Positions 1 through 64,000 of a stretch of 64,000 bases of DNA are shown piece by piece. A program made the position numbers and the translations under genes. The DNA comes from Capillidium heterosporum. Taxonomy: Eukaryota; Entomophthoromycota; Entomophthoromycetes; Entomophthorales; Capillidiaceae. The notes under the pieces were generated by a model. It was given only the letters and a program-made list of their open reading frames with translations. It did not search any database and was not told the origin of the DNA. The stretch is taken from contig WBMQ01000010.1 in NCBI GenBank assembly GCA_016630905.1, positions 62,001 to 126,000 on the forward strand, read 5' to 3'. Numbering within the stretch: position 1 is the stretch's first letter; the number at the start of each line of letters is the position of its first letter.

Positions 1-190
1 AGCTTGAACTTTCAATCGCTCTTCGCACTTTAGACACTTTGAGTTGAGATTTGGCTGTGACGGATAATCCATCAACCATCAGCTTTTACCTTTGTTTGGT
101 TGGTTAGACTGGTAAAAGTCCGCCTTGAAGTTGATAATGAACAATTTAGATTGAGCTTTGGATTTTAGTTTAAGAGTTAGAATTCAACAG
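1..190. other. Intergenic / upstream edge
   Basis: No coding signal was seen. It is AT-rich sequence leading to the ATG at 191 and may hold the promoter of the small membrane protein. Confidence 0.5.
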
Positions 191-674
191 ATGATACGTG
201 CAGTTCAACGACATTTATCAAAGAGATTTAAAAGGATATTGACATTTGGATTATTTTTACTGTTTTGTCATCTGTTAGATATCCCAAACCAACTTTACTA
301 TGACGAGATAAACTACCAAATTATTGTATCGAGGTAAAATTAACAGTTGAAATACATCACTAACCCAGTATTTTATATATTGTATACAATGTAGTTACTA
401 CTTCTTGCTATTTATACTAAGCTCGTCGATGCTACTAGCATTATTTATCTACAGTTTGGTTTTGCCACAGTACTTTACGAGTTTCAAGTTATTGAACGTT
501 GAGAGATGGAAGCAGGATGAGTTTAGTAAGAAGATTGTCAACTTAGCTACTGTACTGCTGCTATTCAACTATCTGTTGGTAAATTTGATAGTGTGGCCTA
601 TCTACAGTTTAGCCAGCCTGTTAGTTGTTTTTGTTTTATCAATTACTGCAATCTCATTCGTAAGCTTATTTTAG
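191..674 (+). CDS. Small multi-pass membrane protein, unknown function
   Basis: I read two exons, 191-333 and 395-674, joined by a 61-nt GT..AG intron (334-394) that keeps the frame and gives about 140 residues. The N-terminus is basic (RHLSKRFKR). It is followed by several strongly hydrophobic stretches: FGLFLLFCHLL in exon 1, and LLFILSSSMLLALFIYSLVL, VLLLFNYLLVNLIVW and SLASLLVVFVLSI in exon 2. That predicts three or four transmembrane helices. No family was recognised. The two-exon model rests on frame continuity and a clean acceptor. The protein's existence is plausible, not proven. Confidence 0.5.
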
Positions 675-1370
675 TTTGAGGCTTTGCTTGATAGGTGATT
701 TAGGTAAAGGCTTGGAAGACTGCAATATACGATGTCATGGCTAAAATTAATGGATGCAAGTGCCTTGGTAGCTCTCTCTTAACTAAAGCAAACAATTTGA
801 ATATTCTGTATATAAGTACTCTTTTTACTTTTATTGTCCGATCATTTAAATAGTAGGTATACATCATTATTTCAATGCCTCTATATGTTTGCATCTTTTA
901 GTAGGTAAACTAAAGGTTTTGCTATATGTCTTAAATTTACAATATTTCTATTCTGAAGAAAAAGTATACTATGTTTATACTGATGGATGATAATGGTGAG
1001 TAACGGTTTACATTTGTATAAATATACGAATTAACAACTTCACTAAATTTGAAAAGCTCATGCTAACCAACTGCCTTTACTTTGTAGAGTTGATAAAGGT
1101 TTACATAGCTCAACATCAATCCACCTATCTTCATATCAAAAAACTATATTCTCAGTTCAACCTGCTTTTGTAATCTAAATGAAGTACACAAACTTTCGAG
1201 TAGATAGTTGGCATTTTTTTAATCTTACAGATCATTTTTCATGAAAGGCTAACTCATAGTCACTTTGACAAGCCTATCATTATAATGAACAATAAAAATC
1301 CAACTCCTATATCTACCATCAGAATATTAAAAGATATGTATATTTAAATTAACATTTATATATATAGAAT
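675..1370. other. Intergenic region
   Basis: AT-rich DNA between the small membrane-protein gene and tRNA-Gly. Short open frames have no coding character. Nothing recognisable was seen. Confidence 0.5.
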
Positions 1371-1441
1371 GCGCCAATAGTATAGAGGTAGAATACTTCT
1401 CTTCCAAAGAAGTGGCCTGGGTTCGATTCCCAGTTGGCGCA
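1371..1441 (+). tRNA. tRNA-Gly (anticodon UCC)
   Basis: A 71-nt cloverleaf. The acceptor stem GCGCCAA pairs with TTGGCGC and is followed by discriminator A at 1441. The anticodon stem CTTCT/AGAAG encloses loop CTTCCAA, whose central TCC reads GGA glycine codons. The T-arm CTGGGTTCGATTCCCAG contains the B-box GGTTCGATTCC, and the D-arm carries an A-box-like sequence. There is no intron and no encoded CCA. A T5 run about 10 nt downstream is a suitable Pol III terminator. Confidence 0.96.
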
Positions 1442-2061
1442 GATGGAATATTCTTTTTGAGGTTGTTTTTACTATAAGTGGCTATAGAATATCAAATAGA
1501 GATGATAAATACCAATAACAACAATAGCCTTCGCTCAAGTAATTTGAATAAATGGGCTGTTGGGAAGCAATGGCTTTATAGTTTTTGGATTGATTTCTAA
1601 ATAGCCATGCTCTTTATACGCTCTAAAACATTAAAATTAGCTTACATGCAAATGTAAATTAGTATATTGAATGCTTCTGATATTTATCATTGTGTGAAAA
1701 ATAATCTCCATAATAGATTTTGACAGGTGTAGCTATTGCTAAGCATATCTACATTGTACTTTAAAAGTATATCCTATATAAAAGTATTTAGCTACCAACA
1801 CACCTTTGTCTAAGTAGATTAGAGTAGTTTCAATATAATTTGGACACTGTATACGTTTTCTTTTATCGAAATCTGCCGTTTCTTGCAAACCTATAAGCCA
1901 TATTTGAGATTCAACTCAATTTGGCTGAATGACTGGTTTAAAAACTATTTTTGACAAAGTAGCTGTTTCAGTTAGAATCCATAAAGTACTTTCAACGAAC
2001 ACAGTAACCACAAGTTTGAAAGTTACGTCTCACCTTTTATACAGCTATAGGTCCTTACAAC
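1442..2061. other. Intergenic region, 5' of EDC4
   Basis: It contains the Pol III T-run after the tRNA and then AT-rich DNA up to the EDC4 start. No ORF of interest was seen. The last stretch probably includes the EDC4 promoter and leader. Confidence 0.5.
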
Positions 2062-5000
2062 ATGGAGAACATAAAAGAGATAAATGCCACGTTTAAATCC
2101 ACTTCTACGAATGACCATGGGATGCAGGATATCAGCGACTTTGAATTCGTCAACGAGAACTTGGACCTCAAGAAGAGCAGTTCGGAAAACTCGGATGGTT
2201 TGTTAGAAACTAAAGCAATTTTAGATGACACCAGCGATGGTGGCGAGCAAGTCCACTTAAGAGATACGGTAAACTTCCCCCCACCCGAAGCTTTAAAAGC
2301 TTTTTTTGATTCGTATTCCAACGAAGAGCTAAAGCCGACGACTACTAACGTTCCTTCCAAGCCCAAGACATCATTGTTAGATATATTTAATAATTTCGAG
2401 AGCCAAAGGAATGAGTTATCAGGTGAAAATACGGCTAGTGCTGTCGACACCGATACAAAGGGTAAATTAGCCGGCCAAGATATTGAACAGAAAATCCGTG
2501 AATCTACTTCAGAGAAGCTTAATGGTGAAGAGTCTACTATTGAGGAGAAGGAAAGGTAAGCTTATTACAATTTATATGCCTAAATTATATTAGGGTAGAA
2601 CAACATAGGGGTAGAACTAAAACACCTACGTTGGATTTTAGCCAAACTTTAAAGCATAACAATGAGCCTTTTGAGGCTAAAGTGATATCAGAAAAGCCTG
2701 TCAATTCACCATTCACTTTCCAAGACCCGTTCCAGTATATTCAAGATGAGGCACTAGCGACTATTAAACCATCTCAAGTAACGTCACAGAAGCTGAATGT
2801 TGAAGTGAATGGTTCGAATTCTAGAAAGATCAAGTCACCAACACCTACCAAGTATTTTCAAAATTTATCATTTATTAATTTTATAAGGTTTAAAGGATAT
2901 AGACTACCCCAAGGCGACCTTCAATTTAATTTTAAAGACAGTCAAACTTCCTTGCCGTTTTTTAAGGTATGTAACATAAATCAAGTTGCTACCTACGTCA
3001 AAGATAAAGACACAACTGGAAAGTTCATGGGTGCTCAGCAAGGTTACTTTTTGATAGTACTTAAAGGTAAATTGCAAGTAAATCCTATAGTTAATGGATC
3101 AATAGGGGGGAAGATCAGGGCGTCGCGAGAGCCAAGCTCTAAGCGCCAGATGATCAAAGAGCACAAGCAAAATATCATCGATATGAGGATCTGGAACCCC
3201 AGCAATAAAGCAGAGTTGGAATCCGATCAGATGACGTTGGCTACACTATCTTTAGACAACACTTTCATGCTGTGGACCTTTAAAAGCCCAGACAACGCCG
3301 AAAATTCATTTAGGTAGCGGATTCTACAATTTTTTTCTAACTTTTTAGCTATGAGATAAAGTTTGCACTTCAGGGTGAGCCCGTTTCCTCAGTACCGAGG
3401 TACAATAGGATGGCGTTGAACCCCAAGAATAGGAATATCTTTGCACTCGTTGCAGAACACCACACCGTTTTGCTTTTTGACATATCGGCCTATTCAAACC
3501 TAAGTGGTACTGTATTTAATACGGAGAAAGATAGCCCATATATCTTCAATAGCTTTAAAATGAAAACAGTAAATAGCAGTTTTTTATTTTCGCTGATTTT
3601 TCACTTTTAGGCTATTACCGCGGTGCAATTCTCTTCCAATGGCCTATTTTTAGGCGTTGGAGCCAGTGACGGGAACGTTTTAGTCGTATCGCTGGATCAG
3701 GCAACCTGTACTTCCACCGAAATGCTGGCTACCGGTATTGACTGCCCAACTAGCTTTTTGCAATTTGTTGGGATAAACAACGCCAATTTCTTAATCGCAG
3801 GATACAACAGTAACAACATAGTCCAGGTGTGGAGCTTGGTAGACTTTAGTTTGGTACAAACGTTAGTCTTTGGGCCTACTTCGTTGACCGAAAACTTCAA
3901 CAGTCTTGCATTCGATGAAGAGAACAACATTCTCTTAGTAGGGTCCAAACTAAGGCGTACATTGCTTGCCTTGCACTTCAGTCCTGAAAGCCAGCGTTTC
4001 GATTTTGTAGCGGAGTACAGTATACCTGGAGAATATTTGGCGATGGAGATAGTCAGCGCTTCACCCAAAGCCTCAACCCAAACTCAAAAGATCAACTTTT
4101 ATACGCTTTGTCAAGGCTCGATATTTGCTAACAGTGTTGGCATCAAACATTTAGTACCTCCCAATCCAGCATCTTTCCCACTGATTGACAACTCTTATAT
4201 TTACAAATCGAAGCATAAAGAATCAGGTATATTTACTATAATGAGTATATATTTACTTTATTAGATTCACAAAAATCGAACTCGGGGTCGTCCAATATTC
4301 AACAAAGCTTTACCCTGGCATCCCCATCAAGTGGTGTCCCTAAAAAAGCAGCAGCTCAGGCTACAAAGAAGTCTACCAAAGGAAAAGATTCTCTCATCGA
4401 TAATAAACCATCCCAGACGACAATGAAACAGCACAAGGTACTCGTAGATGAAGATGGTCGAGTTTCTTTAGATCATCTCTTTGGAGGCATGTTCTCTTCT
4501 GAACCCAGCATCACCGAACCCAAAAAGCAACCTGAAATCGGCACAGCTAAGCTATCGACCTCTCCAACTTCCAAGCTAAGTTTACTAGACGCGCTTAATT
4601 CCAATTCTTCAGTCAACTTTGGTCGAATCCAACAGAGCTCGAGTCAGATTCAAGCGCCTATAGCTGAATTCGATGGAAAAGGTAAATTGCCGCTAAAGAA
4701 CCCTTTACTAACTTATGCCCAGGTATCAATGATGTCAGAAAGCAATCTACACCCAACTTCCAAGCTACATCTGTATTCCCACCAAATAGAGATTCGAACC
4801 GTAAATATTTTAGCATTTCTAAACTAATCATTGCTAGAAGTTAATTCTATCGTCTACGATAAGAATGATTATTTAGTTAAATCCAATTCGTATAGTTCTA
4901 TTCCCTCAGTCGCCAAAGAAGGTCCTTTAGGTTCAAATGCAATTACGAGCCATCAAATTGACCACCAGTTCCAAGCTAGTAACTTTGGTACTCTATTCAA

Positions 5001-6408
5001 GTGCTAAATATTTTTTAGTTAAAAGGAGTTTGGAATTAAGTCAGATGAAGCATACCAGCGAAATTAACAAACTTTCTGAGCAGTTACAGGACTTAAATAA
5101 GGATGTCAGTGAGCTCAAGACATTGTACAGCAACACTTTAAATGGCGGACTGATCGATGCCATCTCATCTACGATTTACTCAGCAACATCCAATTCGATC
5201 GAAACCACGCTCCGACCTATGATGAACTTCTACTTCTCAAGCCCGGTAAAGTTCTTTTCATTTTTAAAACTAACGTACTTTAGGAGTTCCAAGATCTACT
5301 TAAAACGCAGATTCAGGAGCAGATTGGATGCTCGCTGGAATCTCCTCCAGTCTTACAAGCTATCTCGACTTCAGTTACCCAGCATGTCAACAGTTCGATT
5401 GAAAAGGAAGTCCGTCACAACTTCCAAACCGTTTTGATCCCCGCTTACCAGAACGCATCGGCAACTATGTTCAATCAAATCCACCATACCTTTATGGCTG
5501 GCTTGAACAACAGTAATTTAAAATTATCCCTTTGTAAGCTGACCAACTATATAGTACTCGAGCGTCAAGGCTCAATTATGGTGCGGCAAGAGGCCATGTT
5601 CAACCAGCCCCACCCGCCACCACCCATGTTCCACAACTTGAAGCCCGTTCATGTAAGCATAATTTTTACTGTACAAAATTAACATACCCTGCTAGCTTAA
5701 CTTTGGTTCACCTAGTCCCAAGGTAAATTTTTGCAAGTAACTTATAAACTAACTTCAGCTAGCCCCCTGGAATCATGCCCGAAAACTTGATGATGCCTCC
5801 TAAATCCAACGAGAACAGTTTACTATCTGCTTTAAATACACCTATCGTCAGTCCTAAACCTGTCATCAACGCCAGCCAGCCACCCGAGCCGTCCAAGCCT
5901 CCTAAAGCTTTAAAGCCGGTAGCTGATAACATAGAGAGCACTGTTCCTAACTGTAATTGCGTTTATTTAAATTTTCAAACTAAACTATTTCTATCTAGGC
6001 ACTAGCTACCGCCAACTACAAAGACATCCTCTCCATCTTTGAAACTTTTGGCGTGCAGCAGATCTTTCAAAGCTGCAAATTAGATCAGCGTAACATCATG
6101 ATCCTCTCTAAGCTTATGACGCGCGAGCTGCAAAGTAACACCGAGCTCAAGTGTAGTATCCTCAAGGAGTCTCTCTTTCGCCTCAACCCCAACGTACCTT
6201 TTTTATTTTGGTTTATTTCTAACTTTAGTAGGATCGTATGGTCAAGGGTCATATTGATCGATTCCTCAGTACGACTAAAGGGAACATCCACGAGTACTTG
6301 AAGTACGTATCTTCGGTCAAGGCCAACAGTCCCGAGCTTCCAATTTTACAAATGCTGCACGAGCAGTGCAAGAAATTGTTTGAAATGATCACTGCCGATT
6401 CCCAATAG
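2062..6408 (+). CDS. EDC4: Enhancer of mRNA-decapping protein 4 (EDC4/Ge-1/Varicose-like)
   Basis: This is a P-body scaffold that joins Dcp1/Dcp2 and stimulates 5' cap removal. I resolve 14 exons, all in phase: 2062-2555, 2594-3313, 3349-3568, 3611-4226, 4265-4681, 4723-4800, 4838-4978, 5019-5245, 5284-5512, 5555-5652, 5696-5722, 5763-5952, 6006-6193 and 6232-6408. They encode 1273 residues. Residues 1-270 are acidic and disordered. A WD40-like propeller follows (about 275-640), including the family hallmark region MALNPKNRNIFALVAEHHTV. A Ser/Lys-rich linker and a coiled coil near 905-945 (INKLSEQLQDLNKDVSELKT) come next. The C-terminal helical domain contains LIPAYQNASATMFNQIHHTF and DILSIFETFGVQQIFQ, typical of EDC4. 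Introns are 35-53 nt, and exon 11 is a 27-nt microexon. The start is the first ATG of the long exon 1 frame. Confidence 0.88.
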
Positions 6409-7582
6409 ATCTTTCTATGGCTAAATGTACCTCAACCATTATTTGAAAGCTTACGTATTACCAAACTACTGCCTAGAATTTATAGGTTGGCTCCATCAAT
6501 TATGCCTTGACATTCATCCACTTTTTCCCAATTTATTGCAACGACAAATATAGTATAGGGTGTTACCTAGCCTATATTTCTTTTCAAGCTCCTTCCGCCT
6601 TTTTCTATCGAACTGTATTGTATTTAAGTGATATAGATAGGTAAATTACTAGATTGTCTACTTGAATAAACTTTCTCTACCCATATACTTTATTTTTACC
6701 TCTCCATTTTAATTTTTTATACAAGATGGCAAAGTTAGTCAAGCTATCATTTCATAGCCCATATCGGGTATGTAGTGAACTCTATAAATTTATATTTTAT
6801 TACAGATTAGTTATAAAGCTTTTAATATCAAAGTTATTGTATATACTATCCAAAAGCATTAGTTTAATGGAAGTTAAACGAACAACATCAAAATTCAATA
6901 AAACATTCGATACCCTTTTCAACAAAGCTAATAGTTAGCTTGAGGTACGATGTGTCTCAAATTCCAAGTAATTATAACAAGCTTATCTATTTTAGACTTA
7001 ATTTTTGTTCAATAGCTTTCTATCAAACAAAGAATATTTTCATATCTAGTTAAATTTATAACAAATCCTGTATAGGCTTATATGATAAAGATGGCTATGC
7101 GAGTTTATAGATTCCCAAGCTAGAGTGTAAAATGTTAACTATCCTTTCAACAAATCTAATAAATTTGACTCCAAGTGCAAAGTCCATTCCTAGGTAACAA
7201 GTTTCGACAGTCAAGCTAAAATACATGGATATATCAAATCCAGGAGCTAGAGCCCCGTAGACCGATGATCCAAAGCCATTACCCAAAAGTGAAACTAGAA
7301 ATCTATGCCTACAGAATGCCGATGGCATAAAGCTTTAAAACCTAATTAGTTTAAATAGGTTAACTTTTCCAAACCAGCCAATGAATTAGCATATCCAATC
7401 TGAATAAGACAACTTCATTTACTCCTGCAAAATGTTAGCAGTCACACCCTAAATGAGACAACCACTTCAATTAATTTTAGACTAAACAGGTTTAGAACTT
7501 TGTCTCAATTCTTTTCAAAATTCCTTTCAGTACTTTGCTATATAAATACATCCAACACTACTATAAACTCTAATCCAACACT
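6409..7582. other. Intergenic region with a doubtful small ORF
   Basis: A frame of 70 codons at 6726-6938 starts with ATG after a TA-rich tract and could be spliced at GTATGT..TTACAG, but it resembles nothing I know. The rest is AT-rich. A TATA-like TATATAAATA at about 7540 lies just upstream of the next gene. Confidence 0.4.
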
Positions 7583-8779
7583 ATGAAGTCCATATTCTTT
7601 CTAATTCTAATTCTCCAACTCATTACAATTTCCAAAAGCAAGCTTGTATGCTACAAGAACAACCAAACATTAAACCTCATCGACTCTACCGATACCAAGC
7701 TTAGCATAATTGATGTAGCTTTAGGCAACTCCAATTTGGATGTCAAAGAGTATAGCCAACCTAAAGCTTCACCCGATGCAGATATCAAATTCCATGACAA
7801 CTTAGTAATTTCTATCACTAAAATTGCAAATGAACTCAAAGTCGACAGCTTCAACCTGACTACCAACCAAGCTACCCAGTTCTTTATAAGTGGCGCCAAC
7901 TTGACCAACTACTACTTGACAGAAGATCTAAAATCCCTCTTCATCTTGAAGGATACCGAAACAATTGAAAAGTACAAGTTCAACTCTTTAGACCAAACGT
8001 TAACTTTAACCAACACATTTTCCTTGAATGCCATCGACCCTATCTTACAAGCCAACAGCTTCAGCATCAAGGGAATGGCAGTAATTGAGCCCTATATGAT
8101 CCTACAGGTCGAAAGAAACGGTATGCAGACCTTGTTCAGCTTCAGATATCTATCGACTGGAACGGTCAACGTTGCTGTCAAAAGTTTGGATTTAGCTAGT
8201 TTCCATACCAATGCCGAACTACTAGGTAACTTTAATATCTTATCTATTTCATACTAACTTTCCACATTAGTCAACTTTTCCCAGCTCTATCTAATCTCTA
8301 AATTGACTATACCAACTATTTACCTTTTAGAAACCAACACACTGGCCGTAAAATCCAAGCACATTCTACCAACCTCATCCTTCACTCTATGTAAAGATCT
8401 ATCCCATCCCATATCTCTAGCAGCTTCTCTTTCTTTGCCAACCTTATCTTTATATTCCTTCAACGACACTAAAATCCAATCCTTTATAATCGAATCCACA
8501 ACCAAAAACCAACCCAAAGATGTCAAGTTGATCGTCTCTATATTTAGCTCCATCCTGATAACTTTACTTTCCATCCTCTTTATGTTCAGTTTCGTTGGAT
8601 TAGGTAGATGCTTCCAATCGTACATCTTGACGCTGAAGTTTAACAAAAACATGTTCAGCAAAGAGTTGGAAGTTGGGGAGTGTACAAATTTGGACTTCAA
8701 ATGGAGGCCAGTGGCTAGCTACATTTTAGATGCCAAGAATGGTACTGAAACCAAGCTGGAGCTCAAGTGTGATTTGTAG
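7583..8779 (+). CDS. Secreted/type I membrane protein, unknown function
   Basis: Two exons, 7583-8225 and 8271-8779, are separated by a 45-nt intron with branch-like ACTAAC. They encode 383 residues. The N-terminus MKSIFFLILILQLITISKSK is a clear signal peptide. The middle is an N-glycosylation-rich lumenal/extracellular region with NQT, NLT and NDT sequons. Near the C-terminus LIVSIFSSILITLLSILFMF is a single transmembrane helix, followed by a basic cytoplasmic tail of about 55 residues. The topology is therefore type I. I did not recognise the family. A TATA-like element lies 40 nt before the ATG. Confidence 0.75.
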
Positions 8780-9042
8780 TTGGGGTATTGATCGAGCTTT
8801 TTATGAGAAGGATTTATTTTTAGATGCTGAAAGCATCGCATTTAGTATATATTTAAACAGCTGTAGTAGCTTTGCATATACGCGTCTTATATTTGTAATA
8901 AAATTTAATATTTAATTTATCATTCCTTTTATATTTACAAAGTTAGTAAGAACTAAAAGGTAAAGCTAAAAGATATGGAAAATACTATGATATATAAACT
9001 TTATTTAATTTTGATAGATAAATATAAAGAGTATGGTAGTTC
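8780..9042. other. Convergent 3' intergenic region
   Basis: This AT-rich spacer lies between the 3' ends of the membrane-protein gene (+) and the HSP20 gene (-). It contains AATAAA-like sequences (AATAAAATTT near 8897) that may act in 3' end formation. Confidence 0.4.
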
Positions 9043-9489
9043 TCAAGAGATGGTAATGGTTCTACGACTTGCAGTAGCATCTTTCTTAAACTTGAGGTCC
9101 AATACACCATCCTGGAACTTGGTCTCAACATCATCGATTAGGACCCCACTAGGTAAGTTGACGGTACGTCTAAAGTTTCCAAAGGTACGACTGGAATAAA
9201 GTAAATGTTCGGTATCGGAATGCTCCTCACGTTTAAATTGGCCATAAATATTCAATGCATTGTTGTGGATATCTAATTTAATATCCTCCTTCTTGACGCC
9301 AGGTAGTTCACAGCAGACTTTAAACTCATGTTCATTTTCGTAGATATCGATGGATGGATCGATATTCGGGTTAAAGTTGGGATAAGAGGATGGATGGGGG
9401 TTACTTAAAGTCCAATCGGGACGTCTTGTCATTGGTCCACCTAGGAAGTCGTCGTTGAATACTTTGAATAGAGACATTTTGAATTTCAA
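9043..9489 (-). CDS. Small heat-shock protein, HSP20/alpha-crystallin family
   Basis: An intronless gene of 148 residues. An ATP-independent chaperone of this family holds unfolding proteins in large oligomers, normally in the cytosol. Residues about 46-140 form the alpha-crystallin domain, with the class hallmarks CCELPGVKKEDIKLDIHNNA, FRRTVNLPSGV and DGVLDLKF. The N-terminal arm has the Pro/Asn-rich composition usual for fungal HSP20. A second in-frame ATG at codon 5 (MSLFKVF, the usual family start) could be the true start. Upstream on this strand are TATA-like stretches (TATATATAGC). Clustered GAA/TTC triplets there hint at heat-shock elements, but no perfect inverted array was seen. Confidence 0.93.
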   Translation of the reverse strand: MKFKMSLFKVFNDDFLGGPMTRRPDWTLSNPHPSSYPNFNPNIDPSIDIYENEHEFKVCCELPGVKKEDIKLDIHNNALNIYGQFKREEHSDTEHLLYSSRTFGNFRRTVNLPSGVLIDDVETKFQDGVLDLKFKKDATASRRTITIS

Positions 9490-11060
9490 TACTTTTTGGT
9501 TGGAGTTCCTTGCTTCTTCAAGCTATATATATCCTTTATATGCAAAGTAGTTTTAGCTAATTTCATACTTATATTTAAATTGTTGTAGGATTACGATAAA
9601 AAGTAATTAAAGCTTGAAACTGTATTATACTATAGTTATTCTTTCAACACTGAGATACATCTAGAAGTTTTCAACATACTTACTAAGCTCATAAATGATC
9701 TAAATATTAAACATTTTAGCTTGAAGTTTTATATCGATGTTTAATACAATTATATCATTAGACGTTGGATTTTGGGTAAAGTAATTGGTTTGCAAGTCAA
9801 TCTAAATCGGGCGAAAGGACTAGGGTTATGTGAACGAGGTTTGGATCTTGGCTACCTTCAGCTGGCGTAAATCTATTAGAAGATTAGTGGCAAGTGGTAG
9901 TAACTTGAGAAAGGATGCTTATTAGTTGATAAGTATTCAAAAGTACTTCAAAGTTGAGCTTGTTAAAGGTTTTATGCAAGTAGGCTAAGCTGCTTATGAA
10001 ATATTCTAGGCTTAAATGTGTATTGTGGGTAATGGGGGTTATATATTAAGCTGTCTTTGAATTTAATATTCACCAGGGTTTTTGCAACTAAATTGAAGTT
10101 GATTACCTTTCAACTCAAGACTTCAAATGTACGGAAAGTTGGATTGAGGGTATAGGCATCAAATTTGGCAGAAATTTATACTCCAAAAGTACCTGATCCT
10201 GAAATGGAGAATTTGCAGGTTGCAAATTTTCGAATGTAAAATGCTTTATCGCCACCTATAGCTTTCAATGGAGCTGGGATGTACTTCAAAAATTAATGCA
10301 CACTCAAGGGAGCACCATTAGTGCAAATGGACGATGCAAGCAGGGTGTTCATCAAATATAAGCCCATGCAGCGTTTATCCCAATATAAACCTGATTGCCA
10401 ACAGAGAGCCCGTAATAGAAGCTGATTCATTAATGCTAGGTATACACAAAATATATTGAAATTAGCCCAATAAGGATTTTGAAAAACTCTCGAAAGCCTT
10501 CAAGCCCACATGCTTCCACCAAGTGATGTGTGGACAAAAATACTCGGAATAACTCTAGATTGGAAATCCGCTTAGTTTGTAATGAAGCTTTGAATAAGTT
10601 AGGATGCTTAAATGTTTACTATACGCGCGTTCCCTCTATATGAAAGAGCCCAAGTGTTTACAAGTCATTAGTATATGTTACGACCCATTACTGTCACTTG
10701 GACAGGCGATCATGTCAAGTTTATCAAGGCTATCGAATCGATATGTTGGGTGAAGTACTAAAACCAATTTCCAATAGCAAGGTCCTACATAGAAACACTA
10801 GAGGAATTTACTGTCTTTCCAGCATTCCAGGAAAAGGCCCTACTTTATTCTTAGAGGCTCTAGATGAAGTTCAATAGAAAAAAGTATAAAAAAGCTCGGT
10901 GTTCTCTAGCATCTGATCCAAGTTTTCTATCCAACCCTTGAAAGTGACCACTCACTATTATCCATGCTCCCCATATGGATGTTTTTGATTACTTTGTAAT
11001 CACAAGTCCTTTTATATAAATAAGACCACCATCCATTTTTCAAAGTTTGTTTTTTCAACA
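9490..11060. other. Long intergenic region
   Basis: About 1.6 kb between divergently transcribed HSP20 (-) and the pseudokinase gene (+). It holds both promoters. No ORF with protein-like character, RNA gene or repeat was recognised. The central part (10050-10900) is less AT-rich than other spacers and might be an old decayed sequence, but I could not identify it. Confidence 0.4.
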
Positions 11061-13665
11061 ATGAGTTCTACCAACTTGCAAGAAATTTCCAACGATGTCG
11101 TCTTACAGAAGGTATGTATATTTTGTAGTGGTATATCTGTAGGCTTTGACTAACCTTTAAAATTTGTAGATCGACCGGCTCAAGAAGGATATCGACTACA
11201 TGCAACTGGAGATTAAAAGCTGCCTCAACGAAACTTCAAGCAACAAGTTACATCTGGCACTATACAAGGAGTTGGTCAAATTCAGCGTCAATGTGTTCAA
11301 GAAGAATGTGGAGACAGGATGCAACCGGAAGAGTTTGATCAATTACGAACTATTTTGCCTCAAAGAATTATCCAACAGTTCCAACATAATGCAGTTCGTA
11401 GGTACTTGTCAAGACGATAGCGACGACTTTCTAATAGCTATGGAGTGGGTCGAGGATGGAATACCATTAGACCGATTGATCCATCAACCTAAAATCGAGT
11501 TAGACCTGGTTAAAGTCCTTAATATTTCCAAGGAGATATCAAATGGTTTATCGTTCATACATAGTAGCAATATGTATCACGGCAACTTGACACCCGACTC
11601 TATCATCGTCAACCTTAGTAAAGATAGAGTAGGTGCCAAGCTGTTCAATTTCCGAAGGAGCCCCGATATCATAAGTGTAGAGATGGTTATGGGTCTTAAC
11701 GCCAAGAGTTCTGGTTCTCTGATGTGGATGGCACCAGAACTTTTACCACCTACCGTCCAAAAGCCTACCATTTTATCAGACGTCTACAGTTTCGGAGTCA
11801 TAGTTTGGCAGATGTTGGCGAGGGAGGACCCTTATCCTGAGGATTACGAAATCGTCAAGATGTTTACAGCCAAGCAGGAAGGGGTCATTAGGTCGTTAGG
11901 TAAAAGTTGCCCGGGGATCTTGCAGAATTTCATAAAGGAATGTCAGAACCCCTACCCTGAGCTACGACCAACTATCTACGAAATATCCAACTTTCTCAAC
12001 AACGTCTTTTTGGAGAAGGGAGATGGAAAGGTTAGACTGACTGCAAGTGTATTCGCCGATGTTTTCGATCTACCAGTTGTAGAGAAAGTTAGCGAGTTCC
12101 AAACTAGCGTCAGCGAATCGAACTTGAAGGAAGAATTGAATTTATTTTACTCCATGGTGAAGACTGAGTCGCTAAGCGTAGCACTGTTCTTTGGTACTCT
12201 GTACCACTTCGGAAGTCTGCTACCTATGGACGTCAAGAATCAAGTTTTGAATATATTCCTAAGTTTAGCTACCAAGTACTCTAAGGAGTTCAGCAATATT
12301 TCAAACTTACAGGCGTTCAATTTAAACGATTCACAGTGCCTTGACGCCGGTGCTAAAGCTGGACTCAGGCAACTGATATCCCACATCTCCAATACCTCGA
12401 AGTCAGAAGATAGAGAGTTGATCCGCACGGTAGTTACTAACTTATACTCGACAGCCTTCAACTTGAAAAATCCATATACTCAATTCTCCATGGGGTTGTT
12501 GGCTTTGTACGGTGTAGGGGTGAAGAAGGATGCATTAAAAGCATTCCAGTATTTAAGTGTGGCATCTAGTCAGTCCTGTCAGTTGGCCCAAAAGCTCCTA
12601 GGAGATATGTACTACTACGGTCGAGGTGGTCCTTTCAACTATCGTAAAGCTTTAGGGTGGTATAAACAGGCAGCTATCCAAAATGTCGCTTCCGCTCAGT
12701 ATAAGTTAGGTAAATGCTACCTGAAGGGTAAAGGTACCGATGTAGATTTCAACTTAGCATTGAGGTGGTTCGTAAAAGCAGCCAAGAATGAGCACGCTAA
12801 AGCCCAGGTCAAAGTTGGACGTTTCTACCTCGAGCAGGGGCCCCATGAACTCAATTTAAAAGCCGGTTTCCTGTGGTCCCAAAAGTCGGCCCAGAACTTA
12901 TCTAGGGACGGATGCCTTCAACTTTCCAAGTGTTACCTCAATGGTATCGGCGTCTCCAAGGATGAAAAGCTCGCCTTCAAATGGATCCAAGAGGCTTGTA
13001 AGAGTAGAACCAAAGAATCAAACTTCCTACTAGGTCTGTGCCATCTCTATGGCATAGGCTGCACTCCCGATAAGGCAAAGGCCATATATATATTCCTAGA
13101 TGGGTACAAGCTCGGTCACTTCCATTCCAGTTTAGCGTTGGCGACCATCCCGTTCGAATGTTTGAGCCAGGAGCAGATGTCCAAATCCACCCTCCTCTGT
13201 ATTTTAAGATTAGCAGCCGACCATCACAACAACATCGTCGAGATCTTTAGATTCCTGCTCATCAAAGATAGGTTCACCATCGATGCCTTCCAATGGTTAA
13301 GTGAAATGAATATGGATTCAGTACAGCTCTTTATGAAGCTGCTCATTGTGGCCTGGCCCCAAACTGTTTGGAACGACATATTATTCGGCTCCGTAGCCAT
13401 GGAGTTCTACAAGAGCTGGACCAAACATGAACTTACCGAAGCTTTCCACCTGCTTGCCTTCTGCTACCACTACTCTCCCGACCCTAAAGTTAGGAATTTT
13501 GAGAACGCCAAGATGTACTACACGTTCGCCATCGACTTTGGCCACAATTTGTCAAAAGTCCAGCTGGATAAGCTCAGCAGTTCCGATAAAGGTATTGTAG
13601 TACATGATAAGAACCAAGTGGTTTCCAAATTAGAAAGGAGGAAGTTCTTCTTTGGGCTCGTTTAA
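11061..13665 (+). CDS. Predicted pseudokinase with C-terminal Sel1-like repeats
   Basis: Exons 11061-11111 and 11170-13665 are joined by a 58-nt intron and encode 848 residues. Residues about 35-300 are a protein-kinase fold. The catalytic residues are replaced: the HRD motif reads HGN (154-156) and the DFG region reads FNF (176-178). MAPE (204-207), SDVYSFG (220-226) and the late RPT motif are kept. No glycine loop is evident. The C-terminal half carries at least five Sel1/TPR-like repeats of about 36 residues (for example LGDMYYYGRGGPFNYRKALG and LGKCYLKGKGTDVDFNLALR). Kinase-plus-Sel1 fusions are known in fungi. Here the missing catalytic residues point to a scaffold or adaptor; that is inference. 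Confidence 0.85.
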
Positions 13666-14147
13666 ATTGCTTTGAGAGCGATATATCTATACTAATATAA
13701 TTGTCTTCTAATATCTGATATGCCTGTTATTTCATAGCACTTTATTTTTGCATTGTTGGTCATTTATTGGATGGCTTGTAAATGAAGCTTGGTAGTTAAT
13801 TATATTGACGAATGATAGTGTTCTATTTTAAAATTTCTATTATTAAAGCTGAATACACTTACTTTATCCTCATATAAAACAGGCTGCTGGATAATGATGA
13901 TTAAACAAACCAGATTTAGCCACAATTATTATCCATTCGGTTTTTATTGGATAGTGTATTTAGCCCAAGTCGGGCTTAACTTTCCGAACCATCAGCAATC
14001 GATTTTCGGTGTTTATCTTCACCAATATAGTTAAAGATCAGGGCCTAAAAAAATCATAAGGCTCTTATAAAAATGTGCTTAGTTCCAGAATCCAAACAAA
14101 GGGTGTAGAAATAGATATCACAACTGCCACTTCTACCTCAAATTTCA
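13666..14147. other. Intergenic region
   Basis: AT-rich 3' flank of the pseudokinase gene and promoter of the Zn2Cys6 gene. Nothing else was recognised. Confidence 0.4.
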
Positions 14148-15871
14148 ATGGCATTAGAAAAAAAGAATCAAGAGTTCGCAACAAGGTCCTGTGACCGATG
14201 TCACAAACGCAAGAAGACGTGTTCCATGCACCTACCCACCTGCAACCAATGCTTACTGGCCAACGCTACCTGCACCCAACTGCGACCCAAACGTCAATAC
14301 CGAGAAACCCCTAAACATAAACTTCAAGACAAAGCACTCTACCGACAGATTTTAGATAAAGATGTCAGCCAGATCCTCTTCAACACAAGGTAAGTTTTCA
14401 ACTTTATATATATTGCCTGCTAATTTGAGTTGTAAATAGCCAACTCAATACAAGTAATCGAAGTCAGCTATTCTTAGTAAACTATCACGCTATAAGTGGT
14501 AGCATCTTGATAAAAACATTGATGACAACTTTGAATGCAACAGTTACTAGCACCGATACCAATGACTTGAACCTGGTAGTGACCTTGGTAACTATATTTT
14601 CCAACCATAAAGATTCAGCCCCAACTCGACAAGATTTGACGGATACTTCATTCTTGAACAACAATGAATTATATTTAAGGGCAGTCGATACCTACTTTCA
14701 CTACTTTGGGACGCTGGCTCCACTGTTCACGACGAAACAGTACTTTCTACGGCCTAGGTCCAAATTCTTAAAATTAGCTATATATGCAGCCGGTCTACTA
14801 CTTTTAATTCGACAACCCGATCAGTTCCAATGGCTACCCAAACTCTTTACATTACTGGAAAAGCTATCTGTTGAAAACATGTTTCGACCTAGTTTGGATA
14901 ACGTACAGGCCTTCTTTATCATTCGACACTGTCTCCTCTCAGTTCCCCAGTTTGCAGCCATTGGAAAACGCAGTCGTATAATACTACCGCGTATGATGCA
15001 TATATTGGGTCTACATCGCAAAAGGCCCAAATTGAATTACGAGACCCAAGTCGAGCATATACTAACCTATCGTACTGTCATGCTTTACTTGTACATGGAG
15101 ATGTGCATACCCAAAGATACCGACATATCATTAGCCTTCCACGTACCGAATATCGAGGAGTTTGTACATCCCAGATATCCTGAATTAAGTGGTGAGGCCG
15201 AGCTGGATGTCAAGCTCATCTTGTCACATTTTTTTCTCCTGCAGCTGGCTAGGAGCCATCGGCACCAAGTCTTACGACACTCCTTTACGACCAGCCTACG
15301 CCCCAAAGATTCGTTATTGGAAGCCCAGTACCTCATCAACTTCTCCATACCCTTTGAGCTCACGAAAACTTTAGCACTCATGGATCAGGTAACATGTAAC
15401 AAGCAATTGAACCGTATCCAGACCGAACTCGTGACCCAGTCCAAAAGAATGGTTAAACTGCTGACCCACATCTCCATCGTCTACTCCGAAGACTTCAACC
15501 TGTACCTCCAGCTTTCTTCCCAGAATCAACTATCGACTCGCATCGACCCCAGTACTTTACTGATGCAGATCGGCAGTCAGAATGTAGCTGTTGTTCAATC
15601 CTATCTTAAGAGTTACCTCGATCTCATCGAAAGCTACTTGGCCTTTGGGGAGGATTTGAGCTACCACCCTTTTAATATGTATCCATTGATTATGTCAATA
15701 TATCATGTGCAGCGCTACCGCCGATTCTATGACGACCTGGAAACCCTCGATAGGGTTTTAGAGTTGGCTATCCGTAAGGTTCACAAGTTTAAGGATTTTC
15801 TACCTACTAAGTTCTTGGCCTCCGTATATTTGCAGATCTATGGGTTACTTTTGAAGTTCTCTAGTAGTTAA
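14148..15871 (+). CDS. Zn2Cys6 binuclear-cluster transcription factor
   Basis: Exons 14148-14389 and 14440-15871, with a 50-nt intron, encode 557 residues. The DNA-binding domain is at the N-terminus. Cys15, 18, 25, 32, 35 and 42 fit CX2CX6CX6CX2CX6C, the fungus-specific zinc cluster, with basic residues (HKRKKT) between the second and third Cys. The remainder is a helical regulatory domain of the fungal middle-homology type, with features such as YFHYFGTLAPLFTTKQYFLR and MMHILGLHRKR. It is probably a nuclear regulator. The target genes cannot be told from the sequence. Confidence 0.88.
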
Positions 15872-17155
15872 ATCGAAGGATGGATTGGGTTGATGATTGA
15901 TAGGTACTGTTGTCTCGACATATATCTAGTATATTTAATTTGATTTTTTCAGTTAGTGTTGTTACGTTAATAAATTTGGCTTTTGTAGATCTACCTTTGG
16001 TAGGCGTAATATGAACTATCGCTGTTACTAAGGTAAATTTCTGTAGTCAAACTTTGGAAGATATGTTTTTAGTATATTGTAGATTAAATAAGCAGATATA
16101 AGTAGTATATATATTTAAGTCGATAGAGACTTATTATTAAAGACTCAAATGTTATTTTTTGAATGGAAGCAAATATAAATCTCATGAATTCTCACTTGAT
16201 TTACATATGTTAATGATATTTGAAGCAAATTTTCTAAGAGAATTAGTACCTGGACCTATACTCTATAAAGATAGGGAGTGTTTGTCAAGATACCACCTGC
16301 GATGTCGACCAAATAGTCTTGATAGTAAATTATGCATTTAATGCTACAGTATTCTTTGTGGCGGTACAAAATATCATGAGAAATCCTAATTTAAGTTATG
16401 GATGTCGTTCTAAAATGATATCGTACGATAACAAATAAACAGTACTACATATTTATATTTATTACAAACTAACTTCTAAATATACCTATAGCTGCCTTGA
16501 AGAGGCTTCCTATTGGTTATATATAAAGTTGATAATAATTGTATCACTACTGCTTTGGGCTTGATATACTGTTGGTTTGGATAAAGGTGCAAGGCTGAGT
16601 GTGTAGTAATGCATATAAACGATGTAGTTTTGACTTATTGGAGATAGGTTTGAAGCTTTTAAAAGTTCAACTATACACATTAAGTTTAGTGTAGGTTTAT
16701 TTCGCCACCCTTAATTGAAGTACTGCTGGTCACTAAGATAAAAGTATAAAGTATATGCCAATAGTCACTTGGCAGTTCAAGAATCCAAAGCTGAATCGGC
16801 TTACTAATTGGCATGGTTTCTTCACCTAGTGTTGCAAGCATTTCAACTCAACATAGTTTCAAAGCCATCACAAGACTATGCAAGTGAGTAGTTGAAGTCC
16901 ATCAGCCACTCTTCCAACCGATTCCCAAGCTAAGTATCTTCGGATAAATGTTGCTTACCAATCCGACCTACAATTAATAAATGTTACTAAAAGGAACGCG
17001 ACTTCCACAAACTGTTTCAAAATTTCTCAAATTTACCTACGTGTTAGGTTGAAAATCAACCAATAATCTAAATCCACACTTTTACAAAGGTTCACAACCA
17101 TTTAAAAACTCAGCGATGAAATTTGGAGCAAGTAGCAACTTGAACTTCGAAATAA
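15872..17155. other. Intergenic region, 5' of calnexin
   Basis: AT-rich. The last part is the calnexin promoter and leader. An ATG at 17116 opens a 47-codon frame that overlaps the calnexin start (reported separately). A short frame at 16159-16341 has no coding character. Confidence 0.4.
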
Positions 17156-17259
17156 ATGCTGTACAAACAACTGCCACTACTGGTGCTGATAGGTTCGTTG
17201 GTATCTACCTCGTACGCCAACAAGGATACCGACAAAGACTCGGCAAATGTAAAAACTAA
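17116..17259 (+). promoter_or_regulatory. Possible upstream ORF overlapping the calnexin start
   Basis: ATG at 17116 lies 40 nt before the calnexin ATG in another frame. Its reading frame runs 47 codons to a TAA at 17259, past the main start. If the transcript begins upstream of 17116, this uORF would reduce calnexin translation and force leaky scanning. The transcription start is unknown, so this is only a possibility. Confidence 0.3.
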
Positions 17260-19508
17260 CCAAGATGTAAATACACAAGAGAAAGCTAAACCTTCATTGC
17301 CCGCCTGGAACGTAGTTTTTATTCTTCCATTCTTATACTAATTTAAAACAGCCTTTAGACAAGAAGTTAGAGGAGACCAACTTCTTCGAACAGTTCGATA
17401 AGACCTGGTCTGAACGTTGGACCGTATCAAGATCCAAGAAGGAGCGCCCCGAAGATAGTAAGGACCCCGAAGATCTACTGCAGTACAACGGTCTATGGGC
17501 AGTCGAAGAACCCCACAAGTACAAAGTCACCGAAGGGGACCAAGGTCTAGTCCTAAAACTTGCTGCCCACCACCACGCCATATCCTCCTTGTTCAAGAAC
17601 CCTATTCAAGTTATCGAGGAAAAGAAACCTTTCATTGTACAGTACGAAGTCAAGCTTCAGGATGGACTCCAGTGCGGTGGTGCTTACTTGAAGCTGCTGA
17701 CAGCCGACAAGGACTTCAATCCCATTAGCTTCAACGACAAGACTCCCTACACGATTATGTTCGGTCCCGACCGATGTGGTAACGAGGGTAAGGTCCACTT
17801 CATCTTGAGGCATAAGAACCCCTTGAACGGTATCGTTTCTGAGAAGCATCTAGTTTCGCCCCCTGCACCCAAGTCCACCACCTCGTTGACTACATTGTAT
17901 ACCTTGATCATCCGGTACTATTTTTCTATTTCTATCGACTAATCTTTTTTATAGCCCCGACAGCACCTACTCCATCTTGATTAACAACGAAGTTACGAAG
18001 AAGGGTAGCCTCAACTTGGACTTTGACCCACCAATCAACCCCCCTAAGGAGATCATCGATATCAACGATCACAAACCCGAGGACTGGGAAGATGATGAGA
18101 AGATCCCCGATCCTGAAGATAAGAAACCTGCCGACTGGGTTGACGAAGCCGCTATCCCCGATCCCACTAAATCCAAACCATCAGACTGGTTGGACAATGA
18201 ACCCCTCTACATATCAGACCCTTCAGCCAAGGCCCCTGAAGATTGGAACGATGAGGAGGATGGCGACTGGATCGCGCCTGAGATCCCCAACCCCAAGTGC
18301 GACCAAGTCTCTGGCTGTGGTACCTGGAAACATCCCTTGATCGCCAACCCCGAGTATCGTGGCCCTTGGGAACCCAAGCTCATCGCCAACCCCAAGTACA
18401 AAGGAGAATGGGAACCTCGTAAGATCACCAACCCCGAATACTACTTGGACAACGATATCGCGGGTAACTTGAGCCAGATCGGCGGTATCGGTTTCGAGTT
18501 ATGGACCATGCAGAGCGACATCCTCTTTGACAATATCTACATCGGACATTCGGAAGCTGAGGCCAAGGAGGTTGCCCAAGCTACCTGGGAAGCCAAGTTC
18601 AACGCTGAGGAGCAGCTCAAGGATTCTTTACTCAAGAGTGATGTTCCCGAAGATTCGGTAAATCCTTATTTTTCCATCTGCTTTTACTAACTTGCTAACT
18701 TTTAGGAAACCTTCGACTCCTACTTCAGTTTCATTGCTCACCACGCTACCCAACTTGCTAATAAGTTGCATCTTGACTATTACTTTGAATTAGTTGGCCA
18801 TAATATCCACACCCTCCTCGTTCAACTGAAGTTGGATGGGTATTTCGAAGTCGCCAAGTTTAACTTGTACAAGTTCATCAACCATGCCGTCGATGAAGAT
18901 TACTTGGGTCAAGCTTACAATAAAATCCAATCCCTGGTAGCCCAAACTGGTCTCGACAAGTACTTTGAGGCTGCCAAATTTCACCTGTTCAAGTTCGTCA
19001 GCAAGGCTATCGATGAAGATTACCTAGGTCAAGCTTACAGCAAGGTTCATTCTCTCCTTGCTCAAGTCGGTTTGGATAAGTATTTGGATGCTGCCACGTC
19101 CCAGTTGATCGAGTTCAAAGATAAAGCCATCGACGAGGATTACTTGGGTCAAGCTATTGACAACGTACAAACGTTCATCCGACTGGCCAAAAAGGACCCC
19201 TACGAGACTTTGAATCAGATGCCCCGTACGGCTGTTGGGCTCATTTTGGCCTTCATTCTGTTCTGGGCCATCTTTGCCAAAATTTTGGAGTTGATCTTCC
19301 CACCACCGGCTGTAAGTTTTATTTTGTTATATTTGTATGTTTGGTATAGTTTACTGATCTATCTTTTAAATTTTAGTTGTATGAGGATATCGAAGCGCGT
19401 AACCGACTGGCCCAAGGTCACAACCCCCACGAGCGTAAGGCCAACAAAGCTGACAAAAAGGTTGGAAATAATGCGACGTCGAGTGCTGCCAACCCTAAGG
19501 CCGAGTAG
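17156..19508 (+). CDS. Calnexin (ER lectin chaperone) with extra lumenal repeats
   Basis: Calnexin binds monoglucosylated glycoproteins in the ER and helps them fold. Exons 17156-17311, 17352-17914, 17955-18657, 18706-19311 and 19377-19508 encode 719 residues. There is a signal peptide (residues 1-21). The lectin domain contains QCGGAYLKLL and TPYTIMFGPDRCGNEGKVHF. The P-domain has four type-1 motifs (KPEDW, KPADW, KPSDW, APEDW), then type-2 motifs (GTWKHPLIANP, GPWEPKLIANP, GEWEPRKITNP). GGIGFELWTMQSDILFDNIY closes the lectin fold. One transmembrane helix (about 650-672) and a short charged cytosolic tail follow. The odd part is an insertion between lectin domain and membrane of about 150 residues. 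It carries three 40-residue tandem repeats, making the protein clearly longer than the 560-600 residues usual for fungi. Confidence 0.95.
18832..19191 (+). repeat. Three tandem 120-bp repeats inside calnexin
   Basis: Units at 18832-18951, 18952-19071 and 19072-19191 have an exact 120-nt period. Each encodes 40 residues beginning LDxYxxAA/VA and containing a conserved core (VDEDYLGQAY, IDEDYLGQAY, IDEDYLGQAI). A degenerate earlier unit begins LDYYFEL at about 18772. The units look amphipathic and helical and lie in the ER lumen just before the membrane helix. Confidence 0.92.
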
Positions 19509-20680
19509 ATGATGGCGACTATTAAAAATAAAAATGCAAATAAATAGGATTTTGAAATTTGTGGCGATTTTATTAGGTGTATGGTTTGTGATTACAGTAC
19601 AATATATGTTGGTAGGATTTTGTCTTCATTTTTAAAGCTTTTATGTGAACTTGTTTATAATTGAATGGAGGTTCATGTTCATATGTATAGATCCGATATT
19701 TGGATGCAAAAGTAGTAGATAGAAGTTTATAATTCTATTTCAACCTTTGATTGTAAAGCTGGTCCCTTTAAACTATTTAAGTGAATCGGTAGCAATTTTG
19801 GCATTTCCATCCATTTAATAATACCTATGTCTCTGGCATTAATCTACTAAGAGGTTTCTAGTATTAAATAAAGTTGTTAGGATTTGCCTTCGGTTCATAT
19901 AAGAGGCTATCATCATTCAGGTTATTACATCTAAACTCACTATTTCAATCCAGGCTTGATCTCCACAAACTAACATTTCCTTTTGTAGGTGTGTTGTGAT
20001 AAAGATGGGCTTAAGTAACCATTAGTTTGGAAAGGTAGATTTACCACATCAAAAAACCATCAGTTACTTTTACGGTTCAATTGATAGATATACATATTTG
20101 TCTGAGTATGAAACTTATTTCGATGGGGAATTTCCAAATTTCCATCTATTTATTTTTCAATTGAGTCTAGCTTAACTCTAATATAAATCAGAAGGGCAAG
20201 TAGTCTTCCAACAGGTAGTCTGTTGAGGTACATTGTTTTCCGCCCAATACTTTATACTGGATAGTATAGCTTTTCTTTCAAAGTGTTGGCAAGGGGTTCC
20301 TAGTTAGGGAGGGTACTATTTTGTTCAGTGAATCTGTATAGATTTCCATAAATTTAATTGTTGAAAATTGCCTAAATATCTGAGCAGAGGTGTATTAATG
20401 ATTTACCCAATAGATATGCCTTAATTGTGCTTTAGTAGGTAGCATAGTCTATTTGGTCTACCCTTAATATATTCCGAAAAACAGTGAGTTTTTTACAAGT
20501 TCAACTACACTAAATTACCCAACTTTTATGAACATAGTAATAACTTATTTTGTAGGAATTAGTTTTTGGAAAGCTTTAAAAGCCGATATTTTCTAAAATT
20601 TATGACTTTACATTTGTATTCAGTTCTACAAAAGCATAGCGTTAAAGAATTGACAAATACACCAGATAGCTGTAGAAGTG
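19509..20680. other. Intergenic region
   Basis: AT-rich 3' flank of calnexin (an AATAAA-like signal AAATAAATAGG lies near 19540) and the upstream region of the left Ku-like gene. No other feature was recognised. Confidence 0.4.
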
Positions 20681-23600
20681 ATGAGCGAACCCCCAATTAG
20701 TCCAACCGTTTTTGTAACTTTGTTTAAAGGAACTGTGGACCGGAAGTCCTATGAAAAGGATTCCGGTTTAGAGGCTTTTAAGCACGGTCAGAGTATTGTC
20801 CGAAAAGGTAAGCTACGCTTCAACCATTAATTCTTCACACGATCTAAATCGCCCATCTTTTCGGACGCCAATGGTCCAATTTGCCATTTTTATGTTCTGT
20901 ATGTTTAACCTTTAGGTTTACTGATTTATGTAAATCAAGAACTCAAATATTTACAAAACATCTAGCTATGTATAAACTGAACTTAAACTAACAATACATT
21001 CCATCCAAACCTTTAGTGATAGTTTCAGCTTTGAATGAGTTCGACCGCAACAGATTCATCGGCAACCACGGCTTCAACTGGATCCGCCCCGGTCTGAGGA
21101 AGGAGGATGTGAGGGACATCACCTACCCAAAGACTTCGAATTTCCTTACCGAAGCAAACCGCTACAAGTAAAGAGTTTCATAAGTGCATGCTAATGTTAT
21201 TCCAGCACAGACAATGTCGACAGTGTTCCGGATATCAAGTCGACCTTGGAGGAGCTTAGGGAGGTTATAGCGAGAGGGCCGATTGGCCACAAAAGCAAGG
21301 TTTGGGTGTTTACAAATCTCCCCCCAAACGAGGCAGCAGCCATTGCAAGAGCCTTCAGCCCCGAAACAAGCAGGTTCTTTATTATCTCTCTGCCGGTCAA
21401 GAGCATTGCACGGGTGGCTGATTGCGATGAGTTCCCATGCTTCACCATCCCGACCAATGCCGACACCAGCTCGTTTGGGCCCAGGCATAGGTACTCGAGG
21501 TTTGTTCGGACCATCCTCCAACAAGAGTACCCGTCCAACAAAGTGAAGATGACGCACGACTGCAAAGCCGAAGTACTCGAAGCCGCCGCCTGCTACGACT
21601 GCCCGCTCAAGCTAAACAGCATCAAGGGTGCTCAAATACATTCCAAGGGAAGTGGTGCCGCACACCCCCGAAGTCAACTCCTTCCTGCTCACGTCCGGTG
21701 GCGCCGGCAAAAAACCAAGCAACCTGTTCCACAACGTCTACCAATGGTGCAGCCAGCGACAGCAGCTTGCACTGGTCCAGATCACCCCCTCCAAAAGATA
21801 CGCAATACTAAGGCCGACGTGCGAGCCGAGCCTGCACCTCATTGTCCTGGAGCCGAAGCGCATCACCACCAGACTCCGGGCCGAAATCAGCAGGTTTGAG
21901 GACAGCCGGTCGGTTTTCGAATACGCAAGGCCTCCAGGGCTTATCCGGATCCCGAGCCCGACATGCGACCTGACGACAATGCACTACTCGCTCCTTACGA
22001 CCCAGTGGAAAAGGGACCCAAGGGCGCAAGAGCAACGCCTCTGCTCCTTTTTGAAGCTCGACCCTCCCGCATACTTGGATATCGAGCTGATGTAAGCCGT
22101 GTGCCCAAAGGCAGATACTAACGAATTGCTTAGGCTGAGCAGCCTGGCATTTATCTATACCCAAGAGAAGCACAGCCCAAGCCCAAACGGGATCGGAATC
22201 AACTTCGGGCCCGGGAACCTAAGGTACTTTATAAATGCTCGATGTTATTTAGCCAGATTTGTAGGAGCCTGCAGGAGATGGTGCCCAACGACGAGCACGT
22301 TGCCCTGATGTTCAGCAAGCTTATAGGGCTTATGCCTCCCCAAGAAGAGACCAGCAGCACGGCTCCCAATGCCATCCCGACACTTGAAAGGTTCGAGTAT
22401 GAGGCCTTGACACGGACTGGCGACTACAGGCCATCGGCGGCTAGGCTTGATGAGCCAATGCTGCCGGTGCACGAGGAAGAGCTGCATCCTATTAAGAGCG
22501 AGTCGGAAATCGACGAGCCAGATCCGCCAGTGCATGAGGAACAGCTGCATCCTGTAAAGAGTGCGTCGAAGCCTGGAGATGAGGCTCCAGCCACAATTGC
22601 TATTAAAGACTCTTCCACAGCCGAGGTAGAGCATGACCCAGCTTCCAACCCACTGGACTCGAACAGTGCAGATCACAGCGTGCTCCCTAGAAGAGGTAAG
22701 AGACCAGGTACCAGCCTTTTAGCATATGTATCTAACACATAACTAGGACACTCGCCTACCTTGGATTCGCATGAGGTTGCCAGCATATATCGCCCATACA
22801 AAGGTATAATGACCTTGTAGCTTCCTAATGCTCATAACATTTTATCTACTTTCCAGATCCCAAGAATTCGGACAGCGAGCCAGATCCAACACTTGCACCA
22901 GAACCAACCGAGCTGGTGAATACCATCTCCAACACAGAAGCAGAAGAGGCTCTCGCCACCCCAACCAAAGCCGACACTCCACCTCAAAATAGCATTTCGA
23001 ATCCAGAACCCGATACAACCCTCGAAATCCCATCCGATTCCAGAACCCCAACCCAAAGGAGAACCAGAGCAACCAGTAACAAAATCTCACCTATCCCCAA
23101 ACCCGTCACTAAAGTTAAGCCTCCACCAGCCAAGAAGCCGAAAAACGACGAGGCTTCAAATGAACAAAACATCAAAGAGCCAGTAAAGAAGTCTAAGCGG
23201 ACTTCCAAGGCTACGAAACAGCAATTGGTCATCGAAGACCCACCATTGCCGACATCCTCTGGGCTGGGACCCAAGCTTCAAATCCCTTCAAAGGACAACC
23301 CACTTTCTGAAGGTGCGTCCAATACTGACAGGCCTAAATTTTCACTCAAAGCTGCACAGGAATCGGCACTTTTAGCTTATTTCCCACAATCTAGTAAACC
23401 TAAACAACCCTCCAAGAAAACAACTGAAAGCGCTTCAGGATCTAAAGCTACGACATCGCAGGACCCTATTCCAGGACCCCCGCCTGTTGTACAAAGGCGG
23501 CCAAACTTTATGCATATCTTGAATGCTGAGGATAGTCAAATTTCCAACAGCGAAGTTACATTTACCGAGCCTCAAGATTCGAAGAATAATCAACCTCAAG

Positions 23601-25852
23601 CCATCTCCCATCCAGATATATACCATCCAGGTCCGACTACTGCTTCATCCAACACCTTTAAAGACTCCTCCCAGAATGATCCATTTAACGTATATTCTTC
23701 AAAACTTCAATCAGAGTTTGGACTTCCCTCCCGAAGCTTCGAAAAAATTGACTCGTATGATGTCTATGGTACTGACCAAGCTAGAAGTTTCCCGACCGAT
23801 CCATCAGGTACCAGTTTATCTTATTCTTTATTTAATAGTCCAAATTCTAGCCAAGAGCTCAATGAACAACCCAGGTATCAGGTTCGAAAGTGATACTAGG
23901 CGAACCAATGAGCTGCCAAACCCAAGTCGCCCCACACTCCATCCGAACGATCCGATCCAGCAACCTTCCATCAGGAAGATAACTCTTGCCTACCAAAAGT
24001 TCTCCAAGGCCCAATTTCCAGTTGCCACCTCCAACTCTAACTGGCGACGGTGCCAGTGGTAATGGAAACGATCTCCCCGTTTTGATTAGCTCTGAAGCGC
24101 TTGATGCAAAGCGACCCGGCACAAACGCAATTTCATTGAATCAGCCATCTTATCGAAGCAAAGAAGCTCCTGAGCATCATTTCCCAGCTGTAAGTATTGC
24201 GATCGATCCTAGGCCAACAGGTAGGAGTGTGCATGCGGATCAAGATAATCGATTTAAACCGGATTCAAACATATACAATCCCTATTTCAATGCGCGTGAA
24301 CACGTACCTTTACTTTCAAGTAATAGTGTATCCTTACCTAGCGACAAAAGTGTTTACCACAGGGACAAAGTCACCGCTACCCAGCAGCTGCATTTGGGGT
24401 TGGATAACAAGCCTACAGATCGAAATGAGGGCCCATCTTCGATACCAGCGATCCTTGGGAGCCCCAATTCAAGAGAGTCAATTTACTGGTGCCAGTATAA
24501 AAGGTAAAAAGGTGCTCCGAGCTGGGGAGACTAGTATTCAGTTTCATCCACAACCATATTCTGCCCATAGACCTGGTGTTGGTGATAGGAACAGTGGAGC
24601 TTTACAATCCGCAATTCGGTAGAAACCCAAGTATTAGTAGTTCAGCAAATCTCAACTCCGAACCTCACAAATACCCACATGAGGCGGACACAGTTCACCA
24701 GCGTGAAGGGCAGGTCAAGCAACTTCGAAACGCATCTCCATATTTGAAACATCTAGATGATTTTACAAGCAACCAAACGCCGCCGCCGTTTAACAACAGC
24801 GAGAGCAGTTCGTTCTATAACAATCCAGCGTATCGAAGGCAGTCGGTGCACCCCTCTACCAACAATCCTACCGAGTCCGAAAGCCTCCCTGGAGCGATCC
24901 ATTACCCGCCTCTCAATTATCATCCAATTCGTCCTAGCATGCAGCAGCCTACAGCCGATAGCAGCAGCTACACCAGGCCGCCAAATAATCCACCCCACTT
25001 TGCCCGCAGTGCAATTAGTTTGAATCATCCCTCCAGCACCAACCACAACTCACCTAAACCTACAAACGCTCAGCATAACTTCAACAGCGATACAGGTACA
25101 CTGCACTACGGAAGTAGTTTGCGCACTGAGACGACATCGGAAGCAGTAAGTCGAGCTTATCCAGCACCAAATTACCGAGTACTTGCTCCTCTACCCACCC
25201 GTACTCCTGAACCATTCAGCTACCGCGATAGCAACCAAGGCTACACCTTCAGCAGGCCTTCTGAACAGCAATACGCGAGTTCGTCTTACCCGGTTGGTGA
25301 GGGTAGACCTACAGGTCCAAGTCACAGCCCCGACTACCGTAGAAACTCGTTGGCACCACAGCGATTTATCCCTATCCAACCTGCCAACGAAACTCCACCC
25401 AATTACCCGCCTAGTGCCCCACACCAGGCTTCACATCAGCCTCCACATCCCTATCCTTCCAACCTCCTACCCCGGCCCCATACACCCTACCTCAGCAACC
25501 CTAATCACTCATCGAACTACTCCCAGTCCCCCAATCCCCAATCCGACTTTAGTAACTTTAATCGACGGGACTCCAATACACGTCACAGTAGTAGGATACC
25601 ATCGGCAGCAGCACCAGTTCATCGATATAGCCCTACCAACACCCTTCACCACAATTTAATCAAGGACACCCTGGCTCCCAGCCCCACAATATTGGCCACC
25701 CTCAACCTCACTATTCGACCGATCATTCAACTCGTAACCAAGGGAACCACCACCCTGGTGATGATTCCCATAATAGATCGAATGAGAACCAAGAGTCTCG
25801 AGGTAGCTCGTCCAAATCCAACCGCAACTCCTTGAGTAACCTCCTCAATTGA
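20681..25852 (+). CDS. Large protein, possibly a divergent Ku70-like protein with a long disordered tail (left copy)
   Basis: Exons: 20681-20807, 21017-21167, 21206-22091, 22134-22223, 22253-22695, 22747-22803, 22857-23874, 24000-24503 and 24542-25852, roughly 1500 residues. Every junction is in phase provided one extra G at 21626-21628 is skipped. That frame break is real in this sequence and is shared with the right copy. A second frame change near 25630 separates the last 70 codons (stop at 25852). The first ~560 residues resemble the order of Ku70: a VWA-like start, KVWVFTNLPPNE (compare the Ku strand before its metal-site region), CYDCPLKLNS, LFHNVYQWCSQRQQLALVQI and VALMFSKLIGLMPP. The rest is disordered and rich in Pro/Ser/Asn/Gln/His. 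The Ku call is by weak pattern only. The frame breaks mean it could be a recent pseudogene. Confidence 0.4.
20984..23049 (+). repeat. Left arm of a 2066-bp inverted repeat
   Basis: It matches the reverse complement of 30942-33007 with no length change. I found one base difference (C at about 21126, against a T-equivalent in the other arm). The arm starts in intron 1, about 33 nt before the acceptor, and ends inside exon 7 of the annotated frame (in GCC-rich coding DNA at ...CCAGAACCCC). Beyond both ends the two copies become diverged at once. The arm is visibly richer in G+C than the flanks, including its introns. Confidence 0.97.
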
Positions 25853-27153
25853 AATGATTCTTTTCTCCGCATTTTGACTATTGAATTTCAGACTTTTACT
25901 TTTATAATAAATTTATATCTTTGCTTCCAATAGTTTATTTTAGATATAGCACTGTATATTTCATTTTGACTTGGCTATTTTACTATCAATAGCCCACTTT
26001 ATATGATTTAAAACCAGCTTTACATTTTATCAAAAGTAGTCAAATTGCTACCTATGTTTCTTAGTAGTATCATTTGGGTTTATTATAAACTTCAGTGAAA
26101 TGACTGCTTGGAAGTAGCCGTTTAACATCTAGTGTAGTTACATGCTGCGTTGATTGTTTGGGAGTTTCATATACCTATTAATACTGAAGATGTCATCCTA
26201 GGGTTTTAATAAAGAACTTCATTTATAACGTTTCATACAATATCTTGATTTCCAGCTAGCCAAGAAAGTGAAGATGAATTAGTAAAGTTGGCATATGCTT
26301 TAAGCTGATACTATTAGCTATCAACTTAAAATAGATATTTGATTCCAAGTTAGCTTGGGTGTCTAAGTTTTAAGTTTGAATTCTAGGTCATATCAGCAGC
26401 AATAGACTCGTTAAAAGGATCGACAGGCAACAATTTTGATTTGATACGGATGCCTTACTGTATTTGTGTTTCTTTAGCAAGTCAAAATACCTGCCCTACT
26501 AGTATGACTTTTATGGGTTTAAACCTTCAGCTGCTCTGCTTACAATTGCCTACCAGATATGGCTTTCCCAAAAAGTTAGCTTGATAGGTCCCAAATCAAC
26601 TGTCGTAAAGCTAGTTATTTTGACTACTTTACAGTGCAACTAATTGGAACCTTGAGTCCATCTTTTTGGATAGATCCTAATGTTGGGCAATGTGTAATAG
26701 AAAGATAAGGGTAAGATAAGCTTACAAGAGATATCCTTGCAATTTGAGGAAACGAGGAAATTTCTTTCGGCAAAGCCTAAAGCTACAGAGGTTAGAGTGT
26801 CCCTTTTACAATATATGGTTGGATCTTAGAACAATACTATAAAGATTTGTATACACCTTGATACCAACAATATATCTTTCAATTCATATTTGTAGCGCAA
26901 TTGTCAAAGATGTGCATTTTACAATAAACCGGCTAAACTTGTAAAATTTACTTACGGAAGCCTAGAACAACTTGTATAGATTACCAAAACGAAGTCACAG
27001 ACAAATGGAATGTGATTACCAAAAAAGATTTGGTGACTGACCAATACTAGAACTCCAAAAGTAAATAAATTTATTAACGCATTTACAGGTAAGCAACATG
27101 TAAAGAAAAGGTAAAGAAAAATAAAGCGGGATGCAAAATGCATTTGTAAGAGG
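25853..27153. other. Intergenic region inside the inverted-repeat spacer
   Basis: AT-rich 3' flank of the left Ku-like copy and of the gene on the opposite strand. AATAAA-type motifs (ATAATAAATTTAT near 25905) follow the stop. No other gene was recognised. Confidence 0.4.
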
Positions 27154-27963
27154 CTAGAGCTCCAAAAAGTTTTTCTTACCATGGTAGTGCAAAATAAAAG
27201 CAACTGTCATCGTAAACAATACAACAAAATCATTATCCAAGACATGATTGAAGATCAAAGTTCCTAACTTGGTCGCTCGCTTAGGGATCTCAAACTTAGC
27301 CAACGGGTTCTTCTTAATAAAAGGGTTGGTGGCGTTTGGAAAGAGCGATTCCAAATTGCTTACACCATCCTCAGGTAAGAAGTTTAAACTCCAAAACGAT
27401 TTGTGGGCGTCCCAGTAGAACCTCAATAAGTTGGATTTGAAGACCATTTGGATACAGTAGGTGTTGACGCCGCTTCTATAGAAACTTAAATCGTTGTAAA
27501 AGTGTTGTGAAAGGAACAGTCCAACGTCGTAGCGGTAAGGTGAAGCGTTCTCGTTGAGCTGCAGTTGCCCATAAACGAGGTCTCCGTCAGGGTCTTCAAA
27601 GCTGGCGTTGCCTTGACCGAACTGCAGCTTATACTGAGGGACTTTATCATCATCAGTTATCTCGTAATACACTCTTTTTACAGTGCCTCTTGCTGTACGA
27701 GCGTAAAACTTGAAAACGTAGGGTTTATGACTAACCGGCATATTGAAATCATTTAAGCTGTTGCCTTCTTCGATAATGTTGAACTGGCTTTCGTCGTTGG
27801 TGCGAGTAGTAATTGTAGACTCCTGAAAGGAGCTCAGTTCGTGGATCTCGGTGTGCATCTGGATCTCGCTGTTGTTGATGCGTTTAGCGTCCCCTGCAAA
27901 TTGGATGGGTTCCGATACCTCGTAGATGCCGTCGGAAGTTGGGTGCTCGACAAATACTGACAT
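27154..27963 (-). CDS. Hypothetical protein with C-terminal membrane segment
   Basis: A single-exon gene of 269 residues. The body is rich in short beta-like stretches with aromatic residues (KPYVFKFYARTARGTVKRVY, YKLQFGQGNASFEDPDGDLV, CIQMVFKSNLLRFYWDAHKS). That recalls LURP/Tubby-like beta-barrel proteins, but I cannot confirm it. Near the end DFVVLFTMTVAFILHYH is a probable membrane anchor close to the C-terminus, so it may be tail-anchored. It lies in the spacer between the two inverted-repeat arms and would be reversed by an inversion. The coding frame is long and clean. Confidence 0.65.
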   Translation of the reverse strand: MSVFVEHPTSDGIYEVSEPIQFAGDAKRINNSEIQMHTEIHELSSFQESTITTRTNDESQFNIIEEGNSLNDFNMPVSHKPYVFKFYARTARGTVKRVYYEITDDDKVPQYKLQFGQGNASFEDPDGDLVYGQLQLNENASPYRYDVGLFLSQHFYNDLSFYRSGVNTYCIQMVFKSNLLRFYWDAHKSFWSLNFLPEDGVSNLESLFPNATNPFIKKNPLAKFEIPKRATKLGTLIFNHVLDNDFVVLFTMTVAFILHYHGKKNFLEL

Positions 27964-29759
27964 CGTAAAAAGTTAAAGTAGGTTGGGGCTCAAATTTAAG
28001 TTGCTTGTAAATGGCTTCAAAAGATTGATTCAAATTACACATTCAAATCTAAGAAGCTAGCCTGTATTATGAACTCCATATTCCACAAAAGTAGCCAATG
28101 AGGTGTGTGAAGGAGTGATTTTGATTGGCATTGTAGTGGTTGATTTATTGCTGATGAAGATATACTTTATAAAGAAAACCAAGAACATCACATGTTCTTG
28201 AGCGCTCATAAAAGTTTATGGAAATAAAGGTCACACTTAGGCATCTTCTGATCTAAGTGGGGTGGTGAAGTAAGGTTCAGGCATAATATAGTGGCTGCAT
28301 CTACTCATATTTTGGGAGATTTGCTAAGTTCAAGCTCGATAATGTAGGCATAAACTTGAAAAGTATATTCAGTTGTTCAAATCACATACTACAGGTTCGT
28401 TTTATTAGCTTACATGACTTGTTTGGTTGCTATCCACCAGAAGTCATCCAAAGTATATGTTTTAGCTGTCTAGAAACTGGAGAAACTTATCAAGTTTACT
28501 TATCCACCTCAGTTTATCAAAAGGGAACTTTAATCATCCTTAGAATAATGGTTTCTATCAGGTAGAAATGCAATCGAACAGCCAGCTGCACTTTAGTTTA
28601 TCGGGCTTTTTTACAAAAAGGATTGGCTAGTTTATTAAAAGTTTTATTCCAATACTCATTGGAAGCATGTGCCCTTAGTTATCAAAATTCGTATACCTGT
28701 AAAAGGCACAGGGTATGTAATATCGATGGTAGAATATCATTAAAAGCTAAATGTAGTAAATTAGAAACTTACTATGATAAAATTTATTCATTAAAATACA
28801 GTATACGCTATATGGCTAGAGTTTACAAATCAATAAATTTAATGGATAAATAGCTACCAAACTCTTCTTCACTATAATAGCTATTATAACAGGTATAAAG
28901 AACTAAAAGCTCTTTCTAGTAGGTTGATGTGTGAAGTAGGTGTATCTTATAAGCAGCTATATATAGGACGCTAAGAAATCAGCTTAGTTGTGTGAGCAGC
29001 TTATCTTGTCAAAGAAACTCATATATAACAAGCCATCCATATCAAGTCTAATTGTTATCTATCAGTCCTTTCAACGATGCTACAACTGATGGCATAGTGT
29101 TGAGTCCAAATTTTAAACTTAGGCTTCCAAGCTAACCTGGAGTTGAACATCTATTTTTTGCGGATAGCTAATCGTAAAGATTAAAGCGGTATATCAGCAT
29201 TACTATCTATCTTTACTAACCTAACCGATAATCAAGGGTATGATAGAGGGAGTTGTAAATGAAATTTAGGGGTAAATTTTTGTAGCGCTATTTTAGCATT
29301 AGTAAGAGGATGAAGTTGATAGATAAGTGACGTTATATGAAAGCTATTGCACACAAGTACTTATCTTTGAACAGCCGCTTTATCTAGTTTTATATTGAAC
29401 AAAGACAGCCCTAAAGCAACTAGATATTAGCTCGAATGCTTTCGATGAGTCAGCTATATAGTTAGTTTTAGAACATCTAGAGCGTGCTCTTGATAGTAGC
29501 ATAGCAAATATAAAATTTAAATACATGAGGTATCAAAAAAAACTACTGGAATCAGGAAAATAAGGTTTATATCGAGTGTACAGGCTTATAATTTTACAGT
29601 TGGAATACGGAGAGAAGTTTTGTTTGATAAAGTACAAATCGGGAGGAACTACTTTTAGATTCCTGAGTTGGAATGAGATGGGTAAAAAGCTTAGAACTTG
29701 GCAACTGGATAGTGAGAAGAAGCCTGAATAGGGCAATAATTTGAAAGGATTACTTTGAA
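27964..29759. other. Long intergenic region
   Basis: AT-rich. Short frames at 28356-28565 and 28623-28853 lack an obvious start context or family. Nothing else was recognised. The proximal part holds the promoter of the 269-residue gene. Confidence 0.4.
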
Positions 29760-32700
29760 ATTTCATATTCTAATTATGCTTACCGTAAGTATTGTCCCCA
29801 GTAGGATGAGGGTTTCCTTGATTTCAAGCTGAGTAGGTGATTGAGTAGAAAGATTATGAGGGAGGAACGCGGTGAGGCTGGGAAGTAGAGCTCTTGGTTT
29901 ATTTGCAGTGGAGAAGTGCTGGTAAAGACTATATCGGTGGACCACTATTGCGGTGAATGCCAACGTACCGATATAACGTGAGCTAAAGCCTCGCCAGTTG
30001 AGACTACGGGGATCAGATTGAGGAACTGGGAGTAGTTTGCTGGACAAATTGGATTAGTGAGGTAGGAGGTTGAACATGTAGGAGTGTGAGATCTGACGTA
30101 AGGGATTAGTCGGGTAATTGAATGGAGTTTTATTAACAGGTTGGATGGGGATGAACTACTGTGATGCCAGGGAGTTCTTATGGTAGTTGAGGCTGTGAAC
30201 TGAGCCCATATATTTACCTTCACCAATCAGGTAGGGTAAATTCATGTACTGCTATTTGAAAAGCCTGTTGAAGGTGTAGCCTTGGTTGTTATCATGGTAA
30301 CTGAATGGTTCAGGGGTACTGAGTGGGTAGAGGGCAAGTACTCGATAGTTTGGTGCTGGATAAGTACTCGGTTTACCGTATTTGATGTCATTTCAGTGTG
30401 TAGGCTACTTTTGTAATACACTATATCTGTATCATTGTTGAAGTTGTACTAAATATTGATAGAGTTGAGTAAATTGCGATCGATACTGAAGGTACAGTAT
30501 AAGCCAACTTCATTTTGGATAAAGCGAGTTGAATTATATGGCAGTTTAATGTGGCTATTTAGATTGGCTATAGGCTTTACATACTAGAATGAATTGGATA
30601 GTTAAAAAGTGGACAATGAATCACTTCAAGAAGACTATTGTATTCAGCAAAACTGTAGGTAGAGGAGTGGATCGATTATCACTAGTATGTCGGACTGCTA
30701 TAGAATGAGCTACTTTCGTTATTTCTAAAGAATGGAGGAGTTTGGCTGCTTGTAAAGTCATGAGTGCTGTAAACACGGAGACATATTTCGAAACTACTTG
30801 ATCTGTTCTTCTCGTCAGTAAGGGATGCCCATCTTATATTAATATATGTGAACCTGTGTCAAAGCAGTTAGATTTTAAATACTTGACTATCCTCAGCGTT
30901 CAAGATATACATAAAATTTGGCCGCCTTTGTACAACGAGTGGGGGTTCTGGAATCGGATGGGATTTCGAGGGTTGTATCGGGTTCTGGATTCGAAATGCT
31001 ATTTTGAGGTGGAGTGTCGGCTTTGGTTGGGGTGGCGAGAGCCTCTTCTGCTTCTGTGTTGGAGATGGTATTCACCAGCTCGGTTGGTTCTGGTGCAAGT
31101 GTTGGATCTGGCTCGCTGTCCGAATTCTTGGGATCTGGAAAGTAGATAAAATGTTATGAGCATTAGGAAGCTACAAGGTCATTATACCTTTGTATGGGCG
31201 ATATATGCTGGCAACCTCATGCGAATCCAAGGTAGGCGAGTGTCCTAGTTATGTGTTAGATACATATGCTAAAAGGCTGGTACCTGGTCTCTTACCTCTT
31301 CTAGGGAGCACGCTGTGATCTGCACTGTTCGAGTCCAGTGGGTTGGAAGCTGGGTCATGCTCTACCTCGGCTGTGGAAGAGTCTTTAATAGCAATTGTGG
31401 CTGGAGCCTCATCTCCAGGCTTCGACGCACTCTTTACAGGATGCAGCTGTTCCTCATGCACTGGCGGATCTGGCTCGTCGATTTCCGACTCGCTCTTAAT
31501 AGGATGCAGCTCTTCCTCGTGCACCGGCAGCATTGGCTCATCAAGCCTAGCCGCCGATGGCCTGTAGTCGCCAGTCCGTGTCAAGGCCTCATACTCGAAC
31601 CTTTCAAGTGTCGGGATGGCATTGGGAGCCGTGCTGCTGGTCTCTTCTTGGGGAGGCATAAGCCCTATAAGCTTGCTGAACATCAGGGCAACGTGCTCGT
31701 CGTTGGGCACCATCTCCTGCAGGCTCCTACAAATCTGGCTAAATAACATCGAGCATTTATAAAGTACCTTAGGTTCCCGGGCCCGAAGTTGATTCCGATC
31801 CCGTTTGGGCTTGGGCTGTGCTTCTCTTGGGTATAGATAAATGCCAGGCTGCTCAGCCTAAGCAATTCGTTAGTATCTGCCTTTGGGCACACGGCTTACA
31901 TCAGCTCGATATCCAAGTATGCGGGAGGGTCGAGCTTCAAAAAGGAGCAGAGGCGTTGCTCTTGCGCCCTTGGGTCCCTTTTCCACTGGGTCGTAAGGAG
32001 CGAGTAGTGCATTGTCGTCAGGTCGCATGTCGGGCTCGGGATCCGGATAAGCCCTGGAGGCCTTGCGTATTCGAAAACCGACCGGCTGTCCTCAAACCTG
32101 CTGATTTCGGCCCGGAGTCTGGTGGTGATGCGCTTCGGCTCCAGGACAATGAGGTGCAGGCTCGGCTCGCACGTCGGCCTTAGTATTGCGTATCTTTTGG
32201 AGGGGGTGATCTGGACCAGTGCAAGCTGCTGTCGCTGGCTGCACCATTGGTAGACGTTGTGGAACAGGTTGCTTGGTTTTTTGCCGGCGCCACCGGACGT
32301 GAGCAGGAAGGAGTTGACTTCGGGGGTGTGCGGCACCACTTCCCTTGGAATGTATTTGAGCACCCTTGATGCTGTTTAGCTTGAGCGGGCAGTCGTAGCA
32401 GGCGGCGGCTTCGAGTACTTCGGCTTTGCAGTCGTGCGTCATCTTCACTTTGTTGGACGGGTACTCTTGTTGGAGGATGGTCCGAACAAACCTCGAGTAC
32501 CTATGCCTGGGCCCAAACGAGCTGGTGTCGGCATTGGTCGGGATGGTGAAGCATGGGAACTCATCGCAATCAGCCACCCGTGCAATGCTCTTGACCGGCA
32601 GAGAGATAATAAAGAACCTGCTTGTTTCGGGGCTGAAGGCTCTTGCAATGGCTGCTGCCTCGTTTGGGGGGAGATTTGTAAACACCCAAACCTTGCTTTT

Positions 32701-33380
32701 GTGGCCAATCGGCCCTCTCGCTATAACCTCCCTAAGCTCCTCCAAGGTCGACTTGATATCCGGAACACTGTCGACATTGTCTGTGCTGGAATAACATTAG
32801 CATGCACTTATGAAACTCTTTACTTGTAGCGGTTTGCTTCGGTAAGGAAATTCGAAGTCTTTGGATAGGTGATGTCCCTCACATCCTCCTTCCTCAGACC
32901 GGGGCGGATCCAGTTGAAGCCGTGGTTGCCGATGAATCTGTTGCGGTCGAACTCATTCAAAGCTGAAACTATCACTAAAGGTTTGGATGGAATGTATTGT
33001 TAGTTTAGATCCAATTTGTATTAGTAAAATCAATTTTCATACCACTTTGATCATAACTTATCACTTCAGACTTCTAAAGAGGTTTTAGGCAACAGAATCT
33101 GATCTAATAGTATATATATTTGAATCCCAGCTACATGAATCACCTAACCCGAAGGTTAAATGAACAGAGCATCGATATAGTATATGTGACTTTCAATGTT
33201 CGAATGATGGGGATGTAATTCTTTAATGAATAAATGCTGCTACAGTAGCTTACCTTCTTTGACAATAATCTGACTGGTTTTAAAAATATATAAGCCAGAA
33301 TCCCGTCCAGGGAACTCGTGGTATATAGTATTTCTAAACAGAGTCATGAAAACAGTAGGGTTTTTCAGTGATTCACTCAT
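29760..33380 (-). pseudogene. Right copy of the Ku-like gene with decayed 3' half
   Basis: It is convergent with the left copy. Exon 1 (33254-33380) is 127 nt, as in the left copy, and open. Its product begins MSESLKNPTVFMTLF against MSEPPISPTVFVTLF, about half identical overall. From intron 1 the sequence enters the near-identical arm (33007 down to 30942), including the same extra G (complement at about 32363-32365). Past the arm it is homologous to the left tail but badly eroded. About 435 bp corresponding to left 23050-23484 is missing, and the region matching left 25180-25700 (30350-29790) contains stop codons and indels. The 5' part could still be transcribed. The complete protein cannot be made as written. 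Confidence 0.7.
30942..33007 (-). repeat. Right arm of the 2066-bp inverted repeat
   Basis: Reverse complement of 20984-23049. Position x in one arm pairs with 53991-x in the other. It shares the exons, introns and frame break of the left arm. Right of 33007 and left of 30942 the similarity falls abruptly to that of old paralogues. Confidence 0.97.
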
Positions 33381-34638
33381 CACTTATTCAGTCATTTGAT
33401 GTACTCGTCAAAAGCTCTAACGTTACGTCTGTAGTTTTGAATCAAATTGAAATGTAAAGTTGGAAAATGCTAGCTTTTAGAGTTTTCGAATTGCCATCCA
33501 AACAAAGTTCATTTTGAACTTATCTATTGGCTATATCCAAGTAGTAAACTATTCCTATTTTGTTACGTAGTTTTATTCTAAATTACATATCTTACCTAAA
33601 AATTGCAAATTCAGAAAGCATTACGACATGGATATTAGAAACTTTTTGGACTACATGAAAACCGAAAAGTATAGCAAAAATGAAAGCATAAAAATGGTCG
33701 TATAATTTAAAGGATGCATACGAACGGAAAACGAGGGGCTTGGATAAATGGTACCTACCTTGAGCTACTTTGAAATACAAACTGCTTCAATTCAGTTCTA
33801 GAAGGGCTTACACTTGGCAAAGGTAACTGTCTGGATCTCCTCCTAAGCAGTCAGATAGTTTAAGGAAACTACCACTCTACAAAATGCTTTCGATTCTAAA
33901 CATTTATCTCGGTCGAAGTGTGGGAAGCATTGAAAGTTAGCTTCTATATCGTATAACCCAACTGCCTCTTTTAAAAGATCTAGTCGACTTAAAACATATG
34001 GTGGCCTTGCAAATTTGAGTTTATAGGATGCAAAGGTAGATGTTAACTAGTTAAATAAAATTCAAGAAGGGTTATTTAATGGTGGATATTAAAGCTTATA
34101 TTTGAAATGATTGTACGTGCAGCATCTGTCGTATGGTTGCGTCGATGGATAGTACCTTCTAAACAAGATTTAATGGATTATAAGGTATGGAAAAGTGTCT
34201 TTTGTCTAGCAAAGCTCCAATTCTACCTACCGTAATAGAAGGTGGTAAGATTGTGTGAACTGGAGGATATTTGATATAATACAGAGACGATACTAGGACT
34301 ACAAAGCTATAGCTTTTCAAAAAAGTGTAGTTCAGGTCCAACTATCAACTTTTATACCAGCACCTAACTTGTACCAATTTTAAATAAACTAAACTTCGGC
34401 TGCTTCGGTACAAAACTTTACCAGGCTCACAAGCATCACTTCAAATTCGATAGATATCAAACTAAGCATCGCTAAAATGCTTACTAATTCCATATTCCTT
34501 AAGTCTAATAAGGTTTTAAAAGGCGCATTACATTATTAAGTTTCAAAGTTTGATAGACAGCACTTTCATCGATCTCGTAAACTTTTTCGACACACTTCAA
34601 CTCAGCACAAGACAACCATATCAAATAATAAAATCAAC
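33381..34638. other. Intergenic region
   Basis: It contains the upstream regions of the right Ku-like copy (-) and the ceramidase gene (+). AT-rich; no gene was recognised. Short frames at 33592-33780 and 34159-34341 on the minus strand look accidental. Confidence 0.4.
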
Positions 34639-35403
34639 ATGGACTATCAAGGCTACTGGGGCCCTATAACTGCTTCAGTCGACTGGTGCGAACAGAACTA
34701 TGTCTATTCCTACTACATAGCTGAACTCTTCAACACGTTATCCTCCATCTCCATGGTATTAGTAGGCGAATTTGGAGCCAGGTACAATTTTACCAACCAC
34801 TGGAAGCAACGAATGTGTTTCCATATGATATCAATAATAGGTATAGGTTCTATGCTATTCCATAGCTCCCTCAAGTACTACACCCAAATGTTAGATGAGC
34901 TGCCTATGGTATGGACGGCCGGCTTAGTTTTAAGTTTATCTTTGGAAGCTACCCTTCAAGATAAATTCAACCCTATTATCAACTACTTTCTCTTTGTAGT
35001 TACCTTTATCTCTACTTTACTAACCGCATTTACCCACGGTGCCTACCAAGTATTGCTATTCCGCTTAAGCTATACTTCAGTCGAGTTATCGGCAGTTGCC
35101 GTTGGTATATTTTCCTACACCAAGCTACCTAAAGGTTCCAAGTTACGTAAAAGTAGCAAGATTTCGTTACTGTTAGGTTTAGTTGCTTTACTGTGCTGGA
35201 TAACTGATAACGAGAAGTGTTCAGCTTTGAGAAAGATGTACGTTAACCCACAGTTGCACGCCTTCTGGCACTTTTTTATTTCGCTGTCGGTCTACCATGG
35301 TATTTTATTGTCCATCCATAAACATCAAGGAGGCAAAGATATTGACGATCGTATTTCTTATTTTATGGGTCTGATTCCTTACATCACTAAGAAGGCCGAT
35401 TAG
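34639..35403 (+). CDS. Alkaline ceramidase (YPC1/YDC1/ACER family)
   Basis: Family members hydrolyse ceramide to a sphingoid base and fatty acid in ER/Golgi membranes. An intronless gene of 254 residues, the usual length. The N-terminal signature GYWGPITASVDWCEQNY is present, with D15, W16, E18, N20 and E29 at the spacing of the family's calcium site. The zinc-site residues are all there: S71 and H75 in SMLFHSS, D86 in MLDELPM, H207 and H211 in NPQLHAFWHF. Seven hydrophobic helices are visible. The C-terminus ends KKAD, not a perfect KKXX retrieval signal. It appears fully functional. Confidence 0.95.
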   Translation: MDYQGYWGPITASVDWCEQNYVYSYYIAELFNTLSSISMVLVGEFGARYNFTNHWKQRMCFHMISIIGIGSMLFHSSLKYYTQMLDELPMVWTAGLVLSLSLEATLQDKFNPIINYFLFVVTFISTLLTAFTHGAYQVLLFRLSYTSVELSAVAVGIFSYTKLPKGSKLRKSSKISLLLGLVALLCWITDNEKCSALRKMYVNPQLHAFWHFFISLSVYHGILLSIHKHQGGKDIDDRISYFMGLIPYITKKAD

Positions 35404-36581
35404 GATAGGATAAGCAGTTTATAAAGGTATAAGATATTTATATATCTTTGTTATTTATTTTAGTTTATATATAGTTTTTGTGGTTTCCAATATTTTGTTC
35501 ACAACTACTTTTATAATTGCTTCATTTATAATGTAGACTTGAAGCCATCTGCTACATCTTAATTCACTTTACCGTATAACCTTCGTATAGGAGTCGAATT
35601 CTTAGGAGCTACCTTATTTTTCAAGACGAAGGAGGTTTTAGGAAATGTAAAGCACCATATATAACTAAAAAGCTTAGTAGAATGAAATAAGAAAGGTAGT
35701 TAAATCCAGTCAATATTTCCGAACTATCAATGCTTGAACATTTTGTAAAAAGTGAATTTATCGTAACTATTTTAACGACATCAACTATTGCTAAGGTAGA
35801 CATGAATCATAAGAAGCTTCATATTTTTCTTGTTGAGTTCCTTTAAATTTAAAAGCTATAGCATCTCGACTATAGAAAGTATTCATCTTTGCTGTAAATT
35901 TGCCTACCAAATACTGTAACTGTATTGAAAGGTTCATCTAGTCTACATTCCATTCTTTCATTCAAAATATTGACATAAATATCTACTCAAGCCATCTGAG
36001 GTGAATAAAATAATAAGGTATTAGCTCTTGGACTACTCTATGTTATATTATAGAGGCTTTGAAAGCTAAAGATATGTCTATTTAAACTAAACATCACTAA
36101 GTGTAAAGAAATGGTCTATGCATCTAAGTTAACTTTGAAAGTAACTAAGACCGAGCTTGATGTAGATTAATTCGAACTGAAAACCTGTAAGGTAGGTGAA
36201 GTCGCCAAGATTATCTAACGTACAACATACTATAAATTAGGAATTTAGAAATGATAAATCCTTCTACATGCTGAAGTCAGAAAAGAAATCAAGCTTTATA
36301 AAGAAATACAGGTAAATAATCAAATAAACCAGCCAAAAAATAAGCAAGATCCAAACTATAGGGAACTCGAAGGTTTCGAAAATTGTATTGATATAAAAAA
36401 GTTCAAGCATTATAAATGAAGCCTAATCTTGAAATATACCTATAGGACTTAATCCAAAAAATGCGCTATATATTAAATAAATAATTCCCAATTTCTAGAA
36501 AAAAATACACAAACTTACCAATCCATCTAAATTTATAAAACAAGTGAGATTTATAATGCGTCCTAACAGAAAATCTAATTT
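35404..36581. other. Convergent intergenic region
   Basis: AT-rich spacer between the 3' ends of ceramidase (+) and the CHY protein (-). No gene, RNA or repeat was recognised. Confidence 0.4.
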
Positions 36582-37185
36582 TTAATCCTCCAACAGTGTC
36601 GAGTAGTCAAAGTCCTTCAACTGCTCCTCCAAACTTAATGGGGTTTGCATCCTAGTATCCAACAACATACTATTTTATAAAAAATGGATCAAAACATTTA
36701 GTAAATCTTGTATAAAAACCAAAATGTACCTAGAATTGGTTCGAATATCTTCCACCTTTTCATCATTTCCATCTTCCTTTCGAACTTTATGCTCCAAGTT
36801 GGCACTCTTATTTTCATTTGCAGGTAATACGAAATGGTTGTCACAATAGGGACAGAACTCATCAGTCTCGTCAAACTCCCTTTATCAAAAATTAAAAAAA
36901 GTTCATGAGTCATTCAATTTACTTTGAAATAATATAAAATTTACCTAGTATCCTTCCTAAACACCTTCTTACACTTCTTACAAGCGAACACCATCTCAAA
37001 ATGTTTCTTTATGTTGTGATCGCTGTTGTCGGCATGGCATTGGGAGCAGTCGAACCATCGACGACAACATGGTGCTCGTATCGATACCTAATATTATTTA
37101 TAAAGATATAAAAATGAAAAATTAATTTAGATTGTCTATTTATTTAGTAGTTTTATACCTGTGCGTTAAGTATATGTTTACACAT
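36582..37185 (-). CDS. CHY-type zinc-finger protein
   Basis: Four exons on the minus strand (37159-37185, 36945-37087, 36730-36879, 36582-36669) encode 135 residues; all junctions are in phase. It is too fragmented to appear as one open frame. The start MCKHILNAQVSIRAPCC, then WFDCSQCH, FACKKCKKVFRKD and FCPYCDNHFV, is the conserved CHY zinc-finger array. Candidate zinc ligands are C2, H4, C16, C17, C23, C26, H27, H33, C45, C48, C66, C69 and H72. Small CHY proteins of this type are widespread in fungi. The best-studied relative (Hot13) acts in mitochondrial import redox, and longer relatives are RING ubiquitin ligases. The role here is not certain. The C-terminal 60 residues are acidic and not conserved to my knowledge. 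Confidence 0.88.
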
Positions 37186-37241
37186 TAGTTTTTTGAAGTT
37201 GACAGTTGGACTAAACGAGATGAATTTCGTCAAGTTGTGCT

Positions 37242-37515
37242 AGAAATTTACTTGGGCTGGTAGATGGACGGAGAAAGTTTATTGAGCAAATTATATTAAC
37301 TTAAAGTGTAGTTGACAATAGGAGTGATTGGCTATAGCAATTAATATATAGTTTTGAATTTATTCAGTTTCCTCCAAATAAGTTGGCAAATCTCTTGCAG
37401 CTTATTTTGATATCAGTCTACAACACTATACATCCTCTATCGTTTTCTTAAACATACTTTTAAACTATATATATATGTATATATGTAAGCTTCATCTGAA
37501 ATATTCACCTTTATA
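37242..37515 (+). repeat. Diverged direct repeat, copy 1
   Basis: It begins GAAATTTACTTGGGCTGG at about 37243 and ends with the TAAGCTTCATCT region near 37490. It corresponds segment by segment to 38532-38820, with matching blocks such as TAGATGGACGGAGAAA and GTAAGCTTCATC. It lies just 5' of the CHY gene start. Confidence 0.6.
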
Positions 37516-38531
37516 AATTTTATCCATAATGTAAAGAAATCTTCTTAAATCAACTATAATTTTGCTTAATAGCCAAAATTCAAGTTTATATCTCATATTT
37601 ATAGACTACTAGTTGGTATCTACCCTATCGATGTTAGCAATTCCCTTTCCCTTTCCCTTTAGCATGAATTAAATGTTTAATTTAGCATTGACTGTTCTCA
37701 ATTAACCTCTGCATTACCTAAAGCTATTGATGATCGTTCAGAACAAGATGGACATTAGTACTGGTGGTGAGCATTGACTTAACCTTCAATATTCAGAGTA
37801 TCAACTGCTGAAGTCAAGTATTCTATATAAGATACATGGTCAACTTAGCAGTAGGTTAAGTAACTATTAAATAAGCGTTTTGAACCGTTTGATATTTTTC
37901 TGCTATCAACATAGCAGACTCACTGTCGATAGTACAATTTAAAACTGAGAGTTAGCATCCATCTAACCCAAAGAGTTGCACTGACCTGAACCGAACCATG
38001 GAATCTAATTGAATTAATGAACTCGACTATGCTCCTTAGCCTTATGACTACGATTGGAGTATTCCTGTCCGCTTACCACCTCTGAATCAAGTTCCAAGCA
38101 TGGGATTCCTCCTTATATAGCCTTCTCATCAACTTTAACCTTTATGGAGTACTGGCTACTATTACCTCTTGGTGAGCGTTCTTTGTAGACACTCACCAAC
38201 ACTAACTATAGTACTTTATAACATACTCCAATAAGAAACAATAGGTCAAATATTTTAAAAAACTAGCTTTCTTATTTTAAAAGAAATAGTTATATCTAAA
38301 TCTTAGAATTTAAATATACTACATTAGTTTTTAAGGCTAACATTCAAAAGTATCAATTTTTTAAAAATTTATTCAAATATAGTTAAACCTTAGAATTAGC
38401 TATACTTAGTATTGAACTATTAGATCCAATGTTTGTTATATCATAAAATATTTTAATTATATTTTTAGCTAATCCTATCCAAATAAGACTAGTAGTTATA
38501 TTTCATAGAATTTCTGTTAATACACTTGCTT

Positions 38532-38820
38532 TGAAAATTTACTTAGGCTAGTAGATAGACGGAGAAAATTATTTAATAAATCGATATAGAGTACAATATA
38601 GTTTATAGCAAAAGGGACTATTACAGCTATCTATATGCTAAGCTTTGAGTTCATTCAATTTCTTGACTAGGTTATTAATCCATTGCAACAATCATCGAAC
38701 TAGGTCAAAGTTTACATCCTCCACGATTTATATAGTTTGTAGCTAGAACGCCTCTTCATATAAGACTATATATACTATACGCTTTCATAAGCTTCGTCTT
38801 TAAAACTCCCGACACCTCTA
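38532..38820 (+). repeat. Diverged direct repeat, copy 2
   Basis: Partner of 37242-37515, with TTTACTTAGGCTAGTAGATA, ACGGAGAAAAT, ACATCCTCCACGAT and ATAAGCTTCGTCT. It lies about 320 bp 5' of the PH-like gene at 39137. The copies differ by many substitutions and small indels. Confidence 0.6.
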
Positions 38821-39136
38821 CCTTATACCATTTTACCTACATTAAAAAGGCAATAGCGTATAAGTATAGAAACAGGTTTAAATTTTCCGGTCATCAATTA
38901 GAGTTTTAAGTTTAGGAATTCCGTCTTTGTACCAAAAGTTTAATTTTTACAAAGGAAGACGGAGTACGGCTATTTCAACCTATTCCTTATTAGAAAAAAG
39001 GTATCAAAAGGAGTTCATTAAAGGGATATACGACGTTGCAACCAACATATATATATAACTTAGAGAAAGAGCGATAAAATATTTCTTTCAAAACATCAAC
39101 AAAACTCGACTCCAGCTTCTAATAGAAACCCAATAA

Positions 39137-39645
39137 ATGGAACAGAACAAAGAGACTACGGTATCTCTGCTATCAGGATTCAATTCGGAGGAAGAGGTAC
39201 CTATAACTTCAGCTTAAATATATAAAATTTATCCATAGCTAATATGGCAAGGCAATACCTGGCCCCTAGGTGTTTTATCACCACTAACCTGCTCTTCTTT
39301 AACCTACAAGATAACTACTAAAGCCATCACCAAGTGCTCTGGCTACAGTCAAAAAGAAGTAGAAGTTATAGAATTGCGCAGGGTAACCGACGTAAGTTTC
39401 AAGCAGACTTGTTTCCAACAGTGTCTAGGAAGGGGGAGTATAGTTATCCATTCGACGTAAGTTCACTTTGTTGGAATTTTATTTTTTCCGATGGAATATT
39501 AATATTGATGTTTTTAATTGAAATATATAGGACCAGTTTGGAACCAATTGTAGTAGTTAGTGGATTTAACTTGAAGTTGGTGTATAGAAAGCTGAAGGAG
39601 GCTTGGCTAGCTAGTAACGCCAACCAGTTCGTTATGGCCACTTGA
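39137..39645 (+). CDS. Small PH-like (bPH/DUF304-type) domain protein, paralogue A
   Basis: Exons 39137-39196, 39239-39456 and 39531-39645 encode 130 residues. After a short acidic N-terminus comes one domain. The strand pattern IWQGNTWPLGVLSPLTCSSL, LTYKITTKAITK, EVEVIELRRVTD, GRGSIVIHST and the C-terminal helix LKLVYRKLKEAWLASNANQF fits the bacterial-PH-like fold, which often binds membranes or partners. It is a clear paralogue of the protein at 56996-57475. The intron within the HST codon is at the same place and phase in both. Function unknown. Confidence 0.8.
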
Positions 39646-39925
39646 TATTTACACAACTACTGCATGCTTTTGGAATCCCAATTTAACCTTACCTTTTATA
39701 AATTATTGCTTTAAAGATGTATATTTTCCTTTTTAAAATATTTGTACTTGTTTTAATAGTAAAAATTAAGATACATAGGGGACATACAACCAACATTTTT
39801 AAATAAAGTTAACGTAGCACTTCACTTTTATTGTTTCAAGCACAACTACTTTACCTATATCCAACAAATCAAATCCTATTACCCTAATTCCTCTCCAATC
39901 CAATTTATGAATCCGCTTTAAGTAC
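39646..39925. other. Convergent 3' spacer
   Basis: 280 bp of AT-rich DNA between paralogue A (+) and the 696-residue gene (-). Nothing was recognised. Confidence 0.4.
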
Positions 39926-42132
39926 CTATACTTGTTCCTCCTCTCCATATACTCCTTCAAGCACTGCCTGGATCTCATAATCAAGAACCCTACTCAAAGT
40001 CATCGATTTTGCTAGATTGGGGTTGTGTTCCATCAAGAATTCAACCAATTTGGTTTGATCGTTGACGGTAATGTTGGGTAATTCTGACAACTCGCCATTA
40101 CCATCTTCAATTTCATTGTCCAATTCCCCTTGGAAACTATAAAAGGGCACGAAGTTTACATCATGGATCAACAATGCACATAGCATGCGGTAGTAGAACA
40201 GCTCTTTCCGATAAACTAGGTCAAACTCTACGACTCTATACTGAATCTTGACCTTGGCGGGTAGTTCCCAATAATGGACCTCATAAAAGAACGCCGAGCT
40301 CCAGTAATTTTTGCGATGCTGAAACAACTCCTTGTACTGGTCCTTCAGTTTTTGGGTTTTAATCAGGTAGTCCTTATAGCCCTCTTCCATCTTCAAAGTA
40401 TCTAAACTCAAACAGTTACTGAATACGCGAAAGTGTAGTAGGAATTCAGCCAAGTTAAGCCACAGCTCAGATTTAAAACTCTCAAATTCTAACTCAATTC
40501 GGTCACAGAGTAAGTCAATCCCATAGAGGCAGCAACTCAAATTGTACAAACTTTTAGATGGGGAAGTATACTCATATCCAGCCAATTCTCCCTTGAGAAG
40601 CTGTATTTGTGAAACAAAAGTTTGGTCGTAGTGGATGGATGGCTCTACGCGACGTATCCGAGCAAAGTTTCTCTCCCAAAGTTGCTGGTAAGTCAAGCCC
40701 TCCTCTTCCTCCTTTCGATTATAGTTGACAGCGCTGACGTTGAAGTCATCTAGCTGACTGAAAGGCATAGTAGCTACTTTATCGTAACAGTACCCATCCA
40801 TTTGGGCTTGCTCCTTAATTGTCTCGGAGATATTTAGGGATGCTAAATTGCAGGTTGACAAATAGGTTTCCAAGAGGTGTATCTGGTTACACTTAACCTG
40901 CTCCGATTCCAAGTTACATTTAGCTCTAGGTTTGTACCTGCACTTGGATTCGACCCTGGTGAACCCGGCCGGATTGGCGAATCTAGGCTTCTTGTCGGGT
41001 CCAAACCCGTCTATTTGATGTTGTGCCAACCGGTTCAAACTTTGTCGAATCGAAGTTACTATATCGTCAAAATCACTGTCATTGCTGTCCTCTACAAAGT
41101 CAATAGAGAGTTCCATAGAGTTAGTGGAGTCGGTATCACTGAACGTAGATCTTTTAGATAGTTCGTTAGAACTTTCTTCAGCTCGGAAACCTGGATTTTT
41201 GACCGGTCCTGCTTCTTTTTTGGCTTGGCGTTCCTCGAGGCCGTACCTGATATCAATATTTTTTGATAGGTAGCTGTCGGTATTCTTCTGTAGACCTTCG
41301 ATGACAAACTCATTCAAAGTCAACATCTGCATCCAACCTTCTGGTACCTTTATTTGACCTTGAGTAGTCGATCTAAAGTTTCCTTCCAAATTAGCTGGGT
41401 CGTTCAAAAGTTCCTGCTTCCCCTGTAAATAATAGATATGGTTTAGGTATTCCAAGTAGTAGTTGGAATACAACAGTTTGTTGTTGTATCGTAGCACCAG
41501 CTTGAAACTTTTGACTAGCAGATCGGAGCTCACTTTCAACCAACTTTCCTTCTCTTCAACCTTCGTGCTTTTACTGTAGATGGCGAAAGCTAACATACCA
41601 CAGTAACCAGTCAACCTGTAGTCCAACTTCAATCCCAATTTAGAGTTGAGATAACTTTGGCAGAACTCAAAGTTCTTTATTAGATTGGTCAGGTAGTCTT
41701 CCTTATCATTCTCCTTATCGGAGCCCTCATCATACTTTAGTTTAGTGTCGTCGACAGCAGCTAGCGAAAGCTTGAAGTTGGTGTAGAGGTTTATGAATAG
41801 GAAAAAATTTTGGTTGAATGATTTGGAGATCAACAGCATGTACATCTTCTTTACCTTTGCCAAGCTGGTGCCATCCTGTTTCGTTTTAAAGAGCTGAGTA
41901 ACTACATGCAAGATAAACTACTTGCAAAGCTAATTAATAAAGATAGTGTTAAGATAAATATGGAGTTTACCAGATTGTAGTAAGGTGATTCGACGTATTT
42001 GGAGAAAGATAGGCTAGTTAGACATAGACTTACCAGTTTCAAATTCCCCTTCAGAAGTTGGCTTTGTAAGTAGGTGAGAATTATAAAGTCGAAGAAGCGG
42101 TTGCGCTGCTTTACGTTGGTTTTCTCAAACAT
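39926..42132 (-). CDS. Large protein of unknown function
   Basis: Exon 1 is 42034-42132 and exon 2 is 39926-41917, with a 116-nt intron whose acceptor AAGTAG keeps the frame; together about 696 residues. The intron is longer than its neighbours', so a small hidden exon cannot be excluded. The protein is rich in Leu, Tyr and Asn. It looks mostly helical at both ends with an acidic, low-complexity middle (residues near 230-300, with SDTDSTNSMELSIDF). There is no signal peptide or clear membrane helix. Aromatic-rich helical segments such as HYWELPAKVKIQYRVVEFDL near the C-terminus suggest a scaffold-type protein. I could not place it in a family. Confidence 0.65.
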
Positions 42133-43824
42133 ACTTTGTTAGCTCCGACACAGGCTCCGCTTCAAGGTAAGTCCAAAGTTTAAATAGAGTTGGACTAGTT
42201 GACCCTTCTTTGATATAGTTGACTACTAACGAAAATAAAGAAATGGTTATTTGCTTTGTATTCAATCTTTTTCGAAAAAGCCAGTAAAGTTATTTGCAAA
42301 TCCTTGGTAGAGTTTTACTGCCATTGGGTAAGCCTCTATAGAAAATTTCAAGCTTTACAGCATCCAATAGCTTTATTAAAGTGCCAGAGAATTGGAATTA
42401 GGCATTAGCTAAGGAAAATCTTAAAAAGTTGGCTTGAACTTTCAAGTGAAATGGGCATACAAAAAATACCAACTCACCATACAAAATTGGAGCTGCCGTT
42501 AGACAATCTAGTTGCTAAAGTTAGGTCCTTCCTATGCGACACTTGTATCCAACAACACACAACAGCTATATTTTCCCACCCTACACCACCTTTCCAATTT
42601 AGCTATACTTAGTTTATCATGTCCTTTCCAATCGCTAAAACAGGTTTTTTGTTTAGACTAGTCCAATTTGATCCTGCCTATTTGAACGGTATCTAACTCA
42701 TTTCGAAGCGGATTTTAGCCAATTGCTTGCTAATACTTTAAAGCATTTCCAATGTGGGGTAGCGTTAAACTATTCCTTTAGGCTAAACTATTCTAATTAA
42801 GTGTAAGGGTCAACACTATTTCAGGAGTGGGTTTGAAGTTTACTACCATTAGTTGCAAACATGCCTTTCCAATAGATAAAGCCTTACCTTCCAATCCAAG
42901 GGGAAGGCTCTGGGCATAATTAGCTTGATGGATGAACCTTCGATCCCTTAATTCAATTTGGAAATGAATCCCAGTTCCATCCCAAAATAATGAAACGAGC
43001 TTCAAAATTTGGGTAAATCACACCTTTCGAAATTGCAAAAGCTAGATGCACTATTTCGAACCAGTTTGAGTCATAGTAACGGATCTTTAACATGATTGAT
43101 TGTTTAGGGTTTTAGTTAGCAGGTACTGCAGTCCATAAGTGCCAAAGCCTCATTCATCCTCAGCACTTCATTGGCTTGTAAAAATATCCATCAACTATGA
43201 TTCCAAAACACCTGTTTCGATTGGCCCAAATGGCAAACGAGTATGTGAGGTGGAGGATAAACTCATGAAGACAAAAATAAACGCTATAAAAGTTAGGATT
43301 TCCAAATCGAACCAGCTTATAACCTCTCTCTTTTAACTTTTATTTTACCTTATTTCTGGTAACCAACACTCTCAACCACGCTTCTTTAAACCTCCACTTT
43401 TTATCAACTTTCTACTCTGACTCAGAAGGTCTACAATACAACTGTGCTTTACTACTGCGTACCCAGCAACCGATTCTAATTAGCCGCCCGCCTCCACTTT
43501 ATTAGAAATTCCTGTAGACTCGACCTTTATATACCCCGATATTTATTTTCAGCATAACGCAGTTTTATTGAGTTGTATCTGTTATTTCTCTCCTACTAAC
43601 CTGTGTTTTCCCTGTCTATACTCTTGTTAATTATTTTTAGTTTCTTAGACTTAATTTTTAGTCTTAGCTTTTTGAAGGTTCAATTGCACAACAACCTTCA
43701 CTTCTACTGTACCTTTTTATAAGACTTCTTTCGTGATTACCGTATTTATTAGGTTGATCCTGCTCCAAACACACCCCTACTGAGATAACTCTTTGCTGTT
43801 CTATCCACATATATTTAAATCGCG
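42133..43824. other. Long intergenic region between divergent genes
   Basis: About 1.7 kb. The last 350 bp before 43825 are pyrimidine-rich, as in a promoter or leader. A frame at 43139-43336 begins with GTG and looks accidental. Nothing else was recognised. Confidence 0.4.
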
Positions 43825-45033
43825 ATGCTTAAAGTTTCACGCCACGCCAAGAGTCCCGCTCAACTTTCGCCTAAAACACGTTCCAAGAACACCGATGCCA
43901 TGATCCAACTGCGATCATCTCCTATCCCGAGGTCCAACTCCAACCACAACATCCAAAGTTTGGTCCCACCTATGAGCCCCTTGCATAAGGAGCACAAGTC
44001 CAAGAAGAAGACCAACAGCAGGGGCAAGGGCTCAAAGTCCGCCACAGCTGTTGACGAGGACTCCCCAGCTACCGAAGTCGATACCCCTATCGGTGGGAAA
44101 GCTTCCAAGAAGGGGAAGTCGAAGGCTAAATTCAACAAGTTTAACCAGGACGTCCAAATGAACCGATCAAGTTCAAAACCACCCCTCACCCGTGACAACT
44201 ACCAAGGTACTTACAAACAGAACCGACGCAACTCGATTGGGTCGGTACCGGACACCAGCGCCATCGACGTTAACCAGCTTGAATTCCTCAAGCGCATCAA
44301 CGCCGAAAGTGCACCAAATTCCGAACTCACGTTCCAACGCACCGGCCGGAGATTGTCGGAATCTCTGACCAAAGCTCTAACTTCCCCGAAGCTCGGTCCT
44401 TCTGGGAAGTCCAAACGATCCCCAAAGGTCAAGTCCAAGACCAACACCCCTAAAGTCACTCCTCCCATCGCCATCCTCACCTATGCATCCCGATCTAAAG
44501 AGGGAGTCACCAACATCCTGCCCAGCATCGAGGTCACCAATGACGACGAATCTAGCGCCTCAACCTCGTCTGATGAACTTGAGCCCAAGCCCCGACGCAA
44601 GCCTAGCATCAAGCCTACCAGCCGTAAACCTAGCCAGCAGCTCGTGCCCGACTTCCTCCTCAAGCTACTTCAGACTCCAGCCCCGACTCCTACCGACAGG
44701 AAGCCTTTCTTCGACAACTTCGGTCCCCGCATGGACCGTTCCTCCCACTCCGATTCGGAGTCAGACACAAGATTCCACTCACGCACCTCTACCAACCACG
44801 AGGCTATGTCTTATGGTTTAGACCGCAACGCTTCCCACAGCTCCACTTTGTACGCCGGACCTAGCTTCGGTAGATCACCAGCCCCCAACTCGCTCCCCTT
44901 CCCCCTCTTTGACCGAGGTAAAGACTTGGGTCAAAAGGTGCCTAGTAAGTCGGTAGTCTCTTTGGACTACCTAACTGCTCAAAAGAAAGTTCAAAATGCT
45001 ACCTTTGCTATGCACAAACTCTCCTTGAACTAA
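43825..45033 (+). CDS. Edc1/PNRC-like decapping activator (disordered, proline/serine-rich)
   Basis: A single exon encodes 402 residues. Nearly the whole protein is disordered, basic and rich in Ser, Pro and Lys. Near the C-terminus it has the linear motif of Edc1/Edc2/PNRC proteins: YAG at 343-345, SP at 351-352 and the Dcp1-binding LPFP at 357-360, reading YAGPSFGRSPAPNSLPFPLF. In the known family the LPxP part binds the Dcp1 EVH1 domain and the YAG part activates Dcp2 catalysis. Ser/Arg-Arg-Xaa-Ser sites (RRNS, RRLS, RKPS) suggest control by basophilic kinases. A final conserved-looking segment, VVSLDYLTAQKKVQNATFAM, ends the protein. The assignment rests on the motif only. Confidence 0.72.
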   Translation: MLKVSRHAKSPAQLSPKTRSKNTDAMIQLRSSPIPRSNSNHNIQSLVPPMSPLHKEHKSKKKTNSRGKGSKSATAVDEDSPATEVDTPIGGKASKKGKSKAKFNKFNQDVQMNRSSSKPPLTRDNYQGTYKQNRRNSIGSVPDTSAIDVNQLEFLKRINAESAPNSELTFQRTGRRLSESLTKALTSPKLGPSGKSKRSPKVKSKTNTPKVTPPIAILTYASRSKEGVTNILPSIEVTNDDESSASTSSDELEPKPRRKPSIKPTSRKPSQQLVPDFLLKLLQTPAPTPTDRKPFFDNFGPRMDRSSHSDSESDTRFHSRTSTNHEAMSYGLDRNASHSSTLYAGPSFGRSPAPNSLPFPLFDRGKDLGQKVPSKSVVSLDYLTAQKKVQNATFAMHKLSLN

Positions 45034-46281
45034 CTTTTAGTTTCAAGAGCTTGTCTTTCACAAATGGTTCAAGGCAATGTGCCACCTGTCCAAACCCCTT
45101 TTGCTCCCATATACGTGTCCCTTTTAGACTATCTGATCGCCTTTATAGTCTACCTATATCTCAAGTCCCTGTCCCATGACCCTATTTTTTAAGTCTTTGT
45201 AATTTTTTGTATCCTTCATTCGAAACTTTTTCTTTTGAAATTTTTAGTTTGAAATAAATTATTTAGTCTTGATTTGTCTAAAGTTTAGATATCTACTTTG
45301 AGGTTGCTACTATTGCTAGATGCATAAGAGTCAAGCGGCTAAAGTTATCACCACTTCTAAATTTGAATTCAATTGTTATCTTAGAAACCTAAAATTGTTA
45401 TGCTGATGTGTAAGATAGGCTATTAAAGAACTTGGCATGATGGTAGCTGATAACTTGTGAGCAAAAGTAGCAAGTCCATACCAGGTGCTATAGGCAATTA
45501 TATTTAATGGTGTAAGTTGATAAAAATAATCAAAGTCTATTTGGGCTTTGTCAGGTCGATGTAAGCCAAGGTAAATTCAGTAGAAGCAAAGTCTATTACT
45601 AAACTTTCAATAATATTTTGGCTACCTTCAAAGAAAAGACGTATGAGGTTGGTAAAGCGGAAGGCTGATAAAGTTTTTGGTAGCTGTAGGTGGAAGTTTT
45701 ATAAAACATTATAGATCATTTATAAGCTTTAGGTCCATCTTCAAATATTTTGCCATCGAGAATTTTAAATGCTGATGAATGGTGTATGTGGCAAAGTGAA
45801 AAATGTAGGTCTTTGATATTTTTAGATTGTATAAACACTTTACCTGGTAGTAGTTCAGTTTGGAATGTAGCTTAGTTGGAACTGACTGGATTGCGAAATG
45901 AAAAAGTTGATTGAGTATTAAGTTGGAGTTCATAGTTGAATAAAGCTAATTAAAAAATATAGTGAATTGTACATTTCTTAGCCTTGTCTCGATATTTAAT
46001 ACTACTTCCTCTTCCTTATTATGATATTCGCCACCATCCTAGTAAAATTGCATCTTGATGCTCAGTTAGTCGCTTCAAGCTTTTATTTCTTCAAGTTCAA
46101 AACTTGGAAATCCAATTCACCTTTTAATCTTTATCAAAAATTTTAGAAAATTTCCTGAATTGTACTTTTCTAGCGAATTAGAAGGGAATATTTTGAGATA
46201 GAACAGGCCCTTCATCAAAGGTTCCCATTAAATGAAAGGTTTGAAGAACTTTCCTTCCTTTTAGTTAGCTTCCACCATCCA
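45034..46281. other. Intergenic region
   Basis: 3' flank of the Edc1-like gene (AAATAAATTATT near 45251) and upstream region of CGR1. AT-rich. A minus-strand frame at 45709-45933 looks accidental. Confidence 0.4.
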
Positions 46282-46900
46282 ATGTCCAACAGTAAACTCA
46301 AAATGCGCCTACATTGAAACTAAACTATTTTACAAAGGTACACCCAAATCCAGTCAAGATCAACAAACCTTTACTGTCGATACCATAACCGAACCTCTAA
46401 CTCGAGTGTCAGGTAATTTATGTCATTTTCAACAAAACTTAAACAACTGTTTTATTTAAAAGGCCGAGTATGGAAGCAAACCAAAAAGCCTTTGAAACGC
46501 AATAACCAGCTCAAGCTGGGTACTGATACCTGGAAGGCTAGGTCGGAGCAACGCCAGAAGGACAAAGTTATCAAAGCTTTGGAGAAACAGATGAAAGAAG
46601 AGACCGAGACAAAGAAGAAGGTGTGCTTTTATTTTTCATTTTGGTATTTATGTCTATTTTGTTTTGTTATATCTAGCTTAAAGGAGAACGACTTAAGGAA
46701 TTGCGATTGAAAAAGGAGGAGAAGATGAAGGAGGAATTAATGAAGGCTTCGGTAAATTTTAACCATTTTTAACTATACTTAAGTTCAAATGAACGTAGAT
46801 GAGCGATAAACGGTACCAACGTATCAAGCGTAGGGAAGCTAGAAAGGAGAAAATCGCTTTGAAGAAGGCCGAGAAGACGCAGCAGATTGAAAACTTTTAA
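46282..46900 (+). CDS. CGR1: rRNA-processing protein Cgr1 (CCDC86 family)
   Basis: Cgr1 is a small nucleolar protein required for 60S ribosome maturation. I resolve five exons: 46282-46291 (only 10 nt), 46338-46412, 46463-46620, 46677-46751 and 46799-46900. All are in phase and encode 139 residues. The hallmark VSGRVWKQTKKPLKR appears across the second intron. It is followed by a long charged helix (WKARSEQRQKDKVIKALEKQ) and the family's C-terminal block MSDKRYQRIKRREARKEKIA. The protein is very basic, as expected for a nucleolar factor. The first exon is chosen because it gives the only ATG in frame; it depends on one 46-nt intron. Confidence 0.85.
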
Positions 46901-47470
46901 ATTTATTATTAAATTATCTATAGAACATCGTTTTCTATTTGGGTACAAACTTTTAGTTGTAAAGGCTGTTGAAAGTTCAGGAACTCTTTTAATTGGAATA
47001 GTAAAAGTGGTCGTTAGGGAGAAGCTTTATCATTTTAGGGCCAAAGATTTTAAACAAGTAAAGGTCTAGTTATTTTGTTATAGCCGTTTGATTATTTATA
47101 GTATACAAATAATCGCCCAATACTGTAGGTTAATGAATAATATATATTGATCTACAGTGAAGACTTATTATAAGAAGGTATTAATGAAAATTACCAAAAT
47201 GTTGGAAAATTGCAAATGAAAGCATTAAATTTATACAGTATATCTTCCTATACGATGCCTCTCTTGCAACAGGTTTTATCTTATATAGATATGCTTATAG
47301 TGAAAATAAAGTATCGTTTTAAAATTAGATATGAAAGTTACAGTTGAAACCCATTCCTAGAATTTATTACTTATCCAAAACCCAAAGATACTCTATTTTT
47401 ACATCGATTGAAGATACTAACCCTAAATCCAACCTATACTTCAAAGATCCTCTACTTGAACCTTTTTGAA
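46901..47470. other. Convergent intergenic region
   Basis: 570 bp of AT-rich DNA between CGR1 (+) and the DEAH helicase (-). Nothing was recognised. Confidence 0.4.
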
Positions 47471-49806
47471 CTACATCAGCTTCTTACGTTTACGTTCCAA
47501 GTATCGTTCTAAAGCCAGTCTTTCCTTCTCCTTACCATCGATCTTAATATCCTTACTTTTGCCTTGAGTCGCGTCGTCGGCCTTGCTCTTTTTGCCAACT
47601 TTCTTCGTCACTAAAGCTTCTACCCACTTAAATTCAACTTTAGAAACCATTTTCAAATAACTACTGGTGGTGAATAGCATGTTGGAGTAGATGATCCACC
47701 CATCATATTCCAACCTGCCTTTAGTTCCCGAAAAAGTTGGGTTCAAAGTCGACGAGGGGTGGAGTGCTAGTGCTAACATGTGTTGGTCCTTACTATCTTG
47801 ATCCTCCTTGTTGATGGTGCCAAAGTGGAAGAAGGCAGTTGGATCTAGAATGTTTTCTGGCCAGATGCATCCGGTACCCAACTGCCAAAGCTTTGAGGAC
47901 TGGTTCCCTATCGAATCCACCTTTAGAATCAGACAAATCTAAAACTTGAATGTCAAGGCTAGGCATGAGACTTAAAAGTTGGTTTAAGATGGTTTCGGCC
48001 TTCTTGAGGGCACGCTGGTTGAGGAAGTAAGTCTTACACCACCTTCGATCGAACTTCTCCAGTCGTGCTTCCATGAATATGTTGTAGAGGGTGAGATGAT
48101 CCCCACTGGGATCTAGGAAGTTGGCCTTGAAAGTCTTGTAGCGTTCCATTACCAACTTATCGGTACGGGGATTGATGATAACCTCTTCAGTCGATAGCAT
48201 AGCGGCAATGACGAGTAGCTGGTAGGTACACCCGGACTTTTCTGATAGAACTATCGCCAAAGCTAAGGAACAAGGTAAAGGTAGCTTGGCCATTTTTCTA
48301 CCTAGGTCGGTAATCTTACCTTCGGCATCGATAGCCTCCAGCAAAGTAAGATCCTCCAAAGCTCGTGTGATGGCACTGGGTTGAGGTGGGTCGAGGTATT
48401 CGAAATTAATGACATCGTCAATGCCGATCGCCTTCATAACGAGTAAAGTCTCGGTGAGCGAAGTACGTTGGATCTCGGGTAAGGTTTCATCCTCTAAGTC
48501 TTCGAAAGCTTCACCAGAGTAGAGTCGGTAGACAACACCCGGTTGCACACGCCCAGCTCGACCTGCTCGTTGAATGGCAGCTGCCTTGGATACGGGCTGA
48601 ACCTGTAGGGCATCCATACCATTGTTCACATTGAAGGATTTCAGTTTTACGAATCCAGAATCGACAACGTAGATGACGTTGGGAATGGTGATGGAAGTTT
48701 GGGCAATATTGGTGGCAAATATGATCTTCCTAGTACCTGGTAAGGTTGACGTAAAGATCTGTTGCTGGTCTTTGGGTTCTAAACTAGCGTAGATAGGCAG
48801 TACGACTGGATCCAGTATCTGATCGGCATCTTCCTTTCCTTCTGATTTTAACTGTTCGAATAATGATTGGAACCCCAAGTTGAAGCTGGTCATTCCTCGC
48901 TCAATTTCCGCTTGACCAGTTAGGAAAATCAGTATATCGCCAGGTGGAGACTTGAAGTGGATCTGAAGGGCGGTATCCACTGCCTTCTCAACGTAGTTTG
49001 TTTTCAGGCTCCGCATGTTCAAATGAGCGTGATGATTAACTGTAACTGGGAAGTTGCGACCGGGTATCGAGAATATGGGGCAATCGAAGAATCCACTGAA
49101 CTTGTCAACCTAATTTTTTATCTTTAACGAAATGTATAAACTTTTAAGTAAAAAATACTTACGTCCAAAGTTGCCGACATGACGATAACTTTCAAAGGAT
49201 TCTTATCTTTTCGAATACGCTGGGCTTTCTTAGCCATACCTAGTATGATGTCGGTATCCAAAGTTCGTTCGTGAGCCTCGTCGATTATCAAATAGTCGTA
49301 GCTGTTGACCAAGGGGTCCCTACTGAACTCCCGCAAAAGAATACCGTCAGTTACGTAACGGAGTTGAGTTTTCAAAGTTGTGCTATCGTCAAAACGTACT
49401 GTATAACCTACCAGACTACTTAGCTTTGGATCTAGCTCAGTGCGCACTCGTTGACTTACCGTTATAGCGGCAATACGTCTAATTTCCTATTAGCTCCAAC
49501 TTATTTAGTTTAAAATGTACCTAGGCTGGGTGACGCATATGTTCTTTGGTACAGTTGAACCTTCGCTTTCTTTGACATTTTGTTGAAATTGACTTTCTAG
49601 TAGAAACTTGGGGATCTGAGTTGTTTTACCTGAGCCTTCATTATTCAAACAAATATAAAAATATCATTTAGCATTTAAAGTTTTGATACAAATGTACCTG
49701 TCTCCCCTACGACTACTAAACTTGATAAAGACTCTATCGCATCTAGAATCTCCTGCTTGAAACTGTAGACAGGTAGATTCTGACAGAACTCTTGAATAGC
49801 TGACAT
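47471..49806 (-). CDS. DEAH-box RNA helicase (DHX33/DHX40/Prh1-like)
   Basis: An ATP-dependent RNA helicase of the DEAH/RHA class. Exons on the minus strand: 49698-49806, 49521-49635, 49163-49478, then 49109 down to 47471. Motifs in order: GETGSGKT (residues 34-41, motif I), TQPRRIAAITVSQRV (Ia), YVTDG, IIDEAHERTLDTD (II), VIVMSATLDV (III), ILIFLTGQAEIE (IV), TNIAQTSITIPNV (V), QRAGRAGR (VI). The HA2/OB-fold region follows with ALHPSSTLNPTFSG. In this sequence the frame changes between about 47840 and 47905. ALAVGYRMHLAR is in one frame and DPTAFFHFGTINKEDQDSKD in the next, and I found no intron that joins them. The tail ERYLERKRKK is basic. Exact orthology among DEAH proteins is uncertain. 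Confidence 0.85.
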
Positions 49807-50385
49807 GTTGAAGGTAGCTTTTTCTAATGTTGGTTTTGGATTTCAAAGTTTGTTGAAAGCAAAGTTAAAGAATTTGTTCAGCTTGGATATTAGCCCTACT
49901 TTGGGCACAATTTTTGACTACGATTTAAAACAGGAATTGTATCGGATTATCAAATTTAAAGTGAAGGTGTGTTGGGATAACCTTGCTCCTAAAATATAGC
50001 CAAGAGTTAGTTTAGCGTGATGCTATTGGTTTATGATTACAATATACCATTAAATGCTTCTATTGAAATATAACTTGAGTATTTGAATATGTTTGATGCA
50101 GGAGCATATGAAAAAACACTCTCTAGCTAGTACAATATTACATATCTCTTTACGATTGTTAAAATGAAAGAAACCATTTAATAACATAACATAATTTTAT
50201 AATTAAAACACATATCTATCACCTTTATATTATTTATAAATATATTTAGTAAAACACTATGATAAAATTCAATATGAAGAGCACTTTTGTTTATACAATT
50301 TATCATAAATTTGAAAGTTATATTAGGTATTTGCTATCTTAATTGAAAGCTAAATATAAGTTAAACCCATGGTTATCTAGAATTA
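49807..50385. other. Intergenic region
   Basis: It holds the helicase promoter and the 3' flank of the TACO1 gene; AT-rich. A plus-strand frame at 49805-49999 begins with TTG and is not convincing. Confidence 0.4.
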
Positions 50386-51437
50386 TTATTCTTCAACGTT
50401 GGTATGCAACCTAACGACATCATCCAAATTATCCAACTGGTCCAAAAACTTGTAGACTTCGTCGACAACCTCCGAATCGTAATCTTTAGGAGACCAAACA
50501 GAGGTAGGCTGGTAGAAAACTTCCATAGCCCTAAGCTCATACCTGTTCAATCCATCTAGATGTTTGGAAACCGTGTTTAAATCTTTCAAGGCGCAGATAA
50601 TCTACAAAACTTTAGTGGAATCGTAGGTAGAAAGATACTTCGGCCAGTTTGGAACCATCTTCCTCAATCATCTTGAAGTCCTCGCCTCCAGCTTCGATTG
50701 TATCGTCCATAACTTGATCTTGGTCGATCTCTCCTTCTTTGGACACTAGTTTTACTTTACCTAATAGAATGGTTATATTTTGGAGCTATTGGGTAGTGTA
50801 TTATGTACCTTTCTTTTCGAACATAAAGTTAACATCTGTCAAAGAACCTCTTTAATAAAATATTAGCTATTGCATATACTAAAATACTACCCAGATTTCG
50901 TAAGTAAAGAGCGTACGGCCTTACGGGTACGAGTTGTATTGTCAGATATCGTTTCACTTTTACAATTAGATGTATGAAAAATAATCCAAGTTACATAATG
51001 ACAGCTACGTTATGTGGACCCATTCCTTGATAAGTGGTATCGGTCATTGGTGCATCAGTTTGACCACTAGCCTTTAGAGCTATTTAGAAATTGGCTTCAT
51101 TTTTAAAACAACCTTTTTGAAAGCAGCTTCTATATTCTTCTTGGGTAGATCTATCTGTTTGGCGGTAGCTAACAAAGTTCCCAATCTTAAGTTGAACTGA
51201 GGGTCTGGTCCACCAGCTACATTTTCAAACTTCTATTTAATAAAATGCAGACATTCCAAAAGCAATACCTTTGATAGTGGTTATAAGTTCCAAGCATAGC
51301 TTGGCGAATTGAGCTCCCCGTTTGACATCTAAAGCTCCTTTGGTATGTCGGATGTTGGCCCATTTGCTATGCCCTGCAAACCTCTTATCAATCTTAATAA
51401 ATGGAGTTGGTCTAATCAAACTGGTGACTCGTAACAT
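50386..51437 (-). CDS. YebC/TACO1-family mitochondrial translational activator
   Basis: The family aids mitochondrial translation, notably of proline-rich stretches in COX1. Seven exons on the minus strand (51269-51437, 51113-51216, 50995-51071, 50891-50956, 50809-50849, 50639-50760, 50386-50601) encode 264 residues, all in phase. The N-terminus [20 protein letters not shown] looks like a mitochondrial presequence. Then come the family signature [69 protein letters not shown] and the C-terminal [20 protein letters not shown]. Start ATG 51437 is preferred over an upstream TTG. The intron between exons 2 and 3 has an unusual GTTGTT donor. The gene shares a 167-bp divergent promoter with the golgin. 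Confidence 0.93.
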
Positions 51438-51604
51438 CCTCAAAAGGCGGTTGATAATTTTTTGTAAACTGTTGATCAAATTTATCAAGAACTTTTCCCC
51501 ACTTTATCCAATAATCGAATTTGAAATTGGTGACATCTCCAAAAATTGATAAAAAGCTAAATTCAGCCCAAAGAAAGTTCAAGTTCAGTTACACTAGAAG
51601 AAAT
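51438..51604. promoter_or_regulatory. Divergent promoter between TACO1 and golgin
   Basis: Only 167 bp separate the two start codons, which point away from each other. The space must hold both promoters and both leaders. No clear TATA box was seen. Confidence 0.6.
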
Positions 51605-54600
51605 ATGAGTTGGCTATCAGGAGAAGTTTATAGGCAGTTGACCGAATTTGCACAAGATGTCATTGGTACCGAAGGTGAAGAGGGTGCTGAGAATACGCAG
51701 AAAGCTGAGGGGAAAGAAGGTGCTTTGAATCCACCAACAGATCCTACCAGTCATAACAATGTGAATATTCAAGCCGGTAAAAAAGGATTCCCACCTCAGC
51801 TAAACCCTACTGAGAATGTATATAGAGATATGCCACCTAATCAAATTTTTGCAGAGAAAATAGTAGATTCAGATCCGTCGAAAGCCATCCCTTCGAATTT
51901 GCATACCCCATTCTATGGAAACGATATTAAACCGAACCTCAATGGACCAATAACCGATCCCTTCGCGCTTACAAAGGATAATAGCTCTAAATCAAATCCC
52001 AAAGGTATTTTTTGCTTTTATATTGTACATAATATATAACTTAATGTCCACCTTTATTTATAGACACTTCGAATTTATACAAGAGGTTAAATGAGCTCGA
52101 GATTAGAAACTTAGAACTAGAAGAACAGGTAATTTAATAGGAGTATAGGTGACCTAAACCTTTAAAACAGCTTAAGAATGCCCCTACAACAGTTGGATCC
52201 GATCCTGAAAAAGAAAAGCTGTTTAAAGAGCTCCAAGCAATCAAAGTAGATATCGACAATTTGAACAATGTCAACAACTCCCTCAAGAGAGACTTGGCAA
52301 GCAAGTCATCCACCCTAATTCAAAATGAAATGGCTATCCAGGAGCTTAAGGACACGTTAAAGCAGGAGAAATCAGCATCAGGACAGCTTAAAGTACTGAA
52401 TGATGGGTTCAACCAAGCTCAAGCTCAGCTTCAAAAGCAGATCCAAGACTTGACAAAGGATTTGGCCAACGCCAAAGCCGAGAAGAAAAAATTGGAGGAT
52501 GTGTCAGCTGAATCCTCGAAACTAAGTGAAAACTCTTTCTTTGATACGCAAGCCAAGTTGGAGCAGTTTGAAAGTCAACTTAAGGATAAGGGGCAAAAGC
52601 TAGAGGAAGTTTCAGTCGAGAACAAAAAGTTCTTGAACGAGCTAAAGTCAGCAAAGTTAGAGATCGTCCAGCTCAACGAAGCAAAATTGAAGTTAGACTC
52701 GGAGCTAGACGCTGCTAATAAGGTACTATTCTATTTATCTGTAACTAATATAGCTTATTAAGTATAAATCTAATTTCGAAGAAGAGCTCAAAGGGCTGAA
52801 TGAAAAGCTTGATTCTAAGTCCAAAACCGAGAAAAAGCTAATCGCTGATCTACAAACGTTTGAAGAGAAAGTTAAGGCCGTTCAAGAGGAGAAGGACTCA
52901 TTGAAAAGCTCTCTTGATGCTTTGGAAAAGCAACAAAACACCATAAGCGATAAAAACTTGACCTACGTCTCCCAACTCCAAGACCTTCAATCTAACCTAG
53001 ATCAACTCCAGGCCGAGAATCAGATCTTAACTCAGAAGAACACTGAGCTACTGAACAACGAAATTGAATACGCCAGTAAACTTGAAAAGGTTGGCGGTGA
53101 GATGGATGCCGGGAAGAAGAACCAAGAAAGCCTACAGCGTCAGATGTCGGATCTACTGGATAAACAACTCGAATATGAGAATAAGGAGGCTGAGCAGAAA
53201 AATGACATTTCCAAGTTGGAATCGAAGTTGGAGAAGGTTAGTCTGGAGTTCGAAGCAGTCACCAGCAACAACAAAATTCTCGGTACTGACGTCCAATCCA
53301 TTACGACTAAATATGAGGAAACCTTGAAGAAGCTTGAAGAACTTACGAAGGAGGATAAGAGCAAGGAATCCAAAATTTCAAAGTTAGCGGAATCCAATAA
53401 ATCCTTAGAGCAGTCCTTGCAAGAATCTCAGTCTAGTATAGAGGAGTATAAGACTCGGTTGAACTCAACGGAAACCGAGAATGCCAAATCTAAAGCCGAG
53501 TTGGAAGATTCTAAAACTCAAACTGAAGGTTTGAAGGAGAAGGTGGAGTCGATGAACACTTCTAACCAGGAGAAAGATGCCAAGATTGATCAACTGCAAC
53601 ACTCGTTAGATCTGGCCTTCCAATCCAAATCTTCAGTCGAGCAGGATGCTATAGCTAACGAAAGTCAACTCAAGGCTGCTGAAACTGAACGAACTGCCCT
53701 CAAAGCCGACATCGATGAACTCAAAAAATCCAACAAGAAGTTGAAGAGTGAGGTTGAGGAGTTTACCAAAAAGCTTAAAAACAAAGAAAGCTTGACTACC
53801 AAACTTCAAACTGCTGCTGAAGCCTCCACCGCTGAACGTACTAAACTTGATAAGCTGGTTAAAGAACTGCAGGCTAAGATCGATACTACTGAGAAGAAGA
53901 ACGGGTCGTTGGTCAGCGATTTAAATAACTTGAAGAAAGCAAACCAAGACTTGGATAAAGGGATGAAGGACGCTCAAGCAGAGTTGGATTCCAAGCTTAA
54001 ATCAACAAACCAATTGGAGGCACAGCTTAAAGAGGCTGATAAACTCAAATTGGATCTCGAAAAGAAACTTAAGGAGCAGGTGAACGAAGTCAAACAACTG
54101 AGTGAGTCAGGGGACAAGTCTTCAAAGCAGTTAGCGAATGCTCAAAAGGATCGTGATAATCTGAAAGCGGAACTAGACTCGCAGCTTAAAGATAAAGAGG
54201 CCTTCAAAACTCAGATAGCTAATTTTGAGAAGGAGATTGCCGAGCTTACTGATAAACTTACTTCAACTAACCAACAGATTACTTCGTTGCAAACTCAGTC
54301 AGATCAGACAGTTGAAGAAACAAAATCCAAGCACCAAGCTGAGGTCAAGGATTACAGTAATCGCATCACCGGTTTAGAGACCCAGCTTAAAGAGAGAGCC
54401 TCCCAGATCGATGCTATCCAAGTCAAATTGAACCACAGCATTGAAGAAGCTAAAGATCTACAGGAACTGGTCAGTAAAAGCAACAAACTTAAATCGGAGT
54501 TCGAAACTAAGGAGAAAACGTACGAGGAAAATAAGACGCGACAAGAACAGCTCACTACCAAACTCGAATCTGAAAACAAGCAACTTCAGGAAACGATCAA

Positions 54601-56755
54601 GGCTTTGGGCATTAGCTTGGAGGAAGCTAAATCTGGCAACATCGCAACTGACCAAAAAGTTCAAGAATGTCAAGCCAAAATCGACGCCAACGAAACTCTA
54701 CTTAATGATATGAAGGTCGAGATCGAAGGTAAAGAGAAGAAGTTTATCGAGGAAAGAGAAGAATTTGATATCAAACTGAAGGAGCTGCAATCGAGTTTGC
54801 AAGAGAAGGAAAAGTTGGTGAAAGAGAGCAGAGAGGAACTTGACAATGTCAACAGTAAGTTCAAATCGGAAAATGAGGAGCTGATACAGTCAATCGATAA
54901 GCTTAAATTGACCTTGAAGGAAAAGGAGGTTGGTAATAATGCCATCAATCAACAAATTGAAGCCTATCAGACGGAAGTCGAGGAGAAGGATCGACTGTTA
55001 AAGGAGCTTAAAGTCGAATTCGAAACTAGGGAAACGACTATAGCTAAGGAAAGTAACGACAAGGTTATCGAGCTAAACGCTACAATCCAATCGCTAACTC
55101 AACAAATCCAAGCCAAAGGAAATGAACTGCAACAAAACATGGAACGTATCAAAGGGCTGGAGGCCGACCTAACGAGCAGTAAATCCAAATTGGAGTCACT
55201 TAAAGCGGATGAGAAAGGTAAAATTGCTGAATTGGAAGCCATCATCAGCAAATTGACCGATGAACATAACCAAAAGATTAAATTCGTTGAAGCTGAACTG
55301 AAGAAAGTTAGTTCGAGTTATACTGATAGAGAAAGTCAACTAGCTGCCAAGAATAAAGAACTGGAAAGTTTACAGGCCCAGCTAAAGGCTATGAATTCGG
55401 AAATCGGTCAATCAGAAAATGGATATAAGCAACAGATCCAACAGCTAACTGTTGAATTGGAAGGTAGCCATATATGGTTTGAATTATATTCTAATGTATG
55501 AACTTTTAGATGGGAAGGAATCTATTGAAAAACTGAAAGCTTTCATCCACAAAATTTCCAACGAAAAGCAGGACATCGACGACGAGAACGAGCAGCTGAA
55601 CACTACCATTAACACTATGAAAGATGCATTTAAAAACAAGTACCAGAAGTTGGAGGTAAATAGCATTGTAGTTTATAACATTTTAATCATCTGTAAATAT
55701 AGAATGAAAAGACCAAGATGTCGGAAGAAATACACACTTTCAAGACGTCAAGTCAGAAATCCAAGGGCGAACTCCTTCAACTAACCGAAACCTACAAGCA
55801 ACTTAAACATACCAATCTTGAAGTCACCAACAAACTAGCCAAAGCCGAGGAGCAGGTTACTAGCCTCAATTTGCACAAAGACCAACTAAATCTTGAACAC
55901 GAAACTCTACTCAACGAGTACAAGCTACAGATTCAAGAGTTGGAAGTCCAGACCAAGTCTTTGGATTCACTGTTGTCCACCAACAAGCAGGAACATCAGT
56001 CATTGAAGGATCAAAACTTGGCCTTCAAAGCTACGACCGAACAGCTGACCCAGAAGTTTGAAGCTCTCGAGAAGGAGAAGTTAGGTAAAGAGGAAGAGAT
56101 AAACAAGCTGCAAGGAATCTTAGAAGCCTTAAAATTGAATCAGGATAATGAAGTCGAGTTGGCCATCGAGCAGTCCAAGAATCAACTCTTACAGCGATCC
56201 CAAAAGATTACCGAGTTAGAGTATAGGGCTGCGTCGGCTGAGGCCAAACTAGTGCACCTTACCAAGCAAGCTTCCCTAACCGATGAACTACAGATGCAAC
56301 TGAAGACATCTCAAGCTACGATTACCACTCTAAACCAGAAACTCAATCAAATCCAACAGGAACTTTTACAAACCTCGCAGCAGTTGAAACGTAATAGGTA
56401 CGACTCCGACGTCATCAACCGGGAGTTCATCACCAATTTGTTCCTACAGTTTGTCAACTACCAACGGGGGGATCCGCGCAAGTTCGAGATGTTGGAGGTT
56501 ATTGCTAATGCTTTAAGGTTCGGTCCCGAGGAGCAGGTAGCTGCTGGGTTGATTAGAGACGTTAGCCAAGCCAAATTTAACTATACCAATGGGAACGTCA
56601 CCTCAAGTCCCAAGCCCGAATTTGCCAAGGCGAACGATGTCAAAGATGTAAATAGGATGGATCTCATGTCACCGACTAAGGTGCCTATACCTATGTCTCC
56701 GCCTACCAATGAGGAAGAGCGATCAAGTACTAAGGCGAATATCCTACCTATTTAA
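51605..56755 (+). CDS. Rud3/GMAP210-like golgin with GRAB domain
   Basis: A long coiled-coil tether of the cis-Golgi; the GRAB domain binds Arf1-GTP. Exons 51605-52004, 52064-52128, 52171-52722, ~52763-55463, 55510-55655 and 55703-56755 encode about 1638 residues. The acceptor of exon 4 is ambiguous by 9 nt. The start MSWLSGEVYRQLTEFAQDVI is an amphipathic helix that could sense membranes, like the ALPS helix of GMAP210. Residues ~140-1520 are almost continuous heptad coiled coil. Residues about 1524-1573 are the GRAB domain, containing NREFITNLFLQFVNYQRGDP and FEMLEVIANALRF. The tail is short and Pro/Ser-rich. It is longer than yeast Rud3 and closer to animal GMAP210 in size. Confidence 0.88.
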
Positions 56756-56995
56756 ACACTAGAATTTTAAGCTTGAATAAAGCAACTGTTTAACTCTTGT
56801 ATTAAATAAATGGGTCTAACAATAGCAAATAATACAACACTTCACCTTATGTGTAATATTCTTTATTAAAATATCAAGTTTTGTAAACAAAAAGTTTGCT
56901 AATGCTAGCTAGCCAATTTTAGCGTATATATAATTCCAAATGTACAATTCATCCCCAATGGCTACTGACTTATACCCAATATGGCAACATCATAT
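56756..56995. other. Convergent 3' spacer
   Basis: 240 bp between the golgin (+) and PH-like paralogue B (-), with AATAAA-like motifs (TTGAATAAAGC, TTAAATAAATGG). Nothing else was seen. Confidence 0.5.
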
Positions 56996-57475
56996 CTACG
57001 AAGCCATGATAAATTGGTTGGCGTTACTACTCAACCAAGCCTCCTTCAATTTTCGATACACCCCTTTCAACCCCCACGTACTTATTATGACAACTGGGTC
57101 CAAGCTGGTTCTATATTTATCAGTTAGAATTTTCATTTAAAAATATACTTACGTAGAGTGAATAACAATACTACCCCTTCCCGAACAAATTTGCGTACAA
57201 GATCTATAGTAAGCGATATCGGTTACCCTTCGCAAGTCGATAACCTCAGTCTTACCACCTATGAATCCAAAACTTTTAGTTATGGTACGGTTGGTTATCT
57301 TCCACTTTATTGGGGTACAAGTCAAAGGTGAAAAGCAGGCAAAGGGCCAGGTTTCGCCTTCCCATAAAACTTCTTCAGCGCTAGGTTCTTCAGTTAGTAA
57401 CGAGAGGTGAGTTTCGTCCATATCTTGGGTTTTGAAGTAGTCCTTCTCGCTCATCTCTTTTTGGGATTTTTCCAT
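56996..57475 (-). CDS. Small PH-like (bPH/DUF304-type) domain protein, paralogue B
   Basis: Exons 57153-57475 and 56996-57110 encode 145 residues. The domain reads VLWEGETWPFACFSPLTCTP, IKWKITNRTITKSFGF, TEVIDLRRVTDIAYY, GRGSIVIHST and then the helix GVYRKLKEAWLSSNANQF. It is homologous to the gene at 39137-39645 over the whole domain, with the same intron position in the HST region. The N-terminus is longer and acidic. Paralogue A has one extra intron near the start of the domain. No signal peptide is visible. Function unknown; membrane or lipid binding is an inference from the fold. Confidence 0.82.
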
Positions 57476-58526
57476 TTTGTGTTGATATGGATATATGCGT
57501 CTTTTGTAAAAGTTGGTAAGAGGGGTAATAGGTGGAATTCTCTTATAAAGCTGGGATGGAAGATTTTGAAAAATGGCCCAATTTTTATGTAGGTTTCCAA
57601 AAGTTTCCCCTTGTATTTAGTCCGTGATTTTGGTGCTTGGCTACATCAGCTTTGAAATTAAATTTTGCACACATAGACGGGGGATTATAAATTTAGATGT
57701 CTTAGGCTATATTTAATTCCCAATTGAGCCTGACTATAAAGAATGAATGGCTATAAAAGAACATATAAGGTTTTTGACGTAGGCTTTGCCTATGTATACA
57801 ATGTAAAGCCAGCCTAAAGTAGATTGCTATCTATCAAAGTTGCTCTTTGATATGTCTTAAGAATGTACTTTTTTGACTAGTTAAATAGTAATATATTCAA
57901 GCTCTATTCGACATTATAAACACTGTGTTTCTAAAACAGCATATCATTATAGCTTTTGCTATAAATATATCAACATTTTTACTAAGTTTAGGTACATATG
58001 TAACCACTGCTATATAAATCATATACCTACTCCTATTAAAATCGATATATACTTGATAAATATAGTGAACAAACACCATTCACTTTGACTTCTGACCCAA
58101 GTGACGGAGTACTTTCTATCTCAAGTATTTTAATCCAAAACTCTAGGCGACTTTCTACAGCTAAACCTGGAAACCTATTTCATAATTTCCAAACATAGCA
58201 GTATCAATAGCTCAAATTTTAAAAGCTAAGACGTAACAAGGCATCGGATTTCAAAGTATTCTAAACAAAGTCAAAGACTCTGTCGGCAATAAAGAGTTCA
58301 ACACCTACTCCACCTTATACCACCTATCCAAACTTTCTATACTTGAGGTTAAATAAGATCCTGATTCAACTTTATGTTAAGTTGTAATCCATCCAACATG
58401 GATGCAAAGGAAATTGAAAGCCTGACAAGAGAACTTTTTAATACTTTATACTTACAAACGACAGATAACAAAAAATACATACTGAAAATGATACATTGGC
58501 AAAGAAACATTAGGCATTTATTCTAG
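57476..58526. other. Intergenic region
   Basis: It contains the promoter of PH-like paralogue B and the 3' flank of HIRA. AT-rich, with no gene recognised. Short frames at 57407-57592 and 57897-58079 look accidental. Confidence 0.4.
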
Positions 58527-61500
58527 CTACCTATACTTGGATAATACCTCTTGCACATCCATATTCTCAACATCTAAAGAAATATAAGTACGCTAAATCA
58601 AACATAACCCACCCAAATAATTGATAATCTCATCAAGTAATTCATTCTTATCCAAACCCTAAAAAATACAAGTAGGTTAACTATCATGAAATAAAATGTG
58701 AAAATTACTAATTTCTCAAGCTGTTTACACCTCGGATTCCTAAAAGAAATTGACTAAATTCAAGTTCTCATTATGGCAAAAAACTTACTTATCAATAGGG
58801 GAATGTAATTCTTTTAGCAAAGTATCCAGCTTTTCCAACTGGTTGTATTGCACCAACTTACTGGCCAAAATTTTAACTAAATATCGGTACTCATGTGGCA
58901 TCGAAAAGGCAAAGTTGGTAAAAATTTTATCCTACCGATATAAATACTTGGAAAAGAAGCAGTGGGTAAAAAACTTACTTGGATGGAATCCAAAGTTATG
59001 GATCGAACTATTTGGTCATCCAGCTGTCTTTCCAGATCTTTGAGCAAAGTGGACCAAGCTTCGGGGTTGAGGTTGGATTTTCGTTTAGTTGAGAGTAGAT
59101 AGCCAGCGTTGTCAATTGTACTTTGATCGAATAAACTTTGAGTTGAAAACTCTGATTTTTTTGATGTAGAGTCCTGGGTTTTTACCCAGTTTGCCAAAAT
59201 AGGATCAAATATATACACACTGCCATTATCTAGGTATATCATTGGAATTCCTTTAACTAGCTTGACATTAGTTATACTGTCGATGGTAAACTCATCAGCG
59301 GGGTTGGGGCTACTCGGTTGCAAAACTGGGGCTATTGAGACTTCAGCCAAGAGGGTACTGACATCGTTCAAGTCCCTAGTTAATTTTGGTTAATGCATTA
59401 GATAATACATTGATGCTAAATTACTTACCATACGTACAGGATTCCGGAATAGGTGATGCATAGAAACCGATGTTCATTGATGGTTGCATAGCGTACCGGT
59501 GAGTCAAAGCGGTGCTTAGGTAAGACTCTAATCGAAGATGAGTTAAAAGCCTAACCATTCGTAGAAATTTACTTGGTCCCATTGGTACGGTAAACATTGA
59601 AATCCCCGTTGTAGCATCCAAAGATAATATGGGAATCGATGACCTTTAGGAAGATAACTTGTGAAACTAAGACGACTTCCCATTTAGGTATGCTTTTGAA
59701 GTACACTTTGAGAGAAAATAGTTCTAAGGTGTGATTTAGCAAGTGGATGTAAAGCTGTAGGTTACCTGTAGCTTCATTTTTGCAAGCTTCGACTAGATAA
59801 TCCCCCACTTCGAGATTAGAAGCTTGATAGGTGGAGGGCTGCCTCGAATGCAGTAAAGGTTCTTCAATTTGAAGGTATGGTATTGGTATTAAAGGCCCTA
59901 TTCCCTATAGAGATGAAAAGAGGTAAGTATAGGATGATTATATGTTTAAAATTTTACCTTAGCTAGCTGGAACCCATTCCCAGGGATATTTTTAGTATTT
60001 TGATCGATGCTTCTATCGCAAAACTGTTGGTACATAAGACAAACAATATATTAAGAAAATTCGAATATGAAATTAGTTACCAAAGTTGTTGAACCAGTGC
60101 TTGTATTACTCGCATTAATAGAGATATCTAAATCAGTTGAAAACCCATTCTTTTTAGATACATATTCACTAGCATACTTTTCCCTAATAACGCATAAGCT
60201 CACTTGTAACAATTTAAAATTTGCCATACCTAGCATCAACGTGGGTAGGAGAAGCCTTTCTTTTACGATTTGGAGCTGATAATGACGCATTTATTTGGTA
60301 TTTAAGGTTTTCGACCGTTGGAGGTAATACCGGTTTAGATAAACATGTACTATAGTGATTTAAAAGTTGAAAAGTACTCATCTCATCGAGCTCTTTCAAA
60401 CTTTTTAACAACGAAGGGTCGATAGAATTCAAATAAGATGTAGGTAATGATAAGACATTATCTTTATAGCCGATATCTAAATCAGCATCAGAAAACTAAA
60501 TGAGCTGTTAGAATAAAGCGCAAGTATAGTTCAAAATGTATTACTGATCTGTCAACCATGCCCAAAAATTCTTCGTCAAAGTCGATGTAGGTACAGTAGC
60601 CATCCGACGAGCACGAAACTAAACTGTACCCATCTGGACTCCTAGGTATACCCATCAATCCCAAGCTAAAATACTATAAAAATCTTACCAACTTATATCG
60701 TTGATTTGTTTACTGGAAATATGATCTATTATAAGGACTGGTTTACAGTCCAAATTGGACCACAGAGTCACAGTGCCTCCAAAATCGGCCACTAAGTAAT
60801 AGACAACTTTGTGAGGGTGGCCATCGAGCTCCTTGATAAAGGAAATTGGATTGAATATCTACAGTTGTAAGTTATAAACTCTTTAATATTGTGAAGTTAC
60901 CGCAGCGTTTATGGGATATTCGAATCCGGCTGTAAACCGGGCTGGCTTGTCAAAACTCCGTTCAATTACTGCACTGGCTGGTTTACCTCTCCGAACTACG
61001 GTGGCGGTGACTAAATTGCTACCGTCCGGGGACCAACTAAACGTTGATGGTTTGGTATAAAATGAATAAAAAGCTGATACCTTAATCGTTGAAACATAGA
61101 GCTGAGCTTCTCCTTAGATCGGAATGGCTTACAAGGCACTTCCTCAAAGTTGGGTAATGCATATATGTGGATGGCATGGTCTTCTGACTAAAAACTGTTG
61201 GTGACTCGATCCTGTTCAAAATATAAAACTCCAATATTACCTGGCAAGCTAAATATTTCTTTTTGGGATCGAAAGCTACCCCCTTTACCGGAGACTTGAT
61301 GTCAATCTCCTTGAACCTTCCTTTTATTAAAGATCAATACGAATACAAAACTAAATCTTACTAAAATTTCGCCAGATTATTACCTTCGAATCTAGGCAAC
61401 AGGATGCTAGATACTGGTTGTCGACCGACCAAGCTAGATCCATAATATCTAGGTTGCAAGTATATAAGTAAATTTAACGGCAACCTAAATAATACCTCCT

Positions 61501-62083
61501 CTATGGCCAGTCAATCTATGACTGACTTCCCAATTTTCAACGTTATCGACCGTTTTTTCACCAAATTTAGGTACCGAATGGTTTACATCCCTATTGTATA
61601 TTATGAAATTTAGGATACCAAAATAAAATTTCCGTACGTTTGTTTCCAAATGAAAATAACCTTGTCATCACCTGCACTTGCGATAAACTTTCCATCCAAA
61701 TTACTAAACCGAACGCAGTTGACCGATTCTACAATTAAAAATATATATATTTAAAAGATAAAAATAATAATACTTCCATGCTCGGTCAAGGTACTCAACA
61801 ACTTTGGTACATTTTCATCTTCCTCATACTCCAATTTTTGCAACACCTCTAAATTCCAAATTTTTATCTTTCCATCTATTTACAAAAGGGTTATTGAAAT
61901 TGGTAAAATAAAAAATTACCGAGACCAGCGGTAGCTACCTTCTTTAAAATTGGATGGTGATCGACTGAATAGATATTGCAATATACTTCTTTCCCATGAC
62001 TTTCAACTATATTAAAAATTACGATAAGTTTATAAAATATGGATACCTGGATGGCACATAAATTTAGGTTTAACCGCTCTCAT
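58527..62083 (-). CDS. HIR1: HIRA/Hir1 histone H3-H4 chaperone subunit
   Basis: Replication-independent histone deposition and histone-gene control, as part of the HIR complex in the nucleus. The start at 62083 reads MRAVKPKFMCHP. The gene is broken by many short introns, so no long open frame exists. Exon 1 is 62047-62083, exon 2 starts at 62006, and the last codes DVENMDVQEVLSKYR before the stop at 58527-58529. WD40 blades appear in order: AGLDGKIKIWNLEVLQKLEY, FIASAGDDK, LTGHRGDIMDLAWSVDNQYL, VKGVAFDPKKKYLACQ, FSWSPDGSNLVTATVVRRGK and DISWDGI followed by VSCSSDGYCTYIDFD. After a basic B-domain-like linker (NRKRKASP), the C-terminal Hira domain follows, with MIYLDNGSVYIFDPILANWV and MPHEYRYLVKILASKL. 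The exact count of introns (about 18-20) was not worked out. Confidence 0.88.
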
Positions 62084-64000
62084 AACGACTATTTGGACCT
62101 CAAAGTTGATTCTTATAACGGTTGTGTTTTAAACTATCGATTTGCTCTCTACCTTTAGCTGAGGTTGGCTTGCTCTTCTATGCTAGTTGAATTTATTTCA
62201 TTGTAATTGGAGATATGCTGTGAATATTGTGCCATCACCTGCATTCTCCTATCGGCATACGATTGGCCTATTGCTCTGGCCAATAACAGCATATTTTGCT
62301 TGCTTTTACATAATTTAATTTTCTAGATTACATACACCTTTTCACACTAAGATTGGGAAGAGTTTAGAGTATTGGTCAAAATCAATTTGATAATCGACCA
62401 ATTTGCCAAACCATTTCAATAACACTCGAAAAGCAAATCTTTGGATCTCACTACCTTCTACTTGTTAAACAGATATACAGCTCCTCAAAACTTGACTGTA
62501 TATCTATTCCAATCTAATCCAGTTATTGGATCTTCAAGTCATTACTACGATACAAACTAGAAGCCTCCTACTATATACTGCTAAACAGTCATCAAGTTTG
62601 GCTGGAATGCTAGTTGTTTACCGAAACCAACCTATGACCACTTTCTTTATAAAAGATGGCCATCACAGCACAGTATGTCCAAATTTAACCTATTCCATAA
62701 AGATAAAGAGGTGCTAATTTAATACTGATAGTATCTAAGAATCCGATCATTAAAGCAACGTATAACTGCTTCTACGAAAACAAAAGTAGCCACTATAGTT
62801 CAGCATATTCTGATTAGACCTATTTTGCAAAGATAAAGAGTCATATACTTAATATCAATGGTATTTAAACTCTTATCTTTTATCTTAACCCCAACATTTA
62901 ACAGTACTTGGCCTCGTAATGTGATATAGATCTGCACCACAGTCACATTTTTCGAGATCAAGGCGAGTTTTGCAGCTGAGGTTGACATGTTGGATTTTCA
63001 ATACAACCACATTACCACTATACTGGCCTATTATATATATTTACCGAGGCAAAGTATTAGTTGGAAGCTGATAGTGATGGTCATATTACCAAATATATCA
63101 AAATGTTGTTGGAAAAGCTTAAATTTATAAAGAGTATAATGTTAAATTTATAAAATGTTGACATATAACATTACATATCTATTTGGCATATTAGATCAGC
63201 ATATTACTTCGTTTCAATGGTTTAGGCTACTCATAAAATAAAAGGTTGATTTTAATAACAACAGTGGCTATACATTATAAATACTTTACCTATTAAAAAT
63301 ATCGCACAAAAATCGATCTAGCATTGTTGGTTTTTTGTAAAAGGACAGTTCAAAAACAATACTTTGATAGCAAAGTCACACTAACTAATGTTTAATGGCG
63401 GGGCAGCACAGAGAACTTATCTTAGCATCTTTTACCCAAAATATAGACTCTCCTCCAGATAAGATTAGTGTAAAGGACACGTATACAAAAAATTCAAGGT
63501 AGAATCTAGTAATCCGATTAACATCAGGTATTGATCATATCGGTTTTTGAACACATGCTGTTGTAAAAGGGGGTGTTCTATATAAGATTCCACATACTTT
63601 CCCTACTAATTCAAAGCTTTTGAGCTTAGAAAGTTCAAAGCTATAAACCAAATCAGTTGTTACGGTTCCTAGACCCTTGCTATATATCAAGAATAGCTGT
63701 CAGCATCAAACTAAAATATTGCCTTTTGGAATTTAATTCGGGGTAGACCAACTTGGTCCAGGTACAAGTAATCTTAGATACAAGGTTATACTGCTGTCCT
63801 AAAGAATAGGGCAAGTTTCATTTCTAGAATGGGACCCTGTATTGCAATTGCGTAATTTCAGCTATAGAAAGCGAAATTTTTGACCTACTAAACACCTGTC
63901 ATAGTTACTGGATACTATTTGGCATCCCATAACAGATTGGTACCTATAGCAAAAGTGGCAGATAATTTTGACAAGTACCGATACAAATGGCAAATATCTA
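62084..64000. other. Intergenic region, right edge
   Basis: AT-rich. It holds the HIRA promoter. An imperfect duplication is seen at about 62658-62745 and 62790-62875, sharing AAAGATAAAGAG and similar blocks. No convincing ORF or RNA gene was found up to the edge. Confidence 0.4.

What the first reader, a model, noticed from the sequence alone, without database searches (positions are those of the whole stretch)
20984..33007. Near-identical 2066-bp inverted repeat embedded in diverged paralogous genes
Arms 20984-23049 and 30942-33007 have equal length, no indels and a single mismatch that I noticed (near 21126 against 32865). Immediately outside, both at intron 1 and at the tail, the two gene copies differ strongly: exon 1 proteins are about half identical and the tails carry deletions. 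An old tail-to-tail duplication with one homogenised block is the signature of gene conversion between inverted copies, with one break in intron 1 and the other in coding DNA.
Basis: partly seen in the sequence, partly recalled or inferred. Interest (0 to 1): 0.88.

Follow-up and report, generated by a model that had tools for sequence, protein, structure and literature searches.

The report
Gene conversion between inverted gene copies
Two old, diverged copies of an unknown fungal gene lie tail to tail, and a 2-kb block within them is almost letter-for-letter the same, most likely because one copy was used as a template to overwrite the other; it is a clean example of a known process.

Summary
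In detail: arms 20984-23049 and 30942-33007 (inverted) agree at 2065 of 2066 positions, without indels, and no third copy was found in the 29.5-Mb assembly. Both sides of both arms are homologous but old: 132 of 381 aligned sites differ on the 5' side, 397 of 1139 in the tail. The breaks are sharp. All 258 intron bases inside the arms are identical, so coding selection cannot explain it. Interlocus gene conversion after an old tail-to-tail duplication is the best reading. Additions: (1) the 3' break is a 431-bp deletion junction in copy B at a 13-bp near-direct repeat; (2) copy B's tail is decayed, so A-to-B copying is likelier; (3) fourfold-site GC is 175/279 in the arm against 160/406 in the tail and peaks inside the arm, hinting at repeated GC-biased conversion. 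The gene has no relative in the searches made, and an unexplained one-base frame change lies in both arms. The host is probably an entomophthoralean fungus (one gene). An assembly or polishing error could not be tested without reads.

The parts
20984..23049 (+). Arm A: homogenised block, from the last 33 bp of intron 1 into exon 7 of copy A
   Evidence: 2065 of 2066 identical to arm B; sharp ends
30942..33007 (-). Arm B: the same block in copy B
20681..20807 (+). Exon 1 of copy A (own model, no RNA)
   Evidence: ATG, open frame, GT donor at 20808
33254..33380 (-). Exon 1 of copy B, same length (127) and phase, 48% identical protein
21017..23807 (+). Exons 2-7 of copy A: 21017-21167, 21206-22091 (frame change of one base between about 21616 and 21640), 22134-22223, 22265-22695, 22747-22803, 22857-about 23807
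   Evidence: GT..AG introns keep the frame; frame change unexplained
23050..25850 (+). Tail of copy A outside the arm; long open stretches in more than one frame, possibly joined by introns
29535..30941 (-). Decayed tail of copy B: 10 stop codons in 304 aligned codons of A's frame, deletions
   Evidence: frame ends at 30895 soon after the deletion junction
23037..23049 (+). First 13-bp repeat ATTCCAGAACCCC, at the 3' end of arm A
   Evidence: single fused copy in B begins at 30954
23468..23480 (+). Second 13-bp repeat ATTCCAGGACCCC; the 431 bp between repeat starts are missing in copy B
23481..23539 (+). 59 bp just past the deletion, 6 differences from B 30941-30883, all transitions; less diverged than the rest of the tail
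27157..27963 (-). Orphan gene in the spacer between the copies (269 aa, ends in a hydrophobic stretch); would be turned round by any exchange between the arms
   Evidence: no homolog at E <= 1 among 115 candidates; single in the genome

Best explanation
A whole gene, from about 115 bp before the ATG to past its 3' end, was duplicated long ago in inverted tail-to-tail orientation. The copies diverged by about 35% and the tail of copy B decayed. Recently, DNA repair in one copy used the other as template (interlocus gene conversion) and made a 2.07-kb block the same, most likely from A to B. The tract ends 33 bp before exon 2 on one side and exactly at a 431-bp deletion in B on the other: either the new strand re-annealed at the 13-bp repeat and so made the deletion, or the tract stopped at an older deletion. 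I think conversion happened more than once, keeping this zone alike while the outer parts escaped. Shown: identity, sharp breaks, homologous old flanks, deletion at a short repeat. Inferred: conversion as the process, its direction, and its recurrence.
For: 2065 of 2066 identical in the arms against 132 of 381 sites different on the 5' side and 397 of 1139 in the tail, with homology on both sides at matching places, so the block did not arrive as an insertion at an unrelated site. All 258 intron bases in the arms are identical. Breaks are sharp. The 3' end is a deletion at a 13-bp near-direct repeat and the 5' end lies beside a 70-bp net length difference, as expected if unlike sequence limits the exchange. 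A to B: 10 stops in 304 codons and large deletions in B's tail, none in A's frames. Recurrence: fourfold GC 175/279 in the arm, 160/406 in the tail, Fisher 1.9e-9, peak 54/69 inside the arm, above all 405 control windows, maximum 0.717; 59 bp past the deletion differ at only 6 sites (1.4e-5 against the tail rate, picked after seeing it).
Against: Mean tracts in yeast duplicates are given as about 50 to several hundred bp, at 83-99% identity in the rows I saw (PMC3924818, passages), so 2066 bp between copies now 35% apart is unusual. The GC peak could be codon preference of one domain: a neighbouring kinase gene reaches 0.717, and arm introns have GC 0.32-0.48 against 0.33 for intron 1. Both arms share the unexplained frame change, which does not fit simply with copy A as a maintained gene. 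No outgroup, so no proof of direction.
Confidence: 0.85

Rival explanations
1. Assembly or polishing artefact: the arms differ in life, and the assembler or polisher made them alike, or one arm is a misjoined copy.
For: No reads could be examined. The pair is a near-perfect repeat, the kind that polishing can homogenise. A one-base frame change is present in both arms.
Against: Both arms sit in one 1.62-Mb contig with different flanks. Polishing cannot turn about 35% difference into 0.05%, though it could raise, say, 98% (inference). Flanks are homologous at the right places, which a random misjoin would not give.
Confidence: 0.07
2. Invertible switch: recurrent crossing-over between the arms flips the 7.9 kb between them, putting the intact tail A behind exon 1 of A or of B; the arms are kept alike by this exchange.
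For: Geometry fits: exon 1 A and B have equal length and phase and both splice into the same exon 2 sequence; arms are inverted and near-perfect.
Against: No alternative orientation seen (one assembly only). Exon 1 differences lie 15/14/16 on the three codon positions, no sign of protein constraint on two used first exons. The other tail is decayed. No mating-type or recombinase gene recognised in the open frames scanned.
Confidence: 0.04
3. Recent duplication with fast mutation of everything but the arms, by selection or by a repeat-directed mutation system such as RIP.
For: Tail differences are mostly transitions (317 of 397) and lean to C:G-to-T:A reading A to B (215 against 102); the 5' flank does so less (82 of 132; 44 against 38) (Fisher 1.0e-4). 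DNA methylase matches exist in the genome (5).
Against: No CpA or CpG preference: CA 48/156, CC 68/161, CT 53/148, CG 46/112. RIP composite index of tail B is only 0.05, and 48 of 127 window stretches are above 0. The arms, the best target, are untouched. Introns in the arm are as identical as exons.
Confidence: 0.02

Closest known systems
Interlocus (ectopic) gene conversion between duplicated genes, as reviewed for yeast and rodents (PMC3924818, passages seen)
   Same: Paralogs share a homogenised tract with sharp ends between diverged flanks
   Different: Tract of 2066 bp, longer than the yeast means given there (about 50 to several hundred bp); flanks about 35% apart; one end is a deletion at a short direct repeat
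Arm-to-arm conversion in chromosome palindromes (abstract starts in the listing, e.g. PMC3403216)
   Same: Near-identical inverted arms on one chromosome, presumed conversion between them
   Different: Short arms, 7.9 kb between them, no sex chromosome known here, and diverged homologous flanks
Mating-type switching by inversion in Komagataella and Ogataea (abstract starts in the listing)
   Same: A segment between two inverted repeats
   Different: No mating-type gene recognised; the arms are gene bodies; no second orientation known
wtf genes of Schizosaccharomyces pombe (abstract starts in the listing)
   Same: Lineage-specific genes with reported nonallelic conversion and decayed copies
   Different: Here two copies only; no sequence relation tested or claimed

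Membership tests
Interlocus gene conversion | Tract of near-identity inside paralogs with diverged homologous flanks on both sides | tested here: met
Interlocus gene conversion | Silent and intron sites homogenised as well as coding sites | tested here: met
   258 of 258 intron bases identical; sole difference is silent
Interlocus gene conversion | Non-reciprocal transfer with a known donor | tested here: inconclusive
   decay of B's tail and GC favour A to B; no outgroup
Interlocus gene conversion | Tract length within the range reported for duplicates | tested here: not met
   2066 bp against about 50 to several hundred bp as yeast means; not a strict defining feature, and fits repeated events
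Interlocus gene conversion | Both copies supported by reads | not testable with these tools
   no reads held
Repeat-induced point mutation | C-to-T changes preferring one dinucleotide (CpA in ascomycetes, recalled) | tested here: not met
Mating-type inversion switch | Mating-type gene within or beside the invertible segment | tested here: not met
   7 HMG-box matches in the genome, none in the window; the one on this contig is 1.45 Mb past the window's end. Other mating-type domains were looked for only through the Pfam scans
Transposable element | Many dispersed copies with unrelated flanks | tested here: not met
   two places found, homologous flanks

The most novel reading that the evidence does not exclude
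The arms are a working recombination device: repeated exchange between them keeps them identical and GC-rich and flips the 7.9 kb between, so that one intact tail is served in turn by two different promoters and first exons.
Probability: 0.04. Interest if true: 0.7.

Novelty: new member of a known kind. Interest (0 to 1): 0.33.

Why it matters
Conversion between duplicated genes is well known. This is a sharply bounded case in what looks like an entomophthoralean fungus; a search for that group with gene conversion (29 papers, 20 listed, judged by titles and abstract starts) showed none on nuclear gene pairs, in a library that lacks most subscription journals. If repeated conversion is right, one pair shows tract ends, a deletion at one end and a GC bias together. 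It also shows a 2-kb perfect repeat unmutated in a group where repeat-induced mutation has been suggested with caveats (PMC11105155, passages).

Tried and rejected
Relatives of the gene: Pfam on pieces and on the spliced query, NCBIfam, PDB sequences (one hit at E 1.2), the large protein collection (the 8000 candidates sharing most words were scored, none at E <= 1): nothing. By eye, from memory, the protein recalled Ku or MED25. The genome has two Ku matches and one MED25 match elsewhere. The query meets those loci only at E 0.25 or worse, and in the best case not at the Ku core; rejected. A single-sequence model of part of exon 3 had mean pLDDT 34, so no fold search was made.

Frame change near 21616-21640, in both arms: introns that would restore the frame were listed, none with the branch motif scored; unresolved between a true shift, an odd intron and a base error. 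In the tail of A some frame changes could be introns (e.g. a donor at 24504 just where the frame ends); unproven.

Mating-type locus: no HMG-box match in the window. RIP: rejected on context. Telomere: no tandem array in the first 10 kb of the contig, and no exact TTAGGG x3 in the genome. Codon constraint: exon 1 15/14/16; tail 89/96/120 over the codon positions (p 0.07), 56 of 131 single-change codons silent against 31% expected under an assumed transition weight of 8: weak or past constraint in the tail.

An earlier count gave the deletion as 416 bp from BLAST ends; the exact spacing is 431 bp. In one search I tested 6 differences in 64 bp, counted by eye; the recount is 6 in 59 bp past the arm (a first try was out of register). 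L031 was fetched to place the fungus by rDNA and not used.

Full report
What was checked. The arms are as described: 20984-23049 and 30942-33007, inverted, 2066 bases each, one mismatch, no gap. The mismatch is silent. A search of the assembly (29,545,739 bases, 44 contigs) found the arm at these two places only, both in one contig of 1,623,223 bases; the window is 62001-126000 of that contig.

The host. The ceramidase gene at 34639-35400 has its closest named relatives in Massospora, Entomophthora and Neoconidiobolus (five of the best six hits, 42-47% identity; the fourth-best is unnamed; 73 hits in all). The host is probably an entomophthoralean fungus; this rests on one gene.

The genes. 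Copy A has exons 20681-20807, 21017-21167, 21206-22091, 22134-22223, 22265-22695, 22747-22803 and 22857 onward, with GT..AG introns of 38-53 bp after a first intron of 209 bp. The models are mine, without RNA. In exon 3 the open frame changes by one base between about 21616 and 21640, in both arms. Copy B has an exon 1 of the same length and phase. No relative of the protein was found. The same protein collection gave 73 relatives of the ceramidase, some in this fungal group, so the collection holds such fungi.

The flanks. Outside the arms the copies still align: 20566-20932 with 33490-33132 (65.8%) and 24702-25413 with 30814-30107 (69.8%). On one alignment 132 of 381 sites differ on the 5' side and 397 of 1139 in the tail. 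In 50-bp windows identity rises from about 0.5-0.8 to 1.0 within one or two windows at the 5' end; at the 3' end the block stops at a gap.

The ends. The arm starts 33 bp before exon 2, about 13 bp from a stretch where B's intron is longer (279 against 209 bp). On the 3' side copy B lacks 431 bp of copy A, between two 13-bp repeats, ATTCCAG[A/G]ACCCC, at 23037 and 23468; B keeps one, with the arm-side letter. The next 59 bp differ at 6 sites, all transitions, fewer than the tail rate predicts (1.4e-5; picked after seeing it). Copy B then lacks about another 1.1 kb of A.

State of the copies. B's tail has 10 stops in 304 ungapped codons aligned to A's frame, and the deletion throws the frame, which ends at 30895. 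A's tail is open in stretches of several frames, without stops in the two stretches counted (160 and 420 codons). Exon 1 shows no codon constraint between A and B (15/14/16).

Mutation pattern. Tail differences are 317 transitions and 80 transversions, 5' differences 82 and 50 (Fisher 1.0e-4). Reading A to B, the tail has 215 C:G-to-T:A and 102 opposite transitions. There is no dinucleotide preference, so this is not the classical RIP pattern; why the tail is richer in transitions than the 5' side is not explained.

GC pattern. Fourfold sites in the arm are 175/279 GC, in A's tail 160/406 (Fisher 1.9e-9), in exon 1 8/19. Along the gene the value reaches 54/69 in the 150-codon window 21378-21826 and falls to about 0.33 past the arm. 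Among 405 windows of 71 control frames (window outside the locus plus fetched loci) the highest was 0.717 and 3 reached 0.70; 0 of 71 whole frames reached the arm's 0.627 (maximum rounds to the same). This fits repeated GC-biased conversion, but one domain's codon preference could do the same; introns in the arm (GC 0.32-0.48) stand little above intron 1 (0.33).

Why conversion. Insertion at an unrelated place is excluded by homologous flanks; coding selection by identical introns. For comparison, among 184 kb of this contig that I held, a self-comparison (matches of 150 bp or more) shows another inverted pair of 1152 bp at 98.2% with no homologous flanks, and two other inverted paralogous stretches at 68.8% and 65.1% that show no near-identical patch.

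One event or many. Passages of a review give means of about 50 to several hundred bp for yeast duplicates by a likelihood method, and about 500 bp minimum length in one study (PMC3924818). A 2066-bp tract between copies now 35% apart is unusual. Either the zone never diverged much because it was converted again and again, or one unusual repair event ended at the 13-bp repeat. The GC peak and the less diverged 59 bp favour the first, weakly.

Direction. The arm reads as an open, GC-rich gene body, unlike B's decayed tail, so A to B is likelier. The frame change shared by both arms is a point against a simple picture of A as intact.

Literature. Searches; seen as listings with abstract starts. 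Passages were seen of PMC3924818 and PMC11105155, outline and abstract of PMC10294615. PMC11105155 says RIP has been observed only in Dikarya and may be active in Entomophthorales, with major caveats. None of the listings shown named this locus.

Verdict. A real, well-bounded conversion block between inverted paralogs of an orphan gene; a known kind of process with interesting ends.

Noticed in passing
L028:4631-5780 and L030:6987-8135 (contig C2 24631-25780 and 46987-48135): A second near-identical inverted pair (1152 bp, 98.2%) about 21 kb apart, without homologous flanks; a part of it also occurs at C2:1345416-1345649.
   Followed up: partly
62703-63429 and L014:2858-3582: Inverted paralogous stretches, 68.8% over 750 aligned positions, no homogenised patch.
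   Followed up: no
24660-25850 against 29540-30860: Differences between the tails are 80% transitions against 62% in the 5' flank, with no dinucleotide context; unexplained.
   Followed up: partly
21616-21640 and the matching place in arm B: One-base frame change in the middle of a long open reading frame, present in both arms.
   Followed up: partly
27157-27963: Orphan 269-aa gene in the spacer with a hydrophobic C-terminal stretch; no homolog in the protein collection.
   Followed up: partly
18814-19155: Direct tandem repeats of about 120 bp (about 71% alike) inside an open reading frame.
   Followed up: no
contigs C20 and C29 of G000: Some 5S rRNA genes on one strand lie about 9 kb apart, as if 5S sits in the rDNA unit.
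   Followed up: no
11200-13662: Single-exon 821-aa protein kinase with Sel1 repeats; highest local fourfold GC among the controls.
   Followed up: no
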